Assembly: GCF_003797945.1 (NCBI RefSeq)
Contig: NZ_RKKU01000002.1
Span: forward strand, 1 to 64,000
Reading direction: 5' to 3'
DNA: 64,000 bases
Origin: Pseudomonas neustonica
Lineage (GTDB): Bacteria > Pseudomonadota > Gammaproteobacteria > Pseudomonadales > Pseudomonadaceae
This document shows positions 1 through 64,000 of the stretch, one piece after another. Every line of letters starts with the position of its first letter. Position 1 is the first letter of the stretch. The notes beneath the pieces were generated by a model that saw nothing but the letters and a program-made list of their open reading frames with translations, was not told where the DNA came from and did not search any database. A program made the translations under genes and the position numbers.

Positions 1-73
1 TGGGCCTGTCAGGCTTGGTGGCTTTGATCAGCGCAAAGCCGGTGGGAATCTAACTCCGTATTGGACGTTAAAA

Positions 74-118
74 GTGTAACCCATGTATTTGAAATGATGT
101 GTTACCTATGTTTTTGAA
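74..118. repeat. Imperfect direct repeat, possible transposon end
   Basis: Two 20-bp direct repeats, 74-93 (GTGTAACCCATGTATTTGAA) and 99-118 (GTGTTACCTATGTTTTTGAA), match at 17 of 20 positions with starts 25 bp apart. Closely spaced repeats of this kind are typical of transposase-binding sites at the ends of some insertion sequences. No transposase is visible because the window starts here, so the assignment is an inference. No gene is supported between 1 and 285. Confidence 0.35.
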
Positions 119-146
119 TCATACAGGTGCATTTCTTTGCGTCAGG

Positions 147-191
147 TTTCTTTATGCAAGTAAAGAAAGGTGACTCGCCAGCAAGGCGAAA
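147..191 (-). repeat. Interspersed repeat fragment with hairpin
   Basis: Arms TTTCTTTA (147-154) and TAAAGAAA (161-168) form a perfect 8-bp stem with a 6-nt loop. Next to it, 174-191 read on the minus strand gives TTTCGCCTTGCTGGCGAG. This is the same signature found at 3311-3328, 3716-3733 and 4126-4143 (minus), where it also sits beside hairpins or their remnants. It looks like a dispersed non-coding repeat whose adjacent hairpin varies between copies. Confidence 0.5.
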
Positions 192-241
192 AGCGCGCGT
201 GAAGACCGAAACCGATACTGCTAAAAGCCCCAAAGCACCCA

Positions 242-269
242 CAAAAAAGGGCTACCGAAGCAGCCCTTA
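242..269 (-). terminator. Rho-independent terminator of the oxygenase gene
   Basis: On the minus strand a stem AAGGGCT/AGCCCTT with an 8-nt loop is followed by a run of six T. It lies just past the stop codon of the minus-strand oxygenase gene ending at 286. Confidence 0.8.
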
Positions 270-285
270 CGCCAAAACCCAAAAC

Positions 286-1296
286 CTACTTCTTGGCCTC
301 CGCAAAATTAGCCTGAATCCGCTGCAACAAATAATCAGCAGCAGAAATGGGCGGATACTTACCAGCCGGACTCTCAATCATCACCGTTTTGTTGGCCTGA
401 CAAAAGAACGCCATGCTGTAACGCGGACCGCGATACTCACCCGGCTTGGGCATGCGCACGCGGTGCAGAGTGGACTTGAGTTGATCGTCACTCCAGCGCA
501 TCAGCATGTCGCCAATGTTGCAGGTGATGATGTCGTCACGCGGAATCACACTGCTCCACTCGCGGTTGTCACCAGCACCCTCGGCATCTTTGCCGGGGCT
601 GACCTGCAGGCCGCCCTGGCCTTCTTTCTGGAACACCATGGTCAGGCAATCAAAGTCGGTGTGCGCGCCAGCGCGCCACAGGCTTTCATCCTGATCCTCT
701 TCCGGCATGGCGAGGTAGTGCAGCAGGCGCAGGGTGCTTTGGTAATCCGGCTGGCGCCGGTCGTGCGCTTTGGTGAAAAAGTCGCGCTCAAAACCCAGGC
801 GCTCGGCAAAGCACGACAACACCTGCATGCCCAACTGCCAGGCGCGGTATTCAAAGTCGAGCATGATGCGGTGAAACTCCGGCACGACCGTCTGGTTGGG
901 CCAGCGATCGTCCATATGCGGCAAGGTGATCTGGAAGGATTCTTTCTGGTCGGCGGTGCGGGTCGAGGGCCGTACCTGCGACATAAACTCCCAACCAGTA
1001 TTCAAGCCTTTTTTCAGCGCAAAGGCGGCTTTTTGCTCGTTGCTCAGGCTGAAAAAAGCTTCCGATAGCGCAAAGGCACTCTGCACCAGCTTGACGTCCA
1101 GACCATGGTTCACCAGCTGGAAGAATCCCACCTGGGTCGCGGCCTGCCAAAGCTGGTCGGTGATCTCGCTGCGGCGGTTTTCAAAATCACTGAGGTCGAT
1201 CAGCGGAATCTCGCGCTCGGTTTCCTTGCCCATGCCGCCAAAAGTGGTTTCCAGCTGCAGTTCTTTCAGTCCGTATTCTGGGGTGGTGGTTGTCAT
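286..1296 (-). CDS. 2-oxoglutarate/Fe(II) oxygenase, isopenicillin N synthase-like family
   Basis: A 336-residue protein of the isopenicillin N synthase / 2OG-Fe(II) oxygenase superfamily. The N-terminal DIOX_N-type region contains IPLIDLSDF and QVGFFQLVNHG. The iron facial triad is visible as HTDFD (His and Asp) and the later LHRV His; RYSMAFF supplies the Arg-x-Ser that binds the 2-oxoglutarate carboxylate. The start at 1296 is preceded by a GGAG ribosome-binding site. The substrate is unknown. Bacterial members hydroxylate, desaturate or demethylate small molecules, and the neighbouring 8-oxoguanine deaminase and nucleoside-type binding protein make a purine-related substrate plausible but unproven. 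The gene is transcribed away from the deaminase gene and has its own terminator. Confidence 0.85.
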   Translation of the reverse strand: MTTTTPEYGLKELQLETTFGGMGKETEREIPLIDLSDFENRRSEITDQLWQAATQVGFFQLVNHGLDVKLVQSAFALSEAFFSLSNEQKAAFALKKGLNTGWEFMSQVRPSTRTADQKESFQITLPHMDDRWPNQTVVPEFHRIMLDFEYRAWQLGMQVLSCFAERLGFERDFFTKAHDRRQPDYQSTLRLLHYLAMPEEDQDESLWRAGAHTDFDCLTMVFQKEGQGGLQVSPGKDAEGAGDNREWSSVIPRDDIITCNIGDMLMRWSDDQLKSTLHRVRMPKPGEYRGPRYSMAFFCQANKTVMIESPAGKYPPISAADYLLQRIQANFAEAKK

Positions 1297-1605
1297 CTGT
1301 GTTCTCCGAGTAGTGCCCTTGAGGGCGCAAGGGGCGGAGAATGGCGTGCGTGAAAGCGGGGTAATCGGAGGGTGAGGCAGCTGTGCCTGTCAGTCCGATG
1401 GGTCCGCCGCGCAGCGCGCATTGTCCGACCGTAAACTGAGCAATGACCTGGGGTGGTGCCCCCTGACAGCTTCTACTCACGTTGCCGAGGATAATCGCGC
1501 AACGAAATTTATCAAGCAGTTATCAGGCCAGCTCGACGTTTTCTGACGAACGTGGGCTTGCTGAGGCCTGCAGCCCTGCTTGCGCAGCGGCAACCGCTGT
1601 GCGGC
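1297..1605. other. Intergenic region between divergent genes
   Basis: No gene is supported here. The stretch holds the ribosome-binding site of the minus-strand oxygenase near 1300, a small GGGG/CCCC hairpin near 1450-1462 and a hairpin CAGCGG-CAA-CCGCTG at 1585-1599. No sigma-54-type promoter was found for the oxygenase gene. The right part of the intergenic region (1606-1873) carries the regulatory sites of the deaminase gene and is listed separately. Confidence 0.6.
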
Positions 1606-1652
1606 TGCACCGCCTTCGCGCAAAAGCTGACCACTTGCACCATTTTTGCGCC
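1606..1652 (+). promoter_or_regulatory. Tandem NtrC-like enhancer sites
   Basis: Two sites resemble the NtrC consensus TGCAC-N7-GTGCA. TGCACCGCCTTCGCGCA at 1606-1622 has one mismatch in the right half. TGCACCATTTTTGCGCC at 1636-1652 has a perfect left half and a weaker right half. Their centres are 30 bp apart, about three helical turns, and lie roughly 126 and 96 bp upstream of the start site predicted from the sigma-54 promoter at 1714-1730. This is the geometry of classical NtrC enhancers such as that of glnA. Confidence 0.5.
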
Positions 1653-1713
1653 AACACAACGCGTGGACTCGCCAACAAGCGCCAAACGATAGAGCCTGCA
1701 GCCGCATGACGGG

Positions 1714-1730
1714 TTGGTGAGAAAATTGCT
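1714..1730 (+). promoter_or_regulatory. Putative sigma-54 promoter of the 8-oxoguanine deaminase gene
   Basis: TTGGTGAGAAAATTGCT has the obligatory GG (-24) and GC (-12) dinucleotides with exactly 10 nt between them, and the TTGCT -12 element. Transcription would start near 1741, giving a leader of about 133 nt. Confidence 0.55.
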
Positions 1731-1763
1731 ACTGTTTAGCCGAAGACAACTTACCGGCAAATA

Positions 1764-1835
1764 ACCGGCCGGGCTTAGCCCGACGGTTCGCGGCCGAATG
1801 TGCACTAGAGTAGAAGCGGTCAGGAGCCAGGCTCC
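1764..1835 (+). other. Two hairpins in the deaminase mRNA leader
   Basis: 1764-1787 folds as ACCG/CGGT closing an internal CGGGC-TTA-GCCCG stem. 1823-1835 is GGAGC-CAG-GCTCC. Both lie between the predicted start site (about 1741) and the ATG at 1874. They do not match the guanine/adenine riboswitch core that I know. They could be stability or attenuation structures. Confidence 0.4.
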
Positions 1836-1873
1836 GGGACATTGCTCTTTGGCTGGCTTAAAGGAGCAGTTCC

Positions 1874-3232
1874 ATGGCGTACCTGATCAAGAATACGGCA
1901 GCAATTTTTTCCCCGACCCAAAGCGACGCGCGCGATATTCGCATCAGCGCGGGCAAAATCACCGAAATGGGCGGCAACCTGCAGCCATTGGCCGATCAAT
2001 CCGAGCAGATCATTGACGCCAAGGGCTGCGTCGTTTGGCCGGGGCTGGTCAACACCCATCACCACCTCGCGCAGTCCATCATGAAAGGCGTGCCGGAAGG
2101 CCTGAACCAAGATCTCGGCGACTGGCTCAGCTCGGTACCCTACCGCTACTGGCCCAAGGTGACCCCAGAGCTGATGTACCACGCCGCGCGGCTTGGTTTG
2201 TATGAACTGCTGCGCTCGGGCGCAACCACCTGCGCCGACCACCACTACCTGTACCACGCGACCACCAGCCCCGAGCTGGAAGACGCGGTCTGGCAGGCCG
2301 CCGATGAACTCGGCATGCGTATGGTGCTGTGCCGGGGTAGCGCGACCGAGGTCGGCAGCCACCAGGGCATGGTCGATCACGGCATCGCGCCGGAAAGCCT
2401 GGAGCAGATTCTCAACCGGCTGGAAGCCAGCCGCAGTCGTTACCACCAGAGCGGCGGCGATGCCATGCGCAAACTGGTGGTCGCTCCCACCAGCCTGATC
2501 CACTCCAGTGACCCGGACGGTCTGCGCGCGCAGGCAGCCTATGCCCGCGAGTTTGGCCTGGGCATGCACTCGCATTTGCTGGAGGTCAACTTTGACGAGG
2601 TGCAGGCGCAGAAGAAGTACGGCATGAGCGCCGTCGACTACGCGGAGTCCTGCGACTGGCTGGGTGAGGACGTCTGGTATGCCCACCTGGTGCACTGCGA
2701 CGACCACGCCCTGTCACGCCTGGCCGAACGAGGTACGACCATCGCCCATTGCCCCACCTCCAACTGCCGCCTCGGCAGCGGCGTAGCACGCGCCATCGAA
2801 ATGGAAAAACTCGGCCTGCCGGTGACTCTGGGCGTGGACGGCTCCGCTTCAGCCGAGTCTGGCTCGATGCTGCAGGAACTGAACATGGCCTGGCTGATTC
2901 ATCGCGCCATGCACGGGCCCGAAGCCACGACGCTAGAGCAGGTGCTGACTTGGGGCAGCCGCAATGGCGCACAACTGCTGGGGCTGGACAACGTGGGTGA
3001 ACTGAGCGTCGGCATGGCCGCCGATCTGGTGCTCTACGACATCAACCTACCGCGCTTCGCCGGTGTACACAGCCCGCTGACGGCGCCACTGATGTGTGGT
3101 GAGCCGGTGAGTGTAAAGTACAGCTTTATTCAGGGCCGGCCGGCTATTGAGAATGGTGATGTTTGTGGGTTGGATGAGGCTGAGTTAACAGCTCGGGTGC
3201 AGGAGTCGGTGGCGCAGTTGATTCGGGGCTGA
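1874..3232 (+). CDS. 8-oxoguanine deaminase (amidohydrolase, ATZ/TRZ-type)
   Basis: A 452-residue cytosolic metal-dependent amidohydrolase. NTHHHL near residue 60 supplies the HxH metal ligands, GLGMHSHLLE and YAHLVHCDD supply later His ligands, and LGVDGSAS supplies the catalytic Asp. The segment MKGVPEGLNQDLGDWLSSVP and overall length fit Pseudomonas 8-oxoguanine deaminases (P. aeruginosa PA0142 type), which convert 8-oxoguanine to urate and ammonia. Related TrzN/AtzB-like or guanine deaminases are the main alternatives. An AAGGAG site 8 nt upstream fixes the start. A sigma-54 promoter and NtrC-like sites upstream suggest induction under nitrogen limitation, as expected for an ammonia-releasing catabolic step. 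Confidence 0.88.
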   Translation: MAYLIKNTAAIFSPTQSDARDIRISAGKITEMGGNLQPLADQSEQIIDAKGCVVWPGLVNTHHHLAQSIMKGVPEGLNQDLGDWLSSVPYRYWPKVTPELMYHAARLGLYELLRSGATTCADHHYLYHATTSPELEDAVWQAADELGMRMVLCRGSATEVGSHQGMVDHGIAPESLEQILNRLEASRSRYHQSGGDAMRKLVVAPTSLIHSSDPDGLRAQAAYAREFGLGMHSHLLEVNFDEVQAQKKYGMSAVDYAESCDWLGEDVWYAHLVHCDDHALSRLAERGTTIAHCPTSNCRLGSGVARAIEMEKLGLPVTLGVDGSASAESGSMLQELNMAWLIHRAMHGPEATTLEQVLTWGSRNGAQLLGLDNVGELSVGMAADLVLYDINLPRFAGVHSPLTAPLMCGEPVSVKYSFIQGRPAIENGDVCGLDEAELTARVQESVAQLIRG

Positions 3233-3304
3233 TTAGCGAGCCTTGTAAGCTGCCAATCCCTGACCAGCCTGCGCTTTTCACAGCAACGGCGTTAATTGTT
3301 CTGG

Positions 3305-3530
3305 TCAGCCTTTCGCCCTGATGGCGAGCGGGGGAAATGCTTGGCCATTTCCCCCTGCACCCCCTAGGCCACCCCAACTGCCCGGCCCTGCGGGTTCGCT
3401 GCGTTGCTCGGTCTGGCGGGGGCACTCGCAAACTCGGCGCTACGCACCTCAAACACCGCGAGCACCTTATCCCGCCAGTCCTGTGCTACTCGCCCGTGCA
3501 GACGGGGATTTGGGGTCCGTGCATTCTGGT
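3305..3530 (+). repeat. Inverted repeat, left arm
   Basis: This 226-bp arm is nearly identical to the reverse complement of 3922-4149. It begins TCAGCCTTTCGCCC, contains the signature TTTCGCCCTGATGGCGAG (3311-3328), then a hairpin with stem GGGGGAAATG/CATTTCCCCC. Similarity fades after 3530 and is weak to about 3551. Confidence 0.85.
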
Positions 3531-3586
3531 CGATCTTTTCGTGGTGTTGCTCACCCTCGCCCTAGCCATAGGCTCACTGAATGATC

Positions 3587-3610
3587 GTTCCCACGCTCCA
3601 GCCTGGGAAC
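3587..3610. repeat. REP-like palindrome, copy 1 (degenerate)
   Basis: Arms GTTCCCACGC and CCTGGGAAC form an imperfect hairpin of the GTTCCCACGC type, a motif widespread between Pseudomonas genes. Copies 2 and 3 at 3853 and 4213 have better symmetry. Confidence 0.65.
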
Positions 3611-3715
3611 GTGTGCGGCAATTGAGCAGAGGATTTTGGTTTCTGTGGTGTTAGTTACGCAGTGACGGACTGGGCTGCTCTTTAACCCGGCCTTGGCAGG
3701 TTGTTCTGATCAGCT

Positions 3716-3733
3716 TTTCGCCCTGACGGCGAG
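3716..3733 (+). repeat. Third, solitary copy of the repeat signature
   Basis: TTTCGCCCTGACGGCGAG differs from the copy at 3311 by a single base. It is followed by AGGGGGAAAGGCTGACC, a truncated version of the hairpin in the two long arms. It therefore looks like a decayed copy lying between them. Confidence 0.6.
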
Positions 3734-3852
3734 CAGGGGGAAAGGCTGACCAAAACAATTCACCGAAGCATGCATTTCCTCGCAGAGCTGTGGGCGCGAT
3801 CAGACTCTTGTGGTGCAAATGGCCGCAATGGACACGGGGCATCGAGGGCTGC

Positions 3853-3876
3853 GTTCCCACGCCGGAGCGTGGGAAC
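3853..3876. repeat. REP-like palindrome, copy 2
   Basis: Perfect arms GTTCCCACGC and GCGTGGGAAC flank a CGGA loop. The flanking sequence (GGGCTGC before, GATCACT after) is shared with copy 3 at 4213, so the two are direct duplicates of a unit larger than the hairpin. Confidence 0.75.
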
Positions 3877-3921
3877 GATCACTGCACAAGCAACGCTATG
3901 CAAGCAGCACCAGAAAAATCC

Positions 3922-4149
3922 ACCAGAATGCACGGACCCCAAATCCCCGTCTGCACGGGCGAGTAGCGCAGGACTGGCGGGAAATAGGTGCTCGCGGTGT
4001 CTGAGGTGCGTAGCGCCGAGTTTGCGAGTGCCCCCGCCAGACCGAGCAACGCAGCGAACCCGCAGGGCCGTGCAGTTGGGGTGGCCTAGGGGGTGCAGGG
4101 GGAAATGGCCAAGCATTTCCCCCTGCTCGCCATCAGGGCGAAAGGCTGA
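3922..4149 (-). repeat. Inverted repeat, right arm
   Basis: This is the opposite-orientation partner of 3305-3530, separated from it by about 390 bp. It includes the signature at 4126-4143 (minus strand) and the GGGGGAAATG hairpin. A few substitutions separate the arms, so the duplication is fairly recent or kept similar by gene conversion. Confidence 0.85.
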
Positions 4150-4212
4150 TCATGCCAATCTGCTGCGTGGTTGAGCATGTGCACGTGATGGACGCAGAGC
4201 ATCCGGGGCTGC

Positions 4213-4236
4213 ATTCCCACGCCGGAGCGTGGGAAC
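4213..4236. repeat. REP-like palindrome, copy 3
   Basis: Arms ATTCCCACGC and GCGTGGGAAC flank a CGGA loop. It differs from copy 2 only at the first base of the palindrome, and the surrounding bases are similar. Confidence 0.75.
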
Positions 4237-4261
4237 GATCACTATCCAGTATGTAGCCCAT

Positions 4262-4291
4262 AAAAAAACCCGAACCAAAATCCGGGTTTTT
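4262..4291 (-). terminator. Terminator of the BMP-family gene
   Basis: AAAAACCCG (4264-4272) pairs with CGGGTTTTT (4283-4291). On the minus strand the stem is followed by a T run, placing it about 65 bp past the stop of the minus-strand gene at 4356. The T-rich flanks on both sides would allow bidirectional use. Confidence 0.8.
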
Positions 4292-4355
4292 CACTACCTG
4301 CGAATCCCACTGACAGCCACGTGATGAGCGCGCTGTTAGCAAGAGCACATCAAGA

Positions 4356-5426
4356 TTACTGCGGAATAGTGGCCGTCATACCCTCAACGTACCAATCCAT
4401 ACCCGCCAACTCCTCATGTGTCATCTCCACACCATCAGCAACGCGAACGGTACCGCTCTGATCCTTGATCGGACCAGTGAAGGGGTGGAACTCACCGCTA
4501 CCGATAGACGCGATCATGGCATCAACCTTGGCGCGTTGTTCAGCGGTCAGCTTGTCACTGATGGATTCAATCTTGATCACGCCATCGTGGATGCCGCCCC
4601 AATAGTCAGCGGACTCCCAGGTGCCGTCCATTACGTCCTGCACGCTCTTGATGTAGTAAGGACCCCAGTCGTTAACCACTGACAACAGGTGCGCTTCAGG
4701 AGCAAAGTGGCTCATGTCCGATGCTTGACCTACACCCCATACGCCGCGTTTCTGCGCAGCCAAAAGAGGAGCTGGGCTATCGGTATGCTGCACGATCACG
4801 TCCACGCCCTGGTCGATCAGCGTGTTGGCGGCATCAGCTTCCTTGGCCGGGTCGAACCAGGTGTTGACCCATACCACTTTCATTTCTACATCCGGGTTGA
4901 CCGCACGCGCGCCCATGAATGTGGCGTTGATGTCGCGGATCACTTCCGGAATCGGGAAGGAGGCGATGTAACCGATGGTGTTGCTCTTGGTCACCATACC
5001 AGCGGCGGTGCCGGTGACGTAACGGCCTTCATAGGTAACTGACAGGTAAGTGCCCAGGTTGTCGGCCTGCTTATAGCCCGTAGCGTGCATAAAGGTTTTA
5101 TCAGGGTAGTCTGCGGCAACGCGCGCAGTCGCGTTCATGAAACCGAAAGACGTGGTGAAAATGACGTCATTACCGGCCTGCGCCAAGCGACGGATGGTAC
5201 GCTCGGCATCAGCGCCTTCGTTGACGTTCTCAACGTAGGTGGTCTGTACCTTGTCGCCGAAGTGGGCTTCGAGCTCCTTGCGGCCCTGATCGTGCTGGTA
5301 GCTCCAGCCGTGGTCACCAATGGGACCAACGTAGACAAAACCCACTTTTAATGGATCTTCCGCTGCCGTTACCTGCATGGGCAGCACCAGTGCGGCTGCC
5401 AGTGCGAGAGTGCGTTTCAAACTCAT
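4356..5426 (-). CDS. BMP-family ABC transporter substrate-binding protein (purine/nucleoside type)
   Basis: A 356-residue periplasmic binding protein of the basic membrane protein (BMP/PnrA) family. It has a Sec signal peptide (MSLKRTLALAAALVLPMQVTA, cleavage before AED) and the family opening KVGFVYVGPIGDHGWSYQHD. The segment GTAAGMVTKSNTIGYIASFP is also typical. BMP proteins capture nucleosides or other purines for an ABC importer. No ATPase or permease gene lies beside it, so partners must be encoded elsewhere or it works as an orphan receptor. A sigma-54 promoter and an NtrC-like dyad upstream, and the nearby 8-oxoguanine deaminase, point to purine nitrogen scavenging. Confidence 0.88.
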   Translation of the reverse strand: MSLKRTLALAAALVLPMQVTAAEDPLKVGFVYVGPIGDHGWSYQHDQGRKELEAHFGDKVQTTYVENVNEGADAERTIRRLAQAGNDVIFTTSFGFMNATARVAADYPDKTFMHATGYKQADNLGTYLSVTYEGRYVTGTAAGMVTKSNTIGYIASFPIPEVIRDINATFMGARAVNPDVEMKVVWVNTWFDPAKEADAANTLIDQGVDVIVQHTDSPAPLLAAQKRGVWGVGQASDMSHFAPEAHLLSVVNDWGPYYIKSVQDVMDGTWESADYWGGIHDGVIKIESISDKLTAEQRAKVDAMIASIGSGEFHPFTGPIKDQSGTVRVADGVEMTHEELAGMDWYVEGMTATIPQ

Positions 5427-5497
5427 GGGTACTTCTCCTGGGATCTAGTTATCGGCGACCGCCACACTTGCGTTGAGAACGGCGGATACAAGCTTGC

Positions 5498-5513
5498 AGC
5501 AAAAAGCTGGCCA
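5498..5513 (-). promoter_or_regulatory. Putative sigma-54 promoter of the BMP gene
   Basis: On the minus strand TGGCCAGCTTTTTGCT has GG-N10-GC and the TTGCT -12 element, a close match to the sigma-54 consensus. The start site would be near 5486, about 60 nt before the ATG at 5426. Confidence 0.6.
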
Positions 5514-5617
5514 TTTGTTCAGGAAATGACAAAAAAAATTCACCTGCCCTGATAGCATGCCGTTAGCCTGACTCTACTGCACCCGACCACGTTGGCAGGC
5601 AAAGCATCATGCGATCG

Positions 5618-5640
5618 GCCCGCACTATTATAGTGCGGGC
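5618..5640. promoter_or_regulatory. NtrC-like dyad upstream of the BMP gene
   Basis: A perfect palindrome with 10-bp arms, GCCCGCACTA and TAGTGCGGGC, around TTA. Its core GCACT-ATTAT-AGTGC matches the NtrC consensus GCACY-N5-RGTGC at every defined position. Its centre is about 143 bp upstream of the predicted start site. It also lies 24 bp past the stop codon of the neighbouring minus-strand gene, but it has no T run on that strand, so a terminator is the less likely reading. Confidence 0.55.
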
Positions 5641-5663
5641 AAGCAATTCATGCACCGCAGCGA

Positions 5664-6713
5664 TCAGCCATGCGCCAACGGCAGCAAGCCTCCGCGCAGG
5701 CTGGCAACCTGCTCCAGGCCCTGTTCCCGCAGGATCGACGTTGCCAACGCCGAGCGCCGGCCGGAGCGACAGAGGGTAACCACCGGAAGGTCGGTCGGCA
5801 CTTCTGTGACGCGCTGGCGCAGCTGATCCAGCGGGATTTGCAGCGCCGTGCCGAGCACCTCCGGCAGCTCACCGGGAATCACCTCTCCGGCCTGCCGCAC
5901 ATCCAGCAGTGTTACCCGATCCGCATGCAACAGCAGCCACTCAGAGCCGATCTCTGGCACACCGGCATAGGTGACGCGCAGGTCCTCGGCCCAGTTCGGT
6001 TCGGGCGGCACCTGACCATCTGCCGGGCAACCGCTGCGCAGATTGGCTGGCACTGCCTCGTCGATCTTCTTCGGATGCGGCAAGCTCATGGCCTGCATGT
6101 AGCCGACAAAATCTGCTTCATTGGCACTACCACCTACTCTGGCGTTATAGCTGCGCTCTTCGCCAATGCTGCTTTGCGTGCGGCCGTTGTAGTCGTGCGC
6201 CGGGTAAACCTGGCAGTCATCCGGCAGGCTGAACAGTTGCTCGGTGATCGAATGAAAAAGAGTGGCCGCATTGCCCTGCTGAAAGTCACTACGGCCACAG
6301 CCCCGAATCAATAGCGCATCACCGGTAAATACCATCGAATGGTCGGCCAGCACATAGCTCATACAACCGTCGGTATGACCGGGAGTGGCCCGCGCCTCCA
6401 GGCTCACGCCGGCAACGCCAAACGTCTGACCATGGGATAACGGCAGATCGAGGTGCTCTGCGTTTATAACGGCCGCAGAAGCGATCAGGCAGCCGGTTTT
6501 CTGCTTAAGCAGCCAGGCCGCAGTGATGTGATCGGCGTGGGCATGTGTGTCGACGACCAGCTTGAGTTGTAAGCCCAGTTCACGGATCAGTGAGAGATCG
6601 CGCTGAGCCTGCTCAAACACCGGATCAATCAATAGCGCTTCTCCGCTGGTAGTGTCACCCAGCAGGTAGGTGTAGGTTGATGACGCGGCATCGAACAATT
6701 GACGAAAGACCAT
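5664..6713 (-). CDS. Persulfide dioxygenase-rhodanese fusion (metallo-beta-lactamase fold)
   Basis: A 349-residue two-domain sulfur enzyme. The N-terminal metallo-beta-lactamase fold carries the THAHADH metal site and ATPGHTDG, as in ETHE1-type persulfide dioxygenases. The C-terminal rhodanese domain (from about residue 255) has the active-site loop CRSGRRS. Such fusions (Blh/CstB-like) oxidise glutathione or cysteine persulfide to sulfite and transfer sulfane sulfur, detoxifying sulfide. I place the start at the ATG at 6713 (MVFRQLFDAASS), where family homology begins. A longer frame would translate the AT-rich promoter region. Confidence 0.85.
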   Translation of the reverse strand: MVFRQLFDAASSTYTYLLGDTTSGEALLIDPVFEQAQRDLSLIRELGLQLKLVVDTHAHADHITAAWLLKQKTGCLIASAAVINAEHLDLPLSHGQTFGVAGVSLEARATPGHTDGCMSYVLADHSMVFTGDALLIRGCGRSDFQQGNAATLFHSITEQLFSLPDDCQVYPAHDYNGRTQSSIGEERSYNARVGGSANEADFVGYMQAMSLPHPKKIDEAVPANLRSGCPADGQVPPEPNWAEDLRVTYAGVPEIGSEWLLLHADRVTLLDVRQAGEVIPGELPEVLGTALQIPLDQLRQRVTEVPTDLPVVTLCRSGRRSALATSILREQGLEQVASLRGGLLPLAHG

Positions 6714-6735
6714 GGCAAAGTACCTCTGGGCTATT

Positions 6736-6768
6736 ATTAACGAAAATATAATATATAAAAATATAGAT
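6736..6768 (-). promoter_or_regulatory. AT-rich promoter/operator of the sulfur gene
   Basis: A run of almost pure A/T (about 6743-6766, with TATAATATATA and AAAAATATAG) lies 25-55 bp upstream of the start at 6713. ArsR-type persulfide sensors of the BigR family are known to bind AT-rich dyads upstream of such genes. No regulator gene is present in the window, so this is only a candidate operator. Confidence 0.3.
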
Positions 6769-6847
6769 TGTTTGCTGGTCACGTGCAAGCGGCAAAACGC
6801 CACAGGTCTCTAGCTACATGAAATACCGACGATATTGCTTCGTTTTC

Positions 6848-6876
6848 CTGCCATTTATCCGGTATTTACCTATAAT
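6848..6876 (+). promoter_or_regulatory. Sigma-70 promoter of the RND efflux genes
   Basis: CTGCCA (6848-6853), a 17-nt spacer and a perfect TATAAT (6871-6876) lie about 40 bp upstream of the adaptor start. Confidence 0.55.
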
Positions 6877-6915
6877 CTGTGCTGATATTTCCCGTCATAA
6901 GAACACGGATTACCT

Positions 6916-8022
6916 ATGCATCGCGCCAATCAACTTTGCCGTATTTCTGTCTTGGTCACAGTCTGCCTCGCCCTGCTCAGTGGCTGCGCAGACGAACAAC
7001 CACCTGCGGCAACGCAAGCGCGACCAGTCAAGCTGTTTACCGTCGCAGACCCCAGTAGCCAACGCGTGCGTGAGTTCCCGGCAAGGCTGCAGGCGCCGGA
7101 ACAGGCCGAGCTGTCCTTCCGACTTGGAGGCGAACTGCAGGCGCTGAAAGTGCTGGAAGGTCAGCAGGTAAAGAAAGGCGAGTTAATTGCCTTGCTCGAC
7201 GATACCGATTACCAGCTAAAGGTCAGCGACCGTCAGGCCAGTTATGACCTGACGCAAAGCCAATTCGCGCGCATGCAGCAGCTGCTTGAAAAGCAGATGG
7301 TCTCGCGCGCCGAATACGACCAGCGTAAAGCGCAGTTCAACTCTGCCGAGGCGGCGCTGAACCTGGCCAAACAGGAACTGGCCTATACCCGGCTAACAGC
7401 ACCTTTCCCCGGCATCATAGCTCGCACCCACGTAGAGCAATATCAGGTGGTGCAACCGAACCAGCCCATCGCCACCCTGTATGCCCGCGAGAGCATGGAC
7501 GTTGTCTTTCAGGTCCCAGAGGGGTTGTTGTCGAGCCTGCGCCGCGATCTAATTCCGGCGGACATACACCCGCGTGTGCGTCTGGACAATCTCAATGGCG
7601 AACTGGTGCAGGCTGTCTACAAGGAGCACGCCAGCCAACCAGATCCAAAGACCCTGACCTACGATGTCACCCTGAGCATGCCGATGCCCGAAGGCATCGT
7701 ACTGCTGCCCGGCATGAGTGCCACTGTGATCATCGATTTTGCTTTGCTCAGTCGTAACGGCAATATCCCGATTATAGTGCCGGTAGAAGCCGTGTTCAGC
7801 CCGGATACCCGCGATAGCAGTCAGCAGCAAGTATGGGTGACCGAAGAGACTGATGAGGGCTTGCAGGTGGTTGCCCGCAAGGTGGAAGTTGGCCAATTGA
7901 CCCACGATGGTATTGAAGTCACCTCAGGGCTTGAAGCAGGAGAGCGGGTGGTCGCCGCCGGAGGCGCCGAACTGCAGGCGGGCCAACGCGTCCGGCCCTG
8001 GGTGCGTGAGCGGGGTCTGTAA
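6916..8022 (+). CDS. RND efflux periplasmic adaptor lipoprotein
   Basis: A 368-residue membrane fusion protein. The N-terminus has a lipoprotein signal ending in the lipobox LLSGC, so the mature protein should be lipid-anchored. It shows the biotinyl-lipoyl half motifs (PEQAELSFRLGGELQALKV and LTAPFPGIIARTHVEQYQ) flanking an alpha-helical hairpin of about 70 residues rich in Q and A (DRQASYDLTQSQFARMQQL onward), then the beta-barrel and membrane-proximal domains. It links the inner-membrane pump encoded next to an outer-membrane channel. The stop TAA overlaps the pump's ATG by one base, so the two are translationally coupled. Confidence 0.92.
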   Translation: MHRANQLCRISVLVTVCLALLSGCADEQPPAATQARPVKLFTVADPSSQRVREFPARLQAPEQAELSFRLGGELQALKVLEGQQVKKGELIALLDDTDYQLKVSDRQASYDLTQSQFARMQQLLEKQMVSRAEYDQRKAQFNSAEAALNLAKQELAYTRLTAPFPGIIARTHVEQYQVVQPNQPIATLYARESMDVVFQVPEGLLSSLRRDLIPADIHPRVRLDNLNGELVQAVYKEHASQPDPKTLTYDVTLSMPMPEGIVLLPGMSATVIIDFALLSRNGNIPIIVPVEAVFSPDTRDSSQQQVWVTEETDEGLQVVARKVEVGQLTHDGIEVTSGLEAGERVVAAGGAELQAGQRVRPWVRERGL

Positions 8023-11000
8023 TGGATATCGCTGGTTACTTCATCAAGCACAAGGTTACCAGTTGGCTGGTAGCCCTGATCATGGGCGTTGGCGGCGCTA
8101 TTGCCTTTGTCGAGCTGGGTCGACTGGAAGATCCGGCCTTTACCCTGAAAATGGCTATGGTCGTCACGCCCTATCCGGGCGCTTCGCCGGAGCAAGTAGA
8201 AGAAGAGCTCACCTACCCGCTGGAAAACGCCATTCAGCAGCTTCCCTATATCGATAAGGTCACCTCCATCAGCAGCGCCGGGCTGTCGCAGATCACCGTT
8301 GAGGTGCAAAGCAGCTACGGCGCAGACCAGCTGCCACAGATCTGGGACGAATTGCGTCGTCGCATCAACGATCTGCAACCCAGTCTGCCGCCCGGCGTCG
8401 GGGAGCCGCAGATCAAAGACGACTTTGCCGACGTGTACGGCATCTTCCTCATGGTCAGCGGGGAAGGCTACGACTATAGCGAGCTGCGTGATTTTGCCGA
8501 GCACCTGCGCCGTGAGCTGGTGTTGGTGGATGGCGTGGGTAAGGTCAGCCTGGCTGGAGTGCCACAGGAGCAGGTGTATGTAGAAATATCTCGCGCGCGG
8601 ATGACGGCACTGGGCATTGCACCGCAGCGCTTGCAACAACTGCTGAGCAACCAGAATGTGGTCTCGGATGCGGGCAAGATACTGGTAGGTAGCGAATCCA
8701 TTCGCCTGCACCCCACCGGCGAGTTTCAGGATGTTAACGAGCTGGAGCGCCTGATCATCAGCGAGCCGGGTAGCTCGCGCCGGGTCTACCTCGGCGACAT
8801 GGCGACCGTCAGCCGCGGCTTTGCCGAAGAGCCAACCAATCTGTATCGCGCTCAAGGCCGGCCCGCCCTGGGCTTGGGCGTATCCTTTGCCAATCACGTA
8901 AACGTAGTGGATGTTGGTAATGCGGTCACCGCAAGACTGGCGCAACTGGACGCAGACCGTCCTGCGGGTATGCAGGTTGGGATGTTCTACAACCAGGCGC
9001 ATGAGGTTGAGGCGTCGGTCAGCGGCTTTGTCTTCAACTTCATCATGTCTGTCGCCATCGTGATTGCCGTGCTGCTGATGTTCATGGGACTGCGCAGCGG
9101 ACTGCTGATCGGCCTGATACTGGCGCTCACGGTACTCGGCACCTTCATTTTCATGCGCCTGCTGGACATAGAGTTGCAGCGCATTTCCCTGGGCGCACTG
9201 GTTATCGCACTAGGGATGCTGGTTGATAACGCCATTGTTATTGTCGAGGGGGTTCTGGTCGGGCGCCAGCGCGGGCGGAGCACACTGCAATCGGCCCGTG
9301 ACATCGTCCAGCAAACCCAACTGCCGCTGCTGGGTGCAACCGCAATCGCCATTATTGCCTTTGCGCCCATCGGCCTGTCGGATGACGCCACCGGCGAATA
9401 CTGTCTGTCGCTGTTTCAGGTATTGCTGATCTCGTTACTGCTCAGCTGGGTCACCGCCATCACCCTGACGCCCTTCTTTGCCAGCCTGTTTTTCCGCGAC
9501 CAACCAAGCCAGGCGGACGCTACGGACAACCAACAGGATCCGTACAAGGGACTGATATTTACCGTCTATCGTCGCCTACTGGGCAGTGCGCTACGCCATC
9601 GAGTCGTCACCCTGGTGATGCTCGTGGTGATGCTGGGCGCCTCGGTTTATGGCTTTAGCCTGGTACGTCAGAGCTTCTTTCCACCCTCCAATACGCCCAT
9701 GTTCTTCATCGATATCTGGCTGCCCAAGGGCAGCGATATCCGCTACACCGAGCAGGTAACTGCCGAAGTCGACCAGTATGTATTGGCGCAGCCGGGCGTG
9801 ACGTCGGTGACCTCGACCATCGGCCAGGGTGCGCTGCGCTTTATCCTCACCTACTTCCCGCAACGTATCCACGCCAACTACGCGCAGCTACTGGTGCGAA
9901 CCGAGGAGCGCGAGCAGATAACGCCCTTGATTGCCGAGCTGGACAGCTATTTCAAACGCCAGCATCCGACCGCCCGGGTAAAACTCAAGCAGTTGATGCT
10001 CGGACCGGGCAGCGACAGCAAGATCGAAGCACGCTTTACCGGGCCGGATCCGCAGGTTCTGCGCTGGCTAGGCGCCGAGACTATCGCCATCATGCGCGCG
10101 GACCCGGTGTCCGACGCGGTGATGCACGACTGGCGCGAGCGGACAAAGCTGGTGCGCCCGCAGTTCGTAGAGGCCCAGGCCCGTGAACTGGGGGTCGATA
10201 AGCGCGATCTCGATGCGCTGCTGAAAATGAACTTCAGCGGTCTGAACGTCGGTCTCTACCGCGACGGCACCCGCATGCTGCCGATTGTGGCCCGCACCCC
10301 GGATGACGAGCGACTGGATGCCAGCACACTGAACGACCTGCAGGTCTGGAGCGGCGCACGCAGTACCTATATCCCGGTCGAGCAAGTGGTCAGCGGCTTC
10401 GTAACCCTGTGGGAAGATCCGATGATCATACGTGAGAACCGCAAGCGTACCCTTACCGTGCAGGCCGACCCGAGCATCATCAGCCAGGCAACCGCGACTG
10501 AACTGTTCAGCCGCCTGAGGCCGCAGATCGAAGCAATAGAACTGCCGCGCGGCTACAGCCTGGAATGGGGCGGCGAATACGAAAACTCGCGGGATGCCCA
10601 GAAAGCCGTATTCAGCAATCTGCCATTGGGTTATCTGGCGATGTTTCTGATCACGGTACTGCTGTTTGACTCGATCAAGCGTGCTGGCATCATCTGGGCC
10701 ACAGTGCCACTGGCTGTCATCGGCGTCACCCTGGGTTTTCTGCTGACCGGTATCCCCTTCGGCTTCATGGCGCTACTGGGCTTTCTCAGCCTGAGTGGCA
10801 TGCTGGTGAAGAACGGTATCGTATTGGTCGATGAGATAGGCCAGCAGATCGATAGCGGCAAGGACCGCTACTCGGCCCTGGTCGATGCGTCCATTAGCCG
10901 GGTACGGCCGGTCGCAATGGCGGCGCTGACCACCATACTCGGCATGGCGCCACTGCTGACCGATGCCTTCTTCCAGAGCATGGCGGTGGTCATCATGTTT

Positions 11001-11096
11001 GGCCTTGGCTTTGCCACCCTGCTTACGCTACTGATACTGCCGTTGCTCTATAGCATGGTGTACCGCATTGCTGCGCCCCAAGAGGGCGCCGCTTGA
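8022..11096 (+). CDS. RND efflux pump inner-membrane transporter
   Basis: A 1024-residue resistance-nodulation-division proton antiporter with the family layout: a short cytoplasmic start, TM1, a large periplasmic loop, TM2-6, a cytoplasmic loop near residues 495-520, TM7, a second large periplasmic loop and TM8-12. The TM4 motif GMLVDNAIVIVEG carries the essential proton-relay Asp; the second position is Asn, where AcrB has a second Asp. GMLVKNGIVLVDEIGQQ is the TM10-11 counterpart. Substrates cannot be read from sequence. No outer-membrane channel gene follows, so it probably uses a TolC/OprM-type protein encoded elsewhere. Confidence 0.93.
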   Translation: MDIAGYFIKHKVTSWLVALIMGVGGAIAFVELGRLEDPAFTLKMAMVVTPYPGASPEQVEEELTYPLENAIQQLPYIDKVTSISSAGLSQITVEVQSSYGADQLPQIWDELRRRINDLQPSLPPGVGEPQIKDDFADVYGIFLMVSGEGYDYSELRDFAEHLRRELVLVDGVGKVSLAGVPQEQVYVEISRARMTALGIAPQRLQQLLSNQNVVSDAGKILVGSESIRLHPTGEFQDVNELERLIISEPGSSRRVYLGDMATVSRGFAEEPTNLYRAQGRPALGLGVSFANHVNVVDVGNAVTARLAQLDADRPAGMQVGMFYNQAHEVEASVSGFVFNFIMSVAIVIAVLLMFMGLRSGLLIGLILALTVLGTFIFMRLLDIELQRISLGALVIALGMLVDNAIVIVEGVLVGRQRGRSTLQSARDIVQQTQLPLLGATAIAIIAFAPIGLSDDATGEYCLSLFQVLLISLLLSWVTAITLTPFFASLFFRDQPSQADATDNQQDPYKGLIFTVYRRLLGSALRHRVVTLVMLVVMLGASVYGFSLVRQSFFPPSNTPMFFIDIWLPKGSDIRYTEQVTAEVDQYVLAQPGVTSVTSTIGQGALRFILTYFPQRIHANYAQLLVRTEEREQITPLIAELDSYFKRQHPTARVKLKQLMLGPGSDSKIEARFTGPDPQVLRWLGAETIAIMRADPVSDAVMHDWRERTKLVRPQFVEAQARELGVDKRDLDALLKMNFSGLNVGLYRDGTRMLPIVARTPDDERLDASTLNDLQVWSGARSTYIPVEQVVSGFVTLWEDPMIIRENRKRTLTVQADPSIISQATATELFSRLRPQIEAIELPRGYSLEWGGEYENSRDAQKAVFSNLPLGYLAMFLITVLLFDSIKRAGIIWATVPLAVIGVTLGFLLTGIPFGFMALLGFLSLSGMLVKNGIVLVDEIGQQIDSGKDRYSALVDASISRVRPVAMAALTTILGMAPLLTDAFFQSMAVVIMFGLGFATLLTLLILPLLYSMVYRIAAPQEGAA

Positions 11097-11177
11097 GTCA
11101 GGCTGAACAGGACACAGGTCGCCAGCCGGTGCGGCAATAAACCTACTGCAATACATTACGCCGTGAGGAACCTGCCC

Positions 11178-12113
11178 ATGAGCAATCAGGAAACCCGGAG
11201 CCAGCTGTCCTCGTCCAGCGACTGCCTGAATGAGGTAGCCAGTGTGCAGCGTATCAATGCGCGCAGCGCCGAGATTGGCGGCACACTAACCGTCAATCGC
11301 GTACTGCCGACTCGGCAGCGGCGCATGATAGGCGCCTGGTGCTTTCTCGATCATGCCGGTCCGGCGCGCTTTGCACCGGGCGAAGGCATGCATGTGGGAG
11401 CGCACCCGCACACCTGTCTGCAGACCTTCACCTGGATGATTGAGGGCGAGGTTATGCATCGGGACAGTCTGGGCAATGAACAGGTGCTGCGCCCCGGCGA
11501 AGTCAACCTGATGACCGCCGGGCGGGGTATCAGCCATACCGAGGACTCCCTGCCAAGCGCCAGCGGCCTGCACGCTGCGCAGCTGTGGATTGCCCTGCCA
11601 AAAACGCATGGCCACTGCGACCCCGACTTTACTCATTATCCGGATTTACCGCGCTGGACGGCGCAACGCGTGAAACATAGTCTGCTGGTGGGCAGCTACG
11701 CCGGTTATCGCTCTGCCGTGCAGGTGCATTCACCGCTGCTGGCGATGGATCTGGAATCCACTCAGGGCGCTGCGCTTGAGCTCGATCTTGACCCGCGATT
11801 CGAGCACGGTATTTTGCTGCTGGAAGGGGAGTTGAGCATCGGCACCGAGGTGTTCAGCGAAAACCAGTTGGCCTATATGGGCTGCGGGCACCAATCACTG
11901 AAGGTGCACCTGGCGCCCGGCTGCCGCGCCATTCTGCTGGGCGGCGAGCCCTTTACCGATGAGATTCTGATGTTCTGGAATTTTGTCGGTTACAGCAAGG
12001 CAGAGATTGCCGACGCATGGCGCGACTGGAACGCTGGTGATGCGCGCTTCGGGCGCGTCACCGGCTACCAGGGTGAACCCTTGCAAGCGCCAGCCCTGCC
12101 TTGGCGCGCGTGA
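11178..12113 (+). CDS. Pirin family protein
   Basis: A 311-residue bicupin of the pirin family. The metal site is seen as HPHTCLQTFTW (two His) and GRGISHTED (His and Glu) in the N-terminal cupin. Pirins are iron-binding proteins; some have quercetin 2,3-dioxygenase activity, others act as redox-sensing co-regulators, and the role here is unknown. The ATG at 11178 follows a TGAGGA site; a GTG 15 bp upstream is less likely because it overlaps that site. It lies 66 bp after the RND pump on the same strand and could be co-transcribed. Confidence 0.85.
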   Translation: MSNQETRSQLSSSSDCLNEVASVQRINARSAEIGGTLTVNRVLPTRQRRMIGAWCFLDHAGPARFAPGEGMHVGAHPHTCLQTFTWMIEGEVMHRDSLGNEQVLRPGEVNLMTAGRGISHTEDSLPSASGLHAAQLWIALPKTHGHCDPDFTHYPDLPRWTAQRVKHSLLVGSYAGYRSAVQVHSPLLAMDLESTQGAALELDLDPRFEHGILLLEGELSIGTEVFSENQLAYMGCGHQSLKVHLAPGCRAILLGGEPFTDEILMFWNFVGYSKAEIADAWRDWNAGDARFGRVTGYQGEPLQAPALPWRA

Positions 12114-12134
12114 GCGCCGGGCAGGCAAGCTAGC

Positions 12135-12947
12135 TCAACTGGTGCGTAGCTTGGCCAGCACCGGCGCGGTATCAGGACGCACACCGCGCCAAAGGTAAAA
12201 GGCCTCAGCCGCTTGCTCGACCAGCATGCCCAGGCCGTCGATGCAGCGCGCCGCACCCTGCTCACGCGCCCACCGGTTGAACGCGGTTTCATCGCTGCTG
12301 TACATCATGTCATAACACCAGGTGTGACCCGGTTTGATCAGACTCTCCGGGATCGGCGGCACGTCCCCGGCGAGACTGGCTGAGGTCGCATTGATGATCA
12401 GATCAACCGGCTCGACCAGCCACTGCAAACCGGCTGCCGCAATAGGGCCCTGATCAACAAACAGGGCTGCCAGCTCTTCCGCCTTGCTCACTGTGCGGTT
12501 GATCACGCACAGATGCGCTGGCTCCGCCGCCAGCAAGGGCTGAATCACGCCGCGTGCTGCGCCGCCGGCGCCTACCAGCAGCACACTCAGGCCCCGCAGT
12601 GACAAGCCCGCGTTGACTTGAATATCGCGCACCAGTCCCTTGCCGTCGGTGTTATCGCCCAGCAGGCTGCCATCAGCGCGGCGCACTATGGTGTTCACCG
12701 CGCCCGCCCGTTCAGCGGCAGCCGAGTGCTCGTCTACCAGCGCCCAGGCCTGCTCCTTGAAAGGCACGGTGACATTGACGCCGCGTCCGCTACGCAAGAA
12801 TTCACGTACGCTCGCCTCAAAGCCATCCAACGGCGCCAGCAAGGTGCCGTATTCGAGCTGCTGCCCGGTTTGCTCGGCAAACATGGCGTGGATCAGAGGG
12901 GATTTGCTGTGCTCAATCGGATTACCTACAACGGCATAACTATCCAT
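12135..12947 (-). CDS. aroE: Shikimate dehydrogenase (NADP+)
   Basis: A 270-residue enzyme reducing 3-dehydroshikimate to shikimate in aromatic amino acid synthesis. NPIEHSKSP binds shikimate; NVTVPFKE holds the catalytic Lys; DNTDGKG is the second shikimate motif; [10 protein letters not shown] is the glycine-rich NADP loop followed by NRTVSKA, where Arg is the usual NADP-specificity residue. The start [10 protein letters not shown] at 12947 is preferred over an upstream in-frame ATG because it follows GGGAG and begins at family homology. It lies 14 bp after hemF as the last gene of a five-gene minus-strand run. Confidence 0.96.
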
Positions 12948-12961
12948 CGTCTTGGCTCCCA

Positions 12962-13933
<972 letters not shown>

Positions 13934-14491
13934 TCAGGACGCCCGAATGACTTTTTCAGTACGCAGATCACGAATGATACTGGGATTGCGCTGCGCACCC
14001 AACGCGCCAGGCACGATAGCGTCCAGCTCATTATGAAAATACTGCTCAACCCGCAACCGTGAACGCGCCGGAGGGTGGCCCGCCGGATTGGCTGACGTAG
14101 AGACCAGCGGCCCGACGGCGGCACAGAGTTGGCGAATCACCGGATGGCTGCTGACGCGCAGCGCCACGGTGTCATGCTGCCCGGTAATCCAGGCCGGCAG
14201 GCGGCCCTGATGGGGTACCAGCCAGGTATTGGGACCTGGCCAGGACAGGCGCAATTTGGCCAGCTGCGCGTCGGGTAGATCCCAGAGTAGAAAGTCGAAC
14301 TGCTCGATATGGCCAGCGACCAGTATCAGTCCCTTGGCCACCGGACGCTGTTTGATCAACAGCAGCCGTTCAACCGCCGAACCAACCCAGGGGTTGCAGC
14401 CCAGCCCCCAGACTGCCTCAGTGGGGTAAGCAATCACGCCGCCAGCCTGTAGCAGCGAGTTCAGACGGGTAGTACGCCAGTGTGCCAGCAT
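13934..14491 (-). CDS. tsaC: L-threonylcarbamoyladenylate synthase
   Basis: A 185-residue YrdC/Sua5-fold protein that makes threonylcarbamoyl-AMP from threonine, bicarbonate and ATP, the first step of t6A37 tRNA modification. [14 protein letters not shown] is the classic N-terminal motif; [12 protein letters not shown] holds the nucleotide-binding Lys/Arg residues; [11 protein letters not shown] is the conserved Ser/Asn loop. It is the short TsaC type without a Sua5 domain. In P. aeruginosa a quinone oxidoreductase gene lies between this gene and hemF; it is missing here and the gap is 36 bp. Confidence 0.95.
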
Positions 14492-14545
14492 GGAAGTTCC
14501 TCAACGGGTCAATGCCTGCGACAGTAGCGGCTCGCGGCCAAAGGC

Positions 14546-15655
14546 TCAAGGTCGCGCGCGGCAAAAACCCTGAGCGGTATTCAATATCAGCCCATCCAGC
14601 TCCCATTCCAGCAGCGCTGGCATCACCTCCTGCACCGCCAGGCCGCTGTGCTGCACCAACCAATCGATACTGACCGGATCATAACCGAGCCATTGCCACA
14701 GGGGGCTATCCGGCTCACTCGGAGCAGTGCTCTCGAGCTGCAGCGCGGTCTGTAATGGCAGCTGCAGCACATCGAGCACATCCTGCACGCACTCCACCAA
14801 ATTGGCGCCTTCACGCAACAGACGGTGACAACCCCGCGCCTGCACGTTATGAATTGAGCCCGGCATGGCAAAGACCTCACGGTCCTGCTCCAACGCCAGT
14901 CGCGCAGTAATCAATGAACCGCTATTGAGGCTGGCCTCCACCACCAGTGTGCCTAATGACAACCCGCTGATGATGCGATTACGCCGCGGAAACTGCCCCG
15001 CCTGTGGGCCGATATCAGGCCACATCTCCGATACCAGCACGCCGCCTTGCGCCACAATCTGTTCCGCCAACTTGCGATGGCGCGCCGGATAGCAGCGGTC
15101 CAGCCCGGTGCCCCACACCGCCAGCGTTTGCCCGCCAGCATCCAGTGCGCCCTGATGACAGGCCGCATCCACGCCCAACGCCATGCCACTGGTCACACTC
15201 AGGCCGGCCTGGGTAAAGCTGCGGGCAAAAGCACGAGCGGTTTCCGCGCCAAGCGGGCTGGGGTGCCGCGTTCCAACCATGGCTATCTGTGGATCGCCCA
15301 ATAGCCCGGCATTACCCCGCACAAAGAGTACCGCTGGCGGATCGGCGATCTGCCGCAAAAGGGCAGGGTAGTCTGTCTCATCCAGACAGATGATCTGCTG
15401 GCCAGCGCTGGTCTGCCATTCCAGGGCCAACTGCAAACGGGCCAGCAGCGATGATTCGCCACGCTGTAACGCAGCGAGACTATTAAGCACACGCGGTACT
15501 ACACCCAACGCACGCAGCGTTGCGGGCTCAGCATTGAGAAAGGCGGAAGGAGAGGTAAATTCTTGCAACAGACGCTGGATAAAGCGGGGACCAACACCAT
15601 CGAGCAGTGTCAGCGCCAACCAGGCCTGCCGCGAATCGGACAGGTCGGGAAACAT
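14546..15655 (-). CDS. dprA: DNA-processing protein DprA
   Basis: A 369-residue protein that loads RecA on incoming single-stranded DNA during natural transformation. It has an N-terminal helix-hairpin-helix-like region (LLDGVGPRFIQRLL), a Rossmann core with MVGTRHPSPLG, VTSGMALGVDAACHQGAL and GTGLDRCYPARH, the PRRNRIISGLS segment, and a C-terminal winged-helix DML1-like domain (from about residue 300). The family is widespread and does not by itself prove competence. It is in the operon between the LysM protein gene and tsaC. Confidence 0.95.
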   Translation of the reverse strand: MFPDLSDSRQAWLALTLLDGVGPRFIQRLLQEFTSPSAFLNAEPATLRALGVVPRVLNSLAALQRGESSLLARLQLALEWQTSAGQQIICLDETDYPALLRQIADPPAVLFVRGNAGLLGDPQIAMVGTRHPSPLGAETARAFARSFTQAGLSVTSGMALGVDAACHQGALDAGGQTLAVWGTGLDRCYPARHRKLAEQIVAQGGVLVSEMWPDIGPQAGQFPRRNRIISGLSLGTLVVEASLNSGSLITARLALEQDREVFAMPGSIHNVQARGCHRLLREGANLVECVQDVLDVLQLPLQTALQLESTAPSEPDSPLWQWLGYDPVSIDWLVQHSGLAVQEVMPALLEWELDGLILNTAQGFCRARP

Positions 15656-15681
15656 GGATCATCCTTGATCTACAGAAACAA

Positions 15682-15705
15682 CAAGGCCGCCTTCCGGCGG
15701 CCTTG
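15682..15705 (-). terminator. Hairpin between the LysM gene and dprA
   Basis: A perfect 10-bp stem CAAGGCCGCC/GGCGGCCTTG with a 4-nt loop, followed on the minus strand by the T-rich TTGTTTCTGT. It probably acts as a partial terminator after the LysM gene, tuning dprA expression. Confidence 0.65.
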
Positions 15706-15718
15706 AACAGCGTTCAAC

Positions 15719-16744
15719 TCAGGGGTTGCGTACCTGATCGAGAATCGCCATCTGGCGCGTCGCGTTGAGCACGATGCCATAGCTCATCTTGTCGTACACA
15801 CGGAACACCATCAGCAGGCCGGCACGCTCGGCAGGCAATTGCACCCGCTCGTTGCGTACCCGGTCGCGGACGATTTCGCCGGTCTTGTAGATGGCCAGTA
15901 CGTTGCCTTCGATCAAGCCTTCGCGCGAACCCTTGTCGAGCAGTACCACATCATACTGACCAATCTGGGTAACGCCGTTTGGTACGTCCATGATCAGGCC
16001 ATTGATTTCCTGACTAGGCTCGCTGGGGAAGAAGGTAGAGGCAACAGAGCGCTCTTCCGACTCCAGCAGACGATCTTCTACCAATACTTCCTGACGGCTG
16101 CGGGTGATATTCAGCGTGGCGATATCATCGTTGACTGCCGCAACAGTACCGTTACCCACTTCCTGCAGGTGGATACCCAGCAATTCACCGGTTTCCGGGT
16201 TGGTGTAGGCCTTGCCGCGACGATAGATCTCGTAGGCAGGAACGTTGGCGGAAAAATCACCACGCGCATACACCTTGCTGCCCGCACCAGCGACCACACT
16301 TTCCGCCGCGCCACCGATAACATAGGGCGCCTGCTCAATCTCGGAAGGGTCATTGATCACACGGCCAGCGCGCAGGAAGGAATTGATCGCTTCCAGCGGA
16401 ATAGTCGGAATGGCCTCGGCAATCGGACGCACGCGAGCCTGCGGCGACAGCTTGATCTTGCCGCCGTTACCACGGTTAACCATCAGGCGCGGTTGACCAT
16501 CGATATACACCAGGGAAATAAGATCACCGGGGTAGATCAGGTGTGGGTTATCGATTTGCGGGTTAGCGTGCCAGATTTCCGGCCACTTCCATGGCAAGTT
16601 GAGGAAACGTCCCGAGATATCCCATAGAGTGTCTCCCCTGACCACTGTGTAGGTATCTGGATGATTTTCCTTAAAAACAGGCTCTTGAGCCTGTACCCAA
16701 ACGCTCACTGCGAGCAACAGGAGGCCGAGTAATGTTTTCCTCAT
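15719..16744 (-). CDS. LysM-domain exported protein
   Basis: A 341-residue exported protein. After a signal peptide (MRKTLLGLLLLAVSVWVQA, then QEP) comes a LysM domain, YTVVRGDTLWDISGRFLN to about LIYPGDLISL, which should bind peptidoglycan glycan chains. The remaining roughly 250 residues are a conserved Pseudomonadota extension with no catalytic motif that I recognise. The start at 16744 follows AAAGGG; upstream in-frame codons would put non-signal sequence before the hydrophobic core. Its place before dprA is conserved in P. aeruginosa (PA0020). It probably has a cell-envelope role. Confidence 0.85.
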   Translation of the reverse strand: MRKTLLGLLLLAVSVWVQAQEPVFKENHPDTYTVVRGDTLWDISGRFLNLPWKWPEIWHANPQIDNPHLIYPGDLISLVYIDGQPRLMVNRGNGGKIKLSPQARVRPIAEAIPTIPLEAINSFLRAGRVINDPSEIEQAPYVIGGAAESVVAGAGSKVYARGDFSANVPAYEIYRRGKAYTNPETGELLGIHLQEVGNGTVAAVNDDIATLNITRSRQEVLVEDRLLESEERSVASTFFPSEPSQEINGLIMDVPNGVTQIGQYDVVLLDKGSREGLIEGNVLAIYKTGEIVRDRVRNERVQLPAERAGLLMVFRVYDKMSYGIVLNATRQMAILDQVRNP

Positions 16745-16883
16745 GACGCGAATCCCTTTATTATAGAGGCCAGCACTTAGGCCTGGCACGTGCTCCCACA
16801 CGCTAGACCTGCATTATTCCAAGCTGCTCATCATCTTAGCAGCACAAATTAGATTTGTTCCACATAAAGCATCACAAACCGAT

Positions 16884-17396
16884 ATGGCCATACTGAACAT
16901 ACTTGAATTTCCAGATCCACGGCTGCGTACCATCGCCAAGCCAGTCACCGCGGTGGATGCGCGCATCAAGCAACTGATCGACGACATGTTCGAGACCATG
17001 TATGACGCGCCCGGCATTGGCCTGGCCGCATCCCAGGTCAATGTGCATGAGCGCGTCGTGGTGATTGATCTGTCCGAGGATCACAGCGAGCCACGGGTGT
17101 TCATCAACCCCGAGCTAGAGCCGCTGACCGAGGATTTGGAAGAGATGCAGGAGGGCTGCTTGTCGGTCCCCGGTTTCTACGAAAGCATCAACCGCCCCGA
17201 GCGCGTGCGGGTCAAGGCGCTGGACCGCGACGGTAACCCCTTTGACGAGGTATATGAAGGCCTGCTGGCGGTCTGCATTCAGCATGAATGCGACCACCTC
17301 AACGGCAAGCTATTCGTCGATTACCTGTCTAACCTGAAGCGTGACCGGATTCGCAAAAAACTGGAAAAAATTCACCGGACCCAGGCTACCTCCTGA
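16884..17396 (+). CDS. def: Peptide deformylase
   Basis: A 170-residue metalloenzyme that removes the formyl group from nascent N-terminal methionine. All three signature motifs are intact: GIGLAASQ (motif 1), EGCLSVPG with the metal-ligand Cys (motif 2), and QHECDHLNG with the HExxH metal ligands and catalytic Glu (motif 3). It is divergent from the LysM gene and precedes fmt, which encodes the enzyme adding the formyl group, but a terminator hairpin lies between the two. Confidence 0.97.
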
Positions 17397-17412
17397 TTCG
17401 GACCTGATCATC

Positions 17413-17440
17413 AAGGCTTGCTTCGGCAAGCCTTTTCTTT
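17413..17440 (+). terminator. Terminator between def and fmt
   Basis: An 8-bp stem AAGGCTTG/CAAGCCTT with a CTTCGG loop is followed by TTCTTT. It lies 17 bp after the def stop and 11 bp before the fmt start, so it is likely a leaky or regulatory terminator. Confidence 0.7.
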
Positions 17441-17450
17441 ACGGAACCTC

Positions 17451-18404
17451 ATGAAGTCGACTGAACTGCGCATCCTGTTTGCCGGCACGCCCGAATTCGC
17501 TGCAGCACACCTGCAAGCCCTGATTGACGCCGGACTGAACATTGTCGGCGTGTATACCCAGCCGGACCGGCCAGCGGGGCGCGGCCACAAACTGGCGATG
17601 AGCGCAGTCAAGCAACTGGCGCAACAACACGCACTACCGGTATACCAGCCAGAAAAGCTGCGTAGCGCCGAGGCCCAGCAGGAACTGGCCGCGCTCAAGC
17701 CCGACCTGATGGTGGTCGTCGCCTACGGGCTGATTCTGCCGCAGGCGGTGCTGGATATTCCGCGTTTGGGCTGTATCAACAGCCATGCCTCGCTGCTGCC
17801 ACGCTGGCGCGGTGCTGCGCCCATTCAACGCGCGATCGAAGCGGGCGATAGCCAGTCGGGGGTCACCGTCATGCAAATGGAGGCCGGCCTGGATACCGGC
17901 CCCATGCTGCTCAAGGTAACCACCCCCATCAGCCCCGCCGATACCGGCGGCAGTCTGCACGACCGGCTTGCCGAACTGGGGCCACCGGCGGTACTGCAAG
18001 CGATAGATGGACTGGCTGCCGGTAGCCTCATGGCAGAGGTGCAGGACGATGCGCTCGCTACCTACGCGCATAAACTGAACAAGCAGGCCGCTGCTATCGA
18101 TTGGCAACGCAGTGCCACTGAGCTGGACTGCCTGATCCGCGCCTTTAACCCCTGGCCTCTGGCGCATGCCGGCCTGGACGGTAAACCACTCAAGATCTGG
18201 GCAGCACAAGCGGCTGAAGGCAAAGGCCAACCCGGTGAAGTGCTGAAATGCAGCAAAGAAGGCCTGCTGGTTGCCTGCGGCGAACAGGCACTACTGCTGA
18301 CCCGTCTGCAATTGCCCGGCGGCAAACCGCTCGCTTTCAGTGATCTGTACAACGCCCGCCGCGACCAGTTTGCTCCCGGCTTGCTGTTGAGTAACGGTCT
18401 GTGA
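17451..18404 (+). CDS. fmt: Methionyl-tRNA formyltransferase
   Basis: A 317-residue enzyme that formylates initiator Met-tRNA using 10-formyltetrahydrofolate. [12 protein letters not shown] opens the formyltransferase domain; [21 protein letters not shown] contains the catalytic Asn-x-His and the [11 protein letters not shown] signature; [17 protein letters not shown] holds the catalytic Asp. A C-terminal OB-like tRNA-binding domain follows. The ATG at 17451 is chosen because an upstream in-frame start would overlap the terminator hairpin. It overlaps rsmB by 4 bp (GTGA). Confidence 0.97.
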
Positions 18405-19732
18405 GCCCACGTCTGGCGGCTGCCCGCGCACTCACGGCGGTAATGGCAGGCAAAGCGTCACTGGGCAGTAGCTTGCCCACCCAGCTAAAAGAGGTGGCAG
18501 CGCGTGATCAGGCACTGGTACAGGAGCTGGCCTTTGGCACCGCTCGTTGGTATACACGCCTGGATGCGCTGACCCGCGATCTACTGAATAAGCCCATGAA
18601 GGCAGCCGACCTGGACTTGCAGGCGCTACTGCTGGTGGGGCTCTACCAACTGCTTTACCTGCGTGTGCCAGCTCACGCCGCCATCGCCGCCACGGTGGAA
18701 TGCGCTACCGAGATGGGCAAGCCCTGGGCCAAAGGCATGCTCAACGCGGTTCTGCGCCGCGTACAGCGTGAAAGTGCAGCGCTAATGGCGATCGTCGATC
18801 AGTCACCCTCAGAGCGCGTATCGCATCCCGGCTGGCTGTTCAAACGACTGCAGCGTGCCTGGCCCGAGCAGTTGGACGCCATCACCCACGCCAACAATCT
18901 GCATCCACCCATGACCCTGCGCGTTAATCAACAGCAGGTCAGCCGCGATGACTACCTGCTAGCCTTGCACAACGCTGGCATTGCCGCCACGGCCTGCAAC
19001 TTCAGCACTCTGGGCATTCAGCTAGCGCAAGCCTGCGATGTGCTGCAATTACCGGGCTTTGCCCAAGGCCAGGTCAGCGTGCAGGACGAGGCCGCTCAGT
19101 TGGCTGCGCCCTTGCTGGATCTGCAACCGGGTCAGCGAGTACTCGACGCCTGTTGCGCCCCCGGTGGCAAGACCTGCCAGATGCTGGAGCAGCAGCCAGC
19201 GCTAAGCGAAATGCTGGCTCTGGACCTGGAACCCCAACGCCTGAAGCGCGTGGCGGAGAATCTCCAGCGCCTGCAGTTAACAGCTACGCTGAAGGCAGCA
19301 GATGCACGCGACCTGGCAGACTGGTGGGATGGCACGCCATTCCAGCGTATCCTGCTGGACGCGCCCTGCTCGGCGACCGGCGTGATTCGCCGCCATCCCG
19401 ATATCAAGTTGACGCGCAAGGCGGCTGATATCAGCGCACTGGCCAGTCTGCAGGGCGAGATATTGGACCAACTGTGGCAAACATTGGCGGTCGGCGGAAT
19501 TCTGGTTTATGCCACCTGTTCTGTGCTACCCGAGGAGAATACCCAGGTGATCGAAGCTTTTCTCGCACGCCAGCCCGGAGCAAGGGCGTTGGATATCGCC
19601 GCCGACTACGGCATTGCACAACCCTGTGGCCGCCAGTTGCTGCCGCAGGCTGACGGGCACGACGGCTTTTATCTGGCCAAGCTGGTCAAACTGTCCGCCA
19701 GCCCGGCTGCGACCAGGCAGGAGTCTGCTTAA
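18401..19732 (+). CDS. rsmB: 16S rRNA (cytosine-967-C5)-methyltransferase
   Basis: A 443-residue SAM-dependent RNA methyltransferase (formerly Sun/Fmu). An N-terminal NusB-like RNA-binding domain covers about residues 1-140. The catalytic domain has [16 protein letters not shown] (SAM binding), [17 protein letters not shown] (motif IV with the PC Cys) and [12 protein letters not shown] (motif VI TC Cys); these are the two conserved catalytic cysteines of m5C methyltransferases. Translation starts at a GTG overlapping the fmt stop, and its TAA overlaps the trkA ATG by one base. Confidence 0.96.
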
Positions 19733-21105
19733 TGAAGATCATCATTCTCGGCGCGGGGCAGGTCGGTGGCAGTCTTGCCGCGCAACTGGCGAGTGAAGCC
19801 AACGACATCACCGTCATCGACACCGATGCTGTAAGGCTACGCGAGCTGGGCGATCGTCTGGATATCCGTACGGTGCAGGGCAAGGGCTCCTTCCCGACTA
19901 TTCTGCGTCAGGCTGGCGCCGACGACGCCGATATGCTGATTGCCGTGACCAGTAGCGACGAAACCAACATGATCGCCTGTCAGGTCGCCTATACCCTGTT
20001 CCGCACACCGACCAAGATCGCCCGCGTGCGCGAATCCGCTTACCTCACGCGTGGCGGACTCTTCCACAATGAGGCCGTGCCTATCGACGTGCTGATCAGC
20101 CCGGAACAGGTGGTCACCAATTACGTCAAACGTCTGATCGAAACCCCCGGCGCACTGCAGGTGCTCGACTTTGCAGAGGGCAAGGCGCAGTTGGTCGCGG
20201 TACGCGCCTACTATGGCGGCCCGCTGGTTGGTCAGGAGCTACGTTTCCTGCGTCAGCATATGCCGGGCGTGGATACACGGGTTGCCGCTATCTTCCGCAA
20301 GGACCGCCCCATTATCCCCAAGGGCGATACCATCATCGAGGCCGATGACGAGGTGTTTTTCATCGCCGCCACGCGGGATATTCGCGCGGTCATGAGCGAA
20401 TTGCGCCGCGTCGAGAAAACCCACAAGCGGGTCGTGATCGCGGGCGGTGGCAACATCGGTGAACGCCTCGCCGAGGCGATTGAAAATCGTTATCAGGTCA
20501 AAATCATCGAAGCCAGCAAAGCCCGCGCCGACTACCTGTCACAGAATCTTGATCGCGCCATAGTGCTGCACGGTAGCGCCTCCGACCGTGAGCTACTGAT
20601 TGAAGAAAACATCGAGGAAGTCGATATTTTCTGCGCCGTGACCAACGATGACGAGGCCAACATCATGTCCTCGATGCTGGCCAAGCGCCTGGGGGCACGC
20701 AAGGTGATGACGCTGATCAACAATCCAGCCTACGTCGATCTGGTACAGGGCGGCGAGATCGACATTGCCATCTCCCCGTCGCAAACCACCATTGGCACGC
20801 TGCTGACGCATGTGCGCCGCGGCGACATCGTCAATGTCTACTCCCTGCGCCGCGGGGCAGCCGAAGCCATTGAGGCGGTAGCCCATGGCGACGCACGTTC
20901 GTCCAAGGTGGTGGGCAAGGCGATCGGCCAGATTGATCTGCCACCGGGCACCACCATCGGCGCGATCGTACGCGATGATGAGGTACTGATCGCCCACGAC
21001 TCTACGGTCATCGAGTCAGACGATCACGTGATCCTCTTTGTGATCGATAAAAAACACATCCGTGATGTCGAGCGCCTGTTCCAGGTCGGCCTGACATTCT
21101 TCTGA
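19732..21105 (+). CDS. trkA: Trk potassium uptake regulatory NAD-binding protein
   Basis: A 457-residue peripheral membrane protein gating potassium uptake through TrkH. It holds two tandem RCK modules: [14 protein letters not shown] followed by VIDTD in the first, and [17 protein letters not shown] in the second, each with the Rossmann GxGxxG. Each Rossmann domain is followed by a TrkA_C domain. Length is typical. It is followed 13 bp later by trkH, giving a complete Trk pair, whereas in P. aeruginosa trkH is elsewhere on the chromosome. Confidence 0.97.
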
Positions 21106-21118
21106 GGTAAGCAGCTGC

Positions 21119-22567
21119 ATGCAGTATCCCCAGATACAACGCATCATCGGCATTCTATTGATGCTGTTTTCTACCAGCATGTTGCCGGCGGCGGGCGTTG
21201 GTCTCTATTACAACGAACCGGCGATGCAGGCCTTTCTCAGCGGCTTTCTGATCACCATGGTGGCAGGCGCGCTGATCTGGCTGCCCGTGCGTGGTCGTCG
21301 CAACGAGTTGCGTACCCGTGACGGTTACCTGATTACCGTCCTCTTTTGGCTGGTACTGGGGTTGTTCGGTGCGGTGCCATTGTGGCTGCTGGAGATGCCC
21401 GATCTGAGCGTGGCCGATGCTGTGTTCGAGTCTTTCTCCGGCCTGACGACCACGGGCGCCACCGTGATTACCGGGCTGGATACACTGCCCCGCGCTCTGC
21501 TGTATTACCGCCAGCAGCTGCAGTGGTTTGGCGGCATGGGGATCATCGTCTTGGCGGTGGCGATTCTACCCATGCTTGGCGTGGGCGGTATGCAGCTATA
21601 CCGTGCCGAAATGCCCGGCCCCTTGAAGGAAAACAAGCTGACGCCGCGTATCGCCGAGACCGCCAAGGTACTCTGGTACATCTACGCGGGTCTGACCCTG
21701 GCCTGCGCGCTGGCTTACTGGGCGGCGGGCATGGACCTGTTTAACGCCATAGGTCACAGCTTCTCGACGGTCGCCATCGGCGGCTTCTCGACCCATGACG
21801 CCAGCATCGGCTACTACAACAGTCCGCTGATCGAGGGTATCTGCATCCTGTTCATGCTGATCTCCGGCATCAACTTCGCTCTGCATTTTCTGGCCTGGCG
21901 CTTTCGCTCGCTGAAGAACTACTGGCAGGACCCCGAGTGCAGGGCCTATGTGTTGATTTTGTTTGGGCTCTTTGTGGTCTGTACCGCCGTGCTGATTCAC
22001 TTTCAGCACCACGATGTCTGGACCTCAATTCGCTACGCCGCCTTTGAAACCGTCTCCATCGCAACGACCACCGGCTTTGGCGTAACCGACTTCTCCACCT
22101 GGCCCACTTTGCTGCCTTACCTGCTGCTATACGCGAGTTTCATTGGCGCCTGCGCTGGCTCAACCGGCGGCGGCATGAAGGTTATTCGGGTGTTGCTGCT
22201 GTACAAGCAAGGCTCGCGCGAAACCAAGCGGCTGCTGCATCCGCACGGGGTGTTTCCGGTGAAACTGGGCAACAAACCTGTGCCTGATCGGGTAGTAGAA
22301 GCAGTTTGGGGGTTTTGCGCAGTCTACGTCTTCACCTTTGCCATGCTGTTTCTGCTGCTGCTCGGCACCGGGCTGGACTTTGTCACCGCCTTTTCCGCAC
22401 TGACCGCCTGTATCAACAACCTGGGCCCAGGTCTCGGTGAAGTGGCGGTGCACTACGGCAATCTGGAAGCGTCGGTAAAATGGATATTGACCTTCGCCAT
22501 GCTGCTCGGGCGGCTCGAAGTGTTTACCCTGCTGGTGCTGCTCACTCCCATGTTCTGGCGCCGCTAG
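21119..22567 (+). CDS. trkH: Trk potassium uptake channel subunit
   Basis: A 482-residue polytopic membrane protein with the four repeated MPM (TM-pore-TM) units of the TrkH/KtrB family. Selectivity-filter segments are visible as LTTTGATVITG, STVAIGGFSTHD, TTTGFGVTDF and INNLGPGLGEV, each with the central Gly of the filter. GACAGSTGGGMKVIR is the conserved intramembrane gating-loop region. It mediates K+ uptake driven by the membrane potential and regulated by TrkA. Confidence 0.96.
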   Translation: MQYPQIQRIIGILLMLFSTSMLPAAGVGLYYNEPAMQAFLSGFLITMVAGALIWLPVRGRRNELRTRDGYLITVLFWLVLGLFGAVPLWLLEMPDLSVADAVFESFSGLTTTGATVITGLDTLPRALLYYRQQLQWFGGMGIIVLAVAILPMLGVGGMQLYRAEMPGPLKENKLTPRIAETAKVLWYIYAGLTLACALAYWAAGMDLFNAIGHSFSTVAIGGFSTHDASIGYYNSPLIEGICILFMLISGINFALHFLAWRFRSLKNYWQDPECRAYVLILFGLFVVCTAVLIHFQHHDVWTSIRYAAFETVSIATTTGFGVTDFSTWPTLLPYLLLYASFIGACAGSTGGGMKVIRVLLLYKQGSRETKRLLHPHGVFPVKLGNKPVPDRVVEAVWGFCAVYVFTFAMLFLLLLGTGLDFVTAFSALTACINNLGPGLGEVAVHYGNLEASVKWILTFAMLLGRLEVFTLLVLLTPMFWRR

Positions 22568-22579
22568 GCGCTGGCTGCC

Positions 22580-22888
22580 TCAGGCTTCGTCGAGAAACTG
22601 CATACCAGCGCCTTCGCCAGCGACGATGCGCTGCACCACCATACGCAGCACCGGAGCTTCGAAGGGCATACCTTGCACCTGACCGGTAACCTCGTCACCC
22701 GGCTGCAAAGCCGTCATATTCACATGCTCAACAAAGACGCCCCCATCTGACAGGTCCTTGGTATACGCCAGCAGTTCACCGAAGCTGTCGTGCCAAATTT
22801 TAATCTGCGCCCGCATCGGCGTGCGCGGGTGCTGCCGCTGGTTACTCAATCCATGACCCCCTGATACATCGCGTTCGGGTTTTCCCAA
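22580..22888 (-). CDS. PilZ domain protein
   Basis: A 102-residue single-domain protein. The c-di-GMP-binding motifs of PilZ are visible: RQHPRTPMR near the start (RxxxR) and DLSDGGVFV (D/NxSxxG) after it. It probably works as a c-di-GMP receptor or adaptor. It is convergent with trkH and lies just downstream of the lipid A acyltransferase, as the P. aeruginosa PA0011-PA0012 pair does. The exact start is uncertain; internal starts before the RxxxR motif are possible. Confidence 0.85.
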   Translation of the reverse strand: MGKPERDVSGGHGLSNQRQHPRTPMRAQIKIWHDSFGELLAYTKDLSDGGVFVEHVNMTALQPGDEVTGQVQGMPFEAPVLRMVVQRIVAGEGAGMQFLDEA

Positions 22889-22948
22889 CCGGGCCCTTTA
22901 CGGTGTGGTTGCGTGTATGTCTGCGCGTCGCTCAGCTCAAGCTATGAC

Positions 22949-23836
22949 TTAATACCATCTTTTTTCGCCCGGCGGGCGTTTCTTGAACCGTTTCATGCTC
23001 CACATGTACTGGCTGGGCCAGCGCCGAACATAACCTTCAATAACCGCGCTCATGCAGGCGACCGCCTCATATTCATCACCACTATAGAGTGCCGCGGGCG
23101 CTTCTTCGAGAATCACCTTGAAGCCGCTGTTGTCCGGCAGGCGCAGGCAGTGGAAGAAGATTGCCCTGGCATCGTTACCTTTCAACAGGTTTGGGACAAA
23201 TTTACTGGTCAATGCCTGGGTGGCAAAGAAGGGCACAAAAACGCCACTTTTGACTGCTGGCTCCGGGTCGGCAGGAATTCCCACCGCGCCACCGCGCCGC
23301 ACTTCACGCATCACGCTGATAATACCTTCACGGGTCGAGGCCGCGACCTTATTGCCCAGTTGCGTGCGCTGACGCTGCAGTAACTCATCGACGGCCTTCT
23401 GCTTTGGCGGTCGATAGAAAATGACTGGTTTGGCCCGCGAGCAGTACCAGTGGTTGAGTACCTCCCAGTTACCCAGGTGGCTGGTAATACCTACCACGCC
23501 CTTGCCAGCGGCCAGGGCTTCGGCCAAAAGGTGCTCACCTTCTACCTCTTTAATCAAACCGATGGTTTTGCTCGGCGACCACATCCAGGCGCAGGCACTT
23601 TCTGCCATGCTACGCCCGGTGTCGAGTAGCGTCCGCCGCACCAGCGCATTGAGCTCCGGCTCACTCAGCTCTGGCATACAGTGGCTGAGGTTGATCCGGG
23701 TGACATCCCGCGAACGGTTGGGCAAGATCCACATCAGCCAGCCAACAAAGGCCCCCAGTCCCTGCGCAGCCGAAAATGGCAACAGGGCAAAGAGCTTGAG
23801 AAATCCAATAATGAATGCGCCTTTCAACCGCTCCAC
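22949..23836 (-). CDS. Lipid A biosynthesis lauroyl-type acyltransferase (LpxL/HtrB family)
   Basis: A 295-residue inner-membrane acyltransferase that adds a secondary acyl chain to lipid A. SHLGNWEV contains the HX4E catalytic pair; IPADPEPAVKSGVFVPFF corresponds to the acceptor-binding region; a hydrophobic anchor (FIIGFLKLFALLPFSA) is at the N-terminus. I place the start at GTG 23836, preceded by TTGGAG; the longer frame has no homology. Synteny matches P. aeruginosa PA0011 (HtrB1), reported to act on 2-hydroxylaurate, but acyl specificity cannot be read here. Confidence 0.88.
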   Translation of the reverse strand: MERLKGAFIIGFLKLFALLPFSAAQGLGAFVGWLMWILPNRSRDVTRINLSHCMPELSEPELNALVRRTLLDTGRSMAESACAWMWSPSKTIGLIKEVEGEHLLAEALAAGKGVVGITSHLGNWEVLNHWYCSRAKPVIFYRPPKQKAVDELLQRQRTQLGNKVAASTREGIISVMREVRRGGAVGIPADPEPAVKSGVFVPFFATQALTSKFVPNLLKGNDARAIFFHCLRLPDNSGFKVILEEAPAALYSGDEYEAVACMSAVIEGYVRRWPSQYMWSMKRFKKRPPGEKRWY

Positions 23837-23901
23837 TGCAACGCTCCAAGCAAAAATGAAAGCAATATTGTAAGTCGCCCAAGGCGACAGAGCGAGCGAG
23901 G

Positions 23902-24498
23902 CTAGTCTGCCCCGCGCAAAGCATTGTAGCGAAAGCACTCGGTCACGTGATCCATCACCATACCGGTGGCCTGCATGAAGGCATAACAGATAGTCGGCCC
24001 CACGAAGGTAAACCCGGCCTTTTTCAGTGCCTTGCTCATGGCCTCTGCCGCCAGCGTACTGGTAGGTGCATCGCGCAGGCTGGCCAAATGGTTGATCTGG
24101 GGTGTACCGCCGACAAACTGCCAGAGCCACTCAACCGGGTCGTGCTGCTCACTCAGTACCAACCAGGCCTGGGCATTGCGTCGCGCGCCATAAACTTTCA
24201 GCCGATTGCGAATGATGCCCGCATCCTGCAGCAGCTCCTGCAACTCGGTATCCGTCTGGTTCGCCATAAACCCGGCATCAAAACCGCGATAAATAAGCCG
24301 ATAGTGCGCGCGCTTGCGCAGCACCGTAATCCACGACAGTCCGGCCTGAAAGCCCTCCAGCAGGAGCATCTCGAACAGCTTCTGCGCATCTCGACAGGGC
24401 ACACCCCATTCGTGATCGTGGTACTGCTGATATAAAGGGTCGTCGCCACACCAGCTGCAACGCAGCGGCGCTATCGATCTATCGTTCCGGTGATCCAC
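23902..24498 (-). CDS. tag: DNA-3-methyladenine glycosylase I
   Basis: A 198-residue base-excision repair enzyme that removes N3-methyladenine. CSWCGDDPLYQQYHDHEWGVP opens the protein with the zinc-binding Cys and the conserved YHDxEWG; the zinc site is completed near MVMDHVTEC; FEMLLLEGFQAGLSW holds the conserved Glu; FVGPTICYAFMQATGMV is a further signature. It lies 65 bp upstream of the lipid A acyltransferase on the same strand, the same order as in P. aeruginosa. Confidence 0.97.
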   Translation of the reverse strand: MDHRNDRSIAPLRCSWCGDDPLYQQYHDHEWGVPCRDAQKLFEMLLLEGFQAGLSWITVLRKRAHYRLIYRGFDAGFMANQTDTELQELLQDAGIIRNRLKVYGARRNAQAWLVLSEQHDPVEWLWQFVGGTPQINHLASLRDAPTSTLAAEAMSKALKKAGFTFVGPTICYAFMQATGMVMDHVTECFRYNALRGAD

Positions 24499-24611
24499 AA
24501 AGACTCCTGTATCGCATCAATCACAACATCGACTCCAGAGCTGTTTATACTCCCTATGCGCGCCGTTGCCAAAACGGCCGACTGACTAAGGACTGCATTC
24601 GGGAAACGGCC

Positions 24612-24953
24612 ATGAGTAACGAACTGACGATAACCGACCTCTGTGTTGGCGAAGGCAAGGAGTGCGTCAAAGGCGCACTCATCACCACCCACTACACCGG
24701 GTGGTTGGAGGACGGCAGCGTATTCGACTCGTCACACCAGCGCGGCAAGCCCTTCCAGTGTGTGATCGGTACCGGCCGGGTGATCAAGGGGTGGGATCAG
24801 GGCCTGATGGGCATGCGGGTCGGCGGCAAGCGACGCTTGTCAGTACCCGCGCACCTGGCCTACGGGGAACGATCAGTAGGTGAGCACATCAAAGCCAACA
24901 GCGATCTGCAGTTTGAAATCGAACTACTGGAGGTTCTAACCCGGGATGACTGA
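24612..24953 (+). CDS. FKBP-type peptidyl-prolyl isomerase
   Basis: A 113-residue single-domain FKBP without a signal peptide, so cytoplasmic. Active-site residues are present in HYTGWLEDGSVFDSS (Tyr and Asp), VIKGWDQGLMGMRVGGKRR (Trp core) and LAYGERSVG (Tyr), and the fold closes with LQFEIELLEV. It catalyses cis-trans isomerisation of prolyl bonds. It starts divergently from tag and is followed 36 bp later by the MscS gene. These genes interrupt the tag-glyQ adjacency known from P. aeruginosa. Confidence 0.93.
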   Translation: MSNELTITDLCVGEGKECVKGALITTHYTGWLEDGSVFDSSHQRGKPFQCVIGTGRVIKGWDQGLMGMRVGGKRRLSVPAHLAYGERSVGEHIKANSDLQFEIELLEVLTRDD

Positions 24954-24989
24954 TCCCCGCCACACCACCGCACCGCAGAGGAAGCGCGC

Positions 24990-26003
24990 ATGCCAGACAC
25001 CCTGACATTCAATATGGACGCCGTACTGCAGCGTCTGCTGGAAGAGTGTTACAGCCTGCTGGCGGCGCTACCGCTGTTTCTACTCGCGCTCGTGGTGGTC
25101 GCGGTGTTCTGGCTCCTGGGTAGCTGGCTAGCCCGCCGGCAGGTGCTCGACCGCGTCGCCCAGCGCAACCCTTTCCTGCGTGACCTGACCCGCACCACCA
25201 TACGTTGGGTCATCAGCCTGATCGGTATCCTGATCGCACTGGAAGTCATGAATGCCACCGCACTGGTTGGTGCGGTACTAGGCACCGCCGGGGTCATGGG
25301 GGTGGCGCTCGGCTTCGCCTTCAAGAGCACCATGGAGAACTATCTGGCCGGTATTCTCATGAGCCTGAGGCAACCCTTTTCGCCAAAGGATCATGTCACC
25401 ATTGATGGCAATGAAGGCATTGTGGTCGCGCTGACCTCGCGGGCGACCATTCTTATGACGCTGGACGGCAATCACCTGCGCATCCCCAACGCCTTGGTGT
25501 TCAGCAGTGTCATGCTCAACTACACCCGCAACCCCAGCCGCCGCTTTGCCTTTGATGTTGGTATCGGCGTCAACGAAGATCTGGTACGCGCCCAGCAGAT
25601 TGGCGTCGAGGTCCTCATCGAACTGGAGGGCGTGATGGATACCCCGCCGCCGCGCGCCTATATCACCGCGCTGGGCGACTCCAACGTACAGATTCGCTAT
25701 CAAGCCTGGGTGGACCAGCGCAGTCACGACTTTGCCAGCGTCAAGAGTGAGGGTATCCGCCTGGTCAAACTGGCCCTGGAAGCCGCCGAGATGGATATGC
25801 CTGAACCCATCTACCGCGTGCAACTCAGCGAACGGGGCGCGCCCGCCAAACCGAGTAGCACCGCACCAACAGTGCCGCTGCAGGAAAACATAACCAGCAC
25901 AGTGGATACCCGCGTTCAGGCCGATCTCGACGAGCAGATCGCAGCAGACCAGCGTAAGCGCGGGAGCGAAGACTTGCTTGATCCCAGCGCCCCGAAAGAA
26001 TAA
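24990..26003 (+). CDS. Small-conductance mechanosensitive channel (MscS family)
   Basis: A 337-residue membrane channel. Three hydrophobic segments lie at about residues 20-45, 70-90 and 95-125; the last is the pore helix ALVGAVLGTAGVMGVALGFA, rich in Gly and Ala as in MscS TM3. The beta domain follows with QPFSPKDHVTIDG and a long C-terminal cytoplasmic domain, ending in a polar, acidic tail of about 60 residues. It releases osmolytes on hypo-osmotic shock. It is followed by a terminator. Confidence 0.92.
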   Translation: MPDTLTFNMDAVLQRLLEECYSLLAALPLFLLALVVVAVFWLLGSWLARRQVLDRVAQRNPFLRDLTRTTIRWVISLIGILIALEVMNATALVGAVLGTAGVMGVALGFAFKSTMENYLAGILMSLRQPFSPKDHVTIDGNEGIVVALTSRATILMTLDGNHLRIPNALVFSSVMLNYTRNPSRRFAFDVGIGVNEDLVRAQQIGVEVLIELEGVMDTPPPRAYITALGDSNVQIRYQAWVDQRSHDFASVKSEGIRLVKLALEAAEMDMPEPIYRVQLSERGAPAKPSSTAPTVPLQENITSTVDTRVQADLDEQIAADQRKRGSEDLLDPSAPKE

Positions 26004-26123
26004 GAGGTTGACCGCTACCAGCACAGCCGCTAGATTCGATGACATGAACTGCACACGCGCACTGACAGCTCGAATGATTATTACCGCCATTCCCATATCG
26101 GCGGGCTAGCTACGTGCGCACCC

Positions 26124-26149
26124 AAACCCGCCTCCGAGGCGGGTTTTTT
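26124..26149 (+). terminator. Terminator after the MscS gene
   Basis: A 9-bp stem AAACCCGCC/GGCGGGTTT with a TCCGA loop and a further T run. It separates mscS from the threonine dehydratase gene. Confidence 0.85.
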
Positions 26150-26186
26150 GTACTGTCTTTGAGGTAAAAAAGCGTCAGGAGACAGT

Positions 26187-27284
26187 ATGACAACCGCAGC
26201 ATCCCCCCTCGATAGCGCACAAAGCGCAGACGACGACAGGCAACCCGCACTCCCGGTTGACGTGCGCGTTGCGTCCGCTGATTGTCCCTCCCTGCTGCAA
26301 GCCAGACTCAAGCAGCAGGTTGCCAGCATTCTGTCGGCTCCGGTTTACGACGTCGCCATCGAAACCCCGTTGCAGCCCGCCCAGAGCCTTTCAGCCCAAC
26401 TGGGCAATCAGGTATTGCTCAAGCGCGAAGACCTGCAACCCGTGTTCTCTTTCAAGATCCGCGGTGCCTATACCCGCGTCGCGCGCTTAAGTCCCGAGGC
26501 CAGAGCACGGGGGGTTATCACTGCCTCCGCCGGCAACCACGCCCAGGGCCTGGCGTTGGCGGCGCAGAAACTTGGCATCAAGGCGCTGATTGTCATGCCC
26601 ACCACCACGCCCGCACTCAAGATAGAGGGTGTGCGCTCACGGGGCGCCACTGCGCTGCTGCACGGCGAAGCCTTCCCCGAGGCACTGACCCGTGCATTGC
26701 AACTGGCCGAAGAGCACGGCTACACCTTCGTGCCGCCGTTCGATGACCCAGATGTGATCGCCGGGCAGGGCACCGTCGGCATGGAAGTGCTGCGTCAGCA
26801 GGGCGGCCAGCTCGACGCCATCTTTGTACCCGTGGGCGGCGGCGGTCTGATTGCCGGTATCGCCGCCTACGTGAAGTATCTGCGCCCCGAGATCCGCATC
26901 ATCGGCGTCGAATCGGAGGAGTCCAACTGCCTGCAAGCGGCGCTGGCGGCGGGCAGTCGCGTGGTGCTACCCAAGATCGGACGTTTCGCTGACGGCGTCG
27001 CCGTGGCGCAGGTGGGGGAACACAACTTTGCGCTCTGCCGCCACTACGTGGATGAAGTGATTACTGTCAGCAACGACGACATCTGCGCCGCGGTGCGCGA
27101 CATTTACGACGACACCCGATCCATCACCGAACCCTCTGGCGCACTGGCGGTTGCCGGGCTAAAAGCCTACGTCGCACGCGAAGAGATCACGGATCAGGTG
27201 CTGGTTGCCATCAACTCGGGCGCCAACATCGACTTTGACAGCCTGCGCCATGTGATTGAGCGGGCAGGACAATGCGGCCGATAA
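26187..27284 (+). CDS. ilvA: Threonine ammonia-lyase, catalytic domain only
   Basis: A 365-residue PLP enzyme converting threonine to 2-oxobutyrate, normally the first step of isoleucine synthesis. FSFKIRGAY holds the PLP Lys; SAGNHAQGLA is the substrate-binding loop; VGGGGLIAG binds the PLP phosphate. Biosynthetic IlvA is about 500-515 residues with a C-terminal ACT-like regulatory region for isoleucine; this protein ends right after the catalytic domain (FDSLRHVIERA, then six residues), so that region is absent. A 45-residue low-complexity N-terminal extension is also unusual. It may be a catabolic or feedback-insensitive form. Confidence 0.85.
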   Translation: MTTAASPLDSAQSADDDRQPALPVDVRVASADCPSLLQARLKQQVASILSAPVYDVAIETPLQPAQSLSAQLGNQVLLKREDLQPVFSFKIRGAYTRVARLSPEARARGVITASAGNHAQGLALAAQKLGIKALIVMPTTTPALKIEGVRSRGATALLHGEAFPEALTRALQLAEEHGYTFVPPFDDPDVIAGQGTVGMEVLRQQGGQLDAIFVPVGGGGLIAGIAAYVKYLRPEIRIIGVESEESNCLQAALAAGSRVVLPKIGRFADGVAVAQVGEHNFALCRHYVDEVITVSNDDICAAVRDIYDDTRSITEPSGALAVAGLKAYVAREEITDQVLVAINSGANIDFDSLRHVIERAGQCGR

Positions 27285-27361
27285 GCACCAGCACAGACAA
27301 GGGAGAAGAAAGGCGGAAGACGGGATGAGAAAACAGCAGGGGACAAACGAAGTGCCAATGA

Positions 27362-27418
27362 CTCCGGCCTGAACCGGAGCATGGTAAAGCACACCGTCAC
27401 GGCGCCATCGGACGCCGT
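27362..27418. terminator. Hairpins between convergent genes
   Basis: CTCCGG/CCGGAG (27362-27379, 6-nt loop) and ACGGCG/CGCCGT (27399-27418, 8-nt loop) lie between the convergent ilvA and autotransporter genes. Neither has a clear T run, so their use as terminators is uncertain. Confidence 0.35.
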
Positions 27419-27440
27419 ATCAGGTTATCTGCAAGCGCTA

Positions 27441-28784
27441 TCAGAAGGACAACTGGTAGCTCGCCGCAACCCACATGTCAGGTTGGTCGCTATCGGTGGT
27501 GCCGTTCAGCATCAGCGAGGCCTTGCCGTCGCCCAGCAAACCTTCGATACCAACACCGGCCTTCAACCAATCGTTCTGGTAATCTTCGCCGGGCAGGTTG
27601 AAAGTGAAGAGTCCATTCACATTGCCGCTGACGCCGGCGCTGCGATCTTCAAACCGATGCGCCGCCTCAAGATTGGCAACCAGGTTATAGCCAGACCACC
27701 AGCTCAGCGGTGTTTCTGTGCCAAAGCCCAGGCGCGCTTCGGTATAGCGGTCTGTCCGACTATCAAAACTGGCCGGATTCGCACCGCCTTTCTCGGTGTA
27801 ACCATCAAGCTTTGAGTGGGTATAGCTCAGATCCGCGTAGGGGCTGATTCCGGTATTACCCAGCGACAGCGCATCGACCCAGTCCAAACGTGCCCGCAGG
27901 CCCCAGGTTTGACTATCGGCATTACCCTTTGATGAATCCAGCGCGCTGGCGCTGATGTAGCCACGACGCATGTCTATCTCGCCCCAGTGACCAAAGGCAC
28001 CCAGGGTCGCGAACAGGTTTTGCTCTGAAGAGACCGGGACTATCCCTTCTACCAACAGATACTGGCCGTCACTTTCGGCACGGCCATTGCTGCTCAAGTC
28101 TTGCCGCGCCCAGGTTTGACCCAGTGACGCATTAAGCTGAACGCTCCCGTAGTTATGGCCAACCCCCACTTCCGCCAGCCCAGCGGAGCCGGAACGCTGG
28201 CCATGCTCATCAGTACCCCAGTCACCCGCCGCCCAGAAGGTGCTCTTGCCCGGCGCAACCATACGCGACAACGGACGACTGTGAGCGCCATTGATCATCA
28301 TATTCAGGCCGCTATTGAGCGAGCTTAAACCTTGCGAGGTTGATTGCAGGCTATTGGCCATGGATGCCTGCGTTATCAGCTCGTTGAGGATGGCGTAATT
28401 ATAGACATCGACAACTCTAGGGCATCCATTTGGACAATCTTCTACAGAACCAGATCCGCCAGGAAGGTAGGTTATTGAGACGCTGTCGTCCTGAATGCCA
28501 TACGCAAAGAGCAAAAAAGTATCCAGGTTCCCTGCTTGCCCCACTAGTCCGGCAAGAGCATAGGACAGGCTGGAGTTGCCCCACCAAGGCTGGGCACTCA
28601 GAATGTCGGGGCTATCCGTGTACGACGTATTCAGATAGGTGATGCTATAGGTGCTGCCGCCGTATTCAACAGTCACGAACGGATTCATACTCGGATCAAC
28701 CGGGCCCGGCTCAGCAAAGCCGACCATCGGCAAACACAAACCAGCCACAAAGCTGAACGGCAAAAGTCTATTTTTAAGTTTCAA
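27441..28784 (-). CDS. Autotransporter-type outer-membrane beta-barrel protein
   Basis: A 447-residue secreted or outer-membrane protein. The signal peptide is MKLKNRLLPFSFVAGLCLPMVGF/A. The last roughly 270 residues (from STFWAAGDWGTDEHG) show alternating aromatic and polar strands of an autotransporter barrel and end in QLSF, the usual terminal Phe for BAM assembly. The passenger is only about 140 residues and includes a CPNGC cysteine pair. I prefer the TTG start at 28784 because GGAGG lies 5 nt upstream; the ATG at 28796 has no such site. The passenger's function is unknown. Confidence 0.78.
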   Translation of the reverse strand: MKLKNRLLPFSFVAGLCLPMVGFAEPGPVDPSMNPFVTVEYGGSTYSITYLNTSYTDSPDILSAQPWWGNSSLSYALAGLVGQAGNLDTFLLFAYGIQDDSVSITYLPGGSGSVEDCPNGCPRVVDVYNYAILNELITQASMANSLQSTSQGLSSLNSGLNMMINGAHSRPLSRMVAPGKSTFWAAGDWGTDEHGQRSGSAGLAEVGVGHNYGSVQLNASLGQTWARQDLSSNGRAESDGQYLLVEGIVPVSSEQNLFATLGAFGHWGEIDMRRGYISASALDSSKGNADSQTWGLRARLDWVDALSLGNTGISPYADLSYTHSKLDGYTEKGGANPASFDSRTDRYTEARLGFGTETPLSWWSGYNLVANLEAAHRFEDRSAGVSGNVNGLFTFNLPGEDYQNDWLKAGVGIEGLLGDGKASLMLNGTTDSDQPDMWVAASYQLSF

Positions 28785-28983
28785 GCTTACCTCCATGTTT
28801 GAACAGCATCATCTGATATCAACACAATATTAGAATCGTGACATAGTGCTCAAAAGACAAAAAAAAGGCAATAAACAAGAAACCACTCTTTTCTGCCGTA
28901 ATATTGACGACCAGTACTCGTCAACCGTCTGCAGCCAACCCGGCAAGGCAGCAGCACCGTCGCTGTCTGCGCCCATAATCCTG

Positions 28984-28989
28984 TATACT
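28984..28989 (+). promoter_or_regulatory. Likely -10 element of the glyQS promoter
   Basis: TATACT lies 41 bp upstream of the chosen glyQ start. The -35 region 17 bp before it is weak, so this is a tentative call. Confidence 0.4.
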
Positions 28990-29029
28990 GCGCCCTTTCT
29001 TTATTTCGCAGCCTATCCGGGTGAAACAC

Positions 29030-29977
29030 GTGACTCAGACCAATCCAGCCGTCCACACCTTTCAAGGACTGATCCTTGCCCTGCAAAGCTATTGGGCAGA
29101 ACGGGGTTGTGTGGTGATGCAACCCTACGACATGGAAATGGGTGCCGGCACCTTCCACACCGCCACCTTCCTGCGCGCCATTGGCCCGGAGAAGTGGAAC
29201 GCCGCCTATGTGCAGCCCAGCCGCCGCCCGGCTGATGGTCGCTACGGCGAGAATCCCAACCGCCTGCAGCACTACTACCAGTTTCAAGTGGTACTCAAAC
29301 CGAACCCGGACAACATCCAGGAGCTATACCTGGATTCCCTGCGTCACATCGGTATCGACCCGCTGGTACACGATATCCGCTTTGTCGAAGACAACTGGGA
29401 ATCCCCTACGCTGGGTGCCTGGGGTCTGGGTTGGGAAGTCTGGCTGAACGGCATGGAAGTGACCCAGTTCACTTACTTCCAGCAGGTCGGTGGCGTCGAG
29501 TGCTACCCGGTAACCGGTGAGATCACCTACGGTCTTGAGCGTCTGGCGATGTACCTGCAGGGCGTCGATTCAGTCTACGATCTGGTGTACTCCGATGGCC
29601 CGTTCGGCAAGGTCACCTACGGCGATGTGTTCCACCAGAACGAAGTGGAGCAGTCGACCTACAACTTTGAACACGCGAACGTCGATAAGCTGTTTGGCCT
29701 GTTCGACTTCTATGAAAGCGAAGCCAACCGGCTGATTGAACTGGCGTTACCGCTGCCAGCTTATGAGATGGTCATCAAGGCATCGCACACTTTCAACCTG
29801 CTGGATGCGCGCCGCGCTATCTCGGTAACCGAGCGTCAGCGCTACATTTTACGTGTGCGCTCACTGTCTCGTGCCATCGCCCAGAGTTACCTGCTGGCTC
29901 GCGCCCGCCTCGGTTTCCCGATGGCTACCCCCGAATTGCGTGATGAAGTACTGGCGAAGCTGAAGGAGGCCGAATAA
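29030..29977 (+). CDS. glyQ: Glycyl-tRNA synthetase alpha subunit
   Basis: A 315-residue catalytic alpha subunit of the bacterial (alpha-beta)2 glycyl-tRNA synthetase. [15 protein letters not shown] opens the class II-type domain; [40 protein letters not shown] and [20 protein letters not shown] are diagnostic. The GTG at 29030 gives the usual 315-residue length and follows GGGTGA; a GTG 9 bp upstream is possible. The glyQ TAA overlaps the glyS ATG by one base. Confidence 0.96.
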
Positions 29978-32031
29978 TGCAGGCTCAGGATTTTCTGGTT
30001 GAACTGGGTACCGAAGAGCTGCCGCCCAAGGCGCTGAAAAAGCTCGCCGAGGCCTTTCTTGCAGGCGTTGAAAAAGGACTGAAAGAAGCTGCTCTGGAGT
30101 ACCGCGCAGCGCGTTACTTTGCGGCGCCGCGCCGTCTGGCCATTCAGGTGGACCAGCTTGCCAGCCAGCAACCCGACCGCAGCAATCAAATGGACGGCCC
30201 GCCGGTCCAAGCCGCCTTTGATAAGGACGGCAACCCAACCAAAGCCGCCGAAGGCTTTGCCCGCAAGTGTGGCGTTAGCGTCGCCGAGCTGGATCAAAGC
30301 GGCCCCAAGCTGCGCTTTGTACAGGCCATACCCGGTCAGCCCGCCGCTGACTTGCTACCTGGCATCGTTGATGCCGCATTGGCCGCGTTGCCGATCCCCA
30401 AGCGCATGCGCTGGGCCGATCGCAAAACCGAATTTGTTCGCCCCACCCAATGGCTGGTGATGCTGCTGGGTGAACAGGTGGTCCCCTGTGAGATTCTGGC
30501 CCAGAGCGCTGGAAACCAGTCGCGCGGCCATCGCTTCCATCATCCGGACAACATCACCATCAGCTCGCCATCCGCGTATGCCGATGCGCTGCGCAAGGCC
30601 TATGTGATTGCCGATTTCGCCGAGCGTCGCGAGCTGATCAGCCAGCGGGTAGCAGAGCTGGCCGCCGAGCAGCAGGGCACCGCAATCGTACCGCCAGATC
30701 TGCTGGACGAAGTGACCGCGCTGGTCGAGTGGCCGGTACCTTTGGTGTGCAGCTTTGAAGAGCGATTCCTTGATGTGCCGCAGGAAGCTCTGATCTCCAC
30801 CATGCAGGATAACCAGAAGTACTTCTGCCTGCTGGATGCCAACGGCAAGCTGCTACCCCGCTTTATTACCGTCTCTAACCTGGAAAGCAAAGACCCACGG
30901 CAGATCATCGAGGGTAACGAGAAAGTCGTGCGCCCGCGCCTGACCGACGCCGAGTTTTTCTTCAAGCAGGATAAAAAGCAGCCGCTGGAAAGCCACAATG
31001 AGCGCTTGGCCAATGTGGTATTCCAGGCTGAACTGGGTAGCGTCTTCGACAAGGCCACCCGCGTCTCCAACTTGGCCGGCTTTATCGCTGAACACATTGG
31101 CGGCGACAGTACCAAGGCGCAGCGCGCCGGTCTGCTGAGCAAGTGCGACCTATCGACCGAGATGGTCGGCGAGTTCCCCGAGTTACAGGGGATCGCCGGT
31201 TATTACTACGCCAAACACGACGGCGAGGCCGAGGATGTTGCTCTGGCGCTGAACGAGCAATACATGCCCCGTGGCGCGGGCGCCGAGCTGCCCAGCACCC
31301 TGACCGGCGCCGCTGTCGCGCTGGCTGATAAAATCGATACCCTGGTTGGCATTTTCGGTATTGGCATGCTCCCCACCGGTTCCAAGGACCCCTATGCGCT
31401 GCGTCGTGCGGCACTGGGCGTGCTGCGTATCCTGATCGAGAAGCAGCTGGAACTGGATCTGAACGCCGCCCTGCAGGTTGCCATCCAACAGTACGGCGAA
31501 CGGGTAAAAGCCGACGGCCTGATCGCGCTGGTGCAGGACTTTATTTTTGATCGCCTGCGCGCCCGCTACGAAGACGAAGGTATCGATGTTGCCGTTTACC
31601 AGTCGGTGCGAGCCGTTAGCCCGGTATCGCCGCTGGACTTTGATCAGCGCGTGCAGGCCGTACAGGCTTTCCGCCGCTTACCCGAAGCCGACACCCTGGC
31701 CGCTGCCAACAAGCGCGTATCCAACATTCTGTCCAAGGCTGACGGTGAGGTAGCTACCGCCATCGACAACGCATTGCTGCAGGAAACGGCGGAGCAAGCG
31801 CTGGCCAGCGCCGTAGCGGCTGCTGAACAGCACGTCGCGCCGCTGGCAGCTGACCGGCAGTACCAGCAGGCACTCGAGCGCCTGGCAGGGCTGCGCGAGC
31901 CTGTGGATGCCTTCTTCGATCAGGTGCTGGTCAACGCCGAAGACCCCGCAGTAAAAGCCAACCGCTACGCGCTGCTGGCACGTTTGCGCGGGTTGTTCCT
32001 CGGTGTCGCCGATATATCGCTATTGGGTTGA
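29977..32031 (+). CDS. glyS: Glycyl-tRNA synthetase beta subunit
   Basis: A 684-residue tRNA-binding subunit. [15 protein letters not shown] is the standard N-terminus; HRFHHP and the segment [21 protein letters not shown] are conserved; an HD-like domain lies near residues 400-450; the C-terminal region ends with the anticodon-binding DALR-type helix bundle ([10 protein letters not shown]). Length is normal. It is translationally coupled to glyQ and head-on to the direction of replication, as in P. aeruginosa. Confidence 0.97.
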
Positions 32032-32107
32032 AGCAGCAACAAGCTACGAGCACTGGGCGGCGATGCGTCCGCTTTGGCTTGTAGCTTGCCGCTAGGAGCT
32101 TGCCGCT
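32032..32107. repeat. Degenerate CAAGCT/AGCTTG repeats
   Basis: The glyS-gmhB gap contains AACAAGCTACGAGC, GCTTGTAGCTTGCCGC and GAGCTTGCCGC, partly inverted copies of the CAAGC-type short repeats also present at 63891-63946. An AGGAG near its end serves as the gmhB ribosome-binding site. Confidence 0.4.
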
Positions 32108-32641
32108 GTGAAGCTGATCATTCTCGACCGCGACGGTGTCATCAATCAGGATTCCGACGCCTACATCAAGACGCTGGATGAGTGGATTCCCATCCCCGGC
32201 TCTATCGCGGCAATGGCGCGCCTTAGCCTGGCTGGCTGGACCGTTGCTGTGGCAACCAATCAGTCGGGGGTAGGCCGCGGCTATTACTCCGAGGCCACCC
32301 TGGAAAGCATGCATCAGCGCCTGCGCGAGTTAGTGGCAGAGCAGGGCGGCACGGTAGATCTGATTCGCTATTGCCCGCACACCCCTGAGGCCGGCTGCGA
32401 CTGCCGCAAACCGGCCCCGGGGTTATTTCGCCAGATTGCCCAATTGCTGCACACTGAACTGACCGGTGTACCGACCGTAGGTGACAGCCTGCGAGATCTC
32501 GAAGCGGGCGTTGCCCTTGGCTGCACGCCTTACCTGGTACGTACTGGCAAAGGCGAGAGCACTCAGTACAAAGCGCTGCCCGCAGGTACTCAGGTTTTTG
32601 ATAACCTGAGCGCCGTTGTCGATCATCTTCTGGAAACCTGA
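32108..32641 (+). CDS. gmhB: D-glycero-beta-D-manno-heptose 1,7-bisphosphate 7-phosphatase
   Basis: A 177-residue HAD-superfamily phosphatase in ADP-heptose synthesis for the LPS inner core. LDRDGVIN is motif I with the nucleophile Asp and acid/base Asp; TNQSGVGRG is motif II; CRKPAPG holds the motif III Lys; VGDSLRDLEAG is motif IV. The zinc-binding loop YCPHTPEAGCDC is present as in GmhB. It starts at GTG, preceded by AGGAG, and is followed 3 bp later by plsC. Confidence 0.95.
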   Translation: MKLIILDRDGVINQDSDAYIKTLDEWIPIPGSIAAMARLSLAGWTVAVATNQSGVGRGYYSEATLESMHQRLRELVAEQGGTVDLIRYCPHTPEAGCDCRKPAPGLFRQIAQLLHTELTGVPTVGDSLRDLEAGVALGCTPYLVRTGKGESTQYKALPAGTQVFDNLSAVVDHLLET

Positions 32642-32644
32642 ATC

Positions 32645-33379
32645 ATGTCATTGCTGATGCGCCTACGCGTCACCCTGTTCTATCTATTGTTGGCCTCAAG
32701 TGCTGGTATCTGGTGCGTTCTGGTCGTGTTTGTCGCCCCTTTTCTCAGTACCCGCTGGCGGATCAAGGTAATTATCGAGTGGTGGACCCGCGCAGCGGTC
32801 TGGCTGACCAAGACCATCGTAGGGATCAAGCACGAAGTGATCGGGCGAGAGAATATACCCGACCAGCCGGGCGTGATCTTGTCCAACCATCAAAGCACCT
32901 GGGAGACCTTCTTTCTTCCCCAACTGTTTCGCCCACAAACGCAGCTGATCAAGAAGGAGCTACTCTACGTGCCCTTCTTTGGCTGGGCTTTTGCTCTGGC
33001 CAAACCCATCGCCATCGACCGCAGCAAGGCCCGCAACTCACTGCAACAACTGACGCGTATCGGCGGTCAGCGCCTCGCCGAGGGTATATGGATTCTGGTC
33101 TTCCCCGAAGGCACCCGCAAAGAGCCTGGAGAGCAGGTCAAGTTCTCTCGCGGCGGAGCCGCACTGGCGTGTGCCAACAACGCGCCCATCGTCCCCATCG
33201 CGCACAATGCCGGTGAGTACTGGCCCAAGCACGGCTGGAGCAAGAAGCCAGGCACCATCAAGGTCATGATCGGGCCTGCTATCTATCCTGCGGGTAGCGA
33301 CCCACGCTCTATTGTCGCAGCCAATAAACAGGCCGAAGCCTGGATCAATAGCGCGTTACAAAGCCTGCGCGACGCCTGA
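32645..33379 (+). CDS. plsC: 1-acyl-sn-glycerol-3-phosphate acyltransferase
   Basis: A 244-residue inner-membrane enzyme converting lysophosphatidic acid to phosphatidic acid. NHQSTWET is the HX4D/E catalytic motif (Glu version); IDRSKARN and FPEGTRKEPG (motif III) bind the glycerophosphate; PIVPIAHNAG is motif IV. A hydrophobic N-terminal segment (FYLLLASSAGIWCVLVVFVA) anchors it. The order gmhB-plsC near gyrB is conserved in P. aeruginosa (PA0005-PA0006). Confidence 0.93.
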   Translation: MSLLMRLRVTLFYLLLASSAGIWCVLVVFVAPFLSTRWRIKVIIEWWTRAAVWLTKTIVGIKHEVIGRENIPDQPGVILSNHQSTWETFFLPQLFRPQTQLIKKELLYVPFFGWAFALAKPIAIDRSKARNSLQQLTRIGGQRLAEGIWILVFPEGTRKEPGEQVKFSRGGAALACANNAPIVPIAHNAGEYWPKHGWSKKPGTIKVMIGPAIYPAGSDPRSIVAANKQAEAWINSALQSLRDA

Positions 33380-33454
33380 ACAGGATATGGTCCATAATGG
33401 CGAATCAACGGTCGCCACGGCTACCGATGAACACTAATCTGACGGTGTCTTGCT

Positions 33455-34630
33455 ATGGATATTTATCGCTACCTGAAAGCTCTGGTAGAAAAGGAAGGAT
33501 CTGATCTGTTCTTCAGCGTCGGCGCTCCGGTCACGCTGAAACGTGAAGGTGATTTTTTTGCGTTTGGCAATCAGCCACTAGGCAGCGGCTCAGTCAAGGA
33601 GCTGGCCTATCAGGTCATGAGTCAGAAGCAGATTGAAGAGTTTGAAGAAGAGCAGGAAATGAACCTCGCCGTTGGGCTGCCCAACTACGGTCGCTTTCGT
33701 ATCAATGTCTACTACCAGCGCAGCGAAGTCGGCATGGTGGTTCGCCACATCAGCCACAAGATTCCACCCTTCGCCGAGCTCGGCCTACCCAAGCAGCTGG
33801 AAAAGCTCGCCCTGAAAGATCGCGGTCTGGTGCTGGTGGTTGGCGCTACCGGGTCAGGTAAATCGACTACCCTGGCGGCCATGCTGGACTACCGCAACAC
33901 CCATCGTGCTGGCCACATTGTTTGCATTGAAGATCCGATAGAATTTCTGCATAAACACAAGAAAGCCATCGTCGATCAGCGCGAAGTCGGCCTGGACACC
34001 AAAAGCTTTGGGCACGCCCTGCGTAACGTACTGCGCGAATCACCCGACGTCATCATGATCGGCGAAATTCGTGACAAGGCGACCATGCAGCACGCTCTGC
34101 ATTACAGCGAAACAGGTCACCTGGTAGTGTCAACACTGCACGCCACTAACAGCGTGCAGGCCGTTGAGCGCATCGTTAACCTATTTCCGGAAGGGGAGCG
34201 CAAGCAAACGCTAAGCGATATCTCGATGAACCTGGCCGGCATCGTGGCCCAACGCTTGGTACCAGGCAAAGAGAAAAAGCGCGTTGCTGCTGTCGAAGTA
34301 CTCTTACGCACACCCTATATCCGCACGCTAATTGGCCGTGACGAGCTGTCCGAGATAAAGGATTCAATGAATCGGGGGCAGGAGCCGGGCCTGCAGAGCT
34401 TCGATCAGCATCTCCATGAGCTGGTCACTGCCGGCAGCGTGACGCTGGAAACGGCCCTGCGCTACGCCGACTCACCTACCGATCTCAAGCTGAAATCCAA
34501 GTTCAACGACACCCGATCCGAGTCACCGCTCGCCACCGGCGAAGAGGAAAAGCCGACAGCAGCCGAACCAGAGCAACAAGCCGCACCCTCTGGCTTTTCT
34601 GATTCTGATCTGACTGACGACTTTCGTTAG
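33455..34630 (+). CDS. PilT/PilU-family type IV pilus retraction ATPase
   Basis: A 391-residue hexameric secretion ATPase. Walker A is GATGSGKST, the Asp box is IVCIEDPIEF, Walker B is ESPDVIMIGEIRD and the His box is GHLVVSTLHATNS. The PAS-like N-terminal domain begins MDIYRYLKALVEKEGSDLFF, closer to PilU than PilT, and the long acidic C-terminal tail (about 45 residues) also fits PilU. pilT and pilU normally lie together elsewhere; no other pilus gene is near, so this may be an extra paralogue. In P. aeruginosa nothing like it lies between plsC and gyrB. Confidence 0.88.
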   Translation: MDIYRYLKALVEKEGSDLFFSVGAPVTLKREGDFFAFGNQPLGSGSVKELAYQVMSQKQIEEFEEEQEMNLAVGLPNYGRFRINVYYQRSEVGMVVRHISHKIPPFAELGLPKQLEKLALKDRGLVLVVGATGSGKSTTLAAMLDYRNTHRAGHIVCIEDPIEFLHKHKKAIVDQREVGLDTKSFGHALRNVLRESPDVIMIGEIRDKATMQHALHYSETGHLVVSTLHATNSVQAVERIVNLFPEGERKQTLSDISMNLAGIVAQRLVPGKEKKRVAAVEVLLRTPYIRTLIGRDELSEIKDSMNRGQEPGLQSFDQHLHELVTAGSVTLETALRYADSPTDLKLKSKFNDTRSESPLATGEEEKPTAAEPEQQAAPSGFSDSDLTDDFR

Positions 34631-34651
34631 ACCTCAGCTGACCAGCAGTAT

Positions 34652-34689
34652 AAAAAAACCCCTTAACGCATTTGCCTTAAGGGGTTTTT
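34652..34689. terminator. Bidirectional terminator between PilU-like gene and gyrB
   Basis: AAAAACCCCTTAA (34654-34666) pairs with TTAAGGGGTTTTT (34677-34689) across a 10-nt loop. A runs on one side and T runs on the other serve both convergent genes. Confidence 0.9.
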
Positions 34690-34706
34690 ATTATCGCCGA
34701 CCGGGA

Positions 34707-37127
<2,421 letters not shown>

Positions 37128-37139
37128 TCACTCCAGACT

Positions 37140-38234
37140 TCATTCGGTCTGCACAATGTGTCCATGTTCCACGTGGAACATGGATAAAGGTGTCTCTTTT
37201 TTCCAGCAGTTCAGTAGCGGCTCAGGCTCAACGCAGGTGATAAACACCTGACAGTCGAGCGACTCAAGCAAACTACAAAGCGCCTGCCGGTGGTTCTGAT
37301 CAAGTTCGGAAGGAAGGTCATCAACCAGGAATACGCAGTCCTGTTGCCGCCCAAACTCCTTTAGCATTCGCCCCTGCGCCAACTTCAACGCGCAGACCAC
37401 AAGCTTCTGCTGCCCTCGGGATAAAACCTCAGCCGCATTGAGCCCCTGGATTCTTAGCCGCAAGTCAGCGCGTTGAGGCCCGGATTGGGTATGCCCTATC
37501 GATAGGTCACGATCAAACTGACTATCCAACACCTCGGCCAGAGAGCGCTCCTTGTCCCAGCCGCGATAATAACTGAGGGACAAACCGTCGAGCCGCAAGA
37601 GCTCACTGAGCACCGCTTCAAATACCGGCTTTAGCTGGCTGATGTACTCCCTGCGGAACAGGTCTATCTGCTCGCCAGCGGCGACCAGCTCTGTCTCCCA
37701 CGGGGACAACATCGAACGCTCGATTCTACCACGTCGGAGCAATGAATTCCGTTGTTTCAGGCTCTTTTGCAGACGCTGCCAGGCAGGCAGAAAACGATGT
37801 TCCACGTGGAACACACCCCAATCGAGATACTGCCTGCGCTGTTTGGGCGCACCTTCAAGCAAACGAAAGCTATCAGGATTGATCAGTTGCAGCGGCAGAG
37901 TTTCCGCAAGCTGAGCGGTGCTTTTAACATTCTGGCCATTAACCCGTATCTCATAATCAGCCTGCTTGTTACGGGTAATACCCATGGAGCAGAGGGGTAC
38001 AGACGGCCGCTCAATTTCAGCAAAGACCGTACAGGCATTCTGCTCGTACTGAATAACCGGCTGCAGACGTGTACTGCGAAAGGAGCGAGCCAGACCCAAA
38101 ATATGCACGGCTTCCAACAGACTGGTTTTACCACTGCCGTTGGCGCCGGAAAGGATATTGATACGAGGGGAGGGGAAGATGGTCACCGGGTGCAAATTGC
38201 GCACCGCGGTGACGGAAAGGCGTTTTAGCGGCAT
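37140..38234 (-). CDS. recF: DNA replication and repair protein RecF
   Basis: A 364-residue SMC-like ABC ATPase that helps RecOR load RecA at single-strand gaps. Walker A is [13 protein letters not shown] near residue 35; the ABC signature is [10 protein letters not shown]; Walker B is [11 protein letters not shown]. Two perfect parS sites lie inside the gene, both read in the frame FHVEH: at about residue 142 and at the extreme C-terminus (MFHVEHGH). It is 6 bp from dnaN and 18 bp from gyrB. Confidence 0.97.
37165..37180. other. parS centromere site 1 (in the recF 3' end)
   Basis: TGTTCCACGTGGAACA is a perfect 16-bp palindrome matching the ParB-binding parS sequence of Pseudomonas. It lies inside the last codons of recF. 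The parA and parB genes are in the same window at 54.7-56.4 kb. Confidence 0.92.
37798..37813. other. parS centromere site 2 (mid recF)
   Basis: A second perfect TGTTCCACGTGGAACA, 633 bp from the first and about 3.5 kb from oriC. Clustered parS near the origin is where ParB nucleates and SMC is loaded. Confidence 0.92.
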
Positions 38235-38240
38235 TACGCG

Positions 38241-39344
38241 TTAGAGGCGCATAGGCATGACGACGTAAAGACTGTCTTCGGACTCGGCTTCCTGAACCAA
38301 GGCACTGCTGTTGGCATCGGACAAAATCAGCTTTGCCTGCTCGTGTCCCAGCACGTTCATCACATCGAGCAGATAACTGACATTGAAGCCAATCTCCAGC
38401 GCGCTGCCGTTGTAATCGACCATCACTTCTTCTTCCGCTTCTTCCTGCTCAGGGTTGTTGGCCTGAATCTTCAACTGGCCAGCCTGCAGCATCAAACGAA
38501 TACCGCGGTACTTTTCGTTCGACAGAATCGATGTGCGACTGAAGGCGTCGCGCAGCATTTGACGGTCGGCCAATACAATCTTGTCACCGCCGCGTGGCAG
38601 CACACGCTCATAGTCCGGAAACTTGCCGTCTACCAACTTGGAGGTGAAGGTAAAGTCACCGGTGGTCGCGCGAATGTGATGGGTGCCCAGCACAATGTTA
38701 ACGCTGTTATCTGCTTCACCCAGCAATCGAGACAATTCGAGAATACCTTTGCGCGGCACGATCAGCTGATAGCGCTCCTGGTAATCTATCTCCGCATCGA
38801 CGGTGCACATCGCCATACGGTGACCATCGGTAGCCACGGCACGCAGTTGACCCTTATTAATCTCAAGCAGCAGGCCGTTGAGGTAATAACGCACATCCTG
38901 CTGCGCCATGGCAAAACTGGTGCGCTCAATCAGACGGCGTAGTTTCGCCTGGCTTATTGAAAAACTCATAGCGCCAGGACCGTCTTCCACGTTCGGGAAG
39001 TCATTGGCCGGCAGAGTAGCCAAGGTAAAGCGGCTGCGCCCTGCCTTGATGATCGCTTTGTTTTCTTCGACCTTGAAGGTCAACGTGGCGTCATCCGGCA
39101 ATGATTTGCAGATGTCCATCAACTTGCGCGCGGGGACGGTAACCTCACCGGCCTCGGCTGACTCTTCCAGGTTAATCCGACCCACGAGCTCAACTTCAAG
39201 ATCGGTACCGGTCATCGACAGGGTATTGCCGTCTACGACCAACAACACGTTGGACAGCACCGGGAGTGTCTGACGACGTTCAACAACCCCTGCTACCAAT
39301 TGCAGGGGCTTCAACAGGGCTTCGCGCTGAATGGTGAATTGCAT
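38241..39344 (-). CDS. dnaN: DNA polymerase III beta sliding clamp
   Basis: A 367-residue ring-forming clamp that gives processivity to DNA polymerase III and docks repair proteins. Three repeated clamp domains are present; the start MQFTIQREALLKPLQLVAGVV, the middle EINKGQLRAVATDGHRMA and the C-terminus LYVVMPMRL are typical; the final MPMRL is part of the client-binding cleft. It lies 46 bp after dnaA and 6 bp before recF. Confidence 0.98.
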   Translation of the reverse strand: MQFTIQREALLKPLQLVAGVVERRQTLPVLSNVLLVVDGNTLSMTGTDLEVELVGRINLEESAEAGEVTVPARKLMDICKSLPDDATLTFKVEENKAIIKAGRSRFTLATLPANDFPNVEDGPGAMSFSISQAKLRRLIERTSFAMAQQDVRYYLNGLLLEINKGQLRAVATDGHRMAMCTVDAEIDYQERYQLIVPRKGILELSRLLGEADNSVNIVLGTHHIRATTGDFTFTSKLVDGKFPDYERVLPRGGDKIVLADRQMLRDAFSRTSILSNEKYRGIRLMLQAGQLKIQANNPEQEEAEEEVMVDYNGSALEIGFNVSYLLDVMNVLGHEQAKLILSDANSSALVQEAESEDSLYVVMPMRL

Positions 39345-39390
39345 TTGTCTTCCTCGACCTCGTGCAGTTTGGCAGATGGTTGCTTGACTA

Positions 39391-40899
39391 TCAGGTAGTC
39401 AGAGTCCTTAACAGATTCTTATAATCTTCGCGGATATCAGCGTCAATTTCACGCAGTTCTGCAATTTTACGCGTAGCGTGCAACACCGTTGTGTGATCAC
39501 GACCACCAAAGGCGTCGCCGATCTCGGGCAAGCTATGGTTGGTTAGCTCTTTTGATAGCGCCATAGCCACCTGGCGTGGCCTGGCCACCGAACGCGAACG
39601 GCGCTTGGATAGCACGTCGGACACCTTGATCTTGTAGTACTCGGCGACGGTACGCTGAATATTATCAATACTGACCAACTTGTCCTGCAAGGCCAGCAGG
39701 TCCTTGAGCGAGTCACGGATCAACTCAATGGTGATATCCCGACCCATAAAGTGAGAGCTGGCGATAACCCGCTTGAGCGCACCCTCTAGCTCACGCACGT
39801 TGGAACGAATACGCTGCGCAATAAAGAAGGCGGCGTCATGCGGCAAATCTACCCGCGACTGCTCGGCCTTCTTCATCAGGATGGCAACGCGGGTTTCCAA
39901 CTCCGGCGGCTCAACCGCCACCGTCAGCCCCCAACCAAAACGGGATTTGAGACGTTCTTCCAAGCCATCAATTTCACGCGGGTAACGATCACTGGTCAGG
40001 ATGACCTGCTGACCGCCTTCAAGCAGCGCGTTGAAGGTATGAAAGAATTCTTCCTGCGAACGCTCCTTCTTGGCGAAAAACTGAATATCGTCAATCAGCA
40101 ACGCATCAACCGAACGGTAGTAGCGCTTAAAGTCGTTGATCGCATTCATCTGCAGCGCCTTGACCATATCGGCAACAAAACGCTCGGAATGCAGATAAAC
40201 AATTTTTGCTGCGGGATTTTTCTTTAGCAGGTGGTTGCCCACCGCGTGCATCAAATGCGTCTTACCCAGACCAACGCCGCCATAAAGGAAGAGCGGGTTA
40301 TAGCCGTGCTTCAAATTGTCGGCGACCTGCCAGGCAGCTGCACGAGCAAGCTGGTTGGATTTACCCTCAACAAAATTCTCAAAGGTAAAACTGCGATTCA
40401 GGTAACTGGTGTGCTTGACCAGATTATTGCCGGCTTGCTCGTTACGATCAGGCGCTGTGCGATTCTCTTCATCGGATTCAGCGAAGGCTTTGCCCGCGTC
40501 CGGCTGAAAACCCTGTGCGCTGACCTGCGCACGGGGCGCGGCGGCTGGCGCGGTTTGACGCGGAGCGGGTGGTGGCGGCTGACTAGCTGGAGCGGAAGGG
40601 GCCGAGGTTGCGTTACCGCTTGGACGCGGCGCAACAGCTCCTGCGGAAGTAGTGCGACGACTACCGATCAGTAGCGACACCAAAGGCGCCTGACCATGCG
40701 ACAAGTCATCAAGCAGCTCCTGAATACGGTTCAGGTACTTGTCGTTGACCCAATCAAGAACAAAACGGTTGGGTGCATAAAGGCGGATCTCACTCTGATC
40801 ACCATCGGCCTGTAAGGGACGAATCCACGTATTGAACTGTTGGGATGGAAGCTCATCTCGCAAAAAATCGATGCATTGCTGCCATAGTTCAACAGACAC
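39391..40899 (-). CDS. dnaA: Chromosomal replication initiator protein DnaA
   Basis: A 502-residue AAA+ initiator that binds DnaA boxes and melts oriC. Domain I begins [17 protein letters not shown]; domain II is a Pro/Ala-rich linker (about residues 85-165) longer than in E. coli; domain III has Walker [14 protein letters not shown] and Walker [10 protein letters not shown]; domain IV has [36 protein letters not shown]-type DNA-binding helices. The GTG at 40899 is preferred: GGGGGA lies 4 nt upstream and family homology starts there. A further 28 codons upstream are leader DNA. Confidence 0.97.
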
Positions 40900-40912
40900 T
40901 AAATCCCCCGGT

Positions 40913-40928
40913 CCGCCACGGGTGGCGG
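40913..40928. other. Hairpin in the dnaA leader
   Basis: CCGCCAC/GTGGCGG with a 2-nt loop (or 6-bp stem with a 4-nt loop) lies 14 bp upstream of the dnaA start. In the dnaA mRNA it would sit just before the GGGGGA ribosome-binding site. On the plus strand it is followed by TTTTTATT, so it could also stop antisense transcripts entering dnaA from oriC. Confidence 0.55.
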
Positions 40929-41009
40929 TTTTTATTGAAGTCGGATGGTTACCACAAAAGCCAGCGCTCAGGCGGTACAACATAGCCGACTATTCTATCC
41001 CTTCACCAA

Positions 41010-41420
41010 CGACTTATCCACACTGGATGGCACTGATTCCACTCTTCGGCATGCGTCAGTAAGTAGCACTAAAAACCGGCGTACTTTTAAATTCAGGCTA
41101 CCGAGCCTTGCAAAACGTGCCCTGTAGACCTTGTGGAAAACTGCACTTGAGCTTTGTTGGCAACTATCGCTAAAAGCAGTGGGTAAGTCTGCCTGTGGAT
41201 ATCTAGCCACTTTATCCACAACAAGAGCACATCTTTGACCCCCTCCTGCCAACCGCTTGCCCACAAGGTTATACTTGCGCCAAGAGCATGATTTAAAAGC
41301 GGTTAAATGACTTATCCACGGAAAAGTGCTGCACCATATACAACAACATCATTTATCTATTTAAAGATCTGATTTTATTTTGTTTTTTAGTTATCCAATC
41401 AGGTGTAATTCAAATTGACC
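41010..41420. other. oriC: oriC, chromosomal replication origin
   Basis: The dnaA-rpmH gap (40900-41499) holds no gene. DnaA boxes (TTATNCACA): perfect at 41014-41022 (+) and 41212-41220 (+); one mismatch at 41132-41140 (-), 41194-41202 (-) and 41312-41320 (+); two mismatches at 41178-41186 (-), 41257-41265 (+) and 41391-41399 (+). An AT-rich tract at 41330-41400 (ATTTATCTATTTAAAG, then TTTTATTTTG) is the likely unwinding element and contains a GATC. The rpmH-dnaA location is the known Pseudomonas origin. Confidence 0.92.
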
Positions 41421-41443
41421 TAAGCGATCTTATTCTCTAGAAT
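41415..41443 (+). promoter_or_regulatory. Sigma-70 promoter of rpmH
   Basis: TTGACC (41415-41420), a 17-bp spacer and TAGAAT (41438-41443), 57 bp upstream of the rpmH ATG. The strong -35 fits a ribosomal protein operon. Confidence 0.75.
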
Positions 41444-41499
41444 TGCCGATCCCTTGAAAGGGCACTTTGCTCTGATGTGAATTACTCAGGTATCTGAAG

Positions 41500-41634
41500 A
41501 TGAAAAGAACGTTCCAACCCAGCGTATTGAAGCGCAAGCGCAACCATGGTTTCCGTGCACGTATGGCCACCAAAAACGGTCGTGCGGTTTTGGCCCGTCG
41601 TCGTGCCAAAGGCCGTCAGCGCCTGTCAGCTTAA
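41500..41634 (+). CDS. rpmH: 50S ribosomal protein L34
   Basis: A 44-residue, very basic ribosomal protein. [20 protein letters not shown] is the canonical start and the protein ends KGRQRLSA. It is too short for many automatic ORF lists. It is first in the rpmH-rnpA-yidD-yidC run, 14 bp before rnpA, and has its own sigma-70 promoter beside oriC. Confidence 0.98.
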
Positions 41635-41648
41635 GAACCGGCTGCCAG

Positions 41649-42044
41649 GTGGGTCTCGGCTTCGCTCCTGAATACAGGCTATTAACGCCTGCTCATTTCA
41701 AGAACGTATTCGATGGAGCCACCTGTAAAGCCTCAGGACCCAGTCTGTTGTTGCTTGCCAGAGAGAACGAACTGGCACACGCCAGGCTGGGTCTGGTTAT
41801 TGCCAAGAAAAATGTCCGGCGGGCAGTTGATCGTAACAAGGTCAAGCGTGTCGCCCGTGAGTCGTTCCGCCAGCATCGCGCTGAGTTGGGCAACCTGGAT
41901 ATTGTCGTGCTCGCTCGTAAGGGCGTAGGCGACCTGGACAATACTGCTCTACATGCTCTCTACGAGGGCATGTGGCGCAGGCTTATTAAGACCGCTGCGA
42001 AAAATCGCTCACGCACCTCTGGACCCCCGTCATCCAATGCGTAA
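41649..42044 (+). CDS. rnpA: Ribonuclease P protein component
   Basis: A 131-residue basic cofactor of the RNase P ribozyme, which trims tRNA 5' ends. [13 protein letters not shown] is the family start; the RNR motif appears as [16 protein letters not shown], the RNA-binding helix; DIVVLARKG follows. It starts at GTG 41649, 14 bp after rpmH. Its last codons overlap the yidD start by 8 bp, so translation is coupled. Confidence 0.95.
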
Positions 42045-42288
42045 TGTCGCACTCGGACTGATCAAGGTTTACCGCTACGCTATCAGTCCTCTGATGGCCA
42101 GCCATTGCCGTTTCTATCCCTCCTGTTCCTGCTACGCCCAAGAAGCCATAGAACAACATGGTTTGCTCAAAGGCGTTGCGCTGAGTGCCCGGCGCCTGGG
42201 GCGCTGTCACCCGTGGAATCCTGGCGGGTACGATCCAGTACCAACTCACTCTGACAACCGACCTTCCCAGATGGCCAAAAAACCATGA
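42037..42288 (+). CDS. yidD: Membrane protein insertion efficiency factor
   Basis: An 83-residue protein. [21 protein letters not shown] and [13 protein letters not shown], with conserved Cys residues and [18 protein letters not shown], are diagnostic. It has an amphipathic N-terminus and assists YidC-dependent insertion of inner-membrane proteins. The ATG at 42037 is at the start of family homology; it overlaps rnpA by 8 bp and yidC by 4 bp (ATGA). Confidence 0.94.
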
Positions 42289-43979
42289 ACATGCAACGAA
42301 ATATCCTCATAGCTGCCTTGCTCGTGATTACCTATCTCATGGTTTTGCAGTGGAACACTGATTTCATGCAACAGGATCTTCCCCCTGTTGCTGAAACCAA
42401 CGTGGCACCGATCAATAATTCCGATCTGCCTACCGACACTGCTCCTTTGGCTGATGGTGCGAACAGCGATGTTCCCCAGCCAATCGATGCCAACGGTGAA
42501 CCTACCGTGAGCGCCGGTGACCTGCCAGCCAAACAGAACGACAACCTTATCCAGGTTTCGACCGGTACGCTGAATGTCACCATCAACCCGATTGGCGGCG
42601 ACATTGTCTCGCTGTCACTGCCCCAATACCCAGCGCGCAAGGATCGTCCGGATCTGCCTTTCCAGCTGATGGAACAGTCCAGCAACCGTCTGTACGTCGC
42701 GCAAAGTGGTCTGACTGGCCGCCAGGGTCCGGATAGTGCCAAAGGTCGGGCACGCTACACCAGCGAGCAGAGCAGCTATACCCTGAGCGAGGGTCAGGAC
42801 AGCCTGGTGGTTGACCTGAAAACCAGCGATGCAGGCGTTAACTTCACCAAGCGCTACACTTTCAGCCGCGACACCTATCTGGTTGAAGTGGACTACCTGA
42901 TCGACAATCAGAGCACCGAGAGCTGGTCCGGCAGTGCCTTTGGGCAGCTCAAGCGCGATAGCAGCGGCGATCCTTCCAGCTCTACTGCCACCGGCATGGC
43001 CACCTTCCTGGGTGCTGCCTACTGGAGCGCAGACAGCTCTTATACCAAGATGAAGATGGGCGAGCTGGATGACGAAAAGCTGAACGAAAAGGTCAACGGC
43101 GGCTGGATTGCCTGGCTCCAGCATTACTTTGTCAGTGCCTGGATACCCGATGCGAACACCCAGCACACCTTCAGCACACTGAAGGATAGTCAGGGTAACT
43201 ACATCGTTCGTTTCACCAGCCCCTCGGTCAGCGTTGGGCCAGGTGAGCAGGCCACGATCAAGAGCCAGTTCTATGCGGGTCCGAAGATTCAGGACGACCT
43301 GAAAGCGATTTCGCCCGGTCTGGATTTAACCATCGACTATGGTTTCCTCTGGTGGATTGCCCAGCCGTTGTTTGTCGTGCTGAGCTTCATCCACAGCTTC
43401 GTCGGTAACTGGGGCTGGAGCATCATCCTGCTGACCTGTCTGATCAAGCTGATCTTCTTCCCGCTGTCTGCCACCAGCTATCGCTCAATGGCCAACATGC
43501 GCCGGGTAGCACCCAAACTGCAGGCACTGCGTGAACAGCACGGCGACGACCGTCAGAAGATGTCGCAGGGCATGATGGAGCTGTACAAGAAAGAGAAGAT
43601 CAATCCGCTGGGCGGCTGCTTGCCGATTCTGGTGCAGATGCCGGTCTTCATCTCGCTGTATTGGGTACTCATGGAGAGCGTCGAGATTCGTCAGGCCGAG
43701 TGGCTGGGCTGGATCACTGACCTGTCGCTGAAGGATCCCTACTTCATACTGCCGATCATCATGGGCGCGACCATGTTCCTGCAGCAACAGCTGAACCCGA
43801 CTCCGCCAGATCCGATGCAGGCCAAGGTCATGAAGATGCTGCCTATCGTCTTCACCTTCTTCTTCCTCTGGTTCCCTGCTGGTCTGGTGCTGTACTGGGT
43901 GGTCAACAACTGCCTGTCTATCGCACAACAGTGGTACATTACTCGTCAGATCGAGAAGGGCGCAGCCGCCAAGAGCTGA
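42285..43979 (+). CDS. yidC: Membrane protein insertase YidC
   Basis: A 564-residue inner-membrane insertase. TM1 ([17 protein letters not shown]) is followed by an acidic linker and a large periplasmic beta-sandwich domain, then five TM segments from about residue 355. The hydrophilic-groove Arg lies in [12 protein letters not shown], and [26 protein letters not shown] is the core signature. It inserts membrane proteins with or without SecYEG, including ATP synthase subunit c, encoded 15 kb downstream. Confidence 0.97.
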
Positions 43980-43996
43980 TCGCGAGTCTGCCAGTC

Positions 43997-44027
43997 AAAC
44001 GCCCCGTTTTCGGGGCGTTTTGCTTTG
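43997..44027 (+). terminator. Terminator after yidC
   Basis: A 10-bp stem AAACGCCCCG/CGGGGCGTTT with a TTTT loop, followed by TTGCTTT. It closes the rpmH-yidC operon before mnmE. Confidence 0.85.
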
Positions 44028-44061
44028 TGTATGCCATGCCAGTGAATGACCAGGAGCGACC

Positions 44062-45432
44062 ATGAACCAGCCTTACCACGCCGATACCATAGCCGCACTG
44101 GCCACCGCGCCCGGTCAGGGTGGCGTTGGCATTATCCGCGTGTCTGGCCCGAGTGCCTTGCCGATAGCCAGGCTGATTGCGCGCCGTGAGCCCAAGCCGA
44201 GATACGCTCACTACGGGCCTTTCTGGTCCGGTGAACAGGCGCTGGATCAGGGGCTGACGCTGTTCTTCCCTGGGCCGCATTCCTTTACCGGTGAAGACGT
44301 GCTGGAGTTACAGGGGCATGGTGGTCCTGTGGTAATGGACTTGCTGCTCAAAGCCTGCCTTGCTGCCGGTGCGCGTCAGGCCCGGCCAGGTGAGTTCAGT
44401 GAACGCGCCTTCCTGAATGACAAACTGGACCTGGCGCAGGCTGAGGCCATTGCCGACCTGATTGAAGCCAGCTCTGAACAAGCTGCGCGCAATGCACTCA
44501 ATTCCTTGCAGGGCGTGTTCTCGGATCGGGTTAATGCGCTGACCGAATCATTGATTGCCCTGCGTATCTACGTTGAAGCCGCCATCGACTTTCCCGAGGA
44601 AGAAATAGACTTCCTCGCCGACGGTCATGTGCTCTCGCAGCTGGAGGCAGTGCAGGCCGAGTTGACCCAGGTACAACGCCAGGCAGGGCAAGGTGCGCTG
44701 CTGCGGGACGGCATGACAGTGGTGATTGCCGGCCGCCCGAATGCGGGCAAATCCAGTCTGCTCAATGCCTTGGCTGGCCGCGACAGCGCTATCGTCACCG
44801 ATATCGCCGGTACCACCCGCGACATACTGCGTGAGCATATTCACATTGACGGAATGCCACTGCATATCATCGACACTGCGGGCCTGCGCGATACCGACGA
44901 TCAGGTTGAGCGTATTGGCGTGGAACGCGCCATGGCCGCCATCAATGAAGCCGACCGCATTCTACTGATGGTCGACGCCAGCCAGCCCGAAGCTATGGAC
45001 CCGGATCAGTTGTGGCCGGAATTTCTGGCGCTAAAGCCGGACCCAGGCAAGGTCACGCTGATCTACAACAAAGTGGATATCACCGGAGAGTCTGTGGGCA
45101 CCGCCACCGCAGCGGATGGCTCGGTAAGCTTGCGCGTTTCCGCCAGGCAAGGCGAGGGCATTGAGCTGCTACGCGAGCACCTGAAAGCCTGCATGGGATT
45201 CGAGCAGACCGGCGAAAGCCTGTTCAGCGCTCGCAGGCGCCATCTGGACGCGCTGGAAGAGGCTGCCCTTCATCTTGGCCACGGCTATCAACAGCTGACT
45301 CTGATGGGCGCTGGCGAGCTACTGGCGGAAGATCTGCGTATGGCACAGCAATCGCTCGGTAGCATCACTGGTGTTTTCAGCGCCGATGACCTGCTGGGAC
45401 GCATCTTTTCCAGCTTCTGCATTGGCAAGTAG
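44062..45432 (+). CDS. mnmE: tRNA uridine-5-carboxymethylaminomethyl synthesis GTPase
   Basis: A 456-residue GTPase which, with MnmG, modifies U34 of certain tRNAs. The N-terminal folate-binding domain contains [11 protein letters not shown]; the inserted G domain has [14 protein letters not shown] (G1), GTTRD (G2), DTAGLRDTD (G3) and NKVD (G4); the C-terminus ends in the catalytic CIGK motif. Its partner gene mnmG is 6.6 kb downstream, separated by the accessory block. Confidence 0.97.
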
Positions 45433-45438
45433 CCTAGA

Positions 45439-46455
45439 TCAACTAAAGCTTCCTCTATTGCGGTTGAGCAGCCAGACCAGTGACAACATTACGGGTACCT
45501 CAACCAGCACACCTACGACGGTTGCCAGGGCGGCGCCCGAGTGTAAGCCAAATAAGGAAATCGCCACTGCTACCGCTAACTCGAAAAAATTTGATGTGGC
45601 GATCATGCAGGCAGGGGCCGCAACAGAGTGCGCCAGCCTTAAACGTTTAGCGACGACATAGGTAAGGGCAAAAATACCGTAGGTCTGGATCAATAACGGC
45701 ACGGCGATCAAAATAATCACCGTTGGCTGTCGCAGGATAGTTTCGGCTTGGAAACCAAAAAGTAGCACGACCGTTGCCAGCAAGCCGACGATCGACCAGG
45801 GCTTCAAGCGGCTGACAAACGCGTCCAGACGGCGGTGATCATCATTCGCGCGCAACAGTTTGCGCGTAAGCATCCCAGCCACCAGCGGCAGCACTACGTA
45901 CATAGCGACCGAGAGCAGCAGAGTTTCCCAAGGCACCTGAATATCGCTAACGCCCAACAAGAAGGCAGTTATGGGAGCGAAAGCAAACACCATGATGATG
46001 TCGTTGATCGAGACCTGCATCAAGGTGTAGCTGGGATCGCCTTTGGTCAACTGACTCCAAACGAAAACCATCGCCGTACAAGGCGCCGCCCCCAATAAAA
46101 TCATGCCCGCTATATATTCACTGGCTGACTGCGGATCTACCCAGTCAGCGAACAGGTAATGGAAAAATAACCAACCGAGCAACGCCATACTGAACGGCTT
46201 GATCAACCAGTTCACTGTCAGCGTCAGTATCAGACCTTTGGGTTTACTGCCGACCTCCTTCAGTGAGCGAAAGTCGATTTGAATCATCATCGGGTAGATC
46301 ATCAGCCAGATAAGCAGCGCTACCACCAGGTTGACCTGTGCATATTCGAGCGCTGCCAGACTGGCAAACGAAGCGGGCGCCAGGCTGCCGAAAACCACCC
46401 CGGTAGCAATCCCCAAGGCTACCCAGAGTGAAAGGTAACGTTCAAATATTCCCAT
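45439..46455 (-). CDS. ACR3-family arsenite efflux transporter
   Basis: A 338-residue membrane protein with about ten TM segments. [23 protein letters not shown] carries the conserved TM4 Cys of ACR3, [13 protein letters not shown] follows, and [17 protein letters not shown] with [10 protein letters not shown] is diagnostic. ACR3 exports arsenite with proton exchange. I place the start at [14 protein letters not shown] (46455), preceded by GGGAAG. No arsR, arsC or arsH is adjacent, which is unusual. It lies 6 bp past mnmE in convergent orientation. Confidence 0.88.
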
Positions 46456-46600
46456 CTTAGTCTTCCCTTGAAGAGCGGCGGCGATCGAACAACAGTAGCC
46501 TTGTCCATCAGCAATGAGTCGGTTCACTGCGCGAAGTATGCGCTATAACAGACAGGCTGAGCGACCCATACGAAGTCTGCTGATCTCAGCATCATTGGGA

Positions 46601-47962
46601 TTAGCGTATTGGCGTCTGACTCATGCGAAGACTGCTTACGATCGCGGCAACACAGGCAAAACTACCAGCTGCGATGAGCGAAGCGTGCGTGCCGTTGTCG
46701 GCAAACAGGTTGAACGACAACGCCACCAACGCAGCCCCGGTAGTTTGTCCGACCAGGCGGGCGGTGCTCAGCATGCCACTGGCACCGCCGCTGCGCTCAA
46801 GCGGTGCGGCGGTCAGAATAGTGTGATTATTAGGCGACTGAAACAGTCCGAAGCCTGCGCCGCAGAGCAGCATGCGCAGCATGATTTCAAGGTGCGTGGC
46901 CTCTTGCGGCAGAGCCGCCAGCATAAACAGACCGGTCGCAAAGATGGCCAGGCCAATCCCGCCCAGCAGCCCCGCGTGCACTCTGTCCAGCAGACGCCCG
47001 GCGATCGGCGCCATTACCATGGTTGCCAGCGGCCAGGGCGTCATCAGCAAACCGGTTTCGATCTCACTCAGACCCAGGGTCTTTTGAAAGTAGAACGGAA
47101 TGGAGACCATGGCGAGCATCTGCGCGGCAAAGGAACAGACCGAGGTGCCAATGGATAGCGAGAACACCGGAATCCGCAACAGATCAATTGGCAGCAATGG
47201 AAAGGGCTGATCCAACTGCCGGCGCACAAAGAACCAGCCGACGACTATCGTCAGCACCAGCGGTAGCCCAATCATCCAGCCCGCATGACCCTGTGCAAAG
47301 CCGGTTAACGCAGCGAAAAACAAACCAAAGGTAATGGCGTTCAGCAAGCCACTAAGCTTATCGAAACGTTGCTCACGAACCCCGGCGTTAGCCGGTAAGA
47401 AACGGTACCCCATGATTAGCGCGAGCAGGCCAATAGGCACATTGATGGCGAACAGCCAGGGCCAGCTGGCAATCGACAGCACGCCGGCCGCCACGGTTGG
47501 ACCGGCGGCGGCGGACACCGCTACGATCAGCGTGTTGATAGCGATACCGCGAGCCAGAATGCGGCGGGGATAGATCAGGCGGGTCAAGGCGCCGTTCACG
47601 CTCATCACCGCAGCAGCGCCCAAGCCCTGTAGCATGCGCGCGATCGTCAGGGTGAGTAACGAATCGCTAAGCGCACAGAGTACCGACATAGAGGCGAAAA
47701 CACCGAGCCCTATGAGGTATACCTTGCGGTAGCTCCAAAGATCACCAAAGGATGCCAGCGACAGCAGGCTCATGGTGATCACCAGTTGGTAGGCGTTGAC
47801 GATCCAGATTGAATTGGCCGCGCTGGTACCCAGGTCATCGGCAATGGTCGGCAAGGCCACATTGGCGATCATGCCGTCCAACACGGCCATGGTGACCCCC
47901 AGCGCTATGGCAATGATGGCGCCAAGGCGCTGGGGCATCGGCAGGCCATCGAGGTCTTTCAT
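46601..47962 (-). CDS. MFS transporter, DHA2 (14-TM) drug exporter type
   Basis: A 453-residue major facilitator protein. The opening VTMAVLDGMIANVALPTIADDLG (motif D1-like), SFGDLWSYRKVYLIG (motif A) and ARMLQGLGAAAVMSVNGALT (motif B) match the DHA2 drug:H+ antiporter group, as do about 14 hydrophobic segments. AGPTVAAGVLSIASWPWLFAINVPIG is motif C. Substrates cannot be inferred. It is on the same strand as the ACR3 gene, 145 bp upstream, and there is no adjacent regulator. Confidence 0.87.
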   Translation of the reverse strand: MKDLDGLPMPQRLGAIIAIALGVTMAVLDGMIANVALPTIADDLGTSAANSIWIVNAYQLVITMSLLSLASFGDLWSYRKVYLIGLGVFASMSVLCALSDSLLTLTIARMLQGLGAAAVMSVNGALTRLIYPRRILARGIAINTLIVAVSAAAGPTVAAGVLSIASWPWLFAINVPIGLLALIMGYRFLPANAGVREQRFDKLSGLLNAITFGLFFAALTGFAQGHAGWMIGLPLVLTIVVGWFFVRRQLDQPFPLLPIDLLRIPVFSLSIGTSVCSFAAQMLAMVSIPFYFQKTLGLSEIETGLLMTPWPLATMVMAPIAGRLLDRVHAGLLGGIGLAIFATGLFMLAALPQEATHLEIMLRMLLCGAGFGLFQSPNNHTILTAAPLERSGGASGMLSTARLVGQTTGAALVALSFNLFADNGTHASLIAAGSFACVAAIVSSLRMSQTPIR

Positions 47963-48066
47963 CAGAGATCAGCAGTCCTTGCGGCAGGGCTTGAAGATAT
48001 GAAAACTACCCGCAAACGATAACATATCCATTGGCACGCCCCGCCTCAATAGTCTGCCGATCAGCT

Positions 48067-49323
48067 TCAATCCCAACCAGCGACGGAATTGACAACAGCC
48101 TCACGCTGCAGCAAACAGCGACCATCGCGAATCGATGCCAATACCGGTGATTGATTCAGCAACACCTCATAGGGGGTTGCGCCGTTCAGCACCATGCAAC
48201 GCGCAGGCAAACCTGGCGCGATACCATAATCGCTGAGGTTGAGTGCTGCCGCGCCATTGCTGGTGACAATCTCCAGCGCTGTTTCGATCCGCTCAATACC
48301 GAGCATATGGCAGGCGTGCAAGCCCACATCCAGAGTGCGCAGCAGATTGCCGTTGCCCATCGGATACCAGGGATCACGAATCGAATCCTGGCCCATACAA
48401 ACCTTTAAGCCAGCGTCCAGCAGCTCCGGCACACGGGTAATGCCGCGACTCTTGGGGTAGCCGTCAAAACGACCTTGCAGGTGCAGGTTTTCGGTTGGCA
48501 GGGCGACAAATCGCAGGTCTGCCTTCTGCAACAGGCGAAACAGTTTGCTGCAGTAGGCGTTGTTGTATGAGTGCATGGCACAGGTATGGCTGGCGGTAAC
48601 CCGCGTGCCGTAATCACGGCTCAGAGCCTCAGCCGCCAGAACTTCAAGAAAACGCGAGTTCGGGTCGTCAATTTCATCGCAGTGCACGTCGACCAGACAA
48701 TCGTTGTCTTCAGCCAATTGCATCAACATCTTGACCGACTCGACGCCGTAGTCACGCGTGAACTCAAAGTGCGGGATACCACCAATCACGTCCGCACCTA
48801 TCTCTACCGCACGGCGCATCAGATCCTGCCCGCCGGGGAAAGACAGGATACCTTCCTGCGGAAAGGCCACAATCTGCAGGTCAATATGTTCACGTACGCG
48901 CTCGCGCACCTCGACCATGGCTTCAAGCGCCACCAGCGACGGGTCAGTGACATCAATATGGGTACGCACATACTGAATACCGTGCGCGGCAAAGAGTTTG
49001 AGTGTCTGCTCAGCACGGCTGATCACGTCTGCATGGCTTAACGTCGCCTTGCGTTCAGCCCAGCACTCGATACCTTCAAATAAGGTGCCGCTGCGATTCC
49101 AGCGCGGCTCACCGGCTGTCATCGCTGCATCCAGGTGAATGTGGGGCTCAACGAAAGGCGGCGACACCAGATTGCCACCGGCATCGAGCTGCTGCTCGCC
49201 CGCAGACAGCTTTTCCGACTGGGCAACCAGGCTAACAAAGCGTCCATCGCTGATGGTCAGTGTGTGCAGCCCATCCTTGCCGGCTAAACGTGCGTTGATG
49301 ATGGCTTCAGGGTGTTGAATCAT
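48067..49323 (-). CDS. codA: Cytosine deaminase
   Basis: A 418-residue cytosolic amidohydrolase converting cytosine to uracil and ammonia. EPHIHLDAAMTAG contains the HxH metal ligands and HIHLD signature; LVDVHCDEIDDP holds the third metal His and catalytic Glu; SHTCAMHSY supplies another His; MGQDSIRDPWYPMGN is the Asp-containing signature shared with E. coli CodA. It overlaps the PucR-type regulator gene by 17 bp, so the two are co-translated. Related isocytosine or creatinine-type deaminases are less likely given the adjacent cytosine permease. Confidence 0.92.
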   Translation of the reverse strand: MIQHPEAIINARLAGKDGLHTLTISDGRFVSLVAQSEKLSAGEQQLDAGGNLVSPPFVEPHIHLDAAMTAGEPRWNRSGTLFEGIECWAERKATLSHADVISRAEQTLKLFAAHGIQYVRTHIDVTDPSLVALEAMVEVRERVREHIDLQIVAFPQEGILSFPGGQDLMRRAVEIGADVIGGIPHFEFTRDYGVESVKMLMQLAEDNDCLVDVHCDEIDDPNSRFLEVLAAEALSRDYGTRVTASHTCAMHSYNNAYCSKLFRLLQKADLRFVALPTENLHLQGRFDGYPKSRGITRVPELLDAGLKVCMGQDSIRDPWYPMGNGNLLRTLDVGLHACHMLGIERIETALEIVTSNGAAALNLSDYGIAPGLPARCMVLNGATPYEVLLNQSPVLASIRDGRCLLQREAVVNSVAGWD

Positions 49324-50071
49324 GGGGTGTCTCCAAAATGTCTGCTTTCTCGGCTGTTTTTGACAACAGCACGTGCAGCAGTATCAGTGTTTGCATGTCG
49401 GCAGGACGTTTAGGGTCCAAACCGCTCATGTTAAAAATCTTGTTCAAGCGATAACGCAGTGAGTTGCGATGACAGCCCAATTGCTGTGCCGCCGCCGACA
49501 GGTTGCCCTGCTGTGCCAGCCAGGCGTCCAGCGTCGATTGCAGCGGGCTCAGTTGCTCTGGTGCACAAGCAATAAAGGGACGAACGAAATCGGCTATCTC
49601 TGTCGCGCTCCCCAGTCGCTGCTGCAACCGGTCTGCCAGTGAGTCTGCCTGTTGCTCAGCCCGGCGGGCATACGCCTGTTCGCGCTGCACAATGGCCCGG
49701 CTGATGGTCTCCGTCACCTGCACCATCGGCAGCGAATAAGGCTGCTCCAACAAGGGTAGCGCCAGTTGGTCGGCCAACCGCAGCAGACCATTGGGCAACT
49801 GACCTATATAAGCTTCGCCGGTAAGAATAACCAGGCCGGCAACCCCCGATTGCACCGCTTCGTACAGCCGTTCAGTCAAGCTGGCTTGACTGTGATGACG
49901 GCCTATCCCGGTGATAAAAACCAGCTCTCCGCCCTGTATCCAGGGACTGAAAGAGCGGTTCTCTGCGACATAGGGCCAACGTACTGGCCGCTCCCCACCT
50001 GCCAGGCCTGCGCGCAGCACAATAGCGCCGAGACCGGGCAGAGTAGGGATGTCGGCGCAGCGCAGCAACAC
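49307..50071 (-). CDS. PucR-family transcriptional regulator
   Basis: A 254-residue regulator. The N-terminal PucR purine-catabolism domain begins LRCADIPTLPGLGAIVLRAG and contains ELVFITGIGRHH; the C-terminal HTH_30 domain is AAAQQLGCHRNSLRYRLNKIFNMSGLDP. It lacks a long central GGDEF-like region, so it is a compact form. It lies between codB (3 bp upstream) and codA (17-bp overlap), pointing to control of the cod genes, probably by a pyrimidine or purine ligand. Activation and repression are both possible. Confidence 0.85.
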   Translation of the reverse strand: MLLRCADIPTLPGLGAIVLRAGLAGGERPVRWPYVAENRSFSPWIQGGELVFITGIGRHHSQASLTERLYEAVQSGVAGLVILTGEAYIGQLPNGLLRLADQLALPLLEQPYSLPMVQVTETISRAIVQREQAYARRAEQQADSLADRLQQRLGSATEIADFVRPFIACAPEQLSPLQSTLDAWLAQQGNLSAAAQQLGCHRNSLRYRLNKIFNMSGLDPKRPADMQTLILLHVLLSKTAEKADILETPHDSTP

Positions 50072-50074
50072 CGG

Positions 50075-51358
50075 TTAAACACTACCCATGGCACTGGCGC
50101 GACGGGCCTTAACACCGGCAACCACCGTTTCCAGCAAGGCATAGCTCAATGCCGCCACCAGCACACCGACCAAGGGAGCGACCCAGGCAGAGGTGTAAGC
50201 CACCAGGGAACCGATGGCATACGCACTAAGCCCCACGATATTAAAGGCAGGCAACTTGGCGCTGGCGATATCGGGGTACTCGCCGCGGTAACGCACAAAG
50301 AAGTTACCCATAATCACGCCGCCCACCGGCGGAATAAAGGTACCCAGCAATACCAGGAAGGGAATCAGCCATTCATACATCCCGAGCACCGCCAGCAGCG
50401 TTCCTATGGCAGCGCCCACTAGGGTGATCGTCTTGCGGCGACGCGTACGCAGCATGTTGCAGCCAGCCACCGCAAAGTTGTAAACCGTATTGTCCTGCGT
50501 GGTCCACAGATTCAGAAACAGCATCAGAATACCCAGCGTGGCCAACCCCTGCGCCACCATGATATCGACGATATCTGCTTGCTGATAAACCAGTGCGCCC
50601 AATGCGCCGACCAGGGTCATCAAGCCGTTGCCCAGAAAGAACGCCGCCAGGGTAGCCAACACGGCCGTCTTGCCGGAGCGAGCAAAGCGCGTCCAGTTGG
50701 TCGCTTGGGTTCCGCCGCTGACAAAGGTGCCGAACACCAGGGTAATCGCCGCCGCCACGCTCAAATCACTGGTCGGAGTAATGCTGGTCAAACCGGCCAG
50801 ACCGCCTGCGTCGGAGGTGGCAATAAACATGCTCACCGCGATCAACACAATCATCGCCGGAACCGCAATTCGCGACAGCAACTCAAGTCCGCGATAGCCA
50901 ATAAAAGCGGTGACACAAAAACCGAAACCAAAAATCACCATCAAGGGCAGGGTAGCCCCCTCGGGTAAGCCAGTCATTTTCACCAGCAGCAGCGCCATGG
51001 TAGCGGTACCCCAGGCGTACCAGCCAATTTGGGTAAAACCAAGAATGAAATCAGATAATTTGCTACCAATATCGCCAAAAGCGTAGCGACTCATTAACGC
51101 GGTGTTCATGCCGGAGCGCGCCGCTATATAGCCAAGAATCGCGGCGTAGATGCCAAGCAGCAGGTTACCTGCCAGCAGGACCAGCATCAGGGTAGAAAAA
51201 TCGAACGCGGTGCCAACGGTGCCGCCGGCCCACATGGTCGCGGTAAAAAAAGTGAAGCCCAAAAGCACCAGCCCCATGGACCACAGGCTTTTTCTGGCCG
51301 AAGCCGGTACCGCGCTGAGCGGATAGTCCTGCTCTTGCGCCGTGGTGTTGTTCGTCAT
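50075..51358 (-). CDS. codB: Cytosine permease
   Basis: A 427-residue membrane protein of the nucleobase:cation symporter-1 family with about 12 TM segments. DYPLSAVPASARKSLWSMGLVLLGFTFF, then GNLLLGIYAAILGYIAARSGMNTALMSRYAFG, is typical of CodB, and the family's TNWTRFA and LWTTQDNTVYNF segments are present. It imports cytosine for CodA. The ATG at 51358 follows AGGAGAG 8 nt upstream; an ATG 21 bp earlier is less likely. It heads codB-pucR-codA behind a sigma-54-type promoter. Confidence 0.92.
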   Translation of the reverse strand: MTNNTTAQEQDYPLSAVPASARKSLWSMGLVLLGFTFFTATMWAGGTVGTAFDFSTLMLVLLAGNLLLGIYAAILGYIAARSGMNTALMSRYAFGDIGSKLSDFILGFTQIGWYAWGTATMALLLVKMTGLPEGATLPLMVIFGFGFCVTAFIGYRGLELLSRIAVPAMIVLIAVSMFIATSDAGGLAGLTSITPTSDLSVAAAITLVFGTFVSGGTQATNWTRFARSGKTAVLATLAAFFLGNGLMTLVGALGALVYQQADIVDIMVAQGLATLGILMLFLNLWTTQDNTVYNFAVAGCNMLRTRRRKTITLVGAAIGTLLAVLGMYEWLIPFLVLLGTFIPPVGGVIMGNFFVRYRGEYPDIASAKLPAFNIVGLSAYAIGSLVAYTSAWVAPLVGVLVAALSYALLETVVAGVKARRASAMGSV

Positions 51359-51439
51359 CGTTACTCTCCTGTCGTTCAATCTATCTGCAGCCGAGCGAGC
51401 ATCGCAGCAGCCTGCGGTTCAGTGGATCAGCAGGGTTTT

Positions 51440-51455
51440 TGCAATGGCTATGCCA
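51440..51455 (-). promoter_or_regulatory. Putative sigma-54 promoter of the cod operon
   Basis: On the minus strand TGGCATAGCCATTGCA matches the sigma-54 consensus closely: GG-N10-GC, TGGCA and TTGCA elements complete. The start site would be near 51430, about 70 nt before codB. Confidence 0.65.
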
Positions 51456-51498
51456 GCACCTCTCTTTCGGCTAATAAGACCCGATCGGCCCTGAATAT

Positions 51499-51519
51499 TT
51501 TTGTGCATTTTGCACAAAA
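51499..51519. promoter_or_regulatory. Inverted repeat operator candidate, proximal
   Basis: Perfect 9-bp arms TTTTGTGCA and TGCACAAAA around TTT, centred about 80 bp upstream of the predicted cod start site. The PucR-type regulator encoded in the operon is a possible ligand. Confidence 0.5.
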
Positions 51520-51580
51520 CCTCCAGTGCAACAGATTCTATGTGCTCCGAAAAAGCGCTCTCGCCAAGCGGTTCTTGGCT

Positions 51581-51602
51581 AACTGCACCAGCATGTGCAG
51601 TT
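51581..51602. promoter_or_regulatory. Inverted repeat, distal activator site candidate
   Basis: Perfect 8-bp arms AACTGCAC and GTGCAGTT around CAGCAT, centred about 162 bp upstream of the predicted cod start site. It resembles an NtrC site but its GCAC/GTGC spacing is 6 nt, not the usual 7, so another regulator may bind it. Confidence 0.4.
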
Positions 51603-51649
51603 AAATAGGCAGTAAAAAGCCGCGTTAAACAAAAAAAATCAGCGGCTAA

Positions 51650-51925
51650 GCCCTGTGGAAAACCGCACCTAAGCCCGGTCCATAACCCTGTGGGTAAATA
51701 GGGGTATAACTCGCCTGTGGATAAGTAAGCACTTTATGCACAGGACCAGCACCCGCTTACCCACCAGTGCAGTACCGCTTTCACACATACTTATGCTTTT
51801 CCCAAGTCACTGAATAATATTGACTTTATTCGCTTACCCACAGAAAAAGCGCTACTCATTAGTAGTAACTACATTAAGCTCTATATAAATCTTTATCTTT
51901 AATTCTATATAAGTACCTTGTCCTG
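51650..51925. other. Second oriC-like DnaA-box cluster
   Basis: The codB-mnmG gap (51359-52043) holds no gene. DnaA boxes: perfect at 51716-51724 (-) and 51734-51742 (+); one mismatch at 51654-51662 (-), 51689-51697 (-) and 51834-51842 (+); two mismatches at 51757-51765 (+). Four of them (51654, 51716, 51734, 51834) have exactly the spacing and orientation of boxes at 41132, 41194, 41212 and 41312 in oriC, and the first is an identical sequence. AT-rich DNA follows at about 51870-51915 (CTATATAAATCTTTATC, then TAATTCTATATAAG). Confidence 0.75.
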
Positions 51926-51988
51926 ATCGCGTTCGAATCCCTGTACAAAAAATACTCAACAGCAGCTGCAATTTTTCCCGTCAGACCC

Positions 51989-51994
51989 TATAAT
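51989..51994 (+). promoter_or_regulatory. Likely -10 element of the mnmG promoter
   Basis: A perfect TATAAT 49 bp upstream of the mnmG start. The matching -35 (CTGCAA, 17-bp spacing) is poor. Confidence 0.5.
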
Positions 51995-52043
51995 CAGCCC
52001 CCTTTTTCCGAAGCCAGGCAAAACCTGAGCAACGAGGTGTTAC

Positions 52044-53942
52044 GTGGATTTCCCCAATCGCTTTGACGTTATCGTCGTAGGTGGTGGTCATGCTGGTACT
52101 GAAGCCGCTCTGGCGGCTGCTCGTATGGGCTCGAAAACCCTACTGCTGAGTCACAACGTTGAAACGCTGGGCCAGATGAGCTGCAATCCCGCCATCGGCG
52201 GTATTGGCAAAAGCCATCTGGTCAAGGAAATCGATGCCCTCGGCGGTGCCATGGCTATCGCTACCGACAAGGCAGGCATCCAGTTTCGTGTGCTCAACAG
52301 CCGCAAGGGCCCTGCAGTGCGGGCAACCAGAGCGCAAGCTGACCGTGTTTTGTACAAGGCCGCGATCCGCGAGATTCTGGAAAACCAGCCGAATCTCTGG
52401 ATATTCCAGCAAGCCTGCGATGACCTGATTGTTGAACAAGGCGAAACCAAAGGCGTTGTCACACAGATGGGCCTGCGTTTTCTGGCTGACAACGTGGTAC
52501 TGACCACTGGCACCTTCCTCGGTGGTCTGATTCACATTGGTCTGGATAATTACTCGGGCGGCCGAGCCGGTGACCCGCCAGCAATTTCTCTGGCTCAACG
52601 ATTACGCGAATTACCCTTACGCGTTGATCGTTTGAAAACCGGTACACCACCACGCATCGATGGCCGCAGTGTGGATTTCAGCAAGATGACTGCACAGCCC
52701 GGCGATACGCCGATTCCCGTGATGTCGTTCATGGGTAACGCCGAGCAACATCCTGCCCAGGTGAATTGCTGGATTACCTACACCAACGAGCGCACCCACG
52801 AGATCATTCGTAACAACCTCGACCGTTCGCCCATGTATACCGGCGTGATCGAAGGCGTGGGACCGCGGTATTGCCCGTCGATTGAAGACAAGATCCATCG
52901 CTTCGCCGACAAGGATCAGCATCAGGTATTTATCGAGCCAGAAGGCTTGACCACGCACGAGTTGTATCCCAATGGCATTTCCACTTCATTGCCATTCGAC
53001 GTGCAACTGCAGATTGTGCAATCCATTGTTGGCATGGAAAACGCGCACATCCTGCGTCCCGGTTACGCGATTGAATATGATTACTTCAATCCGCAGGATC
53101 TGAAGTATTCGCTGGAAACCAAGGTGATTGGCGGCTTGTTCTTTGCCGGTCAGATCAACGGCACCACCGGTTACGAAGAAGCTGCAGCCCAGGGATTGCT
53201 GGCCGGGTTGAACGCCTCGCGGCGTGCCCAGGGTCTCGAGTCCTGGTGCCCGCGTCGGGACGAAGCCTACATCGGTGTGTTGGTTGACGATCTGATCACC
53301 ATGGGCACCCGTGAACCCTATCGCATGTTTACCTCGCGAGCTGAGTACCGGTTGGTACTGCGCGAAGACAATGCCGACTTGCGACTCACCGCCAAGGGCC
53401 GCGAATTGGGACTGGTTGATGATGCCCGTTGGGCCGCGTTCAATACCAAGCGCGAAGCCATTGAGCAGGAAACCCAGCGTCTGCGCAGTACCTGGGTACA
53501 GCCCAGCAGTGAAATTGGCAAAGCCTATAGCGCGCGGTACAACACGCCTTTGACCCACGAATACAATCTGCTGGATTTGTTGCGCCGGCCGGAAGTCGAT
53601 TACCAGGCACTGAGCGAGTTGACCGGGAAAGTTGAGATCCCCGCCGATGCCGCTGAGCAGGTTGAGATTCAGACTAAATACGCCGGTTACATTGAGCGTC
53701 AGCAGGAAGAAATTGACCGTTTGCGTCAGCACGAACAGACCACACTGCCATTGGATCTCGATTACAGCAGCTTGAGTGGGCTGTCGAATGAGATCCGCCA
53801 CAAGTTGTCTGATGTGCGTCCCCAAACCCTCGGCCAAGCCTCGCGGATTCCGGGCGTCACGCCGGCAGCGGTGAGCCTGTTGCTGATTCATCTGAAAAAA
53901 CGCAACGCCTTGGGCGGTAGCAAATTGGCCCAGGAGGCATAA
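52044..53942 (+). CDS. mnmG: tRNA uridine-5-carboxymethylaminomethyl synthesis FAD enzyme
   Basis: A 632-residue FAD protein (formerly GidA), the partner of MnmE in U34 wobble modification. [22 protein letters not shown] is the dinucleotide-binding motif; [23 protein letters not shown] is the MnmG signature; [15 protein letters not shown] and [20 protein letters not shown] are further conserved segments, and the C-terminal helical domain binds MnmE and tRNA. It starts at GTG. rsmG follows after 5 bp. Confidence 0.97.
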
Positions 53943-53947
53943 CCCCC

Positions 53948-54583
53948 ATGGTGGACCACGCAACACAACTGGCCAACGGCGCCAGTCAGTTAGGCATAGA
54001 CCTGCAGCCAGAGCAGAGCGACAAATTGCTTGCCTACCTCGGGTTGCTGAACAAGTGGAACAAGGCCTATAACCTGACCGCAGTGCGTGATCCGGATGAA
54101 ATGGTTAGTCGGCATTTGCTCGATAGCTTGAGCATACTGCCGTATGTCCAGGGTGATACCTGGTTGGATGTGGGCAGCGGCGGCGGCATGCCAGGCGTGA
54201 TTCTGGCGATTATGTGCCCTGACCAGACGTTCAGCCTGCTCGATAGCAACGGCAAGAAGACCCGGTTTCTTACCCAGGTTAAGCTTGAGCTGGGCCTGGA
54301 TAACCTGCAGGTACTCAACTGCCGGGTAGAAGCCCTGGAGCAGGACCAGCCGTTTGCCGGTATTACCTCCCGTGCTTTCAGCGCATTGGGCGACTTTGTG
54401 CAGAAAACCCGTCAGCTAGGCAACACAGAAACTCGCTGGTTGGCGATGAAAGGCGTGTATCCTGACGATGAGCTGGCGGCGATGCCGGTCGACTTCATGC
54501 TTGAGCGTAGTGCAGAATTATCGGTTCCCGGTTGCGTGGGGAGTCGACATCTGTTGATACTGCGACGCTCGGATCAGAGTTAA
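53948..54583 (+). CDS. rsmG: 16S rRNA (guanine-527-N7)-methyltransferase
   Basis: A 211-residue SAM-dependent methyltransferase (formerly GidB). [29 protein letters not shown] and the SAM loop [16 protein letters not shown] are diagnostic; [19 protein letters not shown] follows. It methylates G527 of 16S rRNA; loss gives low-level streptomycin resistance in other bacteria. It follows mnmG by 5 bp. Confidence 0.96.
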
Positions 54584-54598
54584 TTCGCACAGCAGACT

Positions 54599-54717
54599 GT
54601 TGAAAAAATAGGCAAGGCAGCTCGTATCCGAAGAAATGGCAAAACACACAGCATGTCTGGGTGGGCGCTTTTTTTGCCGTTTTTACGGCAATATTGGCAA
54701 TACAGGAAGTTTTCAAC
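54599..54717. repeat. Possible small inverted-repeat element before parA
   Basis: GTTGAAAA (54599-54606) and TTTTCAAC (54710-54717) bracket a 119-bp stretch that also contains the hairpin TTGCCGT-TTTT-ACGGCAA (54674-54691). The whole rsmG-parA gap is 153 bp. This looks like a tiny non-autonomous element or a structured leader, but target duplications are not evident. Confidence 0.3.
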
Positions 54718-54736
54718 GGCTTGATAGGGGGTCTAC

Positions 54737-55540
54737 GTGGGCAAGGTATTGGCAGTAGCCAACCAGAAAGGCGGAGTGGGTAAAACCACCACCACCATCA
54801 ATCTTGCCGCTTCATTGGCCGCAACCAAACGCAAGGTGCTGCTGATTGACCTGGACCCTCAGGGCAACGCCACCATGGGCAGCGGTGTCGACAAGGCGGA
54901 ATTGGATAACTCCGTTTATGAATTGTTGACGGGGCGTTGTGAGTTTGCCGACGCCCTGCGGACGTCAGAGCATGGTGGTTACGATCTGCTCCCCGCCAAC
55001 GGTGACCTGACTGCGGCTGAAGTTGAGCTGATGAACATCAAAATGAAGGAAAGCCGGCTGCGTTATGCCCTGGTCAAGGCACGTACGCAGTATGATTACG
55101 TGCTCATAGACTGCCCGCCGTCGCTGAACATGCTGACCGTCAATGGCTTGGTGGCAGCAGACGGGGTGATTATCCCGATGCAATGCGAATACTATGCACT
55201 GGAAGGGTTGTCGGCATTGGTCAATACCATTAGCCGAATCAGCTCGCTGCTCAATCCCTCGCTGCAGATTGAAGGTCTGCTGCGCACCATGTATGACCCG
55301 CGCAACAGCCTGACTCTCGACGTGTCCGCGCAATTGACCGCGCATTTTGGCGATAAGCTCTACCAGACCGTAATACCGCGTAACGTGCGTTTAGCCGAAG
55401 CCCCCAGCTTTGGCATGCCGGCGCTGACTTATGACAAACAATCGCGTGGCGCCGTGGCCTATCTGGCGCTCGCTGGCGAATTGGTGCGTCGCAACCGACA
55501 GGCAGCCAAAGCGGCTGCCGTGACAGATTCAACCGAATAA
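54737..55540 (+). CDS. parA: Chromosome-partitioning ATPase ParA (Soj)
   Basis: A 267-residue ParA/MinD-type ATPase. The deviant Walker A is KGGVGKTTTTINLAASLA with the signature first Lys; DLDPQGNATMGSG and the Walker B-like VLIDCPPSLNML follow. ATP-dependent binding to nucleoid DNA moves ParB-parS complexes. It starts at GTG, preceded by GGGG, and there is a 19-bp gap to parB. Confidence 0.97.
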   Translation: MGKVLAVANQKGGVGKTTTTINLAASLAATKRKVLLIDLDPQGNATMGSGVDKAELDNSVYELLTGRCEFADALRTSEHGGYDLLPANGDLTAAEVELMNIKMKESRLRYALVKARTQYDYVLIDCPPSLNMLTVNGLVAADGVIIPMQCEYYALEGLSALVNTISRISSLLNPSLQIEGLLRTMYDPRNSLTLDVSAQLTAHFGDKLYQTVIPRNVRLAEAPSFGMPALTYDKQSRGAVAYLALAGELVRRNRQAAKAAAVTDSTE

Positions 55541-55559
55541 CCAAAAGGACATCAGCGGC

Positions 55560-56420
55560 ATGGCGGCTAAGAAACGCGGCTTGGGACGGGGACTGGATGC
55601 GCTGCTCGGACAGAGCAATGCAACCGAGGGCAACGGCTACAGCCAGGATCAGCAACTCAAAGAACTACCAGTTGACCTGATTCAGCGTGGTAAGTATCAG
55701 CCTCGCCGCGATATGGATCCGCAAGCGCTGGAAGAACTGGCCGAATCCATCCGTGCTCAGGGTGTCATGCAGCCGATTGTAGTGCGTTCGATTGGTGGCG
55801 AGCGCTATGAAATCATCGCTGGCGAGCGTCGCTGGCGCGCGACTCAACTGGCTGGCCTGGATACCATTCCGACGGTTATCCGTGATGTGCCCGATGAAGC
55901 TGCCATTGCGATGGCTCTGATCGAAAACATCCAACGTGAAGATCTCAATCCCATCGAAGAAGCCATTGCACTGCAGCGACTGCAGCAGGAATTTGAGCTG
56001 ACCCAGCAGCAGGTAGCCGATGCTGTAGGCAAGAGCCGCGTCAGTATTACCAACCTGTTGCGTCTGACCAGCTTGCCGGAAGACGTCAAGCTGATGCTAG
56101 AGCGTGGTGATCTGGAAATGGGTCATGCGCGTGCCTTGCTCGGGTTACCGGCAGAGCAGCAAACCACCGCAGCACGTCAGGTAGTGGCCAAAGGGTTAAC
56201 CGTTCGTCAGACTGAAGCGCTGGTTCGGCAATGGCTGAATCCCCGCCGCGATCCGGGTCAGCAACGGCTGAATCCCGATGTAGAGCGTCTGCAACAGGAT
56301 TTGGGCGAACGCCTTGGTGCTGAGGTGAAGCTGCAGCATGGAGCAAAAGGCAAGGGTAAGTTGGTGATCAGCTACAGCTCACTGGATGAGCTTGATGGCA
56401 TTCTTGGACACATCCGCTAA
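55560..56420 (+). CDS. parB: Chromosome-partitioning protein ParB (Spo0J)
   Basis: A 286-residue CTP-dependent DNA clamp. KRGLGRGLDALLG is the N-terminal ParA-stimulating segment; GERYEIIAGERRWRATQLAG contains the GERR CTP-binding motif; LTQQQVADAVGKSRVSITNLLRL is the parS-reading helix-turn-helix; a C-terminal dimerisation domain follows. It loads at parS sites; two perfect ones are in recF at 37.2 and 37.8 kb. Confidence 0.97.
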   Translation: MAAKKRGLGRGLDALLGQSNATEGNGYSQDQQLKELPVDLIQRGKYQPRRDMDPQALEELAESIRAQGVMQPIVVRSIGGERYEIIAGERRWRATQLAGLDTIPTVIRDVPDEAAIAMALIENIQREDLNPIEEAIALQRLQQEFELTQQQVADAVGKSRVSITNLLRLTSLPEDVKLMLERGDLEMGHARALLGLPAEQQTTAARQVVAKGLTVRQTEALVRQWLNPRRDPGQQRLNPDVERLQQDLGERLGAEVKLQHGAKGKGKLVISYSSLDELDGILGHIR

Positions 56421-56721
56421 GCTCCTTTGACTTGGCGGCAGCCTGTTATGGCTTTGTCTTGGATCAATAATTATTACAAAACATGACCGTAATATAGGTA
56501 ATTGCCAGTGTTGACCACAAGATGTAGTGCTCCAGCAGCAAGTACAACCAAGTGAAGCAAAACTCCCGCTAACTTCAGTGATCATGCGACTTCACGGGGG
56601 GAGACGGGTCTAGCGTTTTGTTGATTCAGGGCAGGCGAACACATATAATCACCGGCGCTTTACGGCTAGCCCGGTAATTCGATTCAGACACGCAGCGTCC
56701 GGCGAGAAAAGCAGAGTAGTT
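56421..56721. other. Intergenic region before the ATP synthase operon
   Basis: No gene is supported in this roughly 300-bp stretch. It holds the ATP operon promoter at 56621-56649. There is no convincing terminator after parB, so read-through from parAB is possible. Confidence 0.6.
56621..56649 (+). promoter_or_regulatory. Sigma-70 promoter of the atp operon
   Basis: TTGATT (56621-56626), a 17-bp spacer and a perfect TATAAT (56644-56649), about 73 bp upstream of atpI. Confidence 0.75.
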
Positions 56722-57120
56722 ATGACGACAATGAAGACCAATGCCATTCGTCGTCCTCCGCTGGGCAAATGGTTTGCGTTCCAGGCTGGCGTAATTCTTT
56801 TAATGGGGCTGGTTTTTTGGATTAAAAGCCCCGTGGCGGCTTATTCCGCCTTGCTGGGAGGCATCATTTTTTTCCTCCCCAATGTGTATTTCGCGCTCAA
56901 GGCTTTTCGTTATAGCGGTGCGCGTGCTGCCAAGCAGATAATGGGATCATTTTATAAGGGTGAGACAGGCAAGCTCATTCTTTGCGCCATCCTCTTCACG
57001 GTGGTGTTTAAAAGTATTAAGCCGCTAGACGTCGCGGCACTGTTTCTAACATTTGCGATCATGCTGGTTACCAACTGGCTAACACCGGTAGTTTTCGGTG
57101 GTAAAACGCAGCAAAGCTAA
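56722..57120 (+). CDS. atpI: ATP synthase protein I
   Basis: A 132-residue, four-TM membrane protein; the hydrophobic segments are at about residues 20-36, 43-60, 85-98 and 103-125. SALLGGIIFFLPNVYFALKAFRY is typical of AtpI, which assists assembly of the c-ring. It is the first gene of a complete atpIBEFHAGDC operon. Two in-frame ATGs are possible (56722 and 56731). Confidence 0.9.
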   Translation: MTTMKTNAIRRPPLGKWFAFQAGVILLMGLVFWIKSPVAAYSALLGGIIFFLPNVYFALKAFRYSGARAAKQIMGSFYKGETGKLILCAILFTVVFKSIKPLDVAALFLTFAIMLVTNWLTPVVFGGKTQQS

Positions 57121-57129
57121 AGGACCTGA

Positions 57130-58011
<882 letters not shown>

Positions 58012-58079
58012 GTTGGCCAAACGATTTAGTTTTAACCGAAAACCCACAACTTGAAATTAACTGAAACTGGGAGCTTTAA

Positions 58080-58334
<255 letters not shown>

Positions 58335-58399
58335 GGTGGTCGCCGGCAACGGCGACTCCGACTTGATGGTATTGAATACGATAGGCAAGAGGTGAAGAC

Positions 58400-58870
58400 G
58401 TGAACATTAATTTGACGATACTGGGTCAAGCTATCGCGTTCTTCATCTTCGTGGTGTTCTGTATGAAGTATGTATGGCCTCCGGTCATCACTGCTTTGCA
58501 GGAACGCCAGAAGAAGATCGCGGATGGTCTTGCAGCCTCTGATCGGGCGGCCAAGGATCTGGAGCTGACGCAAGAAAAGTCGGCCCAGGAATTGCGTCAG
58601 GCCAAAGAGCAGGCAGCAGCACTGATTGAGCAGGCCAACAAGCGTGCCAACCAGATTGTTGAAGCCTCCAAAGAGGATGCTCGCAAGGAAGGTCAGAAGA
58701 TTCTGGATCAGGCTCAGGCGGAAATCGAGCAACAGCGGGTCAAGGCCAGAGATGCTCTGCGCACCGAGATCGCTGCTATCGCCATCGCTGGTGCCGAGAA
58801 AATTCTGGAAACTTCTGTCGATGCTGAGAAGCACGGCGACATGCTGAACAAGCTGGTAGCCGAACTCTAA
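58400..58870 (+). CDS. atpF: ATP synthase F0 subunit b
   Basis: A 156-residue peripheral stalk subunit. [20 protein letters not shown] is the N-terminal membrane anchor, followed by a long coiled coil rich in Lys, Ala, Gln and Glu (about residues 30-135). It holds the F1 head to subunit a. Length is the normal single-b type. Confidence 0.96.
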
Positions 58871-58881
58871 GCGAGGTCATC

Positions 58882-59418
58882 ATGGCAGAACTGATTACGC
58901 TGGCCCGTCCCTACGCCAAAGCGGCATTTGAGCGGGCTAAAGCCCAACAAGCGCTGGCAGAGTGGGCTGAGTTGCTGACCGCCGCCGGTCAAGTGGTGGC
59001 TGATGCGGCAACTCGACAGCTGCTGACCAATCCGGGTATGGCCGAACAGAAGAAAGCGGAGTTTATCCTTGAGTGCACCGGTAAAACGGCAAGCGAGGAA
59101 CAACACAACTTTCTGATGATTCTGGCGGAAAACCACAGGCTTGCCCTGTTTCCCGAGATTGCAACGCTTTTCAACAGCTTCCGAGCTGATCTTGAGCGCA
59201 CCATCGACATCAATGTGAGCTCGCCGTTCGAGCTGACTGACGCACAGCAGCAGAAGCTCGCCCAGGCCCTGTCAAAGAAACTCGATCGCAATGTACAGAT
59301 CGAGACGACACTGGACACATCATTGATTGGTGGATTGGTTGTTCGCACCGGCGACTTGGTTATCGACGCCTCTGTACGCGGAAAGCTGACCAAACTGGCC
59401 GAGTCATTGGGCTCCTGA
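58882..59418 (+). CDS. atpH: ATP synthase F1 subunit delta
   Basis: A 178-residue peripheral stalk subunit. The start ELITLARPYAKAAFERAK and the C-terminal DTSLIGGLVVRTGDLVIDASVRGKLTKL are family signatures. It connects the alpha N-termini to the b dimer. It lies 11 bp after atpF and 29 bp before atpA. Confidence 0.96.
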   Translation: MAELITLARPYAKAAFERAKAQQALAEWAELLTAAGQVVADAATRQLLTNPGMAEQKKAEFILECTGKTASEEQHNFLMILAENHRLALFPEIATLFNSFRADLERTIDINVSSPFELTDAQQQKLAQALSKKLDRNVQIETTLDTSLIGGLVVRTGDLVIDASVRGKLTKLAESLGS

Positions 59419-59447
59419 TTTCAGCATAAGGTTTTGAGGATAAAGGC

Positions 59448-60992
59448 ATGCAACAACTGAATCCATCAGAGATCAGTGACATCATCAAGAAGCGTATCGA
59501 GCAGCTCGATATCTCTTCTCAGGCACGTAACGAAGGTACGATTCTTTCCGTATCTGACGGTATTGTGCGGATTCACGGTCTCGCCGATGTTATGTACGGG
59601 GAAATGCTTGAATTCCCTGAAGGCGTTTACGGTATGGCACTTAACCTGGAGCAAGACTCCGTAGGTGCCGTGATTTTGGGTGATTACCTGAATCTGGCCG
59701 AAGGTATGACCGTCAAGTGTACCGGTCGCATCCTGGAAGTTCCGGTAGGTCCGGAGCTGCTGGGCCGTGTGGTTAACACACTGGGCGCACCAATTGACGG
59801 TAAGGGCGAAATCAACGCCCAGGAAACTGACGCAGTTGAAAAGGTTGCACCTGGTGTGATCTGGCGTAAGTCAGTTGATCAGCCGATCCAGACTGGTTAC
59901 AAGGCGGTTGACGCCATGGTGCCGGTTGGTCGTGGTCAGCGTGAGCTGATCATCGGTGACCGTCAGACGGGTAAAACCGCGATGGCCGTCGACGCGATCA
60001 TCAACCAGAAAGGCTCTGGCGTTAAGTGTGTTTATGTTGCCGTTGGTCAGAAGCAGTCGACTATCGCCAACGTAGTACGCAAGCTGGAAGAGCACGATGC
60101 CATGGCTCACACCATCATCGTTGCCGCTTCTGCCTCCGATCCGGCTTCCCTGCAGTTCCTGGCGCCTTACGCCGGCTGCACCATGGGTGAGTATTTCCGT
60201 GATCGCGGCGAAGACGCTCTGATCATTTATGACGATCTGTCCAAGCAGGCTGTTGCCTACCGCCAGATCTCCCTGCTGCTGCGTCGTCCACCAGGCCGTG
60301 AAGCCTATCCTGGTGACGTGTTCTATCTCCACAGCCGTCTGCTGGAGCGCGCATCACGCGTTTCCGAAGAGTGGGTCGAGAAGTTCACTAACGGTGCAGT
60401 AACTGGCAAGACCGGTTCCCTGACGGCGCTGCCGATCATCGAAACGCAGGCCGGTGACGTGTCTGCATTCGTACCGACCAACGTGATCTCGATCACCGAC
60501 GGTCAGATCTTCCTGGAATCCAACCTGTTCAACTCCGGCGTTCGTCCGGCGGTTAACGCGGGTGTATCGGTATCCCGGGTAGGTGGTGCAGCACAGACCA
60601 AGATCATCAAGAAGCTGTCTGGCGGTATTCGTACTGCGCTGGCTCAGTTCCGCGAGCTGGCTGCTTTCGCCCAGTTTGCCTCCGATCTGGATGAAGCGAC
60701 CCGCAAACAGCTCGAGCACGGTCAACGTGTTACCGAACTGATGAAGCAGGACCAGTACGCGCCTATGTCTGTCGCAGAAATGGGCATCAGCCTGTTCGCT
60801 GCCGAGAAAGGCTTCCTGGCCGATGTAGAGCAGGCCAAGATCGGTGCTTTCGAGAAAGCCATGATCGCCTACTTCAAGTCTGAGCACGCCGAGCTGTTGG
60901 CGAAAATCAACGAGAAGGGCGATTACAACGACGATATCGAAGCCAGCATCAAGTCTGGCATCGAGAAGTTCAAGGCAACCCAAAGCTGGTAA
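59448..60992 (+). CDS. atpA: ATP synthase F1 subunit alpha
   Basis: A 514-residue regulatory nucleotide-binding subunit. Walker A is [13 protein letters not shown]; the Walker B region is [12 protein letters not shown]; the catalytic-interface Arg lies in the segment after [25 protein letters not shown] (VSRVG). Three alpha subunits alternate with beta in the F1 ring. Length is standard. Confidence 0.98.
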
Positions 60993-61067
60993 GCCGAAGG
61001 CGGGATGTAGCGATGCTGCATCCCGCATCGTGCGATCCGGCCAAGGGCAAACCTGGAAAGGTGTGAC

Positions 61068-61931
61068 ATGGCAGGCGCAAAAGAGATTCGCGGTAAAATC
61101 GCGAGCATTAAAAGTACGCAGAAGATTACCAGCGCCATGGAAAAGGTGGCTGTCAGCAAAATGCGCAGAGCACAACAGCGCATGGCTGAAAGCCGTCCCT
61201 ACGCTGAGCGTATCCAGCAGGTGATTGGTCATCTGGCCAACGCCAACCCGGAGTATCGCCATCCGTTCATGCAAGAGCGTGAAGTCAAGCGGGTGGGTTA
61301 CATCGTGGTGAGCACGGATCGTGGTCTCTGCGGTGGTCTGAACACTAACCTGTTCAAGGCCCTGGTCAACAGCATGAAAGAGTGGCGTGACCGCAACGTT
61401 GAAACCGAGCTCTGTGTGATCGGTAGCAAAGGCGCTTCGTTCTTTCGCAGCTACGGCGGAAACGTTGTCGCGGCCATCAGCAACCTTGGCGAGAAGCCTG
61501 CGTTGAATGATCTGATTGGTAGCGTCAAGGTGATGCTGGATGGCTATAACGAAGGTCGCATCGACCGTCTGTACCTGGTCTCAAACGGCTTCGTCAACAC
61601 GATGGTTCAGCAACCCAAGGTGGAACAAATGATTCCGCTGGTGGCCTCCGATGACGAGGGTGCACAAAAGGGGACCTGGGACTATCTTTACGAGCCCGAT
61701 GCCCGGGAACTGCTGGATGGCCTGCTGGTTCGTTATATCGAATCCCAGACCTACCAGGCAGTGGTCGAAAACAACGCCTGTGAGCAAGCCGCGCGTATGA
61801 TCGCAATGAAGAACGCGACCGACAACGCCGGTGAGATCATCGACAGTCTGCAGCTTATTTATAACAAAGCTCGTCAGTCAGCGATCACTCAGGAAATTTC
61901 GGAAATCGTCGGCGGCGCCGCCGCGGTTTGA
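61068..61931 (+). CDS. atpG: ATP synthase F1 subunit gamma
   Basis: A 287-residue central rotor shaft. The N-terminal helix [22 protein letters not shown] and the C-terminal helix [36 protein letters not shown] form the coiled coil inside the F1 ring; the middle Rossmann-like domain has [13 protein letters not shown]. There is a 75-bp gap after atpA. Confidence 0.97.
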
Positions 61932-61969
61932 CGCGACCCGGTAAAACGGGAACGGTTTCAACCATTTAG

Positions 61970-63358
<1,389 letters not shown>

Positions 63359-63362
63359 TGGG

Positions 63363-63384
63363 TGCGTCCCCGCGAGGGGACGCA
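63363..63384 (+). other. Hairpin between atpD and atpC
   Basis: A perfect 9-bp stem TGCGTCCCC/GGGGACGCA with a GCGA loop starts 4 bp past the atpD stop and ends 16 bp before the atpC start. GNRA-type loops make very stable hairpins. It has no T run, so it more likely limits 3' decay or tunes atpC translation than terminates. Confidence 0.65.
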
Positions 63385-63400
63385 AAACCGAGGCAAAACA

Positions 63401-63844
63401 ATGGCTATGACAGTGCACTGCGATATCGTAAGCGCGGAAGAAGAGCTGTTTTCAGGCCTGGTTGAGCGCGTGATAGCACACGGTAACCTGGGTGATCTGG
63501 GCATTATGCCCGGCCACGCACCGCTGCTAACCGACCTCAAGCCAGGCCCCGTTCGGGTGATCAAACAGGATGGTAGCGAGGAGGTGTTTTACATCTCTGG
63601 CGGCTTCCTGGAAGTACAGCCCAGCGTGGTCAAAGTGCTCGCCGACACAGCGGTACGTGCCGGTGACATTGACGAAGCAGCTGCTCTGGAAGCAAAGAAA
63701 GCCGCAGAAGCGGCTCTCAACGAGAAGGGTGCCGAGTTCGATTACGGTTCGGCTTCTGCTCGTCTTGCCGAAGCGGCAGCGCAACTGCGCACCGTGCAGG
63801 AACTTCGCAAGAAATACGGTGGACCAGCGAGCAACAATCGCTGA
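63401..63844 (+). CDS. atpC: ATP synthase F1 subunit epsilon
   Basis: A 147-residue rotor subunit with an N-terminal beta sandwich ([21 protein letters not shown], then [19 protein letters not shown]) and a C-terminal helical hairpin (about residues 90-140) that inhibits hydrolysis. The ATG at 63401 follows CGAGG and matches family starts; an earlier frame runs through the upstream hairpin. It is the last gene of the operon. Confidence 0.96.
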
Positions 63845-63854
63845 GTTTTCCAAC

Positions 63855-63888
63855 AATAAAAAAGGCAGCTTCGGCTGCCTTTTTTATT
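63855..63888 (+). terminator. Terminator of the atp operon
   Basis: A 15-bp perfect stem with arms AATAAAAAAGGCAGC and GCTGCCTTTTTTATT around a TTCG loop, 10 bp after the atpC stop. It works in either direction. Confidence 0.95.
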
Positions 63889-63890
63889 GC

Positions 63891-63946
63891 CCTCAAGCCT
63901 CAAGCCTCAAGCCTCAAGCCTCAAGCTGAAAGCTGAAAGCTGAAAG
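63891..63946. repeat. 7-bp tandem repeats
   Basis: Five copies of CCTCAAG (63891-63925) are followed directly by three copies of CTGAAAG (63926-63946). Such short variable repeats after terminators are common in Pseudomonas; copy number is likely to vary between strains. Nothing else is recognised to the end of the window. Confidence 0.9.
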
Positions 63947-64000
63947 CTAGAAGCCCACCCAAAGTTCAAATAGAGCTTGACTGGTCAAACCCGGCCGCCA

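Follow-up and report, generated by a model that had tools for sequence, protein, structure and literature searches.

What switches on an "orphan" BMP-type substrate-binding protein gene in a genome such as that of Pseudomonas neustonica, and which partner, if any, does its product serve? In the window (the whole 64,000-nucleotide stretch of DNA analysed), the gene and its upstream region comprise the following features:

4356..5426, minus strand: BMP/PnrA-like substrate-binding protein (closest solved relatives 3s99 and AtzT, 6pi5)
5498..5513, minus strand: sigma-54 (-24/-12) promoter TGGCCAGCTTTTTGCT of the BMP gene, from pattern and conservation across BMP loci
5507..5522, no strand assigned: RutR-like palindromic candidate operator CTGAACA-AA-TGGCCAG (minus-strand reading), overlapping the -24 element
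5618..5640, no strand assigned: 23-bp perfect palindrome around the dyad of the next line, a hairpin lacking a U-tract, about 24 bp past the stop codon of the upstream gene
5622..5636, no strand assigned: NtrC-type dyad GCACTATTATAGTGC (GCACT-N5-AGTGC), a presumed enhancer centred on 5629, at about -142
5664..6803, minus strand: MBL-fold and rhodanese gene upstream of the BMP gene, start codon uncertain

The sigma-54 match that the original prediction had placed upstream of the BMP gene is indeed present at 5498-5513 on the minus strand: the 16-mer shows the GG-N10-GC spacing and the TGG...TTGC frame, lies 87 bp before the BMP start (ATG at 5426), and puts the predicted +1, as placed from the -12 GC, at about 5487. 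TGGC-N7-TTGCW, however, was found at 223 places genome-wide versus 54 in the control (about fourfold), and a match to it alone is weak evidence for a promoter; what makes the BMP site convincing is its conservation at orthologous BMP loci. A TGG-N8-TTGC site lies no further than 260 nt upstream in 66 of the 96 BMP loci compared (the first 110, minus 14 that were duplicates or truncated; minus-strand loci were turned before the promoter, palindrome and dyad comparisons). The 30 loci for which no such site was found within 260 nt upstream, a distance reaching less far above the true start wherever the BMP match began inside the protein (at about residue 20), include 11 alphaproteobacterial ones (by title or genus), as well as all three Neptunomonas loci. 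The genome carries rpoN, and, from the motif and its conservation, the promoter of the BMP gene is very probably sigma-54-dependent.

The full GCACY-N5-RGTGC dyad of the original prediction is likewise there, at 5622-5636, and its proposed position 143 bp upstream of the predicted start holds for the transcription start (about 142 bp), albeit not for the ATG. NtrC dyads usually lie about 100-160 bp upstream, a range into which this one falls. By chance, about 0.15 full dyads would be expected per window, and the whole 4.33-Mb genome holds 34 versus 10 for the reversed-pattern control; a sigma-54-like site (at least 9 of 11 letters) follows downstream, towards the gene, at seven of the 33 others, which, with the window included, makes eight of the 34 places. 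One of these seven is at a GlnK-like gene (named by eye) and inside another predicted ORF, and another precedes a BMP paralogue (PF02608) on contig C36 of the same genome (locus L131 of G000), where a full dyad at 3351-3365 and the sigma-54 site TGGCATGATCAATGCT are followed by the paralogue at 3541-4650 and then by permease-, ATPase- and hydrolase-like genes (also named by eye).

Across 57 loci, the mean best dyad score was 10.28 versus 8.09 for letter-shuffled sequences, with none of the 500 shuffled sets scoring as high; these shuffles keep letter content only, whereas those behind the single-locus p-values keep dinucleotides. At p < 0.05, the latter singled out the dyads of 8/16 Halopseudomonas, 7/18 Marinobacter, 4/14 Pseudomonas-type and 10/18 other loci, and gave p = 0.065 for the dyad of the window itself. 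The dyad distances are also phased (R 0.39 at 10.5 bp, reached in 0 of 500 shuffled sets, and 0.48 at 11 bp, the better-fitting period), a phasing that shared ancestry inflates. Sequence comparison thus supports NtrC as a group signal made up of individually degenerate sites, and the genome encodes both ntrC (TIGR01818, 783 bits) and ntrB (NR(II) model, 398 bits), each exceeding its cut-off.

Because single dyads are degenerate and the one in the window folds as a hairpin, some weight is left to a terminator alternative, named already in the original prediction as what would refute it, according to which the dyad would be the 3'-end hairpin/terminator of the upstream sulfur gene (the MBL-fold/rhodanese one) and the sigma-54 promoter would depend on a different activator or on sites not seen here. 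The hairpin does lie about 24 bp past the stop codon of that gene, its GC-rich arms extend beyond the NtrC consensus, and its folding z-score is -3.25 (-6.85 in L002, where the hairpin is longer, -1.96 in L007 and -1.51 in L004); a U-tract, however, is absent and no terminator was detected in 5300-5900. Moreover, the locus of the closest named relative (L001) keeps the sulfur gene and has lost the hairpin (z +0.85), yet retains CGCACTACAATGGTGCA at the same distance, 116 bp, while in L088, whose 1.5-kb flank gave no match to the sulfur gene, the L004 dyad is kept at the same place (118 and 117 bp), and NtrC-like dyads recur in L008, L010, L016 and a number of Marinobacter loci, for all of which the search turned up no sulfur gene. 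All this makes the terminator alternative unlikely.

An NtrC role is therefore the likelier one for the dyad of the window, although both roles may coexist. NtrC control of the BMP gene, as originally predicted, is borne out by the dyad signal of the group and by the genome encoding ntrB, ntrC and rpoN, less so by any single site, and it is quite likely, judging by the sequences, that NtrC acts at this very dyad. Published work agrees with the NtrC model in part: a P. stutzeri ntrC mutant was impaired on uric acid, cytosine, thymine and uracil (PMC8443478), and in Burkholderia cenocepacia the xanthine dehydrogenase and a urate-oxidase cluster are described as joint NtrC/sigma-54 targets, the ntrC mutant nonetheless growing better on uric acid (PMC5491218).

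The original prediction did not contain the palindrome that lies over the -24 element, nor did it note that this palindrome recurs at xdhA, ABC and deaminase promoters or that an ABC core, the probable partner of the BMP, is encoded elsewhere in the genome. In 52 less-redundant loci, the letters 9 to 3 bp before the TGG read YTGA-N-CA (T in 48, G in 47, C in 36 and A in 41 of the 52), and the -24 element itself reads TGGYCAG, with C-A at +4/+5 in 50 and 51 loci, respectively. The sigma-54 consensus for this element is TGGCACG, that is, A-C at +4/+5. On its best axis, the consensus block CTGAnCA-NN-TGGYCAG forms 4.31 of 7 complementary pairs, whereas all axes tried average 1.76 (locus selection had fixed TGG and TTGC), and it resembles the E. 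coli RutR box, TTGACCA-NN-TGGTCAA. The RutR operator is described as a palindrome of about 16 bp (PMC10891134). The RutR-type palindrome is only partial at the BMP and xdhA promoters, the left half-site being imperfect (CTGAACA) in those of Halopseudomonas BMP genes; at xdhA, the palindrome sits on the -24 element in all 13 of the Halopseudomonas loci examined.

Searching for the operator by itself led nowhere, as the strict pattern TTGWCCA-NN-TGGWCAA with two mismatches gave 84 places genome-wide versus 110 in the control, and only a composite including the -12 element proved specific. This composite 16-mer, TGGYCARNTTTTTGCW, occurs exactly at 146 places in 74 of the 198 family genomes (which, belonging to one family, are not independent samples), versus a total of 12 for the reversed-pattern control. 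Of these places, 59 lie before the close BMP gene (at 84-135 bp), 42 before the gene of an ABC ATPase (at 57-89 bp) and at least 17 before xdhA (at 88-322 bp; a lower bound, since the xdhA coordinates covered no more than 22 genomes). Genomes with a close BMP (E <= 1e-139) number 71, including G177, whose gene is split over two contigs; the exact composite is absent before the BMP gene in 12 of them, and, of the 127 genomes lacking a close BMP, 13 contain it, at 14 places in all. The window's own genome has it at two places only, namely, the BMP and xdhA promoters. With the last letter dropped, the resulting 15-mer has a third place inside the xdhA start, in the opposite direction (L165, 10114-10128; also in L197), which may be either a coding coincidence or a second operator.

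Marinobacter salarius (L017 and L020) has two BMP copies, both with the composite promoter (one letter is changed in L017, TGGCCAAG), each with a TetR copy some 13-17 kb away, which suggests a duplication of the cluster; a third TetR copy contains an in-frame stop. A search of the literature limited to titles and abstract openings, with subscription papers mostly outside its reach, returned no description of this composite. Judged from these sequences, the composite sigma-54/RutR-like promoter, marking a purine-uptake and xanthine dehydrogenase regulon, looks like a new variant; the individual components are of known kinds, and the fusion of operator with promoter, together with the regulon, looks like the new part.

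Why would a binding protein share its promoter type with an ATPase and a xanthine dehydrogenase encoded elsewhere? The BMP (PF02608, 196.9 bits) is 97% identical to its closest named relative, from H. sabulinigri, its genome being Halopseudomonas-like (G000, with the gene on contig C12), and it matches 3s99 (402 bits) and AtzT (386 bits) over nearly the full length. Four of the seven AtzT contact positions are identical (S97, F98, E165 and W194), and the other three (Y45 = W, N218 = H, N220 = D) bear the same letters as 3s99, a structure reported with adenine modelled (PMC6834077). As 3s99 (adenine) and AtzT (guanine) both match over nearly the whole length, the ligand is likely a purine.

Contig C45 carries xdhAB divergently from an ABC ATPase and two permeases, which are followed by a RutR-like TetR gene, an amidohydrolase and a 2OG dioxygenase; relatives of the BMP were searched for on this contig and none was found. 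The ABC ATPase is present in 70 of the 71 close-BMP genomes versus none of the 127 others (the best seven first-look candidates per genome were scored, which makes the absences soft), the sole exception lacking a match, G040, being an assembly of about 240 contigs. The ABC and TetR genes share one contig in 66 of the 69 genomes having both, 55 of them within 25 kb. This co-occurrence of genes, on which the pairing rests, makes it highly probable that the "orphan" BMP serves the ABC core on contig C45. Elsewhere, a guanine deaminase and UraD neighbour L142, and a xanthine permease neighbours the Pseudomonas-type L214.

Which protein would then read the palindrome? The C45 TetR scores 187.5 bits against TIGR03613 (RutR), that is, half of the cut-off of 368, and is therefore not RutR itself, while the RutR protein encoded on contig C14 reaches 344.3 bits against the same cut-off. 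At 36% identity to RutR, the C45 TetR keeps K52, K62, W77, W167, Q171 and Q179, with Y97 replaced by F; K52 and K62 are described as DNA contacts and the others as pocket residues (PMC10891134), and the kept pocket residues would suit a nucleobase ligand. Among the matches listed, a close C45-type TetR occurs in 15 of the 16 BMP genomes of the genus and in none of the 17 without a BMP. TetR relatives at E <= 1e-40, with RutR-class proteins counted in, occur in at least 147 of the 198 family genomes (at most 15 candidates were scored per genome, which renders absences soft), and one at E <= 1e-30 is present in each of the 32 genomes examined from Marinobacter and other relatives.

Either TetR could bind, since RutR, encoded on C14 of the same genome, has a comparable palindrome at rutA: the rutR-rutA spacer holds CGGACTAACTGGTCCG, which is close to the xdhA palindromes. 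The palindrome might then be read by this canonical RutR of the rut locus, the whole being a pyrimidine/RutR regulon with the C45 TetR acting elsewhere. Five genomes speak against such a reading, as G058, G169, G173, G177 and G181 have, among the matches listed, a single TetR match at E <= 1e-40, which belongs to the C45 type (in G169 and G181 alone, the scoring took in every first-look candidate), and they still keep the composite before the BMP gene (5/5) and before xdhA (4/4 fetched), which sets back canonical RutR as the sole binder; in addition, the genomes of the genus with the weaker TetR class only (G004, G119, G134, G144 and G149) have no close BMP. The canonical RutR is thus a rather improbable reader, and the C45-type TetR is, on the co-occurrence and residues given above, the probable regulator of the palindrome. 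As a separate observation, the rut pyrimidine locus on C14 (L139 of G000, with RutA and RutR) has its own BMP paralogue and ABC-like genes (the latter named by eye), and a 2OG dioxygenase adjoins rutR there, the palindrome CGGACTAACTGGTCCG lying between rutR and rutA.

Does the palindrome call for a regulator at all? At eight of the 13 Marinobacter loci in which the deaminase gene was found, a palindrome forming 6 or 7 of its 7 pairs ends 4-5 bp short of a sigma-54 site that is separate from it; the filter, run over L011-L032, asked for at least 13 of 14 consensus letters and at least 6 paired positions of 7. It let through one more match (L021, 4198), which lies away from deaminase promoters. 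In 13 Halopseudomonas ABC promoters, a weaker YTGATTR-NN-TGGTCAG with 3-5 of 7 pairs lies 28-29 bp downstream of the -24 T, and the sigma-54 sites of these promoters, TGGCAAGCAAATTGCT, have no consistent left half-site (1-4 of 5 key letters kept, L202 alone reaching 4). As the palindrome shifts while the promoter stays put, sigma-54 preference alone is a poor explanation, and a plain, repressor-free NtrC/sigma-54 promoter, whose flank conservation would reflect a lineage-specific flavour of the -24 element, is most unlikely in view of these displaced palindromes, of C-A being conserved in place of the consensus A-C and of the ABC sites lacking a consistent left half, even though the core 16-mer matches sigma-54 well and similar sites are common in the genome. 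That some palindrome-binding regulator uses the site overlapping the -24 element can, from this conservation, be proposed with considerable confidence. An operator-like palindrome, CTGACCATCTGGACAG (L161, 5255-5270), was also noted about 70 bp above a sigma-54 site that precedes a urease accessory gene (named by eye).

The original prediction went on to count three nitrogen-controlled loci in the window, namely, those of the BMP, the deaminase and cod, for the latter two of which the following features were found:

286..1296, minus strand: 2-oxoglutarate/Fe(II) dioxygenase, divergent from the deaminase
1515..1530, minus strand: sigma-54-like site TGGCCTGATAACTGCT of the dioxygenase, with related sites in L009 and L143
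1627..1642, no strand assigned: degenerate operator-like palindrome CTGACCACTTGCACCA in the deaminase/dioxygenase divergent region
1715..1730, plus strand: sigma-54 site of the deaminase, TGGTGAGAAAATTGCT / TTGGTGAGAAAATTGC, with TGG at 1715, also found in L142, L008 and L010
1874..3232, plus strand: amidohydrolase (8-oxoguanine deaminase-like), convergent with the BMP gene
51440..51455, minus strand: sigma-54-like site TGGCATAGCCATTGCA before codB (50075-51379), 61 bp before its predicted start

Conserved sigma-54 sites back the BMP and deaminase loci of this trio, the deaminases of L009 and L143 having a different site (TTGGAAAGGAAATTGC or similar), while cod has a predicted site only. Upstream of codB (window 51480-51620), the palindromes TTTTGTGCATTTTGCACAAAA and ACTGCACCAGCATGTGCAGT were seen, the second being, by eye, NtrC-like with a spacer one base short. 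Dioxygenases of the 2OG/Fe(II) kind (DIOX_N type) recur beside transport loci: apart from the one in the window (286-1296), they were seen in L160 (7021-7977), L139 (9375-10382) and L145 (9323-10288).

How does the arrangement compare with known systems? The atz regulator, AtzR, belongs to the LysR family, whereas the candidate regulator here is a TetR protein, and, unlike in the atzRSTUVW operon, the BMP gene and the ABC core lie apart on the chromosome. The likeness consists in the full-length match of the BMP to AtzT and in the sigma-54 promoter predicted here, atzRSTUVW of Pseudomonas sp. ADP being reported as sigma-54-dependent and induced by nitrogen starvation, with AtzT binding guanine at a KD of 110 nM (PMC6834077). 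The E. coli rutA-rutR spacer was bound by the RpoN holoenzyme in genomic SELEX (PMC8743547), and that system shares with the present one a RutR-family repressor (a candidate here) and a palindrome of about 16 bp (PMC10891134), yet E. coli rut is a pyrimidine pathway. As far as the published descriptions go, P. aeruginosa PA1504 is a RutR/YcdC-type TetR gene near purine-degradation genes, still being investigated (PMC12694930), and thus, compared by description only, similar to the C45 TetR gene, while the RutR regulogs of RegPrecise, computed in 68 genomes with taxon-specific motif variants, are listed under pyrimidine catabolism (PMC5343134) and may, going by this description, overlap with the present regulon.

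Taken as a whole, purine uptake and xanthine dehydrogenase are likely under NtrC/sigma-54 control and gated by a RutR-like repressor lying across the promoter. The BMP would supply the binding protein for a purine-uptake ABC transporter whose genes are split between two places, and phosphorylated NtrC at the dyad (about -142) would most likely activate its sigma-54 promoter under nitrogen limitation. A RutR-family TetR, most likely the one on C45, would bind a site of the idealised form CTGACCA-NN-TGGTCAG, in which the -24 element makes up the right half, and would thereby exclude sigma-54 RNA polymerase from the promoter until a purine or related nucleobase releases it. Because the polymerase would be blocked until this release, transcription would need both nitrogen hunger and the substrate. 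We infer protein binding, repression, the ligand and expression, while the conservation of promoter and palindrome, the shared targets and the gene co-occurrence come from comparison; for purine-released repression of the BMP promoter in particular, the sequences tip the scales modestly in favour. The broadest reading, for which the case stands in even balance, is that a purine-sensing RutR paralogue, with its operator fused to the -24 element, might form an AND gate over a purine-uptake/xanthine-oxidation regulon kept from Pseudomonas-type genomes via Halopseudomonas and Marinobacter to Amphritea-type relatives, even with the transporter genes separated.

If true, this would yield a testable regulon from a single promoter, complete with a predicted operator and with the BMP gene, the ABC core, xdhAB and the deaminase as targets. 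It would also predict the class of ligand to which a widespread RutR-like TetR responds, name the partner with which an "orphan" binding protein works, and show plainly how a sigma-54 promoter can have a repressor site within it.
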